Shown here: positions 1-52,478 of the stretch, piece after piece
Layout of the letters: each line of letters opens with the position of its first letter
Numbering within the stretch: position 1 is the stretch's first letter
DNA from: Bdellovibrio sp.
GTDB lineage: Bacteria > Bdellovibrionota > Bacteriovoracia > Bacteriovoracales > Bacteriovoracaceae
NCBI GenBank assembly: GCA_020720455.1
Contig: DYOQ01000009.1
Coordinates: 1-52,478, forward strand
Direction of reading: 5' to 3'
Length of the DNA: 52,478 nucleotides
Notes under the pieces: generated by a model
What the model was told of the DNA's origin: nothing
Database searches by the model: none
The model's input: the letters and a program-made list of their open reading frames with translations, nothing else
Made by a program: the position numbers and the translations under genes

Positions 1-113
1 ACCAATGTTCGGAGAATATCAAGAATTAATTAATACGGGGTCTACGCCCAACTAAATTAGTAACAGCATTGCAACAGAATAAAACAATGAGAAAAAAAAC
101 AAGTGGTGACAAT
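1..113. other. Left window edge, no gene recognised
   Basis: This is the short stretch downstream of the tex stop codon. I see no open frame with a plausible start and no stem-loop followed by a T-run, so the tex terminator may lie beyond the window edge. Confidence 0.4.
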
Positions 114-2288
114 TTATAGAAATTCACCATTTTTTCTTGATAAAGAGACTCTTTTTCTTGCAAGATCAACTTCCATCACTCTTACGCTGACCTCTTCTCC
201 TACTTTTACTACCTCAAGTGGATTTTTTACAAAAGAGTCAGAAAGCTGAGAGATGTGAACTAAGCCGTTCTCCTTTATACCGATATCAACAAAAGCTCCA
301 AACTGAGTAATATTTGTAACAACACCTGTGTACCAACTACCAATTTTTAAATCTTCGATTGATCTTATCGATGAACTAAATGCAGTTGTTTTAAAGATAG
401 TTCGTGGATCTTGGCTTGGGGCCTTAATCGCATTTATAACATCAACAAATGTAAACTCACCAACCTCTTTAGCAAATGCAGAGTCAGATTCAAGCTTTCC
501 GATATTCTCTTTTAATTTATCAAGAAGAACACCTTTACTCTTGGCCCAATTTTCTATCACCCCATATTTTTCTGGATGGATAAACGTAGCATCTAAAGGG
601 TTTTTACCGCCATATATTCTTAAAAAGCCTGCGGCTTGCTGGTAAATTTTTTGCGTTAAACGAGGAACTTTTAATAACTCCTCTCTACTCTTAATCATGC
701 CGCTACTCTCTCTAAATTTTACAATTGATTGTGCCAACCCTTTTCCAACACCTGAAATGTGCTCAAGCAAATATGATGAAGCAGTATTTAAATCGACACC
801 GACAGTGTTAACACATGTTTCAATAACAGCATCCAGCCCTTTTTTTAGATGGGTCTGAGAAACGTCATGTTGATATTGGCCAACACCAATTGATTTTGGA
901 TCTATTTTCACAAGCTCTGCTAGTGGATCTTGAAATCTTCTTGCTATTGAGATAGATCCCCTTACTGTTGGATCAAAATCTGGAAACTCCTCTTGACCTA
1001 CTTGTGAAGCAGAGTAAATACTTGCTCCAGACTCAGAAACAAGTGTTGCACTAACTAATCCAGCTTTAACTTTATCTACTAAATCTTCAATTAAGTGGAG
1101 GGTTTCTCTTCCATAAGTCCCATTTCCGATAGCGATATATTTTATTCCGTGCTTATCAATAAGAAAGTTAAGAATTTTAATAGTTCCAGCTACATCATTT
1201 TTAGGAGGGTGTGGATAAACTACAATATCTTCAACAAACTTTCCTGTCTCATCAACAACAACAACTTTACATCCAGTCCTTACACCTGGATCTATCCCTA
1301 AAACGCTCTTCGCCCCAAGATATGGGCCTAGTAACAAATTTTTTAGATTAACTTTAAATGTCTCAATTGCTTCTGCATCTGCAATCTGCTTTAGCTCGCT
1401 CTTAATTTCAAGATCTAGTGAGGCATGGATGAAATTTATATAAGCAGTTTTTATAACTTTCTCTAACTCACTAGAAAAACCAAGCGAGTCAAAATTTTCA
1501 AAAGAGTGTTTTTTGATTATTTGAATAGCGGTTTCTTGATCATATTCAACAGATACTTTGAGAATTTTATTAACCATCCCTCTTCTCATCGCAAGATATC
1601 TATGGCCTGAACCTTCTCGTTTTAGTGAAGAGACTCTCTCTTCGTATTCAAAATAATCTTTATATTTTTCATAATCCGTAATTTCGCTCGCCTCTTTTTT
1701 GACCGTTGAAACAAGAGTTGCCTCGTTCCAAAAGAGCTCCCGGAACTTTTCTCGGAGCTTAAGATCATGGCCAACATCTTCCGCAATAATACTTAGCGAA
1801 CCCTGAACTACTTCATCAACAGACTTAAACTGTTCACAAATATATTTCTCAAACTCGGCGTGACACTCCGATTGTTTTTCACCTGTTGTTTTGATAAGAT
1901 CCGCAACTGGTTGCAGACCGCTATCAACAGCTATTTGCCCCTTAGTTTTTCTTTTAGCTTTATATGGGGCATAGATATCTTCTAACACATTTATTGTTCT
2001 AGCACTCTCAATGCTTCGCTTTAACTCTGGAGTTAGCTTTCCCATTTTTTCAATTGTTTCTAAAATAAATGCTCTTCTCTTTTCTCTCTCTAGATAGGCC
2101 TCATACCCCTCACTTATTGCCCGAATCTCAATATCAGTTGCCTCACCTGTCCGCTCTTTTCTATATCTAGCAATAAACGGAACTGAGCACTCCTCTTCAA
2201 TAAGCAGTGTCAGAACACTGACTATTTTGTTTCGTGAAAAACCGTGCTCGGACTCAATAACATCTAGACATTTGCTATCAACTTGCAA
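114..2288 (-). CDS. tex: Tex-family S1 RNA-binding transcription accessory protein
   Basis: Tex is a cytoplasmic nucleic-acid-binding protein linked to transcription and RNA handling. Visible features are an N-terminal helical part, a YqgF/RNase H-like core beginning GIDPGVRTGCK near residue 335, a helix-hairpin-helix region (HISGVGKGLAQ), and a C-terminal S1 domain (GSWYTGVVTNITQFGAFVDI) ending close to the stop. At about 724 residues it is close to the usual Tex length. The first possible start, TTG at 2294, sits directly against a GGAG; the TTG at 2288 has that GGAG six bases upstream and is preferred. It follows purM in the same direction across a 78-base gap holding a 5-bp tandem repeat, so it may be read from the purine operon or from its own promoter there. 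Confidence 0.93.
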   Translation of the reverse strand: MQVDSKCLDVIESEHGFSRNKIVSVLTLLIEEECSVPFIARYRKERTGEATDIEIRAISEGYEAYLEREKRRAFILETIEKMGKLTPELKRSIESARTINVLEDIYAPYKAKRKTKGQIAVDSGLQPVADLIKTTGEKQSECHAEFEKYICEQFKSVDEVVQGSLSIIAEDVGHDLKLREKFRELFWNEATLVSTVKKEASEITDYEKYKDYFEYEERVSSLKREGSGHRYLAMRRGMVNKILKVSVEYDQETAIQIIKKHSFENFDSLGFSSELEKVIKTAYINFIHASLDLEIKSELKQIADAEAIETFKVNLKNLLLGPYLGAKSVLGIDPGVRTGCKVVVVDETGKFVEDIVVYPHPPKNDVAGTIKILNFLIDKHGIKYIAIGNGTYGRETLHLIEDLVDKVKAGLVSATLVSESGASIYSASQVGQEEFPDFDPTVRGSISIARRFQDPLAELVKIDPKSIGVGQYQHDVSQTHLKKGLDAVIETCVNTVGVDLNTASSYLLEHISGVGKGLAQSIVKFRESSGMIKSREELLKVPRLTQKIYQQAAGFLRIYGGKNPLDATFIHPEKYGVIENWAKSKGVLLDKLKENIGKLESDSAFAKEVGEFTFVDVINAIKAPSQDPRTIFKTTAFSSSIRSIEDLKIGSWYTGVVTNITQFGAFVDIGIKENGLVHISQLSDSFVKNPLEVVKVGEEVSVRVMEVDLARKRVSLSRKNGEFL

Positions 2289-2322
2289 ACTCAACTCCTG
2301 TCAATGATTAATAAGTATGGTG

Positions 2323-2357
2323 GTGTAGTGTAATGTAATGTAGTGTAGTGTAGTCTA
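2323..2357. repeat. Pentanucleotide tandem repeat (RTGTA) upstream of tex
   Basis: Seven consecutive 5-bp units read on the plus strand as gtgta, gtgta, atgta, atgta, gtgta, gtgta, gtcta. The tract lies between the purM stop and the tex start, in the presumed 5' leader or promoter of tex. Short tandem repeats in such places can change length by slippage and shift promoter or leader spacing; that role is inference here. Confidence 0.8.
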
Positions 2358-2366
2358 GAGAGTAAG

Positions 2367-3368
2367 TTATTGCAACAGAGTTGTGCCTATGGTTATGTTG
2401 CCATGACCTTTTTTAACTTCGCCAAGATCCCAATGTTTAACACCAAGATTTTTCAATTCCTTCATAACTTTAGTGGCGTCATTAACAACTAGAACTAGGC
2501 CAACGCCCATATTAAATGTTTTATATAACTCAGCTTGGCAAAGATTTGAACGCTTGGCAAGAGTAGTAAACACGCGTGGGATCTCATCAAAATTTGGTGG
2601 AGTAATCACATAATCGTAATTCGAGTTAATCCTCGCAATATTTGTAAATCCACCACCAGTTATATGAGCAATCCCCGCAATATTTTCTCTACAAATTTTT
2701 AATAATGATTTCACCATAGAGACATAAATAGTTGTTGGAGTTAAAAACTCTTTAAGAAGATCACGCTCATCACTACCAACTAACTTTCTCACCAAACTAA
2801 AACCATTTGAATGAACTCCGCTGGATGCTACTCCGATAATTCGATATCCCGCTGTAACCTTTGTCCCATCAATTAACTCATCACTCTTTACTTCGCCGAC
2901 TGCAAAACCGGCCAAATCATAATCACCCTCTTCATACATCTCTGGCATCTGTGCTGTCTCCCCACCAATTAATGCCATCTCTGATTGATTGCATCCTTCG
3001 CAAATGCCATCAATAATTTCATGTAAAATAGTTTGTTCTAACTTACTGTACGCAAGATAATCCATAAAAAAAGACGGAGTTGCGCCACTGCAAATTATAT
3101 CATTTGCGTTCATTGCTACAAGGTCAATTCCAATTGTATTATGAATTCCAAGCATAACAGCGAGCTTAAGCTTCGTCCCAACCCCGTCAGTTCCTGCAGC
3201 TAAAAACTTGTCCTCGGTTACTTTGTATATTGCAGAAAAACCTCCAATCCCACTTACAACGTTTCCTCCAAACCTAGATTGATTTTTTTGTTTGATATAA
3301 TCAACAAAACGATCTCCCTCTTCAATACTAACACCAGAATCAAGATAACTAATTGATGATTGGCCCAT
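2367..3368 (-). CDS. purM: Phosphoribosylformylglycinamidine cyclo-ligase (AIR synthetase)
   Basis: PurM closes the imidazole ring, converting FGAM and ATP to AIR, the fifth step of de novo IMP synthesis. The 333-residue length is typical. Family signatures are clear: AGTDGVGTKLKLA near residue 57, GGETAQMPEMY in the middle, SSGVHSNGFSLVRK and the HITGGGFTNI segment. The ATG at 3368 has an AGGAG a few bases upstream. Its start lies nine bases after the purH stop, placing it as the last purine gene of the operon before tex. Confidence 0.97.
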   Translation of the reverse strand: MGQSSISYLDSGVSIEEGDRFVDYIKQKNQSRFGGNVVSGIGGFSAIYKVTEDKFLAAGTDGVGTKLKLAVMLGIHNTIGIDLVAMNANDIICSGATPSFFMDYLAYSKLEQTILHEIIDGICEGCNQSEMALIGGETAQMPEMYEEGDYDLAGFAVGEVKSDELIDGTKVTAGYRIIGVASSGVHSNGFSLVRKLVGSDERDLLKEFLTPTTIYVSMVKSLLKICRENIAGIAHITGGGFTNIARINSNYDYVITPPNFDEIPRVFTTLAKRSNLCQAELYKTFNMGVGLVLVVNDATKVMKELKNLGVKHWDLGEVKKGHGNITIGTTLLQ

Positions 3369-3377
3369 GAGGTTCTC

Positions 3378-4919
3378 CTAATGTTTAAAATGTCTAGTAT
3401 CTGTAAAAACCATCGCAATACCTTTTTTATCGCATTCAAAAATAACATCTTGATCTTTTAGGCTACCACCCGGTTGCACAATATACGAAATCCCATTGCG
3501 GCCAATCAGTTCAACATTGTCAGTAAAAGGGAAGAACGCATCTGATGCTAAAACCACTTGCGAAAAATCAACAAACCCACTCTCTTTTGCTTTTGCTATT
3601 GCTTGATCAATACTAACGACTCTGTTTGGATTTCCCATTCCTGAACCAATAAGCTGCACGCTATTATCAATCTCTCTAACTAAACTAATCGCATTACTCT
3701 TAAGATGCTTTGCTGTTAAAATAGCAAATCTAGCTAACTCATATAAGTTTAATGGAAACTGTTTTTTTGTTACTAACCGAAAACTATTCTCAAGCACTAT
3801 ATCCTTATCCTGAATAACAACGCCACCATCAATTGATCTAAGCTCTAAGCTATTTGAAACAACATTTATAAAATCATACTCAATCACTCGAAGGTTTTTT
3901 TTAACTGAAAAAATCTCAAGAGCACTTTTCGTAAATTTAGGAGCTATTACGACTTCTACAAACCTCTCATTTAACCATGTTGCCACATCAGCTTCAACCT
4001 CTTTTGTAAATGCAACAACACTACCAAAACTACTCACGCTATCGCCACTCCAAGCTAGTTTAAGTGCCTTCAAACTAATATCAGACAGCGCAACCCCACA
4101 CGGGTTCTGATGTTTAATTATTACGACCCCCCTCTTTTCAATATTAAGTTTGTTAAGATCCCGAGCAACATTAATTGCAGCGTCTATATCGAGATAGTTA
4201 TTATATGATAGTTGTTTCCCCTGAAGAGGAACAATACTGGCCAACATACCTTTCTCATGGGCAACAACAAATCCACGCTGATGAGGATTTTCCCCATAAC
4301 GTAACGCTAATTTATTATCCAGCCTATTTGACAACTCAAAATGAATTAACGAATCGTAGCTTCCAAGAAGTCTAAAGGCCTCAAGAGCAAACTTAGTTCT
4401 TAGCTTTTCTGAAGTATTACCACAATGCTCATCAAGTTCGTTGATTAACTCTTCATATTGGCCAACATTAGTAACTGCTGCCACCCATTTAAAATTTTTT
4501 GCACCACTCCTGATCATTGTCGGGCCGCCTACATCAATTAGACCTACTAATTGATCAAGCTCATCTACAAAATTACACTGCTTATCAAATGGATAAAAAT
4601 TACAAATTACAAGGTCGATTTTTTTTACACCAAGTTTTTTAGCATCTTCCACATCATCATTTTTGTCACGCTGAAATAATAGTCCGCTGCTTATTTGGAA
4701 GCTAAGACTTTTCATTCTTCCAGCAAATGCTTCTGGATTATTAGTTATTTCTGCTATTGAAGTGACCTTAACACCGATTGATTTTAAATATTTTTCAGTT
4801 CCTCCTGTTGAAATAATCTCAACGCCTAAACTTTGTAATTTTCTTGCTAACAAATCCAATCTTGACTTATCAGACACACTTATCAAGGCCCTTTCGATTT
4901 TAACTAAATCTACTCCCAT
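3378..4919 (-). CDS. purH: Bifunctional AICAR transformylase / IMP cyclohydrolase
   Basis: PurH carries out the last two steps to IMP: formyl transfer to AICAR and ring closure. The MGS-like cyclohydrolase domain is at the N terminus (ISVSDKSRLDLLARKL, then VISTGGT-type loop EIISTGGTEKYL), and the AICARFT domain fills the rest (LRYGENPHQRGFV, VVIIKHQNPCGVA, and GSGMGNPNRV toward the C terminus). Length of 513 residues is normal. GTG at 4922 and ATG at 4919 are adjacent; the ATG has GGAGG seven bases upstream and is chosen. The gene begins about a dozen bases after purQ ends and lies nine bases from purM. Confidence 0.97.
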   Translation of the reverse strand: MGVDLVKIERALISVSDKSRLDLLARKLQSLGVEIISTGGTEKYLKSIGVKVTSIAEITNNPEAFAGRMKSLSFQISSGLLFQRDKNDDVEDAKKLGVKKIDLVICNFYPFDKQCNFVDELDQLVGLIDVGGPTMIRSGAKNFKWVAAVTNVGQYEELINELDEHCGNTSEKLRTKFALEAFRLLGSYDSLIHFELSNRLDNKLALRYGENPHQRGFVVAHEKGMLASIVPLQGKQLSYNNYLDIDAAINVARDLNKLNIEKRGVVIIKHQNPCGVALSDISLKALKLAWSGDSVSSFGSVVAFTKEVEADVATWLNERFVEVVIAPKFTKSALEIFSVKKNLRVIEYDFINVVSNSLELRSIDGGVVIQDKDIVLENSFRLVTKKQFPLNLYELARFAILTAKHLKSNAISLVREIDNSVQLIGSGMGNPNRVVSIDQAIAKAKESGFVDFSQVVLASDAFFPFTDNVELIGRNGISYIVQPGGSLKDQDVIFECDKKGIAMVFTDTRHFKH

Positions 4920-4931
4920 CACTTTACCTCC

Positions 4932-5666
4932 CTAGCTCAAGTATCTCTTTACTGATTCAAAAAACATTTTTCCATCATTCCTAATTTGATGATTAATCTT
5001 AACAGAGTGCTCACAAAATGTTGCACACTCTGGATGAGGCATCATTCCTAACACCATCCCACTTTTATCAATAACCGCGGCCACATTCCCATCTGAGCCA
5101 TTGACATCACTTTGATAATAAAGTGGGATCAGTTTTTTTTCTGCAAATTTAGCAAATCCACACTCAGCGTTTCTAAAAACGACTCTTCCTTCACCATGCC
5201 TTATTGGAAGATAGATCTGTTCACTAGAAAAATTAGTCCATGCAGATTTAACAGAGTGATCAACTTTTAACAATGTCCACTTATCAACAAACTCTCTATT
5301 CTTATTATGAGTCAGAGAAAAATCATAAACTGTATCGTTATCATTAAAATTAAAAACTCCAAGTTTCTCAAGAACTTGAAAACCATTACAAATACCCAGG
5401 ATAGGGCGGCCATTGAGGATAAATTCATTAATCTCATCCATCAAATATTTTTTAATTTTAAGAGCTAAAACTCTACCACTTCCTAATTCATCGCCATAAG
5501 AAAAGCCACCAGGAATAACCAATCCCGCATAAGAATTTAAGATTACCCTCTTCTCGATCAAATCGTTAACATGAACAATTTTAGAATCTATTCCAACGCT
5601 AGAAAGAGCTTGGGCCGACTCATTTTCACAATTTATTCCAACACCACAAAGTATTATAAATTTCAC
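4932..5666 (-). CDS. purQ: FGAM synthase glutaminase subunit
   Basis: PurQ supplies ammonia from glutamine to PurL in FGAM synthesis. It is a class I glutamine amidotransferase: the nucleophile cysteine lies in GICNGFQVLEKLGVF and the His/Glu pair in MMPHPECATF. An ATG at 5687 is possible but has no ribosome site. An AGAGGAG precedes three GTG codons, and the third GTG, at 5666, is well spaced and overlaps the purL stop as GTGA. That start gives 244 residues beginning MKFIILCGVGINCENE, which matches the family N terminus. The GTGA overlap suggests strict coupling to purL, fitting equal subunit need. Confidence 0.93.
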   Translation of the reverse strand: MKFIILCGVGINCENESAQALSSVGIDSKIVHVNDLIEKRVILNSYAGLVIPGGFSYGDELGSGRVLALKIKKYLMDEINEFILNGRPILGICNGFQVLEKLGVFNFNDNDTVYDFSLTHNKNREFVDKWTLLKVDHSVKSAWTNFSSEQIYLPIRHGEGRVVFRNAECGFAKFAEKKLIPLYYQSDVNGSDGNVAAVIDKSGMVLGMMPHPECATFCEHSVKINHQIRNDGKMFFESVKRYLS

Positions 5667-8600
5667 CACCACTCCTCTTTTATCCATGTTTTTTTTAATT
5701 CGTCCAAAGAGAGATTAACCAACTGTTTTTCAGCACAGACAACAGTTATATTATTTCCTACACAAACTTCTCCTAACTTAACTGCACTTGCTCCAAGCTT
5801 TGTTTCAAATTTGCCACTATTTATTTTGCTAACAGAAATAATAAACGCCCCAGACCTTTCGCCAAACAGTTCAAGAAGTGGATTACTGCTATCTGGTAGA
5901 AGTATCGATACACCGAGATCTCCACCAATAGCTGATTCAACGATTGCACTCAATGCTCCGCCATCAGAAACATCTTGAACTGATGAGATAAGCTTCTCTT
6001 TTATTGCAGAATTAATTTTTCGGTAAAGCCTCAAATTTTTTTCAACAGAAAAATTTTCAGCTTCATACTTACTAGCTGAAAAATCATAATATCTATCAAG
6101 TATCCCATCTTTTAAATAACTTGGTGATTCACTACTTACAATATATATATTATCACCAACATTCTTAAAACTACTCTCGACTAAACTATTTGTTGAAGTT
6201 TTGCTAACAGCAGTTATTAGTAGTGTTGGTAGTACTGAAATTTTTCTTCCATCACTGCTTTTAAAATTATTTTTCATGCTATCTTTCCCACTAATTAGTG
6301 GGGCCATATAACCAACACTCGCTTCACAAAGGCCTATACAACTCCTAACAAGCTGTGCGGCCCGATATGGGCCATCTGGATTTTCTACCGTCTCAACAGG
6401 ATCAGGCCAGCAAAAATTATCAAGAAGAGCTATATAATCAGGATCTCCTCCTATTGCAATAACATTTCTGACTGCTTCATCTACTGCGTACTTTGCCATT
6501 AAATAAGGATCACTCTTTGAAAGAGTAGGCGATAGGCCACAAGATACAGCAATGGCACCATCTTTTTCACCACCATGTGGATACATCCAAATGACACTTC
6601 CACTATTAACTCCATTTCCACCTTGACCACTAAACGGTTTTGTAACTGTTGCCCCTTGCACTTCGTGATCATACATTCTAATAATCCTTTCTTTTGAAGC
6701 GACGTTTAGATCTGACATCACTAACAATAAGGCCTTATTATAATCACCAGTAAAATTCTCTTTTCTTCTTTCACTACTTTGATCAAGAAACCAACTCTCT
6801 CTCTTATTAGGCCCACACCATGAAGCTTCTAGCTTCATCTTAGGTACCCCATCATGAAGAAATGCTAGTGGAATTTTAGCAACAGTTTCTCCACAACTTC
6901 TAACTTCAAAATATCCAGAGTTGTTAAACTCACCAATATCAGTAGCAAGCACCTCTCTACTCTTCGCTAACGCTAAAAATTCATTTAGATGCTCGGGTGA
7001 GACTGCTATACTCATTCTCTCTTGGCTCTCACTTATTACTAACTGGTACGGTGTTAACCCAGAGTATTTAACAGGACATTTTGAAACATCAATTACGGCC
7101 CCTCCCGTATATGTTGCCATTTCGCCTATACTCGAACTAAGCCCTCCAGCACCATTATCTGTTAGAGTTGAATATAGGCAAAGATCACGTGCTTCTAAAA
7201 TAAAATCTAAAACTTTTTTTTGTGTAAAAGGGTCTCCTATTTGGACAGCACTACTTGGAGATTCTTGATTAAGTTCAAGCGAACTAAATGTTGCGCCATG
7301 AATTCCATCGGCCCCAATCGCTCCTCCGACCATGACAACTCTCATTCCACACTTAACAATTTTCGAGTGTCCCTTTATCCCATTTTTATTTTTCTTAGGA
7401 ACAACACCGATTGTCCCACAATACACAAGAGGTTTCCCACAGTAATCGCGCTCAAAATTAACTGCTCCATTTACTGTTGGTATACCACTCTTGTTTCCAC
7501 CATCCATCACACCTTTATGAATACCTCTTAAAATTTCCTTTGGATGAATTAACTCTTTTGGTAGCTCATGCTCTGGTGTATCCAACTCTCCAACACAAAA
7601 TACATCCATATTAGCAATCGGCTTAGCACCAATCCCTGTTCCTAAAATATCACGATTAACTCCCAAGATACCGGTCAAAGCGCCTCCGTATGGGTCAAGG
7701 CCACTTGGGCCATTATGAGTCTCTACCTTAACTGCGATATTTATAAACTTATCAAAACTGACGATTCCAGCATTGTCATGAAACAAACTAACAGTAAAAT
7801 CATCCTTCATTATCGATCTAACTTTTTGAGTTGCGCCCTTGATATACTCTTTATAAAGTCCATCGACTTTACGGTTTCCAAGTTTAAGTTTCACATCACT
7901 AGACTCAGTATAATCTATTAAAGCGTTAAAGATTTTATGCTTACAATGTTCACTCCAGGTTTGGGCAATTATCTCTAACTCAACATCAGTTGGGCCAATT
8001 GGTAATCCATCTAAAATCCTTTGCTTTGAAACCTTCAAACCTTGATAAAAATTTTTAATTGTGTGCATCTCTTCAAGGTTAAGCGCCAAACATCTTGACC
8101 TACTAATTTCTATCAACTCCTGATCACTAACATCAAGTGATACTCTTCGAATTTGAGCACCCTCACTTAAACTTATATTTTCATCCGTTGATATTTTTTT
8201 TATATTTTCAAATCTGTTTACAAAATCTAAATCACAACATCTTTTGAAGCTAATTCTGTTAATCAAACGATTTCCAAGATATCGAAATACTCCAGTCTGA
8301 ATCTCTTCTACTTCGCACCTCTTAAAAAGATACAGTTTAAAACTTGAGGCCTTCCATTTTCTTTCAGGATAAAGAAGTGACAACCCCTCTTCGACTACTT
8401 TTGCACTATTATCTGTGACACCAAACAAGTACCCCACTTCAACTGCAATCCAGGAATCATTCACCACAAGATCCTCATTTCCCCCAACTAAAACTCTATC
8501 TATTATTTCATCTCCAAAAAGTTCATATTTAATTTTTTCAAGTTCGCTATCTTCTAATGATTTCTCCTCGATATAATAGCAGTTGACCTCTTGGTAGCTA

Positions 8601-8680
8601 GCAACTCTAGAATTTCCAAGATTCAAACTACCAGCAAACAATCCATTTTTTTTCCAAACCTCTACTCGTGTAACTAGCAT
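5663..8680 (-). CDS. purL: FGAM synthase, PurS-PurL type fusion
   Basis: PurL makes FGAM from FGAR using ammonia delivered by PurQ. This 1005-residue protein is longer than the about 740-residue small PurL and shorter than the about 1300-residue PurL that carries its own glutaminase. The first 150 or so residues look like a PurS-like pair of small domains fused to the N terminus, which explains the lack of a separate purS gene. The AIR-synthase-like core follows: WSEHCKHK at about 242-249, VKVETHNGPSGLDPYGG, and DVSDGGALSAIVE near the C terminus. No glutaminase domain is present. The ATG has GAGGAG upstream and overlaps purN by seven bases. Confidence 0.95.
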   Translation of the reverse strand: MLVTRVEVWKKNGLFAGSLNLGNSRVASYQEVNCYYIEEKSLEDSELEKIKYELFGDEIIDRVLVGGNEDLVVNDSWIAVEVGYLFGVTDNSAKVVEEGLSLLYPERKWKASSFKLYLFKRCEVEEIQTGVFRYLGNRLINRISFKRCCDLDFVNRFENIKKISTDENISLSEGAQIRRVSLDVSDQELIEISRSRCLALNLEEMHTIKNFYQGLKVSKQRILDGLPIGPTDVELEIIAQTWSEHCKHKIFNALIDYTESSDVKLKLGNRKVDGLYKEYIKGATQKVRSIMKDDFTVSLFHDNAGIVSFDKFINIAVKVETHNGPSGLDPYGGALTGILGVNRDILGTGIGAKPIANMDVFCVGELDTPEHELPKELIHPKEILRGIHKGVMDGGNKSGIPTVNGAVNFERDYCGKPLVYCGTIGVVPKKNKNGIKGHSKIVKCGMRVVMVGGAIGADGIHGATFSSLELNQESPSSAVQIGDPFTQKKVLDFILEARDLCLYSTLTDNGAGGLSSSIGEMATYTGGAVIDVSKCPVKYSGLTPYQLVISESQERMSIAVSPEHLNEFLALAKSREVLATDIGEFNNSGYFEVRSCGETVAKIPLAFLHDGVPKMKLEASWCGPNKRESWFLDQSSERRKENFTGDYNKALLLVMSDLNVASKERIIRMYDHEVQGATVTKPFSGQGGNGVNSGSVIWMYPHGGEKDGAIAVSCGLSPTLSKSDPYLMAKYAVDEAVRNVIAIGGDPDYIALLDNFCWPDPVETVENPDGPYRAAQLVRSCIGLCEASVGYMAPLISGKDSMKNNFKSSDGRKISVLPTLLITAVSKTSTNSLVESSFKNVGDNIYIVSSESPSYLKDGILDRYYDFSASKYEAENFSVEKNLRLYRKINSAIKEKLISSVQDVSDGGALSAIVESAIGGDLGVSILLPDSSNPLLELFGERSGAFIISVSKINSGKFETKLGASAVKLGEVCVGNNITVVCAEKQLVNLSLDELKKTWIKEEWW

Positions 8681-9273
8681 GACACTAACTCCTCGTGAAT
8701 AATTTTTAAAGCTTTAGGATAGAGCCTGACCTCAATAGTTCGACCTTTTTGTTCATAAGCTTCAAACGTATCACAATCACTATAATCAAACGTTTCTTGT
8801 AAAATTATCTCTCCAGTATCAACTCCACTATCAACGTAATGAACGCTAACCCCTGAATTAGCTCTATCCAAATACGCTCTCTTGTAGCTATTCATTCCTG
8901 GATATTTCGGAAGTAACGATGGATGAATATTTATAATATTGGCCCGGTTTAACTTATGATTCCAAAACTCTCCAATAAAATATGATGAAAGCACCATCAT
9001 ATATCCAGCAAGGAGTACGAAATCTCCTCCATGATTCCTTATCAACTCAACAATTCGACACTCATGTGAAATTTTACTTTCGCCACTAATTTTAGAAACA
9101 CAGTAACAAGGAATACTAAATTTCTTTGACCTTTGTAATACAAACGAACCCTCTTGATCACTAATTACACAGACGACTCGAACAGTACTTTCATTCTTAA
9201 ACGAAGACATAATATTTTCTGCATTACTTCCATTACCAGAAGCCAAGATTGCAACATTTAAAACAACACTCAT
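8674..9273 (-). CDS. purN: Phosphoribosylglycinamide formyltransferase (folate-dependent)
   Basis: PurN transfers a formyl group from 10-formyl-THF to GAR, the third step of IMP synthesis. The 199-residue length is typical. The start NVAILASGNGSNAENI is the family nucleotide-binding loop, INIHPSLLPKYPGMNSYKRA holds the catalytic His, and VSVHYVDSGVDTGEIILQ is the conserved C-terminal loop with its Asp. The ATG shares one base with the stop codon of purCD, and the 3' end overlaps purL by seven bases, so it sits inside the coupled operon. Confidence 0.96.
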   Translation of the reverse strand: MSVVLNVAILASGNGSNAENIMSSFKNESTVRVVCVISDQEGSFVLQRSKKFSIPCYCVSKISGESKISHECRIVELIRNHGGDFVLLAGYMMVLSSYFIGEFWNHKLNRANIINIHPSLLPKYPGMNSYKRAYLDRANSGVSVHYVDSGVDTGEIILQETFDYSDCDTFEAYEQKGRTIEVRLYPKALKIIHEELVSC

Positions 9274-11633
9274 TACAACAACTCTCCAGCTGCGATATCT
9301 CTCCTGTAGTATCCACCCTCCATGCTAACCATCTCCATTGCTTCATAAACGTAACTTTTTGCTTTCGCTAAATCATCACTAATGGAAGTCACTCCAAGAA
9401 CACGGCCACCACTGCTAATCAAACCATCACCACTTGCCTTTACTCCTGCAAAATATATCTCTGTTTGATTATTTAAATTCTCATTCTCAATATTAATGGC
9501 CTGTTCAAGCAACATCCCTTTACCTGAAATATCTGGATAACCCTTAGAAGCTAAAACTACATGGACAGCTCTTTTTAACGAAGTGACAACTTTTTTATCT
9601 TGTAAAGAACCGTTGATTGTATCTAAACAAATTTTTGCAAAATCGCTCTCAACAAGAGGTAATATTACTTGCGTTTCAGGATCACCTAACCGGACATTAA
9701 ACTCTAAAACATCCACTCTTCCAGCATTAACCATCAATCCAACGAAGAGAACTCCCTTAAATGGCATCTGGTCTTTGGCCATACCTTCTAATAACGGTTC
9801 AACAACATCTGTTTCAACTAAGCGATATAATTTTTCTTGGCCGTCAACCTTAGCAGAGAACCCACCCATACCTCCTGTATTTGGCCCTTGGCCTCCTTCT
9901 ATTGCTCTCTTGTAATCGTGAGCAGCACCAATTCGAACATAATTTTTGCCATCACAAAAAACAAAAAAAGATAACTCTTTACCGTCTAGTTTTTCTTCAA
10001 TAACAAAGTTATTTGATTTAACACTACAGCTACTATTTACAGCAAAATCATAAATAGCATTTGTCGCCTCTTCTAAACTATCTGCGACGACCACCCCCTT
10101 ACCAGAAGCGAGCTCGTCACATTTAATGACTACTCCACCTTTTTTATAAAACAGTTTTAATTTTTCAATGGCATCATCATATCCTCTGGCAATAACAAAA
10201 TCGGCGGTCGGAATTCCATACTTTCTCATTAAATTTTTAGCAAATATTTTTGATGACTCTAATCTAGCAGTATTAGCATCCGGCCCAATACATTTAACAC
10301 CAAGAATTTGTAACCGATCAACTATTCCCTGGGCCAACAAGCTCTCTGGCCCAACGAATACAAAAGATGGAGCGATCTCTTTAATCTCGGAGATAATAGC
10401 ATCTATATCATTTAACTTAACACCAGTTCTAGTTGTAATTCCTTTAGTCCTTAACATACCGTCGTTTCCTGGAATCACAATTACCTCTGACACCATTGTT
10501 GATTCCAAGAGTTTTTTTGAAACTGCGTGCTCTCTTCCTCCTTGGCCTAGAACTACTACTCTTAAATTTGGCAAAAATCTCTCTTCTAATTTCAGCTTTG
10601 GCCAACAATAAATATTACTACACTCGGTAATTAATGATTGAGGTAGAGGCGTTGGTTCTTCTCCTAATTCATTCTTACAAATCTCTTTCCAGTGAACACT
10701 GCCACGTTCCTTTGCAATTTTTTTGGACTCAATTACCGCTTGATACCAAGAGGTAGATCGGTAATGATGTCTCAAAAACTCTTTTGAAAGTAAGTAATCA
10801 TTTGCTTCCAAACGTAACTCATCTGGGCCAATAGAATCAACCAACATAAACGCTCTATCGCATTTACCAGATTCAACAAAAGCAAACTCAAACTTTCCAT
10901 CAATTAAGTTAATACCTATCTCTTGAAAAGAACTTTTCAAGAGTAGACTTGCCCAGAATGCGTTATAGTACAGTTTTTCAAACTCCTCTACACTCATGCC
11001 AGCAATATCCCTCGCCTCTGCATAACCAACGACTCTATCTTTCTCTTCTAATTTAGTACTAAACTCAATAATCGGTCTGGCAAACCGATCACCGACTACA
11101 GGTATTTTGCTAACATCTAAATCTTTTAGATAATCAACATCTGTCGCTCGTTCCAGAATAGATGAGCCAGCAACAATCTCAAACCTAAAAATTATTTCAA
11201 GAGGAACTAGAGCATCTACTACTCTTTTTTTATACTGATAATAATCCCATCGCTGATCTTTTCCTTCGGTAAATTTTGGATGAATGACATCAACCGCCTT
11301 AACAACAATCCTATTATCTGTATCCCCATCTTTAGAAGATACTAGATGTGTCTTTAACCCATCTTTCTTCAATCTTTCTAAATGCGCACCACTCTCAGAA
11401 CTTAACACTCCATTTGGAACACTAAATCCTCTCCAACTCTTTTTATTTTCAAACATAGTAAAAAACAGTGTGGTAAAAAATTTATTAGCAGCTCCTTTTC
11501 CTGGTATAACATTTGGCATTCTACCCCAGTCAAAAACAGAGTAATGATCGCTAAACTCGAACTGAATCTCTTTATCTCCTGGCCTGCCAATTACATTTTT
11601 TGCTGAACCTTGATACATTACCGATTCATTCAC
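9273..11633 (-). CDS. purCD: PurC-PurD fusion: SAICAR synthetase / GAR synthetase
   Basis: One 786-residue frame carries two purine enzymes. Residues 1 to about 350 are SAICAR synthetase-like, with YQGSAKNVI, the FSDHYSVFDWGRMPNVIPGKG substrate segment (given in two parts in the family) and a DNRIVVKAVDVI region. From about residue 357 a complete GAR synthetase begins (LRVVVLGQGGREHA), with the ATP-grasp features VVIKCDELASGKGVVVA, GGQGPNTGGMGGFS and LEFNVRLGDPETQ. PurD and PurC catalyse steps two and eight, so the pair is not adjacent in the pathway. The start is GTG at 11633 behind GGGGG, overlapping the purE stop as GTGA. No stop or frameshift interrupts the linker, so the fusion looks genuine. 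Confidence 0.93.
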   Translation of the reverse strand: MNESVMYQGSAKNVIGRPGDKEIQFEFSDHYSVFDWGRMPNVIPGKGAANKFFTTLFFTMFENKKSWRGFSVPNGVLSSESGAHLERLKKDGLKTHLVSSKDGDTDNRIVVKAVDVIHPKFTEGKDQRWDYYQYKKRVVDALVPLEIIFRFEIVAGSSILERATDVDYLKDLDVSKIPVVGDRFARPIIEFSTKLEEKDRVVGYAEARDIAGMSVEEFEKLYYNAFWASLLLKSSFQEIGINLIDGKFEFAFVESGKCDRAFMLVDSIGPDELRLEANDYLLSKEFLRHHYRSTSWYQAVIESKKIAKERGSVHWKEICKNELGEEPTPLPQSLITECSNIYCWPKLKLEERFLPNLRVVVLGQGGREHAVSKKLLESTMVSEVIVIPGNDGMLRTKGITTRTGVKLNDIDAIISEIKEIAPSFVFVGPESLLAQGIVDRLQILGVKCIGPDANTARLESSKIFAKNLMRKYGIPTADFVIARGYDDAIEKLKLFYKKGGVVIKCDELASGKGVVVADSLEEATNAIYDFAVNSSCSVKSNNFVIEEKLDGKELSFFVFCDGKNYVRIGAAHDYKRAIEGGQGPNTGGMGGFSAKVDGQEKLYRLVETDVVEPLLEGMAKDQMPFKGVLFVGLMVNAGRVDVLEFNVRLGDPETQVILPLVESDFAKICLDTINGSLQDKKVVTSLKRAVHVVLASKGYPDISGKGMLLEQAINIENENLNNQTEIYFAGVKASGDGLISSGGRVLGVTSISDDLAKAKSYVYEAMEMVSMEGGYYRRDIAAGELL

Positions 11634-12232
11634 AGTAGACCCCCTTTTGCTAACTCAACAAGTTTATTTTTTACTAACTCACCGTTTTGCATATTATTAA
11701 CTCCAACCCAAACTCCTCCAGTCTTTACTAGCTCAAGCAGTTCAAGTGCAGTTTCTGTTTTCATTAATCCTTCTTTAGTAATAGCTGGAACGTTAATAGC
11801 GCAACCATCTCTTACGACATCACAACTCTTTTCAACTAAAGCAGTTTTAACCTCACTCCCATTTTTTAAATTTATAAGAAAAGAGATAATCGCCATCTCA
11901 TTTCCAGGGGCCACAGTTAAAACTGGAACGCCTCTAGGCATCTGTAAAATTGAAAGAAACGCATCTAGTCCGTTAAAATTAGCTGCAACAGGAATTCCAA
12001 AAACTGGAACAGTAGTTTTAGAGGCAACAACTCCTGGCAAGTGTGCGGCCAAACCAGCACCGGCCACTATTACATCATATCCACCTTCTAAAACTGTTTG
12101 TTCTACTAAAGCTGGATCTCTATGTGCAGAAGCAATTACCAATCTAACTTCAAACTGTTTTCTTGCGGTATCAATAAATGGTTCATAAATATGTTTATCA
12201 GAGACGCTACCAAATATAACCAAAATCTTCAT
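11630..12232 (-). CDS. purE: N5-CAIR mutase-like PurE with C-terminal extension
   Basis: PurE acts in carboxylation of AIR to CAIR. The N-terminal 150 residues show family landmarks: FGSVSDKHIYEPF, the IASAHRDPALVE loop with its catalytic His, and AGAGLAAHLPGVVAS with QMPRGVPV. The AHLPG wording resembles class I PurE, which normally works with PurK. No purK lies in this operon. The protein is about 200 residues, some 35-45 longer than usual, with a tail ending VWVGVNNMQNGELVKNKL that I do not recognise. It overlaps purF by four bases (ATGA) and purCD by four. Confidence 0.9.
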   Translation of the reverse strand: MKILVIFGSVSDKHIYEPFIDTARKQFEVRLVIASAHRDPALVEQTVLEGGYDVIVAGAGLAAHLPGVVASKTTVPVFGIPVAANFNGLDAFLSILQMPRGVPVLTVAPGNEMAIISFLINLKNGSEVKTALVEKSCDVVRDGCAINVPAITKEGLMKTETALELLELVKTGGVWVGVNNMQNGELVKNKLVELAKGGLL

Positions 12233-13698
12233 ATAAGCGCCCCAGCTACTTGTTTTGACTCTTTGATTCTGTGATTTGCAAAAGTTTTTCCTTCAAAAGT
12301 GGAGGTTGGGTAACTTCCATTTAAACAACCTACGCATAAATCATTACCAATCGCTTGATACAACTCCTCTATTTCTAAATAGATTAAACGATCAACCCCT
12401 ATCTCTATTGCAATATCATCAATACTTTTATTGCTAGCAATAAGCTCTTTTTCACTTGGAAAATCAACTCCATAAAAACATGGATGAGTAATTGGAGGAG
12501 AGGTGCTAACCAAAGTAACTTTTTTAGCACCATATTTTTTCAACATAGAAACTATCCGCTTAGAAGTAGTTCCCCTCACCACACTATCATCTACAAGTAA
12601 AATATTTTTACCGATAATTTCGCTCTTAACAGGCCCCAGCTTCAACTCAACTGCGCTCTCTCTTTTTTCCTGATCGCTAAGAATAAAACTTCTATGCACA
12701 TATCTATTTTTTATCAAACACTCACGATACGGAATCCCAATCGTTTCAGCTAAACTTATCGCCGAAGTCCTAGATGTATCTGGTACAGGAACAACAATGT
12801 CTGGAGCTATCTCTAATCTCTCGAGCATTTTCCTGATTCTTCTTCCTAAAATGACACCCATTACAAGTCTAGCTTTATAAACAGGTATCGAATCAACACT
12901 GCTTTCAGCACTTGCGAAATAGACCCATTCAAACATACAGCGAGATATCACGCTCTTCTTAGAAAAATTAAACGATGTAACTTCACAATCTTTGCTAATA
13001 AACAACAGCTCCCCAGGAGCAATATCTTTAACAAACTCAAAACCTAGATAATTTAGAGCAACACTCTCGCTGGAGATGCAATAACTAACACCACTGGCCT
13101 CAACTCTTTTTCCTAAACATAATGGCCTTATTCCATGCGGATCTCGAAAGGCAAATAACCCATACGAACCAAGTATACCAACAACTCCATAACCACCATT
13201 TAGTTTTTCACCAAGTGATGAAACAGCTTCAGCAAGCCTCTCGACAGGTTTATGCTTCTTGCTTTTTATCATTACACTACCTAACAGATAAAGAATCAGC
13301 TCAATATCATTACAACTTGTAAAACCAGTACCGCTCTCCATTCTTAAATAATCAACCAAGGACAAATAGTTAAGTGTATTTCCATTATGAGCAATTCCTA
13401 ATCCATATGGGTGGCCCTGAACCACTGGTTGCAAATCGCTTAAGCTGTTGCTTCCAACTGTTGTATACCGTGTATGTCCAATCGCAATTTTTCCGGACAA
13501 CTGAGAAAATTGATTCTCTTTAAACACATCGGCGACAAGTCCTCTACCTTTATGCTGATAAAATCTCCCAACCTCATCATCATAAGAGAGAATACCAGCA
13601 CCATCTTGGCCTCGATGTTGAAGGGCCAACAACCCTCTATACACTTCAATTGACAAGTTCTCTTTTGAGTTTGAAATAGCACCGACAACACCACACAT
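12229..13698 (-). CDS. purF: Amidophosphoribosyltransferase
   Basis: PurF makes phosphoribosylamine from PRPP and glutamine, the first committed step of purine synthesis. The N terminus MCGVVGAISNS exposes the catalytic Cys after removal of Met, followed by LQHRGQDGAGI and the GHTRYTTVGS glutaminase motif. The PRPP-binding loop ILLVDDSVVRGTTSKRIV lies near residue 370. Length is 489 residues. The frame is open further upstream to 13746, but an N-terminal extension would bury the nucleophile; the ATG at 13698 has GAGGT at a good distance and is the start. It is the first gene of the operon and the natural point of control. Confidence 0.97.
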   Translation of the reverse strand: MCGVVGAISNSKENLSIEVYRGLLALQHRGQDGAGILSYDDEVGRFYQHKGRGLVADVFKENQFSQLSGKIAIGHTRYTTVGSNSLSDLQPVVQGHPYGLGIAHNGNTLNYLSLVDYLRMESGTGFTSCNDIELILYLLGSVMIKSKKHKPVERLAEAVSSLGEKLNGGYGVVGILGSYGLFAFRDPHGIRPLCLGKRVEASGVSYCISSESVALNYLGFEFVKDIAPGELLFISKDCEVTSFNFSKKSVISRCMFEWVYFASAESSVDSIPVYKARLVMGVILGRRIRKMLERLEIAPDIVVPVPDTSRTSAISLAETIGIPYRECLIKNRYVHRSFILSDQEKRESAVELKLGPVKSEIIGKNILLVDDSVVRGTTSKRIVSMLKKYGAKKVTLVSTSPPITHPCFYGVDFPSEKELIASNKSIDDIAIEIGVDRLIYLEIEELYQAIGNDLCVGCLNGSYPTSTFEGKTFANHRIKESKQVAGALI

Positions 13699-13724
13699 AG
13701 CGACCTCACTTTTAATGAGCACAA

Positions 13725-13744
13725 GATAATTTGACCAAATTATC
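13725..13744. promoter_or_regulatory. Perfect inverted repeat upstream of purF
   Basis: GATAATTT, four bases GACC, then AAATTATC form a perfect 8-bp dyad centred about 37 bases upstream of the purF start codon. Its position near the start of the purine operon makes it a candidate operator for a repressor. No regulator gene is visible here, so its partner is unknown. Confidence 0.55.
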
Positions 13745-13770
13745 ACTGTTTGGCCAGTTTTATTTTAGCT

Positions 13771-13793
13771 ATACTTATGAAAATAATAAGTAT
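13771..13793. promoter_or_regulatory. Second inverted repeat in the purF/agmatine deiminase intergenic region
   Basis: ATACTTAT, seven bases, then ATAAGTAT make a perfect 8-bp dyad about 75-95 bases upstream of purF and 120-140 upstream of the divergent gene. It could serve either gene. I could not assign a convincing -35/-10 pair in this region. Confidence 0.4.
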
Positions 13794-13913
13794 GTCTTAT
13801 ATTTGACACTTTCACCAGGAATACACGAACCACAACAACTCGGGTTACTTATTGGCCTTATTGGCCTACCGCTGATATATTTCTTGGACAAACAGTTCAA
13901 TTCTGGAGAGGCC

Positions 13914-14984
13914 ATGAAAAAGATTTTATTATCAGCTCTTACGTTAATCACTACTGTAAATGTGTACGCAAATGAACCCCTTCCAAACTGGATTGATCAT
14001 TCTCGGGAAAAAATAGTAGCACCACTAGAAATATCAAAGGGCGAATCTGCTCCACCATCAGGATTTCGATTACCGGCAGAGTATGAACCAGCTCAAGCTG
14101 TTTCAATCGGCAACATGGCGTTTACTCCGATGCTCCAAGAGATCGCTACTGCTGTAGTTGGTAGTGGCACTGAGATTTGGATTAGCGGCGAGGAATTAAA
14201 CTTAAATGTAAAAAACAAAAGTCTCGTAAAGCAACTTGGCTGCGCGCTAGATACAGTATGGATGAGAGATTATGGCCCAGTTGGAATAACAGAGAGTGGC
14301 GATCTTGCCATTGTTGATTCGATTTACAGGCACTACCAATACAGAGTTTCAGATGACCATGCTCCAGAGTGTATTGCAAACAATTTTAGCCTTATAAATT
14401 TTAATATGCCGATAATCCTCGATGGCGGAAACCTCATGGTAGATTCTGTTGGCAACCTTTTCATGACCAAAATTACTTATAAGTGGAACAATAAAATGTC
14501 TGCTGAAAAAATCAACGAGACTCTAAAAGAATATTTTGGAGTACACACAATTCACGCTATCGACTACGCCGGAATTCCCGGCAATCCACTTGATGGTACT
14601 GGACATATTGATATGTTCGTTAAACTTTTAAATGATGAAACAGTCTTAATTTCTCAAACAACATCCCCAGGGTTTAAAGAAGCTACTGAAAATGCTGTTA
14701 AATATTTTAAAAGTATCAAAACACCATCAGGCAATGATTATAAAATTCTTAGAACTCCAGGGTGGAGCAACGGTAGAACATGGTACACTTATACAAATTC
14801 ATTAATCGTTAACAATCTTGCGCTCGTTCCAAAGTTTTCAGGCCATGATGAAGATAATAAAACAGCAGAGAGAGCTTACGTGAATGGTAATCCTAATCTC
14901 AGCGTGAAGATGATTGACTCAGACCAATCAATTATCTATGGTGGCTCTATTCACTGTGTTACTCAATTAATACCTAAAAAATAG
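13914..14984 (+). CDS. Agmatine deiminase / peptidylarginine deiminase family protein, exported
   Basis: Members of this guanidine-modifying family hydrolyse agmatine, or peptidyl-arginine in PPAD-type enzymes. Family motifs are MRDYGPVGI, LDGGNLMVDSVG, GTGHIDMFVKL with its catalytic His, and the C-terminal GGSIHCVTQ with nucleophile Cys about residue 348 of 356. The frame is open from 13731, but the ATG at 13914 has GGAGAGG upstream and begins a clear signal peptide, MKKILLSALTLITTVNVYA, with likely cleavage after residue 19. An exported agmatine deiminase is unusual, as the metabolic enzyme is cytoplasmic; a periplasmic polyamine or protein-citrullination role is possible. It diverges from purF and converges with the next gene, ending two bases from it. 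Confidence 0.85.
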   Translation: MKKILLSALTLITTVNVYANEPLPNWIDHSREKIVAPLEISKGESAPPSGFRLPAEYEPAQAVSIGNMAFTPMLQEIATAVVGSGTEIWISGEELNLNVKNKSLVKQLGCALDTVWMRDYGPVGITESGDLAIVDSIYRHYQYRVSDDHAPECIANNFSLINFNMPIILDGGNLMVDSVGNLFMTKITYKWNNKMSAEKINETLKEYFGVHTIHAIDYAGIPGNPLDGTGHIDMFVKLLNDETVLISQTTSPGFKEATENAVKYFKSIKTPSGNDYKILRTPGWSNGRTWYTYTNSLIVNNLALVPKFSGHDEDNKTAERAYVNGNPNLSVKMIDSDQSIIYGGSIHCVTQLIPKK

Positions 14985-14985
14985 T

Positions 14986-15780
14986 TTATTTGGTAGTGGC
15001 CATTAGATACGTTACCCACGACTCGCAATTTCCTGCATTTTTTGTTCGGTAAAAGTTGCCATCGCCACTACCTTTTCCATCTTCCCCCTCCCAATAGGTT
15101 TCTACTTTTGAAAAACCGGCATCAATCAAAATATCTGTTATTTCTGGAAGGCCCCACATTCTCCAATCATATGTAAAAACTTTTTTATGTAACTTTTTAT
15201 CAGCATGAGTTTTAAAATGAATATAATAGAGACAATCATCTGTTAAAGGATTGTAGCTGTCACAGTCCCATATATAAGTAAACTCCTCGTGTTCAGTCTC
15301 TTCCTCTAAAAGCTGTCTTGCCTCGGTACCACCAAAGATATCAAGAAAAAATGCCCCATCACTTTTTAGTGACTTTCTCACCTGAGTAAAATATTCCAAC
15401 AGAGCTTTTCTACTCTTAAAAATAAAATATGAAAAATTAAATGCTACAATAACATCAGGAACAAACTCATATTGATCTAGAACATTGCCTTTTATGTACT
15501 CCATTCTGCGCTTTTCAGATGTAGTTAGTGCGGCATAGTGGTTTTCAATTCCATACTTGATTGGATCATCATCTAAATCAATCGCTCTTGCCTGACGATC
15601 TTTTCCTTGCTTGACCCAACCACATGCCATGGCCCCTGTTCCACCAAAATCCTCGCGTAAAAACTTGGGAAGTTTTCCAAACTCTTTTTTAAATTCCTGA
15701 TTAATAAAATTGATATCATTTTCAAAACATTGAACAGCAGACTCATAAAGTCTATACTTTTCAGCAACGGCCAAACCCAT
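14986..15780 (-). CDS. Class I SAM-dependent methyltransferase
   Basis: A 264-residue Rossmann-fold methyltransferase with motif I in REDFGGTGAMACGWV, a second strand ending RAIDLDDDPIKYG, and the post-motif region DVIVAFNFSYFIF followed by LKSDGAFFLDIFGG. The substrate is not evident. The ATG has AAGGAG upstream (family start MGLAVAEKYRLYE). It is the last gene of a minus-strand group that starts with a lipoprotein at 17313 and includes another methyltransferase and a DUF6165 protein; the gap to the DUF6165 gene is 26 bases, so co-transcription is likely. Confidence 0.85.
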   Translation of the reverse strand: MGLAVAEKYRLYESAVQCFENDINFINQEFKKEFGKLPKFLREDFGGTGAMACGWVKQGKDRQARAIDLDDDPIKYGIENHYAALTTSEKRRMEYIKGNVLDQYEFVPDVIVAFNFSYFIFKSRKALLEYFTQVRKSLKSDGAFFLDIFGGTEARQLLEEETEHEEFTYIWDCDSYNPLTDDCLYYIHFKTHADKKLHKKVFTYDWRMWGLPEITDILIDAGFSKVETYWEGEDGKGSGDGNFYRTKNAGNCESWVTYLMATTK

Positions 15781-15806
15781 TCAAAACTCCTTATTGAAAC
15801 TTAACA

Positions 15807-16178
15807 TTAGTAAGATTTTACTTCTACAATCCCAGACTCATATTTTTTATTAATCTCATTTTTGATTGAAAAGCGCTCATCATTAGTCATGTACACCTTT
15901 CGGGCAAGATCAATAAAGATCTCACCAAAATCATTATTACTCTCTAGTTTTCTGATCTCATCTTCAACATCCCACAATTTTCGATTAACATCTAACAACT
16001 GATCAATATACCAATCAATCCCACTCAGTGCTAAATCATGCAGTCTAGCGCTAATAACTTTCTCTTCATTGATCACCGCCTGAACTTTTCCCTCATCAGA
16101 AATTTTTTCCATTTTAATTCTTAATATTGTAATTTTATCAACAAGCTCACCAAGTGAGATCGGGCATTCAACAATCAT
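15807..16178 (-). CDS. DUF6165-like small protein
   Basis: A 123-residue, largely helical protein. The opening VECPISLGELVDKITILRIK and the later VNRKLWDVEDEIRKLE and NDERFSIKNEIN pattern match what I recall of the DUF6165 family, which often sits among sugar or glycan-modification genes. No catalytic residues are apparent and the function is unknown. TTG at 16181 and ATG at 16178 are adjacent; the ATG has GGGAG six bases upstream and overlaps the stop codon of the preceding methyltransferase by one base, implying coupling. Confidence 0.75.
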   Translation of the reverse strand: MIVECPISLGELVDKITILRIKMEKISDEGKVQAVINEEKVISARLHDLALSGIDWYIDQLLDVNRKLWDVEDEIRKLESNNDFGEIFIDLARKVYMTNDERFSIKNEINKKYESGIVEVKSY

Positions 16179-16978
16179 CAAGGACTCCCTTTTTTAAAAA
16201 CCCTAAATAGAATTGGCGCAAAATTACCAATGGCCACAGGTAGCGCTTCGGTCATGAAACTAAGAAACAATGAGCCCTTCACTCTTCCACCACCTGGCCT
16301 TACAATTGCGTGATATACTCTTGTAAGATAAAAATGGGTTGAAAGAAAATTTTTAGGCATAGTCCCTTCAATCTCATACGTACCACTCTTTGCCAAATAG
16401 TCTGACATCAACTCTCTCAGATACCTATTATGTTTTGATGCAGACAATGGGTCAAGTCCCATCTCCTTTCTTGCCTTATTTAAGACAACTAAAGGTTCGT
16501 GAAAACTTTCAACCATGACATAGATACCTCCTGGTCGAATCATCTCACTAATATTCCTTAAAACCTGATACTGATCTTTTTTGGCCAAGATATTAATAAC
16601 TACTCTTTCTGTAATTACAATATCTACCTTCTCTTTAAAAAAATCTGGCGTTCTTATATCACCCTGCTCGATACTACAATTCTCAATGTTTCGAGATTTT
16701 GCTAGTTCAAAGAGTTCTGGAGTAAACTCTATTGCAAATAGTTTTACCTGACTAAAACGCTCCCTGATTTTTGAAAGCAAATATCCATTACCACACCCTA
16801 GTTCAAAAATAGAAATGTCACGAGCTCCAAGAGTCTCGATATATCTCTCGATCTCACTCAAAATAAATGTGATCTCATTTTGCCTGATATACTGGTCTTC
16901 CATACTAGAGGTGGGATTTAATCCATTAAATTTAGCAACTTTTTTATAATGATCAAGAATCAGCTCTTCATGATTCAT
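16178..16978 (-). CDS. Class I SAM-dependent methyltransferase
   Basis: A 266-residue protein with SAM-binding motif I ISIFELGCGNGYLLSKI near residue 55, an acidic end of strand 2 (LFAIEFTPELFELAK), IEQGDIRTPDFF for the adenine side, and IRPGGIYVMVES. These define a methyltransferase domain but not a substrate. It is transcribed with the lipoprotein gene (15-base gap) upstream and the DUF6165 gene (one-base overlap) downstream. Confidence 0.85.
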   Translation of the reverse strand: MNHEELILDHYKKVAKFNGLNPTSSMEDQYIRQNEITFILSEIERYIETLGARDISIFELGCGNGYLLSKIRERFSQVKLFAIEFTPELFELAKSRNIENCSIEQGDIRTPDFFKEKVDIVITERVVINILAKKDQYQVLRNISEMIRPGGIYVMVESFHEPLVVLNKARKEMGLDPLSASKHNRYLRELMSDYLAKSGTYEIEGTMPKNFLSTHFYLTRVYHAIVRPGGGRVKGSLFLSFMTEALPVAIGNFAPILFRVFKKGSP

Positions 16979-16992
16979 AGATACTTCTCAAG

Positions 16993-17313
16993 CTATTTTA
17001 TATTTACATGTTTAGTTTCTTGTGGGGCAATCTCTGGAAAAGTTATAATTTCGTCGTGTTGTTCATATCTAAAACCTCTCTTACTTGCAGGCCTTCTCTT
17101 GGCCAGACAATCCTCATAACCCCATTGATTTTTAGGAAACAACCGATAACACCTCTCTTCATCGCTATAATACTTCTCTTCATTAGTAATTTTTCTTGAA
17201 TGCTCAATTGTTTCGTAAAGAGCATCAGGACTCTTTGTGATATTGATAGTTGGTTTTCCAGCGCACGATACAAATAGAAAAACAAAGAAAGACGTCACCA
17301 ATCGTTTATCCAT
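16993..17313 (-). CDS. Small putative lipoprotein
   Basis: A 106-residue protein starting MDKRLVTSFFVFLFVSCAGK: a short positive n-region, hydrophobic stretch and a lipobox-like FVSC with the modified Cys at residue 17. The mature part is charged, has two further Cys residues and ends without a membrane helix. No family is recognised. The ATG has GGGAG upstream. It heads the group with two methyltransferases and the DUF6165 protein, and diverges from the SelO-like gene. Confidence 0.7.
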   Translation of the reverse strand: MDKRLVTSFFVFLFVSCAGKPTINITKSPDALYETIEHSRKITNEEKYYSDEERCYRLFPKNQWGYEDCLAKRRPASKRGFRYEQHDEIITFPEIAPQETKHVNIK

Positions 17314-17389
17314 ATTAACTCCCTAACAATTATTCGGAAGCTGCTCTTTTGTTCTTGAGATTAATTAAATAATACCGATATATTCAGAT

Positions 17390-19216
17390 ATGAAAAATGC
17401 AACATCTATAAATGTTAACAAAGGCATGTATGACAAATTTTGTCAGGTAAACGGTATCCACCCTCTAGCATCTAAGGTGCCAGACTCTTGTGTTCTTTAT
17501 CAAGCAAGAAAAAGAAAAAATGGCAAAGTGACATACTTTAATTTTAATTTAGCAAAGAGTATGGGATTAATTCCAGAAGATCATCAAGAAAAAATCACGA
17601 ATGAACTAGACCAGATAATACTTGATACTTTTTCAATCATCATTATCAACGAATACGACATAAATCATAAAATTAAATTTAAAGAAGAAGAAATTCTTCC
17701 TAATAAATATATGGCCACCAGATACCTTCAGCTGCAACACCCAAATAAACAGGGGAAAACTTCCGGAGATGGCAGAAGTATTTGGAATGGAACAATTCAC
17801 CACATGGGGAAAGTTTGGGATATTTCTAGCTGTGGAACAGGCGCTACCTGTTTAAGTCCAGCGACATCCATCAATAACAAGTTTTACCAAAGTGGAGATC
17901 CCTCGATCTCATACGGATGTGGATTTTCTGAAATTGATGAAGGATACAACACTCTTTTTTTTAGCGAAATACTAAAGAAAAATGGCATAGAAACAGAGCA
18001 GGTATTGGCACTTATTAGATACCCAAATGGAATGTCTATAACAGTAAGGGCACACTCCAACCTACTTCGGCCATCACACTTCTTTCGCTATATCAAACAA
18101 GGTGATGACAAAAACCTTAAAAAACTTTTAGATTACTATGTTGATAGGGAGATTGAGAATAAAAGCTGGGGGCCAAAACCAACATCAGAAAAAGAAAAAT
18201 ATAATCAGTTCATGCATAACATAACCAAAACATTTGCAAGAACTACTGCTACCTTTGAAGATGAATATATTTTTTGCTGGCTCGATTGGGATGGTGACAA
18301 TATCCTAATGGACGGCGGAATAATTGATTATGGTTCGGTTAGGCAGTTCGGACTATTCCACCACAACTACCGTTTTGATGACGATGCTAGATTTTCGACT
18401 ACCATCACAGAACAAAAGCTTAAGGCCAAATATATTATTCAAACTTTTGCACAAGGAATTGATTTCATTCTTTCAAAAAGTAAAAAAAAGATTAATATAT
18501 TTAAGCATGACAAATATCAAAAACTCTTTGATCAGACTTTCAAACAATATAAGAACAGAAATATTTTAAAAAAGATTGGGTTTAATAGCAACCAACAGGA
18601 TATACTTCTGGAGCACAATTTAAAAGATGTTCTAAAATTTAGAAATGCATTCTCATATTTTGAAAAAGCAAAAACAAAAGAGGGGCCTGCAAAACTACCC
18701 GATGGAATAACTTGGTCTGTGATTTTCTGCATGAGAGATATTCTTCGAGAGCTTCCACAACTTTATCTTTGTGATGAAAAAAATATTTTACCAGAAGAGT
18801 TTATCGACATAGCAAAATCTTCTTACGCTACAGAAGATGACTTATATTTAAATAGCTACCGCCAAGAAAAAATAAACCTTTTTCAACACCAGTATTGGAA
18901 GCTAATTAGAGCAATAGCAGAAAAAACTAACACAACACCAAACAAAGTTCTGATAGAGCTTACAATGAGATCGTCCGTGATTAACAAATATTACAGAGTC
19001 ACAGGTGATGCCATCGGAAATATTGTCGACACAGTTTTGAAACAATCTCCAAGACTAGCGCCAGAAGAGCTTGAAGATCTTCTACATTTTATTGTACATC
19101 AGCAACAGTTCAACCCCGATGACATTTCAAGTGTAATTGAACACAAAAAACACGAAAACTACAAAATCAAAAATAGAATTTTAACGCTGGTAAAAGATTT
19201 CAGAGAAGGGATATGA
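17390..19216 (+). CDS. Divergent SelO/YdiU-like protein (pseudokinase fold)
   Basis: SelO proteins have a protein-kinase-like fold and transfer AMP to protein hydroxyls. This 608-residue protein follows the SelO order: GDGRSIW near residue 126, DISSCGTGAT at 144-153 where SelO has a strand ending LKGxGxT, ALIRYPNGMSITVRAHSN then RPSHFFRY, and DGDNILMDGGIIDYGSV at 301-317 matching the SelO TDNMSI...IDYGP segment. The Asp-Asn pair (303-304) and the DYG Asp (313) are kept, but the SelO ATP-binding Lys position reads Cys148 by my alignment. The C-terminal 250 residues show little likeness. No good ribosome site precedes the ATG at 17390, so the start is uncertain. It overlaps the S51 peptidase by four bases. 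Confidence 0.65.
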   Translation: MKNATSINVNKGMYDKFCQVNGIHPLASKVPDSCVLYQARKRKNGKVTYFNFNLAKSMGLIPEDHQEKITNELDQIILDTFSIIIINEYDINHKIKFKEEEILPNKYMATRYLQLQHPNKQGKTSGDGRSIWNGTIHHMGKVWDISSCGTGATCLSPATSINNKFYQSGDPSISYGCGFSEIDEGYNTLFFSEILKKNGIETEQVLALIRYPNGMSITVRAHSNLLRPSHFFRYIKQGDDKNLKKLLDYYVDREIENKSWGPKPTSEKEKYNQFMHNITKTFARTTATFEDEYIFCWLDWDGDNILMDGGIIDYGSVRQFGLFHHNYRFDDDARFSTTITEQKLKAKYIIQTFAQGIDFILSKSKKKINIFKHDKYQKLFDQTFKQYKNRNILKKIGFNSNQQDILLEHNLKDVLKFRNAFSYFEKAKTKEGPAKLPDGITWSVIFCMRDILRELPQLYLCDEKNILPEEFIDIAKSSYATEDDLYLNSYRQEKINLFQHQYWKLIRAIAEKTNTTPNKVLIELTMRSSVINKYYRVTGDAIGNIVDTVLKQSPRLAPEELEDLLHFIVHQQQFNPDDISSVIEHKKHENYKIKNRILTLVKDFREGI

Positions 19217-19878
19217 AGCTCGTTTTTTACAGCAGTGGTGAACCTAAGGACAATTTAGAGCTAGACAAAATCATGTTATCTCAGATGGCACCAACTGATC
19301 CGCAAATAACGTTCATCCCTTCTGAATCAAGCGAATCTGAAATCCATTTTCAAAATTTCATCAAGCAGTATCAAAAGCTTGGCGTGCAACATTTTATCCA
19401 TATGCCAATAGATATCCCTATTCATGAGACAATGATAAACAAAGCGTTTCAAGGTGACATAATCCACCTTAGCGGTGGAAACACTTACTACTTTCTTCAC
19501 CACCTCAAGCGAAGTAATTTACTCGGGAAACTAAAAAAATTTGTAGCAAGCGGAGGCATTTTAGCAGGCACTAGCGCAGGTGGAATTATCATGACTCCTT
19601 CAATTACAACCGCAGGGTTTCCAACTTTTGATTGTGACGACAACTACATATCGCTTAAAAATTTAACCGCTATGTCACTGGTAAATTTTGAATTCTTTCC
19701 TCACTACAAAAAATCTAAACGGTACGATCAAGAACTTGCCAGTTACTCAAAAAAAAGCCGCTTACCTCTCCTTGCGTGTCCAGATGGTACGGGCGTTATC
19801 ATAAACGGCGATGTCTCAATGGTATGTGGTAAACTATCCTGCTTTTATCAAGGTAAAAAAATCAATTTTAAATACTAG
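19213..19878 (+). CDS. Peptidase S51 family protein (dipeptidase E / cyanophycinase-like)
   Basis: S51 enzymes are serine peptidases with a class I amidotransferase-like fold, cleaving Asp-X dipeptides or cyanophycin. The nucleophile elbow AGTSAGGIIM lies near residue 120 and is preceded by the family segment IIHLSGGNTYYFLHHL. The 221-residue length fits PepE. There is no signal peptide, so it is cytoplasmic. Its ATG overlaps the SelO-like gene stop (ATGA), which implies a functional pair. Its own stop codon TAG lies within the AATACTAGGC direct repeat that bounds the next module. Confidence 0.85.
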   Translation: MKLVFYSSGEPKDNLELDKIMLSQMAPTDPQITFIPSESSESEIHFQNFIKQYQKLGVQHFIHMPIDIPIHETMINKAFQGDIIHLSGGNTYYFLHHLKRSNLLGKLKKFVASGGILAGTSAGGIIMTPSITTAGFPTFDCDDNYISLKNLTAMSLVNFEFFPHYKKSKRYDQELASYSKKSRLPLLACPDGTGVIINGDVSMVCGKLSCFYQGKKINFKY

Positions 19879-19880
19879 GC
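19867..19880 (+). repeat. Direct repeat copy 1 (TTTAAATACTAGGC)
   Basis: This 14-bp sequence recurs exactly at 21523-21536, the two copies enclosing the AbiE operon. The 3' ten bases AATACTAGGC recur again at 22736-22745. This copy includes the stop codon of the S51 peptidase gene, a position typical of attachment or insertion sites at gene ends. Confidence 0.7.
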
Positions 19881-19928
19881 CAATGTTAATTCAAGAGCAT
19901 ACGTAATTTTTTATTCTAAAAAATTGTC

Positions 19929-19951
19929 AAAGTGTCAAAACGTGACACTTT
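19929..19951. promoter_or_regulatory. Operator-like dyad 1 upstream of abiEi
   Basis: AAAGTGTCA, five bases AAACG, then TGACACTTT form a perfect 9-bp inverted repeat. Its core GTGTCA-N5-TGACAC is repeated at 19997-20013. AbiEi antitoxins of this family are known to bind inverted repeats and repress their own promoter, so these are probable AbiEi sites. Confidence 0.65.
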
Positions 19952-19954
19952 GTA

Positions 19955-19982
19955 TTGATTTTAAAATAAAACATGTTATTCT
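19955..19982 (+). promoter_or_regulatory. Candidate promoter of the abiE operon
   Basis: TTGATT at 19955-19960 and TATTCT at 19977-19982 are separated by 16 bases, a reasonable sigma70-type pair. The pair lies exactly between the two GTGTCA-N5-TGACAC dyads, the arrangement expected for autorepression. Confidence 0.5.
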
Positions 19983-19996
19983 ATATACACCGACTA

Positions 19997-20013
19997 GTGT
20001 CACTTAATGACAC
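19997..20013. promoter_or_regulatory. Operator-like dyad 2 upstream of abiEi
   Basis: GTGTCA, CTTAA, TGACAC: the same 6-5-6 arrangement as the first dyad, centre-to-centre distance 65 bases, ending 17 bases before the chosen abiEi start. It would overlap the transcript start region. Confidence 0.65.
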
Positions 20014-20030
20014 CAGCAATAGGAAATAGA

Positions 20031-20672
20031 ATGGATATCATCAAAAAAATTTATGAGGAGCTAGGGACTTATATTTTACCACTCAATATAATTAACGGAG
20101 TGTTGGCCAATAAGAGTTCTGATGCTAAAAAATCTTTTTTAAAAAGAGCATGTCAAAAAGGTGATCTTGTTCGAGTTCAAAAAGGGCTATATCTCGTGGG
20201 AGATAAAAATAGAAATAATCATTACAATTCATTTGTAATTGCAAATTATATGGTCTGTCCATCTTATGTGAGCCTAGAATCTGCTCTTTCTTTTTATGGT
20301 TTAATTCCGGAGGCCGTCTACACAACAACATCTGTAACAACTAAAATTGGCTCAGAGATTAAAACCACTGTAGGACAGTACTCTTTTTCTTATTTGAAAA
20401 CAGATTATTTTAATTTTGGATTCTATCAAATTAAAGAAGGCGAACATAAATATTTAATAGCAACACCATTAAAGGCCCTGATGGATTACATTGTATTGAA
20501 GAAAAAAGAGTATAAATCAGTTGATAACTTAGAAGCAGACCTTCGTTTCGATTTTGATGAATTTCTAACTTATAAAAAATTCGTCAATATTGAGGCAATT
20601 AATGAAATGCTAGCACAGTATAAAAGTTATCGACTTCAGGTAATTCTTAAAGACATGAGGAAAAGATTATGA
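20031..20672 (+). CDS. abiEi: AbiEi-type antitoxin, type IV toxin-antitoxin system
   Basis: AbiEi antitoxins have an N-terminal winged-helix DNA-binding domain and a C-terminal domain needed for antitoxicity. Here the first 60 residues hold the wHTH (ILPLNIINGVLANKS, FLKRACQKGDLVRVQKGLYLV) and the middle shows the family segment CPSYVSLESALSFYGLIPE followed by YLIATPLKALMDYIVL. An ATG at 20007 falls inside the second dyad without a ribosome site; the ATG at 20031 has AGGAA upstream and gives 213 residues. It overlaps abiEii by four bases. Autoregulation through the two dyads is inferred. Confidence 0.88.
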   Translation: MDIIKKIYEELGTYILPLNIINGVLANKSSDAKKSFLKRACQKGDLVRVQKGLYLVGDKNRNNHYNSFVIANYMVCPSYVSLESALSFYGLIPEAVYTTTSVTTKIGSEIKTTVGQYSFSYLKTDYFNFGFYQIKEGEHKYLIATPLKALMDYIVLKKKEYKSVDNLEADLRFDFDEFLTYKKFVNIEAINEMLAQYKSYRLQVILKDMRKRL

Positions 20673-21505
20673 ATGAACTTATTACAGAAAGATTAAGTGA
20701 GTATCATGTTCAAACTGCTGAAGATGAGCTTAACGCAATAAAAGAAATCACTCAAGAAATAATTCTCTACGCATTATCTAAAACCAGTTTTTTTGATAAT
20801 GCTTATTTCTGTGGAGGTACCGCCCTTAGAATCGTCCATGGATTAAATCGATTTTCAGAGGATCTTGATTTTGCAACAAATATAGAGAGCATAGATTTTA
20901 ATTTTAATGACTATATGAATGAGGTTCTTTCAACTCTTAAGCAGTACGGCCTAAACATGATAGTCAAAAAGATCAGGGACGATAACGTTGTCAAAGCAAG
21001 AGAACTTAAGGAAGATTCTGACCAGTGGACACTATCCTTTCCATCAAATAAACAATTAAAGAAAATTGTCATTAAACTTGAAATTGATACAAAACCTCCA
21101 ACTGGAGCAATTATAACCAAAGCAAATCTTGATTTTCCATTATTACATCAAGTAAAAATTGGTTCAATAGAAACACTATTTTCAGGCAAACTTCATGCTC
21201 TACTTTGCAGAGGTTTTATAAAAGGAAGAGATTGGTATGACCTTCTTTGGTATATTAAAAAGAAATCAAATATTAATTATGACTTATTAAAAAATGCTCT
21301 TTCCCAAATAGGCCCATATCAAGGGCAGAATCTAAAAATAGTAGATCGTGATTTTGTTGTGGAAAAATTAAGCATTAAAATTAAGACACTTGCATGGAAA
21401 GAGATTAAAAGAGATGTTGAACGATTTTTAAAACCTGAAGAACTAGATACACTAAAACTTTGGGATGAAGATCTATTTTTAGAAAAAATACAAAAAATTA
21501 TTTGA
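20669..21505 (+). CDS. abiEii: AbiEii/AbiGii-family nucleotidyltransferase toxin
   Basis: AbiEii is a nucleotidyltransferase-fold toxin that stalls growth, often giving abortive phage resistance. The 278-residue protein has the catalytic pattern CGGTALRIVHGLNRFSEDLDF, with Gly49-Gly50-Thr51 and Asp65-x-Asp67, and downstream ETLFSGKLHALLCRGFIKGRDWYDLLWYI in parts characteristic of the family. All key residues are intact, so the toxin should be active. The ATG overlaps the antitoxin stop, giving coupled synthesis. The operon is enclosed by exact 14-bp direct repeats. Confidence 0.9.
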   Translation: MNELITERLSEYHVQTAEDELNAIKEITQEIILYALSKTSFFDNAYFCGGTALRIVHGLNRFSEDLDFATNIESIDFNFNDYMNEVLSTLKQYGLNMIVKKIRDDNVVKARELKEDSDQWTLSFPSNKQLKKIVIKLEIDTKPPTGAIITKANLDFPLLHQVKIGSIETLFSGKLHALLCRGFIKGRDWYDLLWYIKKKSNINYDLLKNALSQIGPYQGQNLKIVDRDFVVEKLSIKIKTLAWKEIKRDVERFLKPEELDTLKLWDEDLFLEKIQKII

Positions 21506-21522
21506 TTGCACATTTAATCAGC

Positions 21523-21536
21523 TTTAAATACTAGGC
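21523..21536 (+). repeat. Direct repeat copy 2 (TTTAAATACTAGGC)
   Basis: Exact copy of 19867-19880, 1.66 kb away. It overlaps the last codons and stop of the minus-strand ATPase gene, and its next base (G) is shared with the third copy at 22736, so it is the common boundary between the AbiE module and the ATPase module. Confidence 0.7.
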
Positions 21537-22696
21537 GTAGTAATAGATCGAGGATCTGAAAAAAAAGTGTCAGCACTCAAAATATTTACCCCAGAATCGT
21601 AATAATCTCTTGTTCCAGTATAAATCAGGTATGATTTAACCATTGGATAATCACTTTGAAAAAGCTTCAATCCATCAAGGTCATTTGATCTAACTCTTGG
21701 GGATGCCTTAACTTCAATAGCGATGAGGCCCTTCTCACCATATAGAACAAAGTCAACTTCATGTTTAGATTTCGTACGCCAAAAATAAATTTCATAGCGA
21801 AGATTATCGTAAGAGTTAATGGCCCTTAATTCATTAAAAACTAAACTCTCCATTGCTGGTCCTGAAAGCTCTGAAGAATCGTCTAGCGGCCCTTTTGGTC
21901 GAAGTGCATAAAACACTCCAACATCAAAAAAGAAAAACTTACTTTTTTTAAGTAATTCTCTCTTGGCCCTTTTAGCAAAAATTGGTATTCTTACTCCAAT
22001 CATTAAATCATCAAGAATTGAAAAATACTCTTCCACTGTTTTTCTTTCTACATCAGAATCGCTAGCTACATTTGATAGAACAAGTGGAGACGCCTGACTG
22101 AAGGTGGCGGCCTCTAAAAAACGACTAAATGCAGACAAGTTTCTCGTAAGGCCTTCCTGTTGTACCTCCTCCCTGAGATAAGTTGACACATAACTATGCA
22201 AGAAATCAATAGCGGAACTCTCTTTAAATCTTCCAGGCAACATTCCAAATTTAAGAGAATCTTTAAGATTAAAATCCTTCCCCATTTCAAGTGCAGTAAG
22301 AGGAAACATCGATATATTAAGGGCCCGACCTGCAAGTAAATTAACCCCTTGCCTTCTTAATTTTCTAGCACTAGAGCCACTGAGAACAAAAATCAGCTTC
22401 TTATTTTCTATCAAGCGATGAACTTCATTTAGCAATGCGGGTATCCTCTGGACTTCGTCAATGACAATATGGAAGTTATGCTTTTCCTTAGGTACTAAAC
22501 TTAAAAGATCTTGTGGATGTGCCAACAAGCGATTATATGTTTCACTCTCTAGTAAATCGAATATGTGACTATTTGGAAATGTTTTGCATATCCATGACGA
22601 CTTCCCAGTTCCACGTGGCCCGAAGAGAAAAAAACTCTTTTTTTCTGGTACTTTTAACAATCGAACAAAATCATCTTTTTCTATTTTGGACTTCAT
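21524..22696 (-). CDS. AAA-family ATPase with DUF4143 domain
   Basis: A 390-residue protein with Walker A FGPRGTGKSS (Lys32) and Walker B HIVIDEVQRIP (Asp80-Glu81), then a sensor-like FVLSGSSARKLRR and GRALNISMFPLTALE, typical of the AAA_14 plus C-terminal DUF4143 architecture. The DUF4143 part contains the nuclease-like HEVDFVLYGEKGLIAIEVKAS pattern, reminiscent of a PD-(D/E)XK core (Asp, Glu, Lys), though activity is not shown for the family. Such genes are common, patchily distributed and often transferred. It is convergent with abiEii and has AATACTAGGC at each end. Confidence 0.85.
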   Translation of the reverse strand: MKSKIEKDDFVRLLKVPEKKSFFLFGPRGTGKSSWICKTFPNSHIFDLLESETYNRLLAHPQDLLSLVPKEKHNFHIVIDEVQRIPALLNEVHRLIENKKLIFVLSGSSARKLRRQGVNLLAGRALNISMFPLTALEMGKDFNLKDSLKFGMLPGRFKESSAIDFLHSYVSTYLREEVQQEGLTRNLSAFSRFLEAATFSQASPLVLSNVASDSDVERKTVEEYFSILDDLMIGVRIPIFAKRAKRELLKKSKFFFFDVGVFYALRPKGPLDDSSELSGPAMESLVFNELRAINSYDNLRYEIYFWRTKSKHEVDFVLYGEKGLIAIEVKASPRVRSNDLDGLKLFQSDYPMVKSYLIYTGTRDYYDSGVNILSADTFFSDPRSITTPSI

Positions 22697-22735
22697 TTCT
22701 CCATTTTAGACTATTTTTTGGAAAAATCAACTCAT

Positions 22736-22745
22736 AATACTAGGC
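22736..22745 (+). repeat. Direct repeat copy 3 (AATACTAGGC)
   Basis: Ten-base core shared with the copies at 19871 and 21527, same orientation, eleven bases with copy 2 (a following G). It lies about 40 bases upstream of the ATPase start and 48 before the glycosyltransferase start. Confidence 0.55.
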
Positions 22746-22793
22746 GCGGTATATCTTGTTAGGTAGAATATTCACCAATACAAAAGAGGGAAT

Positions 22794-24359
22794 ATGCTAC
22801 GCAAAACATTTCAAACATATTTAAAAGAAATTATATTCCTGACAATCTCTCTATTCTTTTATCTTTTTGACATTGGAAATGTCGCAGGGTTAAGGCAAGG
22901 GACAGAAGCACTCTATCTGCAAATATCCAAAGAGATGTTTGAAACGCCATCTTTTATTACACCACTATTTCACGGCCTACCACACTGGTCAAAACCCCCG
23001 ATGCATTTTTGGATTCCATTTCCACTATACTTTATTTTTAAAAGTACAGCGCTAGAAATGGCCAGAGGGTCTATTGCCATTTTAACCATACTTTCCTCCT
23101 GTCACTTCGCATATTGGTTACAAAAACGATTTCAAATTTCACTAATTACAACGCTAGCTATCTTTCTTGGCTGTCTTGGCATGATAAAATTTGGAAGAAC
23201 ATACATGATGGAGATTCCACTTACTCTTCTTACTGCCTCATCAACATTAATGTTTTACGACTACATTTTGGAAAAAAAGAAAAACTTACTAATTGCTAGC
23301 TCAATACTTTTAGCTTGCGCAATATTAGTTAAGGGCCCAGTAGCATTAGTTATGAGTGCAGGAGGAATCGTACTATTTTCCTCGATTAAAAGTTATCAAA
23401 ATAAAAAAATTTGGAACTTAAGGCCCATTACGCTCTATATGAGTATCTCTTTGCTACTCTCGTCAATCTGGTTCATCGTGGCCTACGTTATCCATGGAGA
23501 AGAGGTCATCGAATATTTCTTCCTTCGAGAAAACCTTGGTAAGTTTGCACAGATGAATTACCCGGCCAGAAAAATTTTTCAAGGATTACTCTTATACTCA
23601 GTTCCGTGGATATTTATACTCCCAACAATTTTTAAACAAAAACATCTTCTTAAGAATGAACCATTCTTATATCTCTTGATTAATTTTATATTTTTCTTTG
23701 GCATCTGGTTTATCCCAAGTCAAAGGTCTCATCACTACGCCATCCCTGCTCTACCTTTTTTTCTTTCAATATTAGCAATAACCACCTCTAATATTAAGTT
23801 AAACACAGAACGAGCTCTACTTCTTATTCCGGTACTAATGCTTACAATTTTGTTACTAGCGATATCACCTCTAATTCCAATCACTACCTGGCAAATTTAT
23901 CTGAACATATTTTTGACCATTTCTACTCTCATCACGATCTATTTCGTAAAGGAAAAACGCTACATCTCATACTGGCTAATCAGTATTAATATTTTATGGT
24001 TATGGACAATAAGCGTTCCTACATTTTACCTGCCTAATTTTCCAGGAAAATATATTCCTCTAACGAAAAATGGCAATGTCGCATTCGCAAGCACCAGAAC
24101 ATATTTTTATGAACAAGTCCTTGGTACAAAAGTTATTCCAATTGGAACTGAAAAGTTCGAAAATTTTCTCGAAACAAATGGGAATGTGGCAATCGTTTAT
24201 GAGTCACAAGATTTTGAAATAGATCCATCTAAATTTGAAACTCTTGCTACATGGAAGAAATGGATAAGAGTCATTACCGTTAATGACATTCTTAACGCTT
24301 ACAAAGCTTTAGACATTAATAAACTTCAAGAGAACATCTACTTGATTAAGAAAAAATAA
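22794..24359 (+). CDS. Glycosyltransferase family 39 / ArnT-like membrane protein
   Basis: A 521-residue integral membrane protein with many hydrophobic segments. The first periplasmic loop carries LRQGTEALYLQISKEM with acidic residue and HWSKPPMHFWIPFPLY, the pattern of GT39/ArnT enzymes that move a sugar from a polyprenyl-phosphate carrier to lipid A or protein. The C-terminal 90 residues are soluble, probably periplasmic. The acceptor cannot be told. The ATG has GAGGG upstream. It is transcribed away from the ATPase gene and converges with the thioredoxin gene, four bases apart. Confidence 0.8.
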   Translation: MLRKTFQTYLKEIIFLTISLFFYLFDIGNVAGLRQGTEALYLQISKEMFETPSFITPLFHGLPHWSKPPMHFWIPFPLYFIFKSTALEMARGSIAILTILSSCHFAYWLQKRFQISLITTLAIFLGCLGMIKFGRTYMMEIPLTLLTASSTLMFYDYILEKKKNLLIASSILLACAILVKGPVALVMSAGGIVLFSSIKSYQNKKIWNLRPITLYMSISLLLSSIWFIVAYVIHGEEVIEYFFLRENLGKFAQMNYPARKIFQGLLLYSVPWIFILPTIFKQKHLLKNEPFLYLLINFIFFFGIWFIPSQRSHHYAIPALPFFLSILAITTSNIKLNTERALLLIPVLMLTILLLAISPLIPITTWQIYLNIFLTISTLITIYFVKEKRYISYWLISINILWLWTISVPTFYLPNFPGKYIPLTKNGNVAFASTRTYFYEQVLGTKVIPIGTEKFENFLETNGNVAIVYESQDFEIDPSKFETLATWKKWIRVITVNDILNAYKALDINKLQENIYLIKKK

Positions 24360-24363
24360 AAAA

Positions 24364-24795
24364 TCACTTTGTTGAAAAAGCCAAAATAGCGTACACAATC
24401 ACAATTCCAACAACAATTGAAATCATTCCGATTGGAATTTTCTTTTTAGGTTTTTGAAACTCACCATGCTCAAGAAAATATGGATCATTGATGTTATCAA
24501 CAACAAACTGCAAATCTCCGAGTGGTGTTACTCCTGTAAACGAGTAGAGGATATCTCTTTTTTTACAAAACTTAATAGTTGGCACACCCCTAACACCAAA
24601 GTGTTGAGCTAATTCAGGAGATTTTTGAGTATCCACTTCATAAATAGTAAGACCTTTATTATTTTTACCAAGCTGTTCGACAACTGGTTTCATTGTAGAA
24701 CAAGGGCCACACGTAGGTGAACTAAACTTTATAACGTATAAACCTTTTTCAACTTTAGCGGCCTTATCAAGATTGGCAATTGTTAACTCTTTCAT
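24364..24795 (-). CDS. Tail-anchored thioredoxin-like protein
   Basis: A thioredoxin domain (residues 1-105) with active site SSPTCGPCSTMKP (Cys29, Cys32) and the conserved cis-Pro in GVRGVPTIKF. Instead of ending there, the 143-residue protein continues through a charged linker KPKKK into a hydrophobic helix (GMISIVVGIVIVYAILAF) that runs almost to the C terminus. With no signal peptide, this predicts a cytoplasmic thioredoxin fixed to the inner membrane by its tail. The ATG has GAGGAG seven bases upstream and lies 16 bases after the TolR-like gene, so it is probably the third gene of that operon. Confidence 0.88.
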   Translation of the reverse strand: MKELTIANLDKAAKVEKGLYVIKFSSPTCGPCSTMKPVVEQLGKNNKGLTIYEVDTQKSPELAQHFGVRGVPTIKFCKKRDILYSFTGVTPLGDLQFVVDNINDPYFLEHGEFQKPKKKIPIGMISIVVGIVIVYAILAFSTK

Positions 24796-24811
24796 CTATT
24801 TCTCCTCAAAT

Positions 24812-25228
24812 TTACTTATCGCTCTCCGTAGCAATTGCAAAATTCTCGGCACCAGCACTTTTAGCTATATCCATCAGCTCAATAGTCCTTCCTAACGTGG
24901 AATTGGTATCTCCTTCAAAGACCACCAACTTTTCCTCTTTTTTAGAAAGTGCTTCAGCTATACTATCTTTTAAATTAGACGCTTCAATTTTTTTGCCCTC
25001 AACAGAGACGGAACCATCCTTATCAAGTGACAACACAAGAGCTGTTCCACTCTTTTTTTCACTCTTTGAGCTACTCTTTGGAAGTTCAATATCAAGTCCA
25101 GACTCTAGTGTCAGTGACGACGTTGCCATAAATATAATTAACAAAACAAGCATGATATCAATAAGTGGCGTAACATTAATGTCGGCCATTATATCCTGAT
25201 CACTTCCGCCAGATAATTTCATTCCCAT
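24812..25228 (-). CDS. ExbD/TolR family protein
   Basis: ExbD/TolR proteins couple the proton motive force to outer-membrane processes with ExbB/TolQ. This 138-residue protein has a short cytoplasmic start, one transmembrane helix with the ion-pathway Asp in DINVTPLIDIMLVLLIIF, and a periplasmic domain (GLDIELPKS... and SLDKDGSVSVEGKKI). The ATG has AGGAG seven bases upstream, nine bases after the TolQ-like stop. Whether it works as Tol (envelope division), Exb (TonB energy) or Agl-type motor cannot be decided from sequence. Confidence 0.9.
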   Translation of the reverse strand: MGMKLSGGSDQDIMADINVTPLIDIMLVLLIIFMATSSLTLESGLDIELPKSSSKSEKKSGTALVLSLDKDGSVSVEGKKIEASNLKDSIAEALSKKEEKLVVFEGDTNSTLGRTIELMDIAKSAGAENFAIATESDK

Positions 25229-25237
25229 AACAAACTC

Positions 25238-25843
25238 CTATTTCTCGACTGAAATTATCTCCATAAGATCATCAATCCCGTTTTTAACTCTCGCACTAAT
25301 AACTCTAAGTCTTACTTGAAAAAAGTTATAAAAAACAATTGCAATTACCGCAACGATAATACCTGTGGCCGTAGCAATTAGCGCTTCTGAAAGGCCGGCC
25401 GCAACGACACTAAAACCGCTCTTTCCACTCTCTGAAATTGAAGTAAATGATTTTATAATTCCTATAACTGTACCAAATAAACCCACGAACGGAGCTGATG
25501 CACCAATCGTTCCAAGTATCCACATGAAACGGCCCATCTCCATTACGCTCTCTTGAAAACGTCTTCCTACACGCTGCTCCCACTGAGTAGTAGTCGTTCC
25601 AACATTTTCAAAAATCGCCTCGTATGGAGCAATTAAAACGCTTGGGGCCCCCAAGCAGAGTCCTTTTGCCTCATGAATTTTCCCAGTTTTAACAAGCTCT
25701 TTAATCTGAGCATTTAATCCCTTAAAGCTATGAGAAAAACTATAAATGAACCAAAACTTTTCAATAACAACTGCCCAAATAACAATCGAGCAGATGAGTA
25801 ACGGATACATAATAAAACCACCAGCAGAGATTAAACTCGTCAT
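25238..25843 (-). CDS. MotA/TolQ/ExbB proton channel family protein
   Basis: Partner of the adjacent ExbD/TolR protein. The 201-residue protein has an N-terminal helix (GFIMYPLLICSIVIWAVVIE), a cytoplasmic loop, and the paired C-terminal helices with WILGTIGASAPFVGLFGTVIGI and AAGLSEALIATATGIIVAVIAI. An upstream in-frame ATG at 25876 exists, but the ATG at 25843 has GGAGG seven bases before it and is preferred. It is the first gene of a three-gene operon with exbD/tolR and the tail-anchored thioredoxin. Confidence 0.9.
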   Translation of the reverse strand: MTSLISAGGFIMYPLLICSIVIWAVVIEKFWFIYSFSHSFKGLNAQIKELVKTGKIHEAKGLCLGAPSVLIAPYEAIFENVGTTTTQWEQRVGRRFQESVMEMGRFMWILGTIGASAPFVGLFGTVIGIIKSFTSISESGKSGFSVVAAGLSEALIATATGIIVAVIAIVFYNFFQVRLRVISARVKNGIDDLMEIISVEK

Positions 25844-25956
25844 AAATAAGCCTCCAACTTTTGCACACAAATGCATACACTATATTCTCTATACTTAAAC
25901 AATTAATCAAGTTAGAATTAGTGTTTAAATTTAGATATTAACATCGGAAGGTATCC

Positions 25957-27000
25957 GTGGGTTCAAATACAATAATTAGAAGAAGGTATCGATCAAATCT
26001 AATAATTGGAGTTATCTTTAGCGTCGCCATAATTGCGGCACTTGTTAGCGAAATCTATCAGGCCCCAATTACAACAGGAGCAAATCTTGACACCCACCTC
26101 ACAGTACTCGGTGATATCAAATATGATGAGGTTGTTCAAATAACTATTCAAAACAAACTTGGAACTCTTGAGCTATCGAGAAATAGCTCCAATGACAACT
26201 TGTGGGAGCTAACCTCACCGAAACAACTACCAGCAAACCAAGGGCCAATAAATGGTTTAATTGATGCTCTAAGAGTAGTCACGACCAGAAAGTTCTATCA
26301 ACCAGACTCAATAAACATGACCAACTTTTCGCTGGAAAACCCACTAGCTTCAATGACATTTACTAAAAATGATGGAACGAAACAGATTGTAAAACAAGGA
26401 ATCATCAATCCGATCAATAGATCAACTTACATTACGGTGCTGGGCCTAAATAAAATTATTCACATTGATGCAATTGAGTTTAACCCAAGTTCACTTGATG
26501 TATCTGGACTAATTAACTCAGCGATATTTGCGATAAAACCTTCTTCGGTCACTGCAATGAAACTCTCAAGGCTAAGTAGAAACAGTCATGGCAACATCCA
26601 GTTTGAGATAGCAAAGAACGGTGAGAGGTGGATCGATTCAAAAAATGTTGAATTAAATGGGGACGATATAAACGAATACATTAATAGCTTAACAGCTATT
26701 CACGGCCCAATCATTCTCGACAACCTCGATGAAAAACAGGCAGAAGAAGTTAGTAAGCAACTTGAATCGGTTGCATATAAATTCGATCTAACACTCAATG
26801 AAAATAATAATATTAGTTACACAGTTTCAAACCCAATCAAGGATTTTCCAGGATTAAAATTAGTCAGCTACAAAGACGTAATGGTCAAAGCATCTAACAG
26901 ACCACAAGTCTACATCATAGATAAAGATAAACTAAAATCGTTAACTCAGACGACACAGGGCCAGTTTAAAGCTTTGCAAATAAAGAAACTTTTCTATTAA
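25957..27000 (+). CDS. DUF4340 domain-containing membrane-anchored protein
   Basis: A 347-residue protein with an N-terminal transmembrane helix (residues about 15-32) and a soluble outer part. The region ITIQNKLGTLELSRN, LWELTSPKQLPANQGPINGLIDAL and the later repeat-like halves match DUF4340, a family found beside Gld-type ABC transporters. Here it stands alone, far from the Gld-like genes at 37072-40673. The start is GTG behind GGAAGG. It diverges from the TolQ operon and converges with rpmG. Function is unknown. Confidence 0.75.
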   Translation: MGSNTIIRRRYRSNLIIGVIFSVAIIAALVSEIYQAPITTGANLDTHLTVLGDIKYDEVVQITIQNKLGTLELSRNSSNDNLWELTSPKQLPANQGPINGLIDALRVVTTRKFYQPDSINMTNFSLENPLASMTFTKNDGTKQIVKQGIINPINRSTYITVLGLNKIIHIDAIEFNPSSLDVSGLINSAIFAIKPSSVTAMKLSRLSRNSHGNIQFEIAKNGERWIDSKNVELNGDDINEYINSLTAIHGPIILDNLDEKQAEEVSKQLESVAYKFDLTLNENNNISYTVSNPIKDFPGLKLVSYKDVMVKASNRPQVYIIDKDKLKSLTQTTQGQFKALQIKKLFY

Positions 27001-27014
27001 CTTGAGAAGTATTA

Positions 27015-27194
27015 CTACTTGATCTCTTTATGAACAGTATGCTTTCTTTCGTACTTGCAGTATTTTTTTACTTCAAGTCTCTCAGGATTTGTCTTCTTAT
27101 TTTTAGTAGTTGAGTAACGGCTAACACCCGGAACTCCACTCTTTCTACACTCTTGACACTCTAAATGAATTACAACTCTTGGTCCTTTTGCCAT
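27015..27194 (-). CDS. rpmG: Ribosomal protein L33
   Basis: A 59-residue 50S subunit protein. [20 protein letters not shown] is the family core. The ATG at 27194 has GGAGG upstream; an earlier in-frame start at 27209 lacks this. Zinc-binding (C+) L33 has two CxxC pairs; here the first is present (Cys13, Cys16) but the second is Cys46-Lys-Tyr-Glu49, so one Cys is replaced by Glu. Convergent with the DUF4340 gene. Confidence 0.95.
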
Positions 27195-27262
27195 TGTAGG
27201 CCTCCACAACTAACTAATATAAATCATCAAAAAACGTTAAAAATTACTCAGCTTTCATTAGA

Positions 27263-27290
27263 TTGACAAGCAAAATGAAAAAGATTTAAG
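27263..27290 (+). promoter_or_regulatory. Candidate promoter for rpmE
   Basis: TTGACA at 27263-27268 and TTTAAG at 27285-27290, spaced 16 bases, lie about 75 bases upstream of the rpmE start. A second TTGACA at 27298 lacks a good -10 partner. Prediction from pattern only. Confidence 0.4.
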
Positions 27291-27364
27291 CATTTTCTTG
27301 ACAAGGAGTACCTATTCTGCGAAAAATGATGACCAATTATACAATTTTTTTGCTGAGGTTGAGA

Positions 27365-27586
27365 ATGAAAAAAAATACCCATCCGGAATATAAAACTATA
27401 ACTATTGAGTGTGTTTGCGGTGAAAAGTTTGAAACTAGAAGTACTACTAATTTAAGTAAGGTAGATATATGTTCTGCATGTCACCCATTTTATACTGGCA
27501 ACCAGAAAATTCTTGACACTGAAGGCCGTATAGAAAAATTCAAAAAGAAATTTGGCGAAGATTACGCAAGCAAGTTAAAAAAATAG
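27365..27586 (+). CDS. rpmE: Ribosomal protein L31
   Basis: A 73-residue 50S protein with the complete type A zinc motif: Cys16-x-Cys18 and Cys36-x-x-Cys39 in CVCGEKF and ICSACHPFYTG. Start choice: an open frame begins at 27326, but the ATG at 27365 follows GAGGTTGAG and begins MKKNTHPEYK, the normal L31 N terminus. It lies opposite rpmG and overlaps the 3' end of lplA by 12 bases on the other strand. Confidence 0.96.
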   Translation: MKKNTHPEYKTITIECVCGEKFETRSTTNLSKVDICSACHPFYTGNQKILDTEGRIEKFKKKFGEDYASKLKK

Positions 27587-28534
27587 TATTTTTTCGACAA
27601 TATCTTCAATTACCTGTTGATCCATCCCTAATCGAATAATTTTTGATTTAGCTTTGATTAACTCTTCTTCTTTGATCTTCGTTCCGATTAATAAATTAAG
27701 TAGGCAAAAGCGTTCAACAATTTCACCTTCCAAAAAATCAATCACGCCTTTTTTTACTCCAACAATCAAATGATCATTATTTTTAATGACTATCTCTTTA
27801 GAAAATTTGGGGGTCTCCCCATAAATCCAATCCCAAGAACAAATTGAATCTTTATATGTACTAACCATATCGACCTCTAATAATTCCTCCTCACACAGAT
27901 ATTCATACTTAGCACCTTGTTCTTGGCCCATGCTTAAAAACGTTTCGGCCATACACTTATAAGTAGCAACAAGATCCATTTCAAGATTTATCACAAAATC
28001 ACGAACAGATGGAATACCTCTACTATCTTTTAGGTTAACAGTTGAGCGCAAACTACGTTGAAGATTTTCCAGATCACTATTTAACAATAAAGTACCGTGA
28101 TGAAATTTGGCAAACGCACTCTCTTTGTATGCACTTCCAGAAATCTTTTTTCCTTCTACATAGAGTGAATTTCTTTCGTTAACAGTAACATCTTTTATTC
28201 CTAACTTTTCGAGAGTTTGAAGCAAGCAACTGTTATTAAACTTTTGATTAAAATTTTTTTTTCTGGAAATAAATGAGAAATTTAAGTTGCCACTGTCGTG
28301 GTAAACAGTTCCTCCGCCACTTTGCCTTCTTACAAGTGATATAGATTTTTTTTTCATAAAATCTAAATCACACTCAATCAAAGGGTTCTGGAATCTTCCT
28401 AGTACAACACACGGTGAATTAACCCACAACAGCAGTGTGATTTCATCATCGGAAACAGTTCTAAATTTCCAATTTTCAACCGCAAGGTTAAACCATGGAT
28501 CAAATGAATTAATAAAATATGCGCGGTATCTCAC
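27575..28534 (-). CDS. lplA: Lipoate-protein ligase A-like enzyme
   Basis: LplA attaches lipoate to the E2 and H proteins of 2-oxoacid dehydrogenase and glycine cleavage systems. Family motifs: LGRFQNPLIECDLDFM, VRRQSGGGTVYHDSGNLNFS and the catalytic Lys in GKKISGSAYKES, followed by HHGTLLLNSDL. The 319-residue size with a C-terminal accessory domain fits full LplA. The GTG start overlaps the rsm22 stop as GTGA, so it is coupled to that gene and downstream of lpdA, a lipoyl enzyme partner. Confidence 0.92.
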   Translation of the reverse strand: MRYRAYFINSFDPWFNLAVENWKFRTVSDDEITLLLWVNSPCVVLGRFQNPLIECDLDFMKKKSISLVRRQSGGGTVYHDSGNLNFSFISRKKNFNQKFNNSCLLQTLEKLGIKDVTVNERNSLYVEGKKISGSAYKESAFAKFHHGTLLLNSDLENLQRSLRSTVNLKDSRGIPSVRDFVINLEMDLVATYKCMAETFLSMGQEQGAKYEYLCEEELLEVDMVSTYKDSICSWDWIYGETPKFSKEIVIKNNDHLIVGVKKGVIDFLEGEIVERFCLLNLLIGTKIKEEELIKAKSKIIRLGMDQQVIEDIVEKILFF

Positions 28535-29586
28535 TCTAGCTTCGCCCGAACTGTTCCATCGGCCAACTCTTTTAATCTTTCAAATTCCAGTTCGACCCCA
28601 ATTGATATTCGTCTAAAATCTTTAACCAAATTTTTATCCATATATTTTTTTAACAGTTCTACTTTTTCAATCTGGTTGTTCACACAAACCTGACAAAGAT
28701 ATGAAAACTTCGTCTCTTCATAAATTCTAATCAGTCTTCCTTTAAAATGTGGGGCCCCAGCACTATCATGTGAAAAACTAAACAGCTCTTTTTTTACATA
28801 GACGTTAGAAATTAACGGCATACTTTTTCTATCCAAAGATGCCATCTGCGATATTCGCTCTAACTCTTGACCGTGGGAGGTGCGAAGAACTTGGTGACAC
28901 CAATCATCACTCTTCATTTGGCAATTCAAATTTGAACGGCAAGGATAAACAATCTGATAACCGCCTTCTATTATCTTGGTTCTTAAATCTAAAATAGTTG
29001 AGAATGATTCTTTCGTTCCTGGTTCAATCAAAATGATCACGGCCGGATTACAATCCCTCACTATCTTTAAAGCTCCATTAACCCCAATTTCGTTTAAACT
29101 GTTTCCAAAAAGAAGCGTGGGACGATTAAGTGATGTTTGATCAAAGCATAAACGTGAACTCAATTCTACTGAACAATCGCTAAAAAACTCTTCTCTAACA
29201 AACTCCGCAAATTTAAGCATGGCCTTCGAACTATCAATACCAACTAATGACACTTGAGATTTTCCAAACGTCATCAGGTAGGCCCACAAATATGTTCCTG
29301 TTCCTGTTCCGATATCAATAAATTGCCCACGAGGTATTAGCGTCCTAACGTCAACTGGGAGCTGCTCTATGACAAACTTAAACTTAGGGATATTAGTTGT
29401 CATATAATAACATCCATAAGCAGCTATAAGCGTTTCATCATCTACATATTTGTCAAGCTGATCTCTACCTACAGTAAAAATCTCATTCAGTTTTTTAATA
29501 CTTTTAATTAAGTCGTGTTCACTCTTAAACAACGAACGAAGACGGTGATAAATATGAATAGTTTCCAAAGAGTATTTCTCCACCAA
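28531..29586 (-). CDS. Rsm22/METTL17-family ribosome-associated methyltransferase-like protein
   Basis: Rsm22 proteins bind the small ribosomal subunit; the mitochondrial member METTL17 needs a 4Fe-4S cluster. This 351-residue protein has a SAM-binding loop IDIGTGTGTYLWAY near residue 90 and IEPGTKESF at 188. The region YPCRSNLNCQMKSDDWCHQ supplies Cys216, Cys222 and Cys230 in the family spacing, and YLCQVC gives Cys298 or Cys301 as the fourth ligand. It lies two bases after lpdA and overlaps lplA by four bases, forming an lpdA-rsm22-lplA unit. Confidence 0.85.
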   Translation of the reverse strand: MVEKYSLETIHIYHRLRSLFKSEHDLIKSIKKLNEIFTVGRDQLDKYVDDETLIAAYGCYYMTTNIPKFKFVIEQLPVDVRTLIPRGQFIDIGTGTGTYLWAYLMTFGKSQVSLVGIDSSKAMLKFAEFVREEFFSDCSVELSSRLCFDQTSLNRPTLLFGNSLNEIGVNGALKIVRDCNPAVIILIEPGTKESFSTILDLRTKIIEGGYQIVYPCRSNLNCQMKSDDWCHQVLRTSHGQELERISQMASLDRKSMPLISNVYVKKELFSFSHDSAGAPHFKGRLIRIYEETKFSYLCQVCVNNQIEKVELLKKYMDKNLVKDFRRISIGVELEFERLKELADGTVRAKLE

Positions 29587-29588
29587 AT

Positions 29589-30980
29589 TTAAAAATTAAG
29601 CGCCTGCTGTTTTGCAAGTAACACAGCTTCTTGTAACCACTCCCCAAGTGTTGGATGTGGATGAATAGTGTTAATGATCTGTGCTGCACTCATATCATTT
29701 GAAATCATAAGTGAATACTCATGAAGCAACTCTGTTGCAACATCACCAACAATATGTGCTCCTAATAATTTATCCTGTTGATTTAGCAACACTTTTACAA
29801 ACCCACTCTTTTCGTTACTAGCAATGGCCTTACCATTTCCAATAAAAGGAAGTTTGCCAACTTGATACTTAATATTTTGCTGTTGAAGCTCTTGCTCTGT
29901 TTTACCAATAGAGGCAACTTGTGGATAACAATAAGTACATCCTGGAATTTTATCAAGATCGATGGGATGATAATCCATTCCGCAAATATGAGCAACCGCA
30001 TTTAATCCTTGATGAGAAGCGACGTGGGCCAGTAGTGGTGGGCCAGAGACATCACCTATTGCGTAGATATTTGTCACATTTGTTTGGCAACCGTCGTTCG
30101 TCTTTATAAAACCGCGCTCAGTTGCAATACCTAAACTCTCTAGTCCTATCCCCTCAATATTCCCCGTCATCCCTACCGCGATTAAGCATTTTTCAAAGGA
30201 AAGTTTCTGCTCCTTTCCAGACTTATCTATAGAACAAATAACCGCTGCTTCTCCACTGTTTTCAACGCTAACTTTTGTAAGTCCAAGCGAAGTTTTAATT
30301 CCATACTTACGATATGCTCTTTCCACCTCTTTTGAAGAGTCCTCATCCTCAAGAGGTAACAGATGATCCATTAACTCAAAGATATGAACAGCTACTCCAA
30401 AAGCATTCCAAAAATATGCAAACTCAACACCTATCGCTCCGGCCCCAATTATTGCTATCGACTTAGGAAGCGTCTCCATTTTAAGCGCTTCGTAAGCACC
30501 GATTAAACGATCTCCATCGTGCTTTAACCCTGGGAATGATTTATAGTGAGCACCTGTAGCAATGATTATATTTGTCGCTTCAAATTGCTCTAGCGTACCA
30601 TTTGCAGATGTAACATCTACAACCGTTTTAGTTTTTAAAACAGCGTGGCCTTCAATCACGTCAATCATATTTTTTTTCATCAGCATACCAACACCTTTTG
30701 ATATTCTATCGCTGATACCACCTGATCTTTGTACTGCTACCGATCCATCTAACGTGAACCCTTCAATATTTATCCCTAGCGCTTTGAACTCATGAAGTTC
30801 ATGAGCGGCGTGAGCAGATTTTATTAATGCCTTTGTTGGAATACACCCTCTGTTTAAACAGACCCCTCCAAGCTTATCTTTTTCAATAATCGCAACAGTT
30901 TTTCCAAGCTGGGCCGCTCTAATTGCAGCAATATAACCACCTGGGCCTGAACCAATTACTAGCAGATCATATTTTTTCAT
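29589..30980 (-). CDS. lpdA: Dihydrolipoyl dehydrogenase
   Basis: E3 flavoprotein that reoxidises dihydrolipoyl groups with NAD. Sequence features: FAD-binding VIGSGPGGYIAAI near residue 8, redox disulfide GGVCLNRGCIPTK (Cys41, Cys46), NAD-binding IIGAGAIGVEFAYFW, the second FAD motif TNIYAIGDVSG and the C-terminal HPHPTLGEWLQEA with the catalytic His-Glu pair. An upstream in-frame GTG exists at 30986, but the ATG at 30980 has GAAGG at proper spacing. First gene of the unit with rsm22 and lplA. E1 and E2 genes are not in this window. Confidence 0.96.
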   Translation of the reverse strand: MKKYDLLVIGSGPGGYIAAIRAAQLGKTVAIIEKDKLGGVCLNRGCIPTKALIKSAHAAHELHEFKALGINIEGFTLDGSVAVQRSGGISDRISKGVGMLMKKNMIDVIEGHAVLKTKTVVDVTSANGTLEQFEATNIIIATGAHYKSFPGLKHDGDRLIGAYEALKMETLPKSIAIIGAGAIGVEFAYFWNAFGVAVHIFELMDHLLPLEDEDSSKEVERAYRKYGIKTSLGLTKVSVENSGEAAVICSIDKSGKEQKLSFEKCLIAVGMTGNIEGIGLESLGIATERGFIKTNDGCQTNVTNIYAIGDVSGPPLLAHVASHQGLNAVAHICGMDYHPIDLDKIPGCTYCYPQVASIGKTEQELQQQNIKYQVGKLPFIGNGKAIASNEKSGFVKVLLNQQDKLLGAHIVGDVATELLHEYSLMISNDMSAAQIINTIHPHPTLGEWLQEAVLLAKQQALNF

Positions 30981-31034
30981 ATACACCTTCTCTTACACTT
31001 GAAATAATAACTTACACTGAGTATTGAGGTTTTT

Positions 31035-31919
31035 ATTACAACACAGATTACCATATCGGACAAAGATGTCGACACACTTTTAAAATTTTTTCCAGATGGA
31101 ATAGTCTGCATCGACTTAGAAACCACAGGCCTATCTCCTATGACCGATAAAATAATTGAGATAGGAGCAGTCAAACTTACAAAAAATAAAGAGGTAACGA
31201 TATTTGATGAACTTGTTAATCCAAAAATTCCAATCCCCTCAGCAACCACAAAAATTCATGGAATTAAAGATGAGGATGTCATTTTCAAACGAGATATCTC
31301 TAGCGTATTACCAGAGCTATTAACGTTTATAGATAATCTACCAATAGTAGCTCACAATGCTAAGTTTGACTTAGGATATATTGTCTTTGCAGTAAAGCAA
31401 CTAGGTCTACCATTTGAACAAATAGAACGTTCGCGCGTCTACTGCTCTTGTACAATGTCTAGACAGGTTTTTAAAAAAGATGTTGCCAACCATAAGCTAG
31501 GAACTCTAGCAACCCATCTTCAGATAACGCTCGATCACCATCACAGAGCTCTTGATGATGCGAGTGCAGGGCTCCAACTTTTTGCAAGGGAGCTAGCAAC
31601 TTTTCAAGTTGACACCCATGAAAGCATGGAAAAAGCACTCAAAAAAGGATTCGTTTTTCATCTTTTGGCCTTTAAATCTGATATAGATCTAACGCTACCC
31701 AATCACCTACTAATGTTGAGGGAGGGTTGTCAAACCCAGACAGATATCGAAATTATCTACCAAGGTGGAACTCTCTCAAATCAGAATAGGTTTCGGCCAG
31801 TCAGGCCAGTCTCCTTGCTTATTATGCCAAACGGGAGGTTCTTGTACGCTAAGTGTTTGTTAAGTGATACGTATAAATCTTTTTCGTTAAAAAAAATTAA
31901 AGAGATAAGAAAAAAATAA
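31035..31919 (+). CDS. DnaQ-like 3'-5' exonuclease with probable ATT start
   Basis: A DEDDh exonuclease: motif I IDLETTG at about residues 26-32, motif II IVAHNAKFDLGYI, motif III HHRALDDASAGLQLF. The first ATG of the frame, at 31140, lies after motif I and would remove both catalytic acidic residues. The frame is open upstream to a stop at 31008, with no ATG, GTG or TTG; GAGGT at 31026-31030 sits four bases before an ATT at 31035. I therefore take ATT as the start, giving 294 residues. CTG at 31017 or ATT at 31023 are alternatives without a ribosome site. The C-terminal third (from about residue 205) is not recognised. The gene diverges from lpdA with only 54 bases between. Confidence 0.8.
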   Translation: MTTQITISDKDVDTLLKFFPDGIVCIDLETTGLSPMTDKIIEIGAVKLTKNKEVTIFDELVNPKIPIPSATTKIHGIKDEDVIFKRDISSVLPELLTFIDNLPIVAHNAKFDLGYIVFAVKQLGLPFEQIERSRVYCSCTMSRQVFKKDVANHKLGTLATHLQITLDHHHRALDDASAGLQLFARELATFQVDTHESMEKALKKGFVFHLLAFKSDIDLTLPNHLLMLREGCQTQTDIEIIYQGGTLSNQNRFRPVRPVSLLIMPNGRFLYAKCLLSDTYKSFSLKKIKEIRKK

Positions 31920-32017
31920 ACTCCACATCACCCTGTGTCGATGTACTATTAAACTTTTTCGTTATATACTGATTGATGCAAATATTATTTTTTTGAACTT
32001 AAGTGAAGGTGGAACTC

Positions 32018-33196
32018 ATGCAGTTTTCTGATATAAATACGCTCGATGATCTCAACAAGGTTTATCCTAAACACATCTTAGATAAATTTCCAATTGCTGG
32101 GCAAGGTGTATATGTAAATGAGACGAACGAGAACTGGAATAGTTGGATCTGGCAACAAAAGAAAAGGATCAACTCTCTTGAAGGCCTTGAAAAAGTGATC
32201 AATTTAAGTGAAGCGGAGAAAAACAATTTTGTTGAGTGTGACAAACTTTTCCACACTGGCATTACTCCATACTATGCAAACTTAATGGATAAAAACGATA
32301 CTCATTGCCCTATTAGGATGCAAGCAATTCCTCAAAAAGGTGAGCTGATCGTAATGAAGGAGGATTTGGAAGATCCATTAGGTGAAGAGGCCGACATGCC
32401 TGTTCCTGGCCTAACTCATAGATATCCAGACCGAGTGCTATTTTACACATCTCATAACTGCCCAGTATATTGCAGACACTGTACAAGAAAAAGAAAGGTT
32501 GCCGACCCTTCAACCTCTAGCGCCCAAGACCAATTAGATGCTGGAATAGAGTACATTAGGGCCCATAAAGAGGTTCGAGATGTTGTCGTCTCAGGAGGGG
32601 ACCCTCTCTCTCTTAGTAATAAAAAATTAGAGTATATTATAAAAAACTTAAGAGGCATGGAGCATATTGAGCTAATCAGACTTGGAACAAGAAACCCAGT
32701 TACACTTCCTCAACGAATAGATAATGAACTCCTTGAGATACTTCAAAGATACCAGCCAATATATTTAAACACCCACTTTAACCATCCAAGAGAGATGACG
32801 AGAGAGTCTCTTCTTGCTTGTACTAGGTTGTCTCTTTCAGGGGTAGTCCTTGGCAACCAGAGCGTGCTTTTAAAGGGCGTTAATGATAATCCAAAAACAA
32901 TGTTGGAGCTATCTCACAAACTTTTATTAATGAGAATTAGGCCATACTATATTTATCAATGTGATCTATCTCAAGGGATCTCTCACTTTAGAACATCAGT
33001 AGAAACAGGAATCGAGATCATTGAAAACATGAGGGGGTGGACTTCTGGTCTTGCCATTCCTCAATTTGTAATCGATGCTCCAGGCGGTGGAGGCAAAATT
33101 CCAATAAATCCTAATTACGTAGTAAAAAAAGATGGCAATAAAATCACGCTTAGAAACTACAAAAAACAGCAGTACGATTACTTTGAACCAGTCTAA
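32018..33196 (+). CDS. kamA: L-lysine 2,3-aminomutase
   Basis: Radical SAM, PLP-dependent enzyme that interconverts L-lysine and beta-lysine. The cluster motif CPVYCRHC gives Cys148, Cys152 and Cys155; VVSGGDPLSLSNKKLEYI and IRLGTRNPVTLPQRI form the barrel; YYIYQCDLSQGISHFRT holds the substrate-binding Asp; DAPGGGGKIPINPNYV contains the PLP Lys. Length is 392 residues. A GTG at 32003 is possible but the ATG at 32018 follows AAGGTGGA. beta-Lysine may serve as osmolyte or catabolic intermediate. The 3' end overlaps the next radical SAM gene by 65 bases. Confidence 0.92.
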   Translation: MQFSDINTLDDLNKVYPKHILDKFPIAGQGVYVNETNENWNSWIWQQKKRINSLEGLEKVINLSEAEKNNFVECDKLFHTGITPYYANLMDKNDTHCPIRMQAIPQKGELIVMKEDLEDPLGEEADMPVPGLTHRYPDRVLFYTSHNCPVYCRHCTRKRKVADPSTSSAQDQLDAGIEYIRAHKEVRDVVVSGGDPLSLSNKKLEYIIKNLRGMEHIELIRLGTRNPVTLPQRIDNELLEILQRYQPIYLNTHFNHPREMTRESLLACTRLSLSGVVLGNQSVLLKGVNDNPKTMLELSHKLLLMRIRPYYIYQCDLSQGISHFRTSVETGIEIIENMRGWTSGLAIPQFVIDAPGGGGKIPINPNYVVKKDGNKITLRNYKKQQYDYFEPV

Positions 33197-33947
33197 AGGA
33201 TTAATCGATCCAATTGGTGATCTAATCCACCACAAAGGGTATGGGGTTATTCATCGCTACAAAAATAAAATACTTTTTTTAGTAACGAAGAAATGTGCAA
33301 TAAAATGCGACCACTGTTTCAGACAAAACAATATCAGCGAATTTAATTTTGATCTTAATTTTGCTCTTAAGTATCTACACAATAATCCGCAAATATCTGA
33401 AGTTATTTTAAGCGGTGGTGATCCCTTTTGTCTTAATGACAAGCTATTAAATGAGCTCATCAAGCAAGTTGTAGCAATTGAATCTATAAACTATCTTCGC
33501 ATTCACACAAGAAATGTTGTGACTGATCCAAAAACTGTTTGTAACTCTACGCTGAAACAAATTAAAAAACATATAACGAAACGCCATATTAAACATGCAG
33601 CAATCGCAATTCACATTAATACAAAAGAAGAGATTAATAACGACGTTGCCAAAAAAATTGCTGAGATCAAAAAATTTGGCATATCAATTTTGTCACAAAC
33701 TGTACTACTAAAGAATATCAACAATTCTGCAACCGACCTCGCAGAACTTTTTACATCCCTTAATGATCTTGGCGTTAGGCCCTACTATCTTCACCACCCA
33801 GACAAAGTCTATGGCGGGATGAATTTTCAAGTATCAGAAGAAGATGGTATGAACATATATCAAGAATTAAAGCAACTACTACCAGGATGGTTAGTGCCAA
33901 ACTACGCTATTGATGGACAAAATGGAAAAAAAAGGGCCTTTGTTTAA
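33132..33947 (+). CDS. EpmB-like radical SAM lysine aminomutase paralogue, short N terminus
   Basis: A KamA-superfamily protein closer to EpmB (EF-P (R)-beta-lysylation). It has CAIKCDHCFRQ (Cys55, Cys59, Cys62), VILSGGDPFCLND, IRIHTRNVV and YYLHHPDKVYGGMNFQV, which mirrors the EpmB DKVQGAAHF segment except for Asn at the His. The C terminus IDGQNGKKRAFV stops soon after the Lys that aligns with the PLP Lys. At 271 residues it lacks about 50-60 N-terminal residues relative to EpmB. The ATG at 33132 lies inside kamA with no ribosome site; a later non-ATG start near 33186-33215, after TAAAGGA, is possible. epmA and efp are not in the window. Confidence 0.75.
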   Translation: MAIKSRLETTKNSSTITLNQSKGLIDPIGDLIHHKGYGVIHRYKNKILFLVTKKCAIKCDHCFRQNNISEFNFDLNFALKYLHNNPQISEVILSGGDPFCLNDKLLNELIKQVVAIESINYLRIHTRNVVTDPKTVCNSTLKQIKKHITKRHIKHAAIAIHINTKEEINNDVAKKIAEIKKFGISILSQTVLLKNINNSATDLAELFTSLNDLGVRPYYLHHPDKVYGGMNFQVSEEDGMNIYQELKQLLPGWLVPNYAIDGQNGKKRAFV

Positions 33948-33962
33948 TTGTCTATCGCCTGT

Positions 33963-34080
33963 TCATTTTTTGTATTTGCAGCATACAGCTTGCTCTCGTG
34001 AGGATTCAACAATCTCATTAATCTGCTCCATTGCACGAATAACTCTATCTATCGATTTATTTCCATGATCGGAGACTTCC
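33963..34080 (-). pseudogene. Possible remnant resembling a chemoreceptor signalling helix
   Basis: A minus-strand open stretch in a different frame from the neighbouring gene ends at a stop at 33963. From a CTG at about 34080 it reads about 39 residues including SIDRVIRAMEQINEIVESS and REQA, a heptad-like helix reminiscent of methyl-accepting chemotaxis protein cytoplasmic domains. From the internal ATG at 34031 only 22 residues would be made. It could be a decayed gene end or chance. No other part of a receptor is seen nearby. Confidence 0.2.
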
Positions 34081-34924
34081 AGATAAATTCAGGAATTATA
34101 AACAGATCAGTTCCACACCAAGCAGGAAGCTCACTTGTTCTTTTTTCCGACAAAAGTAGTCCACTTATTGACATCAAGAACGCATCAAAATAGCGCTGGT
34201 TTTTAGCAATAGAATTCAAATCGTGATCATAGATGAAAATGTTAAAATTTTTTTCAAGTTTTTCTATAATATTTAATCTAGCACTATCAACACCATCAAA
34301 ACTACTTAATCCTAAAACTTCTCTATTATTTAAAATTTTTTGTCTTAATAACTCAATTAATAAAATTTTATTATCCGCTTCAGCAATCTTAACTCTACTT
34401 GAAATCATCCTTTCAATAAAATTAAACCTTGAGAAAACTATGTACGAAGAGTGGCCGAATGAATTAAATGAAGAATTAAAAAAATCTAATAACTGATCGT
34501 AGTAATTATTCCAAATATAGAAATCAATCCCTCTGTTCCAATATGGAACAAACCCTTTTTTCAATTTCCGTTTAAACGATTTAGTCAATCTTTCACTACT
34601 GTCACTATTTTCTAGCAACGTTTTAATTTGAGATGTAACAATCTTAACATTTTCAACACTGCAACTAGCAATACCGGAACACACTTCTTTACAACCATGA
34701 CATGGGGGAAACGTTCGTGGAAAATCAACTGTAAGTATATCTATCCCTTTATTTTCAATCCATTTAGCAACTACAATATCATCATCTTTATTCTTAGCAC
34801 TACCGCTATCGTAAAACTCACTAACAACCCAACGATTATTCTCTTGATAAAATTCTAAAAGGCAAAAGCAAAAATTACTTTTGTGTCCACCTCTAAAACT
34901 TAAACCAGCTATCTTTCTATCCAC
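34049..34924 (-). CDS. Hypothetical protein, about 291 residues
   Basis: I do not assign a family. The N terminus MDRKIAGLSFRGGHKSNFCF and the acidic DILTVDFPRTFPP near residue 75 loosely recall RNase H-like proteins such as DUF429, but this is weak. A Cys-rich part follows (PPCHGCKEVCSGIASC). No signal peptide or transmembrane helix is visible. The frame opens at a TTG at 34954 inside the GHMP kinase gene; the GTG at 34924, four bases after that gene's stop and behind GCGAG, is the more likely start. It is the last gene of the DHH-GHMP-hypothetical unit. Confidence 0.6.
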   Translation of the reverse strand: MDRKIAGLSFRGGHKSNFCFCLLEFYQENNRWVVSEFYDSGSAKNKDDDIVVAKWIENKGIDILTVDFPRTFPPCHGCKEVCSGIASCSVENVKIVTSQIKTLLENSDSSERLTKSFKRKLKKGFVPYWNRGIDFYIWNNYYDQLLDFFNSSFNSFGHSSYIVFSRFNFIERMISSRVKIAEADNKILLIELLRQKILNNREVLGLSSFDGVDSARLNIIEKLEKNFNIFIYDHDLNSIAKNQRYFDAFLMSISGLLLSEKRTSELPAWCGTDLFIIPEFIWKSPIMEINR

Positions 34925-34928
34925 AAAT

Positions 34929-35960
34929 TCACTCGCTAATTGGTGAACAAACAAGAAACTCTAAATGTTTCATATAAGCAGTATTGATATGCTCTATCAC
35001 TTTACTTCGATGTTTTTTTTCATGTACAAGAAGAAAGCACCCACCACCACCAGCACCACACGCTTTCATTCCAACGCTAATGCCATCACCTCTAATATCG
35101 CCAACCAATTTTCTCATTCTGTCAGTAATGATTCCAGGAAAAAGCCTCTCTCTTGCTTCACCCTCTCTTACAACGAACTCGCAAATATCTTGATAATTTC
35201 TATTCTTAATTGCGAGGTATGTTTCTTGAGACAGTTTTGCAATTTGAGTTAATCCACTAATGACATTCTTATCTTTATCAAAAAATCTTTTATATACTTC
35301 CCAATTATTAATTCCAGATAACCTATTTTCGCCTGAAAAAACAAGCGTCATACCATCTTCTAGGACATGCTTAAGCTCTTCAGAATAAAGCTGATCAACC
35401 TCAATCTTTCTTGCTTTTGGAAGTAAGGCCAGTACGCCTCCATAAAGCGCAGGGTAGTAGTCTTGGTAACCAGCAGGGCCACAGTTGAGCATCTTACCTT
35501 CTAAGGCATTGACCGCTTTTATCATCTCTTCCCTACTCATCCCAATTTTCTTCCAATCATTTAAAGCAGACATTAGTGTCACACCCATCGCCGACGAACC
35601 GCCGAGACCGGCTCCAGGGGGAGAGCCAGACGTAAGAGAGATAGTAACTCCACTATCTACTCCAACTTCTTTTAAGATAAGGGCCATAAATTTTAAGTTT
35701 CCAAAAAAATCACCATTTAAATTTTTATCTGAAAAATCTGATGAGTTATAACTGTTTTTTGTTCCGTAATCTTCTGAAATAATTTCAACACCTTTAAACT
35801 CTACTTCTTCAATTACTACTCTAGCTTTTAGCGATGTTGCCAAATTCAACGTTACGACATCTGGTATTATTAAATTAATTGGTGGCAAATCGATTGTTCC
35901 ACCAAGCAGATCAACTCTAACACTTCCCTCTTTAATCACTCGTTTCATAATTTTTTTCAT
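34929..35960 (-). CDS. GHMP-family sugar kinase (HddA-like)
   Basis: A 343-residue GHMP kinase: N-terminal strand SVRVDLLGGTIDLPP, ATP-binding motif GSPPGAGLGGSSAMG near residue 113, and the C-terminal glycine-rich motif ACGAGGGGCFLLVHE. The overall layout resembles D-glycero-D-manno-heptose 7-phosphate kinase HddA and fucokinase-like sugar kinases; the exact substrate is not fixed by the sequence. No strong ribosome site precedes the ATG at 35960. It starts 15 bases after the DHH phosphoesterase gene and ends four bases before the next gene, so the three are probably one transcript. Confidence 0.82.
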   Translation of the reverse strand: MKKIMKRVIKEGSVRVDLLGGTIDLPPINLIIPDVVTLNLATSLKARVVIEEVEFKGVEIISEDYGTKNSYNSSDFSDKNLNGDFFGNLKFMALILKEVGVDSGVTISLTSGSPPGAGLGGSSAMGVTLMSALNDWKKIGMSREEMIKAVNALEGKMLNCGPAGYQDYYPALYGGVLALLPKARKIEVDQLYSEELKHVLEDGMTLVFSGENRLSGINNWEVYKRFFDKDKNVISGLTQIAKLSQETYLAIKNRNYQDICEFVVREGEARERLFPGIITDRMRKLVGDIRGDGISVGMKACGAGGGGCFLLVHEKKHRSKVIEHINTAYMKHLEFLVCSPISE

Positions 35961-35975
35961 CTACATAAGATGACA

Positions 35976-36950
35976 TTAATTTAGAATTTTTTCAAGCTTT
36001 GAGATGATATTAGTCTCTACCTGTTTCAAACTTCCTTCAATGATAGTGGCCGCAGAGTGATCATGTCCACCTCCACCTAATGCTTGAGCAATTAGTCCAA
36101 CATCGATATCACCTGCTGATCTAAAACTAATCTTGACATGCTTACCAGACTCTCTAAACATACAAACAACTTTAACTCCATCGAGAACAAGCAAATAATT
36201 AACAAACGCGTGCGTATCCTCACTATCAACTCCAAACCTAATCATATCTTTCTCTTTCACACTTACCCACGCAATTTTTCCATTTTTAGTTGCACTTGCG
36301 CTACTAAGTAAAATCCCAAGCAGTTGGAGATATGGCAATTTCTTTGCTCCATAAATTAAATTATAAGCAACAGGAGGCTCAACTCCGACATCGAGAAAAT
36401 CACCAAGCAAACGATGAGTTGCACCAGATACTGTCGGATATCTAAAGCTACTAGTATCAATTAAAATAGCAGTATAGAGAGGAAGTGCCATCTCTTTATC
36501 AAACTTAACCCCAAGTTCACTAATCAAATTCCCAACCAGTTCACCTGTTGCTGACATAGATGTATCTATGCAATGAATTGCTGCAACCTCCTTAGGTGCA
36601 GGGTGATGATCAATGTATAAAAAATTTTGAGCAGTCGCCGCAATCCCTTGCATTTTAGTACCGATCCTACTGTTTGAGCAGGTATCTACTATAATAAAAA
36701 GATCTATCTCTTTATTCTTCCTATTTAAATATTCATCTGATGAAATAATTATATTACTTGAATCAAGATACTTATATCTATCCATCAACCCAGACTCATT
36801 TACACAAATTGCCTGCTTACCAAGTCGATTAAGTGATATCCCTAATGCAACCTGACTACCAATACCGTCGGCATCTGGAGGAAAATGGGTGGTAATTACT
36901 ATGCGATTGGCGGCCCGCAACATTTTAAGCGCTAATTTATGGTTACTCAT
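35976..36950 (-). CDS. nrnA: DHH/DHHA1 phosphoesterase, NrnA-like (oligoribonuclease / pAp phosphatase)
   Basis: NrnA-type enzymes degrade short oligonucleotides and 3',5'-bisphosphate nucleotides. Metal-binding motifs are in order: HFPPDADGIGSQ near residue 21, IIVDTCSNSRIG, YIDHHPAPKE, and the DHHA1 motif LGGGGHDHSAATI near residue 290. At 324 residues it matches the family. Asp and His ligands are intact. It is the first gene of a three-gene minus-strand group and diverges from the ABC operon. Confidence 0.88.
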   Translation of the reverse strand: MSNHKLALKMLRAANRIVITTHFPPDADGIGSQVALGISLNRLGKQAICVNESGLMDRYKYLDSSNIIISSDEYLNRKNKEIDLFIIVDTCSNSRIGTKMQGIAATAQNFLYIDHHPAPKEVAAIHCIDTSMSATGELVGNLISELGVKFDKEMALPLYTAILIDTSSFRYPTVSGATHRLLGDFLDVGVEPPVAYNLIYGAKKLPYLQLLGILLSSASATKNGKIAWVSVKEKDMIRFGVDSEDTHAFVNYLLVLDGVKVVCMFRESGKHVKISFRSAGDIDVGLIAQALGGGGHDHSAATIIEGSLKQVETNIISKLEKILN

Positions 36951-37016
36951 AAAACACTTATCGGTTCAAATACTCTTCGCTTTAAGTAACCTTTTTGATA
37001 CATTATTCTATATAGA

Positions 37017-37054
37017 ACTATCTCACCAAGCTTGACCATTTTAGTTGAGATAGT
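37017..37054. promoter_or_regulatory. Inverted repeat in the leader of the Gld-like ABC operon
   Basis: ACTATCTCA at 37017-37025 and TGAGATAGT at 37046-37054 form a perfect 9-bp inverted repeat with a 20-base loop, ending 17 bases before the ATG. TATTCT and TATAGA just upstream could be -10 elements but no firm -35 was found. It may be a leader stem or an operator. Confidence 0.45.
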
Positions 37055-37071
37055 AAGTTTTAGGAGAGCTT

Positions 37072-37833
37072 ATGGATAATGCTATTGAATTAGTTAACGT
37101 CACAAAAGAGTACCCTTTAGTAAGGGCACTTGATAACCTCTCGTTTAGCGTGAAAAAAAATAGTGTTCATGGCTTTATTGGCCCAAATGGGGCAGGAAAA
37201 TCTACAACGATGAAAATTATTTCTGGCGTGACAAGAGCAACCAGTGGAAGCTTATATCTTTTTGGTGAAGAAATTACTCAAAAAAATAGAAAAAAATATT
37301 CCATCGGATACCTTCCTGAAAATCCCCCTCTTTATATGAATATGCAAGTAGACGAGTATCTTTACTTTGTTGCTAAACTTTGGAAGATAAGTAAAGATAA
37401 CATAGCAACAAGTATTAACCGTGTTATTGAAACTTGCTCACTATCAAATGTTACAAAACGAATAATCGGAAATTTATCAAAAGGTTTCAAGCAAAGAGTT
37501 GGACTGGCACAAGCGTTAATTCACAATCCGTCAATCATAATTTTGGATGAACCAATGTCTGGCCTTGACCCAAAATCAATTAGTGAAATAAGACATTTAA
37601 TTAAATCTCTTGCAATGAACCACACTGTTCTTTTTTCTACTCATCAGCTTCACGACGTTGCGATGATTTGTGGCCACATCTCTATTGTTAATAACGGACA
37701 GATAGTTAAGAACGATAAAGTAAGTGATATTCAAGGTGACCTAAATACAAATCAAAATATCACTGGTGAACTCGAACTACTGTTTAACCAATTAACAAAT
37801 GATCAAGGGGCAATCCATGATTTCATTCGGTAA
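37072..37833 (+). CDS. ABC transporter ATP-binding protein (GldA-like)
   Basis: A 253-residue ABC ATPase with Walker A GFIGPNGAGKSTTMK near residue 33, signature LSKGFKQRVGLAQAL, Walker B SIIILDEPMSGLDP and switch His in LFSTHQLHDV. It is of the ABC-2 export or gliding (GldA) kind. It overlaps the permease gene, which together with the following GldG-like and DUF4340 proteins forms a four-gene unit. AGGAG precedes the ATG. The transported substrate, if any, is unknown. Confidence 0.92.
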   Translation: MDNAIELVNVTKEYPLVRALDNLSFSVKKNSVHGFIGPNGAGKSTTMKIISGVTRATSGSLYLFGEEITQKNRKKYSIGYLPENPPLYMNMQVDEYLYFVAKLWKISKDNIATSINRVIETCSLSNVTKRIIGNLSKGFKQRVGLAQALIHNPSIIILDEPMSGLDPKSISEIRHLIKSLAMNHTVLFSTHQLHDVAMICGHISIVNNGQIVKNDKVSDIQGDLNTNQNITGELELLFNQLTNDQGAIHDFIR

Positions 37834-38560
37834 TATCTTTATTTTAACAAAAAAAGAGCTCAAAAGTTATTTTCTTTCTCCATTAATTTATATTGTGGCA
37901 GCTCTATTTACTTTAATTGTTGGCTGGCTTTTCTTTAACTATTTAATCATCGCCAAACAGGTTGAGCACTCCTCTATTACAGATACCGTCATCGTTCCAA
38001 TTTTTGGAAATTTAAATTTTCTTTTTTTATTAATCGCTCCTATTACAACGATGGGTGTTTTTACTGAAGAGTATAAAAATAATACAATGGATCTGTTGCA
38101 CATTTCAAAAGTAAACGATTTAGATATCGTTTTAAGTAAGCTAATTGCTTCTGTTTTTTCAAATCTTTTTTTATTACTACTAACACTAATTCTACCAATT
38201 ATTCTATTCTTTTCCGGCCATAGCGACTGGGGCATTTTCATCTCTTGCTATTTTGGGATGATCCTTTCAATTTTTTGTTACTGCTCTGTCGGAGTGTTTA
38301 CTTCTTCAATCTCAAAAAACCAGATTGTCGCCTCATTTTTAACATTCTTTTTACTCTTTGGATTAATGCTTTTTGCGCTTGCCGCGAACGCTACTGATAA
38401 CCAGATGGTTGCTGAGTTCATTCGTTATTTAGGAATAACTTTTCACTATCAAGGCTTTGCTCGTGGAGCAATACGCAACTACGATGTCGTTTATTATCTA
38501 ACATTCCCAATCTTCTTTATTTTTCTAACTTATAAACGTTTAGATGCAAGGAACTGGTAA
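37817..38560 (+). CDS. ABC-2 type permease (GldF-like)
   Basis: A 247-residue integral membrane protein with six likely helices, starting FILTKKELKSYFLSPLIYIV, the typical cytoplasmic lead into helix 1 of ABC-2/GldF permeases, and later ITTMGVFTEEYKNNTMDLL. The frame is open from an ATG at 37799, but the ATG at 37817 has AAGGGG upstream and gives the family N terminus. It overlaps the ATPase gene by 17 bases and is followed after two bases by the GldG-like gene. Confidence 0.88.
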   Translation: MISFGNIFILTKKELKSYFLSPLIYIVAALFTLIVGWLFFNYLIIAKQVEHSSITDTVIVPIFGNLNFLFLLIAPITTMGVFTEEYKNNTMDLLHISKVNDLDIVLSKLIASVFSNLFLLLLTLILPIILFFSGHSDWGIFISCYFGMILSIFCYCSVGVFTSSISKNQIVASFLTFFLLFGLMLFALAANATDNQMVAEFIRYLGITFHYQGFARGAIRNYDVVYYLTFPIFFIFLTYKRLDARNW

Positions 38561-38562
38561 GC

Positions 38563-40110
38563 ATGAAGCAATGGTATAAAAAACTGCTAATTACTCTCAA
38601 TATAGTTTTATATTTTGTGACAATAGCTATCTGGATCTCAATCCCAGATGAATTAACCCTAAATATTAGCACGACACTCTTTGCATTAACGATGACTATA
38701 GTCCTAATGATTCTTTACAAGGCAGACTTGAAAAAATATTACGATTCGACCCAGTTTGCAGGAATAGTTAACACTTTCATTGCGTCATCACTTTTGCTCT
38801 GTCTCATTGGCGCCACGAACTATATATTTTATAAAAAACCCGCGCAACTCGACCTTTCTCTTAATAAATCAAACTCTCTTAGCGACAAATCAAAAAAAAT
38901 ATTGGCCAGCATGAAAGATAATTTAAGCTTTAAACTGTTTGCTACAAAAGATGATGGGCAAGCAGTCATTGCGCTATTAGATGTATATAAACTCAGTAAG
39001 CCTGATATTAGAATTGAATTTGTAGACATAGATCTGCATCCAGAAGAAGTTAAAGCAAATAATATCACAAGATCCATGACAGTTCTAGCAAGCTACCGAG
39101 GACGAACTGTCTCGCTTTATGCTAGTAGCGAACTTGCGATCACCAATAAACTTATCGAGCTAAACCGAAAAGAAAAAGTTGTAATATATTACACAACAAA
39201 CCATCAGGAACTAGATCTAAACAGCGACAAAGAGACCGGTGGCGTTGAGCTATTCAAAGAGATTAAAAATAACCTCATTGATCTTCGGCCATTAAATTTG
39301 CTTACAACTAGCACAGTCCCAGGTGATGGAACCATTCTTATGATTCTTGGCCCAAAAACAAATTTTCAAAAAAATGAAGTCACAACTGTCGATTCATTTC
39401 TAGAAAAAGGGGGGAAATTAGTAATCGCACTTGATCCGGACATCAAAGAAAACACAAATCAACTACTAAGAAAAATGCTGAATAAATTTGAAATCTCTAT
39501 TTCAAATAGTGTCGTAATCGATACAAAAAAGTATGTTAACGGATCAAATGGAACTGTTCCAATTACTGATGTATATGACAATGCTCATCCAATAACACAA
39601 GAGTTCACAGGAACAACTTTTTTCCCACTAACCTCTGCCATTACAAGAGTTGATAGCGACAAAAAAATTGGTATATTTAAATCTGTGGCACTATCTTCAC
39701 CTTTTCCAGGAAGCTGGCAAGAGAATTCCCTCAAGGAGCTATTAAACGGGCAAGTAACTTTTCAGAATGAGAGTGACCAACCAGGCCCAATTTGCATGAT
39801 GGGTTCATGGCAAGAGGTTTCAAGTGATCAAAACAAACCAAGAGCAAGAATCATCGCTTTTGGCACTTCGCAACTAGTTTCTAATGCGTATAAAAACTAT
39901 AGCAGTAACATAATACTATTTACCAACAGCATCTCTTGGCTAATGGATGACCTATACTTAATCTCACTAGATACGCCAACGATGAAAGCAAATACCGTCT
40001 ATATAAGCGCGCCTCAAATCAGAACTATTTTTTATTTTTCTGTAGTTTTTGGCCCACTTATTTTAGCAATCATTTCCTTTATCTCGTACAAGAGACGGGC
40101 CATTGGATGA
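38563..40110 (+). CDS. GldG-like ABC transporter auxiliary protein
   Basis: A 515-residue protein with three N-terminal helices (about residues 10-30, 34-52, 66-86), a large periplasmic region and a C-terminal helix (near 488-508). SLNKSNSLSDKSKKILASM, VVIYYTTNHQELDL and LEKGGKLVIALDPD follow the GldG / ABC_transp_aux pattern, a glutamine-amidotransferase-like fold without catalytic residues. In gliding Bacteroidetes GldA, GldF and GldG form one complex; here the same trio is present outside that setting. Four-base overlap with the next gene. Confidence 0.85.
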   Translation: MKQWYKKLLITLNIVLYFVTIAIWISIPDELTLNISTTLFALTMTIVLMILYKADLKKYYDSTQFAGIVNTFIASSLLLCLIGATNYIFYKKPAQLDLSLNKSNSLSDKSKKILASMKDNLSFKLFATKDDGQAVIALLDVYKLSKPDIRIEFVDIDLHPEEVKANNITRSMTVLASYRGRTVSLYASSELAITNKLIELNRKEKVVIYYTTNHQELDLNSDKETGGVELFKEIKNNLIDLRPLNLLTTSTVPGDGTILMILGPKTNFQKNEVTTVDSFLEKGGKLVIALDPDIKENTNQLLRKMLNKFEISISNSVVIDTKKYVNGSNGTVPITDVYDNAHPITQEFTGTTFFPLTSAITRVDSDKKIGIFKSVALSSPFPGSWQENSLKELLNGQVTFQNESDQPGPICMMGSWQEVSSDQNKPRARIIAFGTSQLVSNAYKNYSSNIILFTNSISWLMDDLYLISLDTPTMKANTVYISAPQIRTIFYFSVVFGPLILAIISFISYKRRAIG

Positions 40111-40673
40111 AACTCAATCTTATTTTAGCTGCAACTCTTACCTTCCTTATTTTGGGAGTCTACTATTTTATAGAGTTACCTGAGCGGGAACTTCAAAATA
40201 GATCTTACGAAATTGAAAATATTTTTTCTTATAATAAAGATGATGTTATCTCCTCATTTAAGACTTCAAATCTCGATGTGGTTAAAAATGGTGAAAAGTT
40301 TTTTATAACTAGTGAAAATAAATTTGCAGATGAAAAAAAAATCAACACTACTTTAGAGTTTCTACAAAATATCAGGGCCAGAAGAATGATAGAAGGAGAA
40401 ATTGACGAAGCAAAATTTTTTACTAACAAAGAAATTTTTTTTACTTTTAAGTTTTCCAACGGAAATGAAATCACCTATACCATCGGTAACAAGCTTGACT
40501 ATGCTGACGAATTTTATCTACAAATTTCAGACAAAACAGTAACGAAGACAGTCATAGCTTACAACTCCATGCCTGGAATTATTCTAGATGGAAACACTGA
40601 CATGCAATACAACAAACTTCTCGCACTTTTAAAACTTACCAATAAAGAATTAATTATCTCACAAAACCCTTAA
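40107..40673 (+). CDS. DUF4340-like membrane-anchored protein
   Basis: A 188-residue protein with one N-terminal transmembrane helix (LILAATLTFLILGVYYFIEL) and a periplasmic part containing VVKNGEKFFITSENKFADE and INTTLEFLQNIRARRMIEG, which corresponds to one repeat of DUF4340. It is shorter than the DUF4340 protein at 25957. ATGA overlap with the GldG-like gene makes it the fourth member of that operon. Its stop lies inside the 3' end of a minus-strand small gene, giving a 15-base convergent overlap. Confidence 0.75.
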   Translation: MKLNLILAATLTFLILGVYYFIELPERELQNRSYEIENIFSYNKDDVISSFKTSNLDVVKNGEKFFITSENKFADEKKINTTLEFLQNIRARRMIEGEIDEAKFFTNKEIFFTFKFSNGNEITYTIGNKLDYADEFYLQISDKTVTKTVIAYNSMPGIILDGNTDMQYNKLLALLKLTNKELIISQNP

Positions 40674-40892
40674 AATTTTCTTCACCTCATCTTTTGTCTT
40701 ATAAAGTTTCTTCTTTAATTTTTTTTGATCCACCATCTTTCTCCAGTCACTAACCTCGTCATGTCCTTTTTTCATTAAATCTTTCTGGCCATTCTCTTCG
40801 CCCATCGATTTGACTGGATCAATTACATTATCAAGTTTGATATCACTTGGTTGTTGTAATGGTGAAAGTAGGGCCTTTATATTTAAACTCAT
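40659..40892 (-). CDS. Small lysine-rich hypothetical protein, 77 residues
   Basis: A short basic protein with no recognised domain. The second half is a charged, probably helical stretch (LKKKLYKTKDEVKKIL). It lies 40 bases downstream of another small basic gene on the same strand, so the two may be co-transcribed. No clear ribosome site precedes the ATG, which lowers confidence. Confidence 0.4.
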   Translation of the reverse strand: MSLNIKALLSPLQQPSDIKLDNVIDPVKSMGEENGQKDLMKKGHDEVSDWRKMVDQKKLKKKLYKTKDEVKKILRVL

Positions 40893-40932
40893 GAGAAGAG
40901 TTTAACACAACAAGAAACAATAGGTGACAATA

Positions 40933-41280
40933 TTACTCTTCCAATATTTTTTGCAACACCTGCTGCTCATTTGGATTAAATGAAAAGCCACCTGTAGACA
41001 ACATCTTACGCAACTTTCCTTTGGTTTCATCGCTATTAGGATCATTAGATTTAATATCAGTGATAAAAGGGTTCTCGGAATGATTTTTTGTGGAAGAGAT
41101 GTCATTTTCTGCTGTTTTTTTGCCCACTTTTGTTTGCTCTTTTAACTTAATCTTCTCTCTGATCTCACTCTTGGACATTTCACGATTCTTTGACCGATTT
41201 GATTCTTTACTTGAAGCATCCTTTTTACTCTCAACTTTGGTTGGTATTTTTACACTCAAATTTTCAGATAAAATTCTCAT
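40933..41280 (-). CDS. Hypothetical charged, low-complexity protein, 115 residues
   Basis: A strongly charged protein rich in Lys, Ser and Glu, probably disordered in residues 15-90, with a more ordered C-terminal end (GGFSFNPNEQQVLQKILEE). No signal peptide or membrane segment. The ATG has AGGTGGAG at good spacing, which supports it as a real gene. It diverges from the HAD hydrolase gene. Function unknown. Confidence 0.55.
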   Translation of the reverse strand: MRILSENLSVKIPTKVESKKDASSKESNRSKNREMSKSEIREKIKLKEQTKVGKKTAENDISSTKNHSENPFITDIKSNDPNSDETKGKLRKMLSTGGFSFNPNEQQVLQKILEE

Positions 41281-41338
41281 AATGACTCCACCTGAATATA
41301 TTGTACAATCAAAATATAAAAATTTTTAGGCGGTAAAA

Positions 41339-41986
41339 TTGATTACACCGAAAAACTTAATTTACTCAAACCATCCAGGTGAGCACCCTCTCCCCCCTAA
41401 GGCCGAGTGTGTCCTTTTTGATTTAGATGGAACAATTATCAATAGTGAGCACATTCATGCTCAAGCTCTTGCAAAAATTATATCGAGCACGCTCAAGCAA
41501 ACTATAGCTCTTCAACAACTAGAAGCTAAGTTTAAAGGTTATAACGATATTGACGTTTATAACTCATTAGAGCTAAAAAATATCTTACCCTTAGATCAAT
41601 TCATTGAATCAAAAAATAAAGCAATTTCACAAATAATCGAAACTTACTCTCTTTTGGATATAGAAAAAATCATGGCCCCACATATTCGCAACTATTTAAT
41701 CAAACTTAACAATGAAAAACTTAAAGTTGGACTTGTCTCTGCCAGTGAAAAAGATGTCATTATAAACATACTTAAAAAATGTGAAATTATTAACCAGTTT
41801 AAAGTGATAGTTTCCAGAGAATCAACCGCACTTTCCAAACCATCACCATCTCCATATTTTATGGCAATGAGACTTTTTGATGTAACTACTAATAAAACTG
41901 TTATCTTCGAAGACTCTGTAGCAGGTACTACCGCAGCAGTTAGAAGTGGCGCGACAGTATTTAATGTCAAATGGGCCAACAGGTAG
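41339..41986 (+). CDS. HAD-superfamily hydrolase (beta-phosphoglucomutase-like)
   Basis: A 215-residue HAD hydrolase with motif I VLFDLDGTIINSEH (Asp28, Asp30), motif II in VGLVSASEK, motif III Lys in LSKPSPSPYF and motif IV IFEDSVAGTTAA. The alpha-helical cap between residues 38 and 100 places it with subclass I beta-phosphoglucomutase or phosphoglycolate phosphatase-like proteins. The substrate is unknown. The start is TTG behind a strong AGGCGGT. No ATG alternative upstream of motif I is in frame. Confidence 0.87.
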   Translation: MITPKNLIYSNHPGEHPLPPKAECVLFDLDGTIINSEHIHAQALAKIISSTLKQTIALQQLEAKFKGYNDIDVYNSLELKNILPLDQFIESKNKAISQIIETYSLLDIEKIMAPHIRNYLIKLNNEKLKVGLVSASEKDVIINILKKCEIINQFKVIVSRESTALSKPSPSPYFMAMRLFDVTTNKTVIFEDSVAGTTAAVRSGATVFNVKWANR

Positions 41987-42062
41987 GCTCAAACAATACC
42001 AGATTAATTTGCTCAAGTTTTTTTAAATTATGACGAATAGATCATATATAGGTGGTGATGTC

Positions 42063-42197
42063 GTGAAAGAAATTTATCTACTTTTAGTTATTATTACTAT
42101 TTTGAAGTGTGTCTCATTCTATAAAGAACCACAGATGGCCTACAGTTATAAGAGCGTCAAAGAGGATATCAATAAGCACTACTCAAGCTATCCCTGA
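42063..42197 (+). CDS. Small putative lipoprotein or membrane peptide, 44 residues
   Basis: A short frame beginning GTG behind GGTGGTG reads MKEIYLLLVIITILKCVSF and then a polar tail of 25 residues. The N-terminal hydrophobic run followed by Leu-Lys-Cys resembles a short lipoprotein signal with Cys16. It ends inside the 3' end of the convergent PlsC gene, overlapping by 29 bases. No homologue is known to me, and the small size makes the call tentative. Confidence 0.35.
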   Translation: MKEIYLLLVIITILKCVSFYKEPQMAYSYKSVKEDINKHYSSYP

Positions 42198-42831
42198 TTT
42201 TTTCAATCTCTGACTTGATACAAGACATATTTTCATCAACTGAAATATTTTTATCTACATACCTCTCACCGCCAATTGTTACTGAAAAATTATGAGGCAG
42301 CACAAGAGGATCACCCTTAGGAAGCACTTTTGCTGACGATGAAACATATGTGGGCAAATATGGAATGTGAGATCGTTCTAATAAAACTCTGACGATTCCG
42401 CTCTTAAACTCTCTAATGTCACCGCTATTTGATCTTGTCCCTTCCGGAAAAATTACAAGACTCTTACCTTCATCCAACGCATTAATCATCAATTGTATTC
42501 CTATATTTTTATTCCCTTCTGCACCTAAATGATGCCTCTCAATTAATAACACATTTATAAATAGCTTAGACAAAAAAGCTTTCACCGTTGTTGATCCAAA
42601 ATAATCTTTTGCTGCAACAGGCATTACATTAGTCAAAAATTTTGCTGGTAAATTGGCCATAATAGCTCCAGTGTCAGCATGGGAGCTATGGTTTCCAGCT
42701 ATAATTACGAACTGTTTTAGCGCTTTAATTCTTTGTTTAGAATTAAACTCACACCCGATTATAAGTTTTAAAAAAGGGTACAAGACTATTTTGTAGCAAA
42801 TAAACAATATTAACCAATGGAATAATTTCAT
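42169..42831 (-). CDS. 1-acyl-sn-glycerol-3-phosphate acyltransferase-like (PlsC family)
   Basis: A 220-residue membrane-associated acyltransferase. Motif I is AGNHSSHADTGAI (His48, Asp53), motif III is VIFPEGTRSNSGDIREF near residue 128, and there is an N-terminal hydrophobic anchor. PlsC enzymes make phosphatidic acid. It overlaps the CdsA-like gene by four bases, so the pair would feed phosphatidate to CDP-diacylglycerol within the ynb-like lipid cluster. It may be an accessory copy rather than the housekeeping one. Confidence 0.88.
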   Translation of the reverse strand: MKLFHWLILFICYKIVLYPFLKLIIGCEFNSKQRIKALKQFVIIAGNHSSHADTGAIMANLPAKFLTNVMPVAAKDYFGSTTVKAFLSKLFINVLLIERHHLGAEGNKNIGIQLMINALDEGKSLVIFPEGTRSNSGDIREFKSGIVRVLLERSHIPYLPTYVSSSAKVLPKGDPLVLPHNFSVTIGGERYVDKNISVDENMSCIKSEIEKIRDSLSSAY

Positions 42832-43772
42832 TTATATATCCAAAAATAAATCAAATAAAAAAAAGCTACTGTTGAAAACGTCAATGAATCAATTCGATCT
42901 AATACTCCTCCATGGCCAGGAATAAAATTACTCATATCCTTTATCGATAAATCTCGTTTCACTGTTGAGATATTCAAATCACCAAAAATTCCAGTAATAG
43001 AGATAATTATTGCCGCAATAACAGTCTGTTCCACTGTAAGCGGCATTAATGGTGATAAAAAATATCCAAGTGTCATTGAACCAACAACTCCACCGATCGC
43101 ACCTACAATAGTTTTTCCAGGACTGATATTTTTCGATAACTTTTTATTTCCAAATATTTTTCCAAAAACGTATTGAAAAATATCATTGCTTTGAGAAACA
43201 AATATAAGGAAAAATATGAATTCTTGATACGAGCGAATAGTCCCTGAGATGTTGGGAAGAGAGATAAAATATGCCAAGTGTGAAATAGTGAAAGTTGTTA
43301 GCAATAACGACCAGTGCAATTGACCAAAAACACGAATACTATTTTCTGGCACATCATTTAGAATCGTTCTAACTGAAATAAGCAAAAGACCTCCGACGGG
43401 AATAAGGACCAAAAAAGCAACTAACTCTGCCTTATATGCTAAATAATACTGCACTGGAATGAACAAATATGACCAAAAAATCACACGTCGAGATGACAAT
43501 GAAAAATTTAGATTTGAAACAAGTTCTCGATGAGCGATAAAAGATATAAACATAAACATAAATATTGAGACTACATGATGTATGCCCATACCTATAAAAT
43601 AAAATACAAAAATTACCCACCAAGAATTCGTTCGCTCAACTAAATTAAGAGACGTCGCACTAGGGGCAACCTTGTGATATATTTGAAACGCTATTGTTGC
43701 GATCACTAAAACAAATAAAAAAATAGCTAGATACCATAAATGATCGTTTGAAAATAATACATATTCGCTCAT
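42828..43772 (-). CDS. CdsA-like phosphatidate cytidylyltransferase (YnbB-like)
   Basis: A 314-residue polytopic protein that should make CDP-diacylglycerol from phosphatidate and CTP. The family signature is at the C terminus: SPGKTIVGAIGGVVGS, GDLNISTVKRDLSIKDMSN and IPGHGGVLDRIDSLTF, with the metal-binding Asp residues in place. About eight helices are predicted. The length and neighbours (CDP-alcohol phosphotransferase, hydrolase-methyltransferase fusion) match E. coli YnbB better than housekeeping CdsA. It diverges from the YnbC-like gene. Confidence 0.85.
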   Translation of the reverse strand: MSEYVLFSNDHLWYLAIFLFVLVIATIAFQIYHKVAPSATSLNLVERTNSWWVIFVFYFIGMGIHHVVSIFMFMFISFIAHRELVSNLNFSLSSRRVIFWSYLFIPVQYYLAYKAELVAFLVLIPVGGLLLISVRTILNDVPENSIRVFGQLHWSLLLTTFTISHLAYFISLPNISGTIRSYQEFIFFLIFVSQSNDIFQYVFGKIFGNKKLSKNISPGKTIVGAIGGVVGSMTLGYFLSPLMPLTVEQTVIAAIIISITGIFGDLNISTVKRDLSIKDMSNFIPGHGGVLDRIDSLTFSTVAFFYLIYFWIYK

Positions 43773-43860
43773 ACATATCCCAATTAAAGATTCATGGTTT
43801 TCGGTAAATAATAACTGTTAAATTATAGTGAACAGTATGTAGGAATTTTTTTCTTGTTCC

Positions 43861-43882
43861 TAATGAAATCGAATTTTCATTA
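43861..43882. promoter_or_regulatory. Inverted repeat between the ynbB-like and ynbC-like genes
   Basis: TAATGAAA, six bases TCGAAT, then TTTCATTA form a perfect 8-bp dyad between the two divergent genes. A weaker dyad, ACTGTT (43814) and AACAGT (43831), lies nearer the CdsA-like gene. Either could be a regulator site controlling both arms of the lipid cluster. Confidence 0.4.
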
Positions 43883-43953
43883 CACTTTTTACTTCCTGTA
43901 CCGATATTCAAGTTGAATTATTTGTTGATTTCAAGAAATATAAGGAGATATTT

Positions 43954-45729
43954 ATGAATCACAGGACTGAGACAAAACAAACTTTTGATGGTTATCAGGA
44001 AATTAAACTTACATATAGAAGCTGGCAACCAAAAGATAATGGCGGTAGTAAAAAAGCGTTAATAATTCTCCATAGAGGTCACGAGCACAGTGGTAGAGTA
44101 AGGGATATAGTGGATAATGTTTGCCCTGACGAATTTTGGGCATTTAGCTTCGACAGTAGAGGTCACGGTGAATCACCAGGCCCACGTGGATATGCTCCGA
44201 GCTTCACTCATCTAGTAAAAGATCTAGATCTATTCGTAAAATTTGTTTCAGAAACATACAAAATCAAAACTCAGGATATGTTAGTCGTTGCAAACAGTGT
44301 TGGTGCCGTAATTGCTAGCACATGGGCGCACGACTATGCTCCAGACATCAAGGGGATGATTCTTGCAGCGCCTGCATTTAATATTAAACTTTACGTTCCT
44401 CTTGCATTGCCGGCCCTAAAAATATTCAACTATTTTAAGAAAGATGCCTTTATTTCAAGTTATGTAAAACCAAAGTTTCTGACCCACGACAAAGAACAAC
44501 AACGGTTATACAACGAAGACAAGCTAATCACACCACAAATAGCCGTTAATATTCTACTCGATCTATACCAAGTATCTGAAAGAGTTGTTAGTGATGCCAG
44601 CGCAATTCATATCCCTACCTTAATTCTTAGTGCGGAAAAAGATTACGTCGTGAATAATTTCGAACAAGAGTTATTTTACAAAAGACTGTCGTCAACGAAA
44701 AAACGTTTCGTCACACTCCCTAATTTTTACCATGGAGTTCTTTATGAAGAAAACAGGCAAAAAGCATTTAAGGAATGCTCTGAATTTATTAACGACTGTT
44801 ACAATTATCAACAAAAAAGTGTTTCTTTAAAAGACGCTCACAGAGATGGATTTACCCTACAAGAGTATGAAGAAATTTTACACACTCACATGCCCATTTA
44901 TAAAGAGTTCTTTTATTGGGTTCAAAGAGCTTCTTTATTTACTATCGGCTGGATGAGCAAAGGAATAAGAATTGGTTTAAAACATGGATTTGACTCTGGG
45001 CTATCTCTTGATCACGTCTACCAAAATAGGCCAGAGGGTTTCACTCCTATTGGGAAGCTAATTGACTACTTTTATATTAATAGTGTCGGTTGGAAAGGGA
45101 TTAGAAAAAGAAAAACAAACCTTCAAAATAGTTTAGATATAATCATTTCCAAATTAAAAAATGAAGGAAAGCCAATAAGGATTCTAGACATTGCCAGCGG
45201 GCCAGCAAGATATCTAATTGAGACAGCAAAAAAAGAGGAGCGAACAGACTTAAAAGTAATAGTACGTGATTACGATATTAACAACATAAAAAAAGCAAAA
45301 AAACTTGCAGCGGAGCTAAGTTGCACAAACATTGAGTTTGCCATTGCAGATGCATTTGATCATACAACATATGAAAATTTACATTTCTCACCAAACATTA
45401 TCGTAATATCTGGTCTATTCGAACTGTTCCCAGATAATGACATGATAAGAAACTCATTAAAGGGATTACATAAAATCATGGCAGATAGGGCATACGTCGT
45501 TTACACAGGACAGCCGTGGCACCCTCAACTAGAGATGATTGCCCAAACTCTTAATAATCGAGAAGGAAAAAAATGGATAATGCGAAGAAGATCTCAAAAA
45601 GAGCTTGATGATATATTCAAAGATTTTGGAATATGTAAAACAGATATGGATATCGACAACTGGGGAATTTTTACTGTTTCGACAGCGACTTACTCCAAAT
45701 CTCAAATTGAATTCAAAGAGGCATGTTAA
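43954..45729 (+). CDS. Alpha/beta-hydrolase / SAM methyltransferase fusion (YnbC-like)
   Basis: A 591-residue two-domain protein matching the E. coli YnbC layout (about 585). Residues 1-285 are an alpha/beta hydrolase: ILHRGHEHSGRV, FDSRGHGESPGPRG, nucleophile elbow VVANSVGAVIAS with Ser in Asn-Ser-Val-Gly context, and the acid and His in SAEKDYVVN and FYHGVLYEE. A helical linker follows (290-380), then a class I methyltransferase with IRILDIASGPARYLIE near residue 410 and DYDINNIKKA. Related hydrolases act on lysophospholipids, but no activity is proven. AAGGAG precedes the ATG. First of three plus-strand genes. Confidence 0.88.
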   Translation: MNHRTETKQTFDGYQEIKLTYRSWQPKDNGGSKKALIILHRGHEHSGRVRDIVDNVCPDEFWAFSFDSRGHGESPGPRGYAPSFTHLVKDLDLFVKFVSETYKIKTQDMLVVANSVGAVIASTWAHDYAPDIKGMILAAPAFNIKLYVPLALPALKIFNYFKKDAFISSYVKPKFLTHDKEQQRLYNEDKLITPQIAVNILLDLYQVSERVVSDASAIHIPTLILSAEKDYVVNNFEQELFYKRLSSTKKRFVTLPNFYHGVLYEENRQKAFKECSEFINDCYNYQQKSVSLKDAHRDGFTLQEYEEILHTHMPIYKEFFYWVQRASLFTIGWMSKGIRIGLKHGFDSGLSLDHVYQNRPEGFTPIGKLIDYFYINSVGWKGIRKRKTNLQNSLDIIISKLKNEGKPIRILDIASGPARYLIETAKKEERTDLKVIVRDYDINNIKKAKKLAAELSCTNIEFAIADAFDHTTYENLHFSPNIIVISGLFELFPDNDMIRNSLKGLHKIMADRAYVVYTGQPWHPQLEMIAQTLNNREGKKWIMRRRSQKELDDIFKDFGICKTDMDIDNWGIFTVSTATYSKSQIEFKEAC

Positions 45730-45748
45730 TCAAGCATGGAGAAAAATA

Positions 45749-46732
45749 GTGAACAGTAATGACATGATAAAATCACTAGAGACCTACTTTAATCTAATGT
45801 CGATGAACGGCACTGCATACGTATTTAACATCGCTAATAAAATGAAGTTTTTTAAACCATTTGTTATCAAAGAACAACTAACGTCAACTGAGATAGCAAA
45901 AGCACTTTGTCTTAAAGAAAACCCAGTAAAACTAGTGCTTGAAACACTAATATCAATCAAAGTCCTTGAAAAAAATGGAGACCTGTACTCCCTCTCTTCC
46001 GTAACTAAATATCTAACAGGGAATTATGAAAATTTAAGCTCAGATTATTGGGAACATTTGCCAAAACTTCTTACAGAGGGCAACCCATACAAAAAGATGG
46101 ATCAAGTTTCAGATAGCGAAAATGAGTATAAGGTGCAAGTGAAATCACTAGAATGGATGATGTCCCCAAGTGCCGTAATCACAGCAAAGATGTTTCCAAT
46201 TTCGAAAAAAAACAATTTGTCGATTCTTGACGTTGGAGCAGGCTCTGGCGTTTGGAGTTTTGCGTTTTTAAAGGAAAATGAAACTGCCACAGCAGCGCTT
46301 GCTGATTGGCCAGGAGTCTTAGACGTTGCTAAAGATAGTGCAAAAAAACAAAATTTAAACAACAGAGTTAAATACATCGAAGGTAATTATCATGAAACTA
46401 ATTTCAACTCTGATTATGATTTAGCAATCATTGCTAATGTCACCCACATCGAATCAACAGAAGGGAACCAATCTCTTTTTAAAAAAATCAAAGCGGCACT
46501 ACGGCCAAACGGAATACTCTTAATTGTTGATGTGTTTGGAAACAACAAAAAGGGGGACGTTAACAAATGTTTGTATCAACTTGGACTAGCACTTAGAACA
46601 ACTAAAGGTGAAGTCTATCCACCAGCCACGCTACAAGAATGGTTAACAACATTAGGATACAGGGAATTCAATTTTCATTCACTTGATGTCGTTCCATATA
46701 CAATGGGTATTTTAAGCGCCACGACACCATGA
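45749..46732 (+). CDS. Methyltransferase with winged-helix N-terminal domain (O-methyltransferase type)
   Basis: About 327 residues. The first 90 form a helical, winged-helix-like dimerisation domain typical of small-molecule O-methyltransferases (TSTEIAKALCLKENPVKLVLE), and the SAM domain shows LSILDVGAGSGVWSFAF, AALADWPGVLDVAK and LRPNGILLIVDVFG. The frame is open further upstream into the YnbC-like gene; the GTG at 45749 with GGAG seven bases before it is preferred over ATG 45764. It is 19 bases after the YnbC-like gene and overlaps the next gene by four, so it belongs to the lipid cluster; headgroup methylation is an inference. Confidence 0.82.
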   Translation: MNSNDMIKSLETYFNLMSMNGTAYVFNIANKMKFFKPFVIKEQLTSTEIAKALCLKENPVKLVLETLISIKVLEKNGDLYSLSSVTKYLTGNYENLSSDYWEHLPKLLTEGNPYKKMDQVSDSENEYKVQVKSLEWMMSPSAVITAKMFPISKKNNLSILDVGAGSGVWSFAFLKENETATAALADWPGVLDVAKDSAKKQNLNNRVKYIEGNYHETNFNSDYDLAIIANVTHIESTEGNQSLFKKIKAALRPNGILLIVDVFGNNKKGDVNKCLYQLGLALRTTKGEVYPPATLQEWLTTLGYREFNFHSLDVVPYTMGILSATTP

Positions 46733-47088
46733 ACACTACATCACAACTACTCCCTATTTGTTTATCACTGACTGCTGCGTTTCTTGGAGCATGGGCACAA
46801 TATTTTTACAAAATTGCCGCACTAAAGCTTTATGAAATCCCAATCTATAAGAACCTGCACTTAATTGCTGGTCTTTTAAGTTTTACCATCGTGCTCATTC
46901 TCTTTATTTATGCATTTAGAATCGGCGGGAAAATGTTCGTCATATATCCCATCTACGCTACAACCTATATCTGGGGTGGATTCATTGCATATTATCTTAT
47001 CAAGGAACCAATTGGTGTTTGGCAAATAGTAGGCACTTCGTTAATTATTCTAGGCGTAATTTCAATCTCACTTGGGACTAACAACTAA
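46729..47088 (+). CDS. Small four-helix EamA/SMR-type transporter
   Basis: A 119-residue protein with four hydrophobic helices and the pattern AFRIGGKMFVIYPIYATTYIWGGFIAYYLIKEPIGVWQ (in parts) followed by VGTSLIILGVI, typical of small EamA/SMR proteins including ArnE/ArnF lipid flippases. The catalytic Glu of SMR drug pumps in helix 1 is absent. Given its place after two enzymes of a lipid cluster, a lipid-linked substrate is plausible. ATGA overlap upstream; convergent with the CDP-alcohol phosphotransferase by four bases. Confidence 0.72.
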   Translation: MNTTSQLLPICLSLTAAFLGAWAQYFYKIAALKLYEIPIYKNLHLIAGLLSFTIVLILFIYAFRIGGKMFVIYPIYATTYIWGGFIAYYLIKEPIGVWQIVGTSLIILGVISISLGTNN

Positions 47089-47678
47089 GCAACAGCTCTT
47101 CTAATTCGATTAACAACCGTTGTAACCAATAAAAAATTGATACAAATAAAAATATAAAAATAAAAATTATAATTAATATTAGAAAATGCTAACAGTAATG
47201 AGATAACACCAAATACAAAAGCTCTATCACTTTTGCCCATCGGCCCAAAATAACCTCTTTTGCTACCAACTAAAACAGATGCCACACCAACAAACTCTAT
47301 CAAGACTGATAAAAATAACATTAGAACCAAAAGTTGCTTGCTTAACTGCTGACAAGATACAAAGGCCATAATCATTGCAGCATCCGATACTACATCACTA
47401 ACCTCATTTAAAAGCCCCCCTAGTTTTGACCTTAGATTAAACTCATTAGCGATCATTCCATCAATTGCATTTAATGCCATTCTTACAAACAAAACGATAG
47501 GCACAAGAGCTAAAAAAATTTTAGAGTTTGGATTAAGATACACTAGTAAAAAATAAGTCACAATAAAAACCATAGTTGTCAAAGTAATTAGATTAGGTGT
47601 CACGTTAAACGAATGTAACCACCTAGCAATTGGTCGTAGTAAATTTTGAAAAGCTGGTTTCAAATCATATATCGTCAA
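47085..47678 (-). CDS. CDP-alcohol phosphotransferase (YnbA-like)
   Basis: A 197-residue membrane enzyme that would exchange CMP of CDP-diacylglycerol for an alcohol. The motif region is NAIDGMIANEFNLRSKLGG then LLNEVSDVVSD. Against the family consensus D-x2-D-G-x2-A-R-x8-G-x3-D-x3-D, the first Asp is Asn70, Arg is Asn78 and the third Asp is Asn91, while Asp73, Gly74, Gly87 and Asp95 remain. This fits the YnbA branch as far as I recall. The start is TTG with AAGGA upstream and overlaps the MMPL gene stop by four bases. The acceptor alcohol is unknown. Confidence 0.82.
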   Translation of the reverse strand: MTIYDLKPAFQNLLRPIARWLHSFNVTPNLITLTTMVFIVTYFLLVYLNPNSKIFLALVPIVLFVRMALNAIDGMIANEFNLRSKLGGLLNEVSDVVSDAAMIMAFVSCQQLSKQLLVLMLFLSVLIEFVGVASVLVGSKRGYFGPMGKSDRAFVFGVISLLLAFSNINYNFYFYIFICINFLLVTTVVNRIRRAVA

Positions 47679-49891
47679 GACATTATCCTTTTTCCATATT
47701 TAAAAAAAATCGCTGACAATAATACAATATCACCTAAAAGGGCGGCTATAAATGACAAAAACAGAAAAATTCCAATCTGAACAAACAACCTTAAATCGGC
47801 CAAAAAGAAAACAGGGAAGCACAAAAGCAAAATAATGGTAGTTCCAGTAAGTGCTTTCAGTGTATCTTCCATAGATTTTTTAATAGAGACAACAAGTGGA
47901 TCATTTTTCAAATTTTCACGCAGGGTGATCATAAAATGAATTGTATCATCAACGGCTATCCCTATTGTAATGGAAACTAAAATTATTAGATTACTCTCCA
48001 TAGTAACATTAAAAATCCCCATTAACCCACTAACCGTCAGCAGAGGAAATACGTTTGGGATCATTGCTACAACCGTCCACTTAAAAGAACGAAACAAGAT
48101 AAAGAATATAATAAAAATAATAATAAACGAGACCGCAAATGAATTAACAAAACTCCTAATCACGTTTTGGTTAATATAATTTCTAATCGCCGCAAAACCA
48201 CTAACATTGGCCACAAGATCTTTATTATGCTTTGCTAATTCTCCAATCTTTTGAATCGTCTTTTCAAGTTCCACTGAGTTCAACCCATTCAAAAACACTA
48301 CCGACCTAAGCTCATTAGCATTTTTTTTATACATTGAATTAAGAGCTCCGTAATCGTATAACATTTCTAGAAGAGATCGCACCAAATCCTTTTTTTCAAT
48401 ATTACTATCTTCACCTACCTCGTCCAATAAATTATCATTAAGCTGAGTAAACGATTTTATATACGAAACAGTATCGATCTTTAAAATTTCATCTTCAAAC
48501 AATTTAACTTTTTTTAAGAAATCAAAATTATCAACGCGAACAAATTTATCTTTTGAACTTATTACAACATCTACCGACCCAACGAAATCAAGACCTTCAC
48601 TAAAATTGTCAACAGATTTTGACAACGGATGATAACTTAGAAATTTACGATAAAGATTATCGTCTATTTTTAATGTTAAACTTTGCTGAATAAATATCAG
48701 CGTTAACACACCAAACACTGCAATAACAGCAAAAGGATATTTTGAAACAATATTCCAAAGCCACGCACTAGAACGCTTACTAACAACATTATCGACATGA
48801 TTGAGCTGTACATCAAATGATTTCAAGCAAAAAGGTAGATATAAAAAAGTTAAAGCGTAAAGAAGGGCCGCGCCAATTGAACAATAAAGTCCAAAGTATC
48901 GGATGGGAACATTTTCATTAAATATCAAAGAAAAAAAACCGATCAGTGTTGTCAGGGTTGTTAAAAAGCATGGAACTTTTATACTATCTATTGTCAGCTT
49001 CAAATTAGAATCTGTCTGTTGAAATTTTGTGAAAAAATGAATTAAATCAGCCGTAGAAATAATTAGAACAAAGAATAGAGCAAACGAACTATATGGCCCA
49101 ATCCCGTCTTCAATTAACACTATGGTTATAATCGTTAAGCAGTATCCCGAAATTATAACAACATAACTCCAAAACACAGCTTTCCAGCTTTTAAAGAGAA
49201 AATAGAAAAAGAGACCTATCACCAAAAGAATTAGCGGTGTAATCACTGTCTGATTTTTAATCATCTCTTTCGTAAACCAATAATTAGCTATTTCTGTTCC
49301 AAGATAATATGTCGAAATTTCACTACGAGAACCTACAACTCCTTCAACTAATGACATAATCTTTTTTGCAACGACAACTCTTTGTGCCCTCTCTAACTTT
49401 GCTGATAATGAAACTGTTACTAAAACAGCTCGATGATCCTCTGAAATCAAAGTCTTTTTCCAAAACTGAGTCTCCAGCTTATTTAAGGCGTACTTACTCC
49501 ATCCACTCCTCTCTAAAAAAGGAATTAGTTGAAAGCCACCTCCTTCAACCTTAAAATATTTTGCATTTTCTAAAGTTGTACTAGAGCTTATCCCATAAAA
49601 AAACTTCAGTTCACGACCAATTTGATATAGCAAATCATAAAGCTCTTCTCCTTGAAATGAGCTTTCTTTTTTTAACAAAATAAATATTTTATTTTCATCA
49701 TTATATGAAAGATTAAATTTTTCATACGCTTGTCGCACGTAATTATCTTCTGGCAAAAGTTTCTGTATCTCAAATGGTTTAATGTTTCTAAGCAAGGAAG
49801 CTGAAACGAGTAATGACCCAAGGAAAATTAGCACACTTAACAATCTGTAAATTAACTTACTTTTTGACATACAACAACGAGCGTAAGCCAA
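47675..49891 (-). CDS. MMPL/RND-superfamily membrane exporter
   Basis: A 738-residue protein with the RND two-fold design: an N-terminal helix (residues 15-30), a large extracytoplasmic loop to about 200, a block of helices with FFVLIISTADLIHFFTKFQ, a second loop and a second block with VSITIGIAVDDTIHFMITL. The repeated Ile-x-x-Asp-x-x-His segments are the family signature. Such proteins export lipids or hydrophobic molecules. It is transcribed with the YnbA-like gene (four-base overlap). The TTG at 49891 follows AGGAAGAA; an ATG at 49870 is an alternative. Confidence 0.85.
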   Translation of the reverse strand: MAYARCCMSKSKLIYRLLSVLIFLGSLLVSASLLRNIKPFEIQKLLPEDNYVRQAYEKFNLSYNDENKIFILLKKESSFQGEELYDLLYQIGRELKFFYGISSSTTLENAKYFKVEGGGFQLIPFLERSGWSKYALNKLETQFWKKTLISEDHRAVLVTVSLSAKLERAQRVVVAKKIMSLVEGVVGSRSEISTYYLGTEIANYWFTKEMIKNQTVITPLILLVIGLFFYFLFKSWKAVFWSYVVIISGYCLTIITIVLIEDGIGPYSSFALFFVLIISTADLIHFFTKFQQTDSNLKLTIDSIKVPCFLTTLTTLIGFFSLIFNENVPIRYFGLYCSIGAALLYALTFLYLPFCLKSFDVQLNHVDNVVSKRSSAWLWNIVSKYPFAVIAVFGVLTLIFIQQSLTLKIDDNLYRKFLSYHPLSKSVDNFSEGLDFVGSVDVVISSKDKFVRVDNFDFLKKVKLFEDEILKIDTVSYIKSFTQLNDNLLDEVGEDSNIEKKDLVRSLLEMLYDYGALNSMYKKNANELRSVVFLNGLNSVELEKTIQKIGELAKHNKDLVANVSGFAAIRNYINQNVIRSFVNSFAVSFIIIFIIFFILFRSFKWTVVAMIPNVFPLLTVSGLMGIFNVTMESNLIILVSITIGIAVDDTIHFMITLRENLKNDPLVVSIKKSMEDTLKALTGTTIILLLCFPVFFLADLRLFVQIGIFLFLSFIAALLGDIVLLSAIFFKYGKRIMS

Positions 49892-49958
49892 TTCTTCCTA
49901 TCTTGCAATATGCTACCCTCTATGGCCATAATATACAAGAGTACAAGGAGGCCTCTTT

Positions 49959-51557
49959 ATGAAAAACAACAGATCTATTATTTTTGGAATTACTGGATTC
50001 ATTCTAGGTGCTTTAATATTATCAATCTGGAAAACTTACAACTATGTTAGTATCCCGAAAGAAAATACGAGGCGGTCAATCTCTTCGCAAAGCACCGGTC
50101 AACAACTAGTCATAGATCAACTCACCGATAGAATTTTAAGCATAAAGACTAAAGCTGATATTGACAAAACCGCTCAAGAAATAGTTTCAACAGCAGAGAA
50201 ATATCCCACATTTGTTGGCGTACAGATGTTTGGTGAATTTGCAAGAGTAGTTCCAGTACTAAAAGGATTACTATGGAGGCTTCGAGGGGTCGTAGAAGAA
50301 ACAGATATTCTACATACATTCATTCTCTCCAATATGAGATTTATTTATTTTTCAAGATATATGTATGGCCCACATTTAAAAGCTGTTTTTCACTATTTAG
50401 CAGACCCACCAAGTGATATGCTACAGTTTGAATCGATTAGCGAATTTCAAGATACAGTAATATCAAAAATCAGACCGATACTCACAAGGTCAATAGAAAA
50501 ATCTATTGCGTCACTTACTTTACCAGCAGAAAACCACCATTTTACTCTTGATAGAAGAATTTTTACCGGACATGAAGAGAGTAAACGATATTTTGACCCA
50601 GTCGAAATTCCAAGAGAGTTCATCAAACCTTATATGAGTTACATTATCTCTGGACTAGCAAGAGCGGTTGGAACAATAGATTACATCGGGGCTTACAACT
50701 TAGACGATCTAACAACAGTAATGAAAGATAATCTTACAAAAACCGCATTCAATAAAATACAAGGAAGATTAAGAGTTCCATATATTAGAAAAGATGCGAA
50801 GGAAAATATTAAATCACTTCCCCAAGTTTTATCTCGAAAAGAGGTATTTGATATTATCAGAACCAAATCTCGTTTCTTAACTGCTCGTCTAGATGATCGC
50901 ATGATGACACAAAATCTTAGTAGTGCGTACAAAATGTTTCAATTAGCTTCTGAGCATGACTTAAAAGGGTACGTTTGCACTATCACATACGCATCAATGA
51001 TGATGAAGAGAGAGGGCATTGAACAAAATTACAATTGTGACTGGGACTTTATGGAGAATGAAAGTTTTATGGAGGAAGAGTATTTTGTCGTTGGTGGAAA
51101 GAATTTTCTTATTGATCCAAACCAACTCCTAATAAACCACCGACAAAAATTTCATGAACTTAGAGACAGATATAGAATCTACCACCCAGAAGATAAAAAT
51201 GGTTTAGTCTCAATCACAAGCGACGTTACTGGTGAGACGATTCGTATAAATGTTAAGGAATTTTTCATTTACAAAAATTCATTAAAAGACCTAAAGAAAT
51301 ATCTACCTACTAGTTATAGCAACTCTTTAAATTTTGAAGATATCAATATCTCTACTGGCGTAGGTGCGATCAATAACAGAGGGCAATGGGTGTGGAACTA
51401 TGACTATGGTCGGCCTCTACAGTGGGAAAATGGTTATACAACGTTTGGCGGTCTATTTCCCGACGCAAATAACGAAAACATGTACGATATAATGTATACA
51501 GTGAGATTAACACAATCACTGAGGCCATTCTCAAATATGTTTACAACCGCGCCATAA
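49959..51557 (+). CDS. Unrecognised membrane-anchored protein, 532 residues
   Basis: I do not recognise this protein. It has one N-terminal transmembrane helix (IIFGITGFILGALILSIW, residues 8-25), then a large, mostly helical and well-ordered soluble region with few low-complexity parts. The C-terminal third is richer in strands and aromatic residues (GQWVWNYDYGRPLQWENGYT). A CTITYASMMMKREGI and VVGGKNFLIDPNQLL pairing faintly recalls papain-like or transglutaminase folds, but no triad is convincing. AAGGAGG precedes the ATG. It diverges from the MMPL gene with 67 bases between. Confidence 0.6.
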   Translation: MKNNRSIIFGITGFILGALILSIWKTYNYVSIPKENTRRSISSQSTGQQLVIDQLTDRILSIKTKADIDKTAQEIVSTAEKYPTFVGVQMFGEFARVVPVLKGLLWRLRGVVEETDILHTFILSNMRFIYFSRYMYGPHLKAVFHYLADPPSDMLQFESISEFQDTVISKIRPILTRSIEKSIASLTLPAENHHFTLDRRIFTGHEESKRYFDPVEIPREFIKPYMSYIISGLARAVGTIDYIGAYNLDDLTTVMKDNLTKTAFNKIQGRLRVPYIRKDAKENIKSLPQVLSRKEVFDIIRTKSRFLTARLDDRMMTQNLSSAYKMFQLASEHDLKGYVCTITYASMMMKREGIEQNYNCDWDFMENESFMEEEYFVVGGKNFLIDPNQLLINHRQKFHELRDRYRIYHPEDKNGLVSITSDVTGETIRINVKEFFIYKNSLKDLKKYLPTSYSNSLNFEDINISTGVGAINNRGQWVWNYDYGRPLQWENGYTTFGGLFPDANNENMYDIMYTVRLTQSLRPFSNMFTTAP

Positions 51558-51665
51558 TAACACCTCTATCCATTAGATATCAGGTCATTCCCTAAAAAAA
51601 CCGACTTTTTCACTAAAGAATTAATTTTAATCTCCGAAAAGTTTGTACAAGTTATGCTTGTCAAC

Positions 51666-51680
51666 GGCATCTTTGATGCC
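51666..51680. promoter_or_regulatory. Short stem in the leader of the lipoprotein gene
   Basis: GGCATC, TTT, GATGCC form a perfect 6-bp stem with a three-base loop, ending about 22 bases before the ATG and 10 before the AAGGAGG site. There is no T-run, so it is more likely a leader stem affecting mRNA stability or translation than a terminator of the upstream gene. Confidence 0.4.
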
Positions 51681-51702
51681 ATGACTTTATAAGGAGGAAC
51701 TT

Positions 51703-52359
51703 ATGAAATCGTTCTCAAAACGTTTTTTAGGAATAATTCTAGGAGCGATGCTCCTATTTGGTTCGCTAGGATTTATCTCATGTGGAACAGGTGGAAGTGG
51801 AACTAACATCTCCATTCCTGGAGTAGAAGGGCCATATCTACTTTTAGAAGGTGATAAACTTCTAATCACCATGATTTTTGAAACTTTGCAAATAGAAGGT
51901 GGTGGTCGCTTTCCAATTCCTAAATATAAAAACTCATATTTAGAAATTTCTCCAGATTTACAATCTGGTGGAACACTTGTCGCCTACTACATCTCATTAC
52001 AAGATGTCTTAGGTGGTAAGGTTGAACAACTAGACCCACAAACTCTTCCGGGCGGAAGAAACCTTCCAGGTGTAGCGAGCGGTAAACTTCCGGCCAGTGC
52101 ATTTACGGTATCAGCGCTTGGTAACTCTACCGTATACCTAGGATCTAGTGTCTTTGGCCTCTTCGTCCCAATGGCATCAGTAGGAATGCAAGGAATGATC
52201 GCTACATTTAGATTCTATACAGGTGGAAATCGAGCAGGAAATATCTCTCTCGTTGGTGCAGACACCGAAGGAAAAAATAGTGGTATTCTCCTTCTTTTGG
52301 ACTTGAATACAGCAACAAAAAATTACCTAAAAACTGTTGCAAATAAATATAAAGAGTAA
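51703..52359 (+). CDS. Putative outer-membrane or periplasmic lipoprotein
   Basis: A 218-residue protein with lipoprotein signal MKSFSKRFLGIILGAMLLFG then SLGFISC, modified Cys at about residue 27, followed by a Gly/Ser-rich linker (GTGGSGTN). The mature part is rich in Gly, Leu, Val and Ser with many short strands (STVYLGSSVFGLFVPM), suggesting a beta-rich domain. No family recognised. AAGGAGG precedes the ATG. A strong terminator follows directly. Confidence 0.75.
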   Translation: MKSFSKRFLGIILGAMLLFGSLGFISCGTGGSGTNISIPGVEGPYLLLEGDKLLITMIFETLQIEGGGRFPIPKYKNSYLEISPDLQSGGTLVAYYISLQDVLGGKVEQLDPQTLPGGRNLPGVASGKLPASAFTVSALGNSTVYLGSSVFGLFVPMASVGMQGMIATFRFYTGGNRAGNISLVGADTEGKNSGILLLLDLNTATKNYLKTVANKYKE

Positions 52360-52379
52360 GGAAGCTCGTCTTAGAAAAG

Positions 52380-52415
52380 TGGCCAATGAAAGATCTGTTT
52401 CATTGGCCATTTCTT
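52380..52415 (+). terminator. Rho-independent terminator after the lipoprotein gene
   Basis: TGGCCAATGAAA at 52380-52391, six-base loop GATCTG, and TTTCATTGGCCA at 52398-52409 form a perfect 12-bp stem followed by a short T-rich run. It lies 20 bases after the stop codon. The A and T tracts around the stem could allow function in both directions. Confidence 0.85.
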
Positions 52416-52478
52416 GTGCAATTAAATTAAACAAGGAAATACCAATAAAAACTTTAACCAAAAAAATTCTGAGCATAA
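52416..52478. other. Right window edge, no gene recognised
   Basis: AT-rich sequence after the terminator. No start codon with a ribosome site and no stem are seen before the window ends. Confidence 0.4.

Follow-up and report, generated by a model that had tools for sequence, protein, structure and literature searches.

An eight-gene ynb-type cluster in a relative of predatory bacteria points to a possible methylated phospholipid outside the housekeeping set

A conserved eight-gene set, built around ynbABC genes of the E. coli type and carried by a relative of predatory bacteria, was found in the window, i.e. the entire 52,478-nt stretch of DNA analysed (Table 1). With modest confidence we favor a ynb-type pathway in which a minor phospholipid would be built from CDP-diacylglycerol, methylated and flipped and, in this subclade, also exported. 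In this general form, the original prediction of a dedicated methylated lipid of such origin, together with a flippase-like and an exporting protein, is supported as the best reading. The lipid would lie outside the housekeeping set: the same genome encodes the housekeeping CdsA separately from YnbB (on contig C40), and it has further CDP-alcohol phosphotransferases as well as a distinct inositol cluster.

Table 1. Genes of the cluster and their positions in the window
Gene product	Position	Strand	Support
PlsC-type acyltransferase, 220 aa	42169..42831	-	Pfam PF01553 2.4e-16
YnbB, CdsA-like CDP-diacylglycerol synthase paralogue, 314 aa	42828..43772	-	PF01148 (CTP_transf_1) 3.4e-53
YnbC, alpha/beta-hydrolase + Methyltransf_20 fusion, 591 aa	43954..45729	+	Pfam Hydrolase_4 4e-62, Methyltransf_20 9e-104
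MT2, Methyltransf_2-type SAM methyltransferase (O-methyltransferase fold), ~327 aa	45749..46732	+	PF00891 1.4e-13
Putative SMR/EamA half-transporter, 119 aa, ~4 TM	46729..47088	+	EamA 3.4e-4, below curated cut-off
YnbA, predicted CDP-alcohol phosphotransferase fold	47085..47678	-	PF01066 (CDP-OH_P_transf) 6e-11
MMPL/HAE3-type RND transporter, 738 aa from TTG	47675..49891	-	PF03176 5.9e-16
p532, membrane-anchored protein, 8th cluster gene	49959..51557	+	conserved beside MMPL

Seven contiguous, coupled genes had been described originally, and all seven open reading frames proved to lie uninterrupted at the positions given and to contain the expected Pfam domains, EamA at a score below the curated cut-off; the eighth gene, p532, had been overlooked. 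The genes for PlsC and YnbB, MT2 and SMR, and YnbA and MMPL overlap by 4 nt each, YnbC and MT2 are spaced by 19 nt, and the convergent 3' ends of SMR and YnbA also share 4 nt. Translation of MT2 most likely starts at the GTG at 45749, judging from a GGAG upstream, and that of MMPL probably at the ATG at 49870 rather than at the TTG. The arrangement recurs in other genera of the same family and is therefore not a product of chance. Base composition gave no foreign signature for the cluster (GC 0.32-0.36 versus 0.32-0.39), an Rfam scan of the window returned no matches, and promoter and terminator scans stayed at chance level.

The originally noted match to E. coli YnbA, YnbB and YnbC is one between true orthologues, with identities of 42%, 32%, and 42% (over 581 aa for YnbC), respectively, and the three genes are linked in the window, the linkage that defines a ynb-type core. 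Conserved co-occurrence, named at the outset as the check on which the prediction could fail, holds both by linkage and by genome counts. In a sample of 87 YnbC loci from many phyla, YnbA and YnbB were each present in 75, YnbD in 62, and PlsC in 61, while gene order and strand differed among lineages. Among 291 Bdellovibrionota genomes, type-I YnbA occurred in all 11 with a strong YnbC match and in 2 of the 280 others (p 3e-18). YnbB was a neighbor in 17 of 17 type-II YnbA-like loci. In some lineages, ynb genes are found alongside patatin-like or other genes active on lipids.

These counts change the picture of what the set has gained. PlsC belongs to the usual complement of ynb clusters, its absence from the E. 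coli locus being exceptional. The SMR protein, which had been counted among the gains of the set, is an old partner of YnbA/YnbB and in many Bdellovibrionota shares an operon with them: of its 31 matches in the phylum, 26 are no more than 3 kb away from a YnbA-type gene, in most cases with no YnbC there. It is likely a lipid flippase. A PDB sequence search with it gave no match to solved structures. The proposed gains that stood are the second methyltransferase and the MMPL protein, so that the true differences from usual ynb clusters are two, the replacement of YnbD by MT2 and the joining of an MMPL/p532 pair. The E. coli K-12 locus ynbABCD (b1408-b1411) has the same asparagine-variant YnbA signature as the window, but it includes YnbD (PAP2-like plus dual-specificity phosphatase) and is without PlsC, MT2, SMR, MMPL, and p532, and its genes form one operon, whereas those of the window are arranged in opposed runs.

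The MMPL domain is well supported (58.8 bits for PF03176, cut-off 20.5), and the protein resembles HpnN/HAE3-type lipid RND exporters in matching HAE3 (TIGR00921, 2.4e-30) and HpnN (3e-12), both far under the family cut-offs. It differs from them in its partner p532, which belongs to a family without known relatives. This protein has a membrane anchor (helix 4-27) and is probably extracytoplasmic. Pfam, NCBIfam, and PHROG gave no match to it, and neither did a PDB sequence search or a comparison of its AF2 model (pLDDT 82.8) with PDB folds at E<=0.001. A transglutaminase-like peptidase, considered because of a Cys and a DP motif, was rejected, as the Cys region is an insertion absent from most relatives and neither fold nor sequence matched. 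p532 was found in 48 of the 291 genomes and is the usual neighbor of an MMPL transporter in Bdellovibrionota, but the pair is present in only 3 of the 87 YnbC loci. In one genome (G029), p532 and ynbB share a contig, while ynbC, MT2, SMR, and PlsC are on another. Since the pair is missing from most relatives or split off, export lies outside the core, and the original export idea, while generally supported, does not extend to ynb clusters at large.

Indeed, MMPL and p532 might be a passenger module that neighbors the ynb genes in a few species but has a different export substrate. Many Bdellovibrionota loci have the pair with no ynb gene present, and most Bacteriovoracaceae ynb clusters are without it; in several of these, that end is occupied by a hexapeptide-transferase-like protein and by a P450. 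We nevertheless regard this as rather unlikely, because MMPL overlaps ynbA, because the ynb-linked proteins form a distinct high-scoring group (MMPL >1250 versus <=728, p532 637-986 versus <=284), and because the p532 orthologue of G029 still adjoins ynbB in a broken cluster.

YnbA had been assigned as a CDP-alcohol phosphotransferase, an assignment that stands by fold and orthology but that missed a non-canonical active site. The AF2 model (pLDDT 95.2) superimposes on PIP synthases with TM scores of 0.72-0.80, and the top 28 Foldseek matches were all enzymes of the CDP-alcohol phosphotransferase superfamily, which together with the PF01066 match indicates the predicted six-helix fold. The canonical signature D1xxD2G1xxAR...G2xxxD3xxxD4 is nevertheless not matched. 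The window protein instead reads N70xxD73G...G87xxxN91E92xxD95, with asparagine at the D1 and D3 positions, and this substitution of the first and third metal-binding aspartates is family-wide (D1 to N in 72 of 73 relatives, D3 to N in 74 of 74), E. coli YnbA included. The remaining three CDP-alcohol phosphotransferases of the same genome retain the aspartates. Residues whose roles in the cytidine and phosphate sites are known from characterised enzymes (PMC4634129, PMC6506517) are kept, namely N29/T32 in the cytidine site and K149/R152/R191 in the acceptor site. Across the relatives, D2, D4, K149, R152, and R191 do not vary, and the cytidine-site residues hardly do; D4 is the presumed catalytic base. 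Activity is not assured, since characterised enzymes bind two metals through four aspartates, of which YnbA has only two.

The near-universal asparagines, and the close pairing of YnbA-type genes with YnbB, would also fit a YnbA that is a CDP-lipid-binding pseudoenzyme or a regulatory subunit of YnbB, with the special lipid made by YnbB itself. In E. coli, CdsA/YnbB have been proposed to make GlcNAc-PP-DAG, the first lipid of MPIase, and YnbB overproduction raises MPIase, yet ynbB deletion leaves its level unaffected (PMC6362211). A dead subunit, moreover, would not need the invariant D2, D4, K149, R152, and R191 or the nearly invariant cytidine site, and we consider such a role for YnbA unlikely. 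That YnbB overproduction raises MPIase while YnbB is no substitute for CdsA (PMC6362211) fits a side pathway. MPIase synthesis likewise involves a YnbB-type CdsA paralogue, but the work on it covered neither YnbA nor YnbC (PMC6362211). In its broadest form, which we put forward only tentatively, our reading is that YnbA represents a large unrecognised branch of the superfamily whose metal site combines Asn and Asp and whose acceptor is new, and that the ynb clusters of hundreds of bacteria, E. coli among them, make an undescribed class of phospholipid, finished by dephosphorylation (YnbD) or methylation (MT2) and exported by MMPL/p532 in some relatives of predatory bacteria.

The second methyltransferase had been recognised, but not that it takes the place of YnbD, which is found there in most other clusters and had no match in the window or in any Bacteriovoracaceae cluster. 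Its C-terminal catalytic domain has the SAM site DxGxG(x)G in the form DVGAGSG, and its PDB relatives include DnrK, DSYB, and MfnG. MT2 was present in 14 of the 87 YnbC loci and never together with YnbD (p 8e-10), and the YnbC tree implies no fewer than 5 changes between the two. All 9 of the 291 Bdellovibrionota genomes with MT2 were also YnbC-positive (p 1.5e-15). Candidate MT2 relatives on plasmids were dismissed, their best matches being ordinary methyltransferases with 22-26% identity. In one locus (L012), MT2 is present and SMR absent.

Catalytic residues are conserved across loci in PlsC, YnbB, and YnbC. PlsC has intact NHSSHAD and FPEGTRS motifs, and YnbB an intact CDS signature (S-x2-K-R-x4-K-D ... 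H-G-G-x2-D-R-x-D) with residues conserved in 71-73 of 73 loci. In YnbC, the triad S115/D230/H260 and the SAM site are intact, with conservation over 85 loci, and the closest solved structures are monoglyceride lipases. A monoacylglycerol-lipase-like hydrolase domain beside an acyltransferase could suggest salvage or turnover, with lysolipids recycled by PlsC and the YnbC hydrolase, by-products detoxified by the methyltransferases, and no new lipid made, and the lipid-active neighbors in some lineages would agree with this. It is an improbable account, as it explains neither why a CDP-diacylglycerol synthase should be partnered with a CDP-alcohol phosphotransferase fold nor why phosphatase and methyltransferase replace each other.

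The closest characterised relatives of YnbA are archaetidylinositol- and phosphatidylinositol-phosphate synthases. PIP synthases share phosphate-binding residues with it (PMC6506517, PMC9246714) but have the signature DxxDG..AR..GxxxDxxxD, compared with NxxDG..A..GxxxNxxxD in YnbA. Their pathways (mycobacterial PgsA1; Bacteroides BT_1523/BT_1525) combine CDP-diacylglycerol with an alcohol phosphate and then use a phosphatase, like the pairing of YnbA with YnbD, whereas the window is without a nearby inositol phosphate synthase and has a methyltransferase where the phosphatase would be. An inositol phospholipid as the product is very improbable and was set aside, because the same genome has a separate myo-inositol-1-phosphate synthase (Ino1) cluster with its own canonical-motif CDP-alcohol phosphotransferase, and because type-I YnbA is without the positive residue after D4 (V96 here, compared with the R94 that marks inositol-phosphate users; PMC6506517). 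A chance gathering of lipid genes, to which the varying gene order and strand might point, is contradicted by the co-inheritance and linkage statistics and can be neglected.

For the favored ynb-type pathway we infer the following order of steps. PlsC would supply or remodel a phosphatidic acid, which YnbB would convert to CDP-diacylglycerol beside YnbA. YnbA would then transfer the phosphatidyl group to an alcohol, probably a phosphorylated one, via its rewired metal site. The head group would be matured by the YnbD phosphatase and the YnbC methyltransferase domain in most bacteria, and here with the O-methyltransferase-like MT2 in place of YnbD, while the YnbC hydrolase domain may remove an acyl ester from the lipid. 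Flipping of the lipid across the inner membrane would fall to the SMR/EamA protein, and MMPL and p532 may, in this subclade, pass it on towards the outer membrane.

Genes of the ynbABCD type occur widely, E. coli included. For ynbABC, the literature searched, which covered few subscription journals, yielded only the MPIase work (PMC6362211) and a polyphosphate/intron-localisation phenotype on disruption of ynbC (PMC2435150), and it contained no product of any ynb cluster. The comparison offers handles in this respect, a conserved non-canonical YnbA active site that can be mutated and a flippase-like partner, and the exchange of YnbD and MT2 predicts two end-products with different phosphate or methyl content. 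Should the pathway prove real, it would represent a new class of membrane lipid and, in Bdellovibrionota, a new two-gene lipid export module composed of an MMPL transporter and a protein without known structural relative.

All seven open reading frames of the original prediction (PlsC, YnbB, YnbC, a second methyltransferase MT2, the SMR flippase-like protein, YnbA and the MMPL transporter) were recovered with the coordinates and domains ascribed to them. The claimed match to the E. coli ynb proteins was borne out by identities of 42% over 581 residues (YnbC), 42% (YnbA) and 32% (YnbB). Overlaps of 4 nt join PlsC to YnbB, MT2 to SMR and YnbA to MMPL; the convergent SMR and YnbA genes also overlap, at their 3' ends. 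The most likely starts of MT2 and MMPL are GTG 45749 and ATG 49870, respectively. An eighth gene, p532, had no Pfam, NCBIfam or PHROG match. The window comes from a 2.7-Mb draft genome of 92 contigs, in which the window's YnbB is a second CdsA. The housekeeping CdsA lies on another contig (C40), where the neighbouring genes look, by their sequences, like uppS, frr, pyrH and an rseP-type protease.

Coordinates of p532 and of side observations in the window and in other loci
Feature	Location	Coordinates	Strand	Remarks
p532	window	49959-51557	+	divergent to MMPL, 67 bases from the MMPL TTG
AbiEii-type nucleotidyltransferase toxin (2e-34), two-gene unit	window	20007-21505		the first gene encodes a 221-aa protein, possibly the AbiEi-type antitoxin
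Lysine-2,3-aminomutase	window	32003-33947		with an overlapping shorter radical-SAM protein, similar in look
Peptidyl-arginine-deiminase-type enzyme	window	13791-14984		PAD_porph, 6e-37
Inositol-type cluster, apart from the ynb cluster	window's genome (G000), contig C25, L137	6537-13107		Gfo/Idh/MocA oxidoreductase, myo-inositol-1-phosphate synthase (5e-95), canonical-motif CDP-alcohol phosphotransferase, nucleotidyltransferase
Orphan YnbA	genome G019, L189	9236-9844		motif DG changed to GG
Tandem YnbA-YnbB-YnbA'	L190	9088-11412		also L172, L173; three genomes of one genus (f6 g82)
Hexapeptide-transferase-like membrane protein and cytochrome P450	L022	13675-15736		Bacteriovorax-type
Same pair	L044	13673-15727		Bacteriovorax-type
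Same pair	L155	12743-14789		Bacteriovorax-type
Patatin-like phospholipase	L023	5808-7681		also Duganella/Undibacterium L043, L057, L061, L069, L082, L087

Among 291 genomes of the phylum, a strong YnbC (E<1e-70) was found in 11. Type-I YnbA (E<1e-35), the window's own kind, was present in all 11 and elsewhere only in G209, at a contig end, and in G019, confirming the expected co-occurrence. The G019 copy is probably decaying; no ynbC was found in that genome. MT2 (E<1e-100) occurred in nine genomes, every one YnbC-positive; the two genomes with YnbC but no MT2 are from other families, and their YnbC is divergent. The Fisher p values (3e-18 for YnbC/type-I YnbA, 1.5e-15 for YnbC/MT2) overstate the strength of these associations because shared descent is ignored.

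The order p532-MMPL-YnbA-(SMR)-MT2-YnbC-YnbB-PlsC is common to the window and genomes G034 (without SMR) and G017, and p532-MMPL-YnbA reaches the contig end in G209. In G029 the cluster is split over three contigs (PlsC-YnbC-MT2-SMR, p532-YnbB and YnbA). Bacteriovorax-type genomes retain YnbB-YnbC-MT2-SMR-YnbA, and a hexapeptide-transferase-like membrane protein and a cytochrome P450 replace the MMPL end. A patatin-like phospholipase, with or without the short-chain dehydrogenase that also adjoins several of these loci, is another accessory set of ynb clusters.

A scan of named genomes gave at least 80 YnbC loci from many phyla, the closest to the window by YnbC being, among the matches listed, Bacteriovorax/Bdellovibrionales genomes; the family is much larger than the loci listed. 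Once duplicates had been dropped and E. coli and the loci from within the phylum added, genes within 7 kb of ynbC were counted in 87 loci, some of which end at contig ends that may hide genes. Among the matches listed, YnbA and YnbB were each present in 75, YnbD in 62, PlsC in 61, MT2 in 14, SMR in 11, and MMPL and p532 in three each. PlsC, proposed as a gain of the window's set, is therefore no addition; it is E. coli that departs from the usual set. The window has no match to YnbD, the phosphatase of E. coli ynbABCD. MT2 and YnbD never occurred together (0/87, 14 versus 62 loci, p 8e-10, among matches listed and with the same reservation about contig ends). On a quick YnbC tree the MT2 state requires at least five changes, spread over Bacteriovoracaceae, Syntrophobacteraceae, Woeseiaceae, Acidobacteriota and Planctomycetota. 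Since this exchange recurs, it suggests that phosphatase and methyltransferase share one pathway point or one target group; for example, one enzyme might remove, and the other cap, a phosphate or hydroxyl.

The SMR protein predates the window's cluster. YnbB adjoins YnbA in 17/17 type-II YnbA-like loci of the phylum, six of which also carry SMR, and for 26 of 31 SMR hits a YnbA-type gene is no more than 3 kb away. PlsC, YnbB, YnbA and SMR thus recur as a unit, also where YnbC is absent. In the tandem YnbA-YnbB-YnbA' loci, the motif of the second copy is still more degenerate (ATLDG...NRITPELCD).

Characterised CDP-alcohol phosphotransferases carry the signature D1xxD2G1xxAR...G2xxxD3xxxD4, whose four aspartates bind two metal ions, D4 being the presumed base (PMC6506517; PMC4634129). 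The window's YnbA reads N70-A-I-D73-G...G87-G-L-L-N91-E92-V-S-D95, aligning without a gap through the motif with M. tuberculosis PgsA1. D3 is Asn in 74/74 YnbA rows and D1 in 72/73, E. coli YnbA likewise; the genome's three other CDP-alcohol phosphotransferases keep the aspartates where positions can be aligned. YnbA retains D2, D4, K149, R152, R191 and the cytidine site P(D/N)xx(T/S) as P28-N29-x-x-T32. R152 and R191 align with R155 and R195, the acceptor-phosphate arginines of the M. tuberculosis PIP synthase (PMC6506517; PMC4634129), the R191 match depending on spacing and on the final columns of the alignment. The YnbA structure model (pLDDT 95.2) reaches a TM of 0.80 to PIP synthases. Mutation of D4 in the M. 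tuberculosis enzyme (D93N) nearly abolishes activity (PMC4634129). Inositol-phosphate users have a positive charge following D4 (PMC6506517); YnbA has V96. The conserved E92 next to N91 might, as a guess, be a substitute metal ligand.

Relatives of p532 occur in 48/291 genomes; in the inspected loci an MMPL gene nearly always adjoins and a ynb gene is mostly absent nearby. The ynb-linked MMPL/p532 copies form a separate high-scoring group. Many Bdellovibrionota carry the pair without ynb genes (L120-L127, L129-L132, L134-L135), frequently flanked by genes for a Rieske oxygenase, an unknown protein of 270-300 aa and a short-chain dehydrogenase; it forms a recurrent uncharacterised module, probably for export. 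The p532 model (pLDDT 82.8) combines a membrane helix at the N terminus with a helical part and a strand-rich C-terminal part, and had no match in the PDB at E<=0.001. We infer that p532 is an extracytoplasmic partner of the transporter.

In E. coli, MPIase rises on YnbB overproduction, and YnbB cannot replace CdsA (PMC6362211). Disruption of ynbC changes the localisation of polyphosphate-linked proteins, possibly through polar effects (PMC2435150). A PIP synthase plus phosphatase pathway (PMC9246714) is analogous to the common YnbA and YnbD pairing. PlsC, YnbB and YnbC keep their catalytic residues throughout, so these enzymes are under selection. The most economical model would be a dedicated CDP-diacylglycerol branch leading to a methylated end-product. 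The gene set stands as first described, and its interpretation as a pathway for synthesis, methylation, remodelling and export of a non-standard phospholipid holds in part. The window's cluster belongs to a known but unexplained kind. With its variant YnbA site and its exchange of phosphatase for methyltransferase, the ynb family overall is of more interest than these seven genes.
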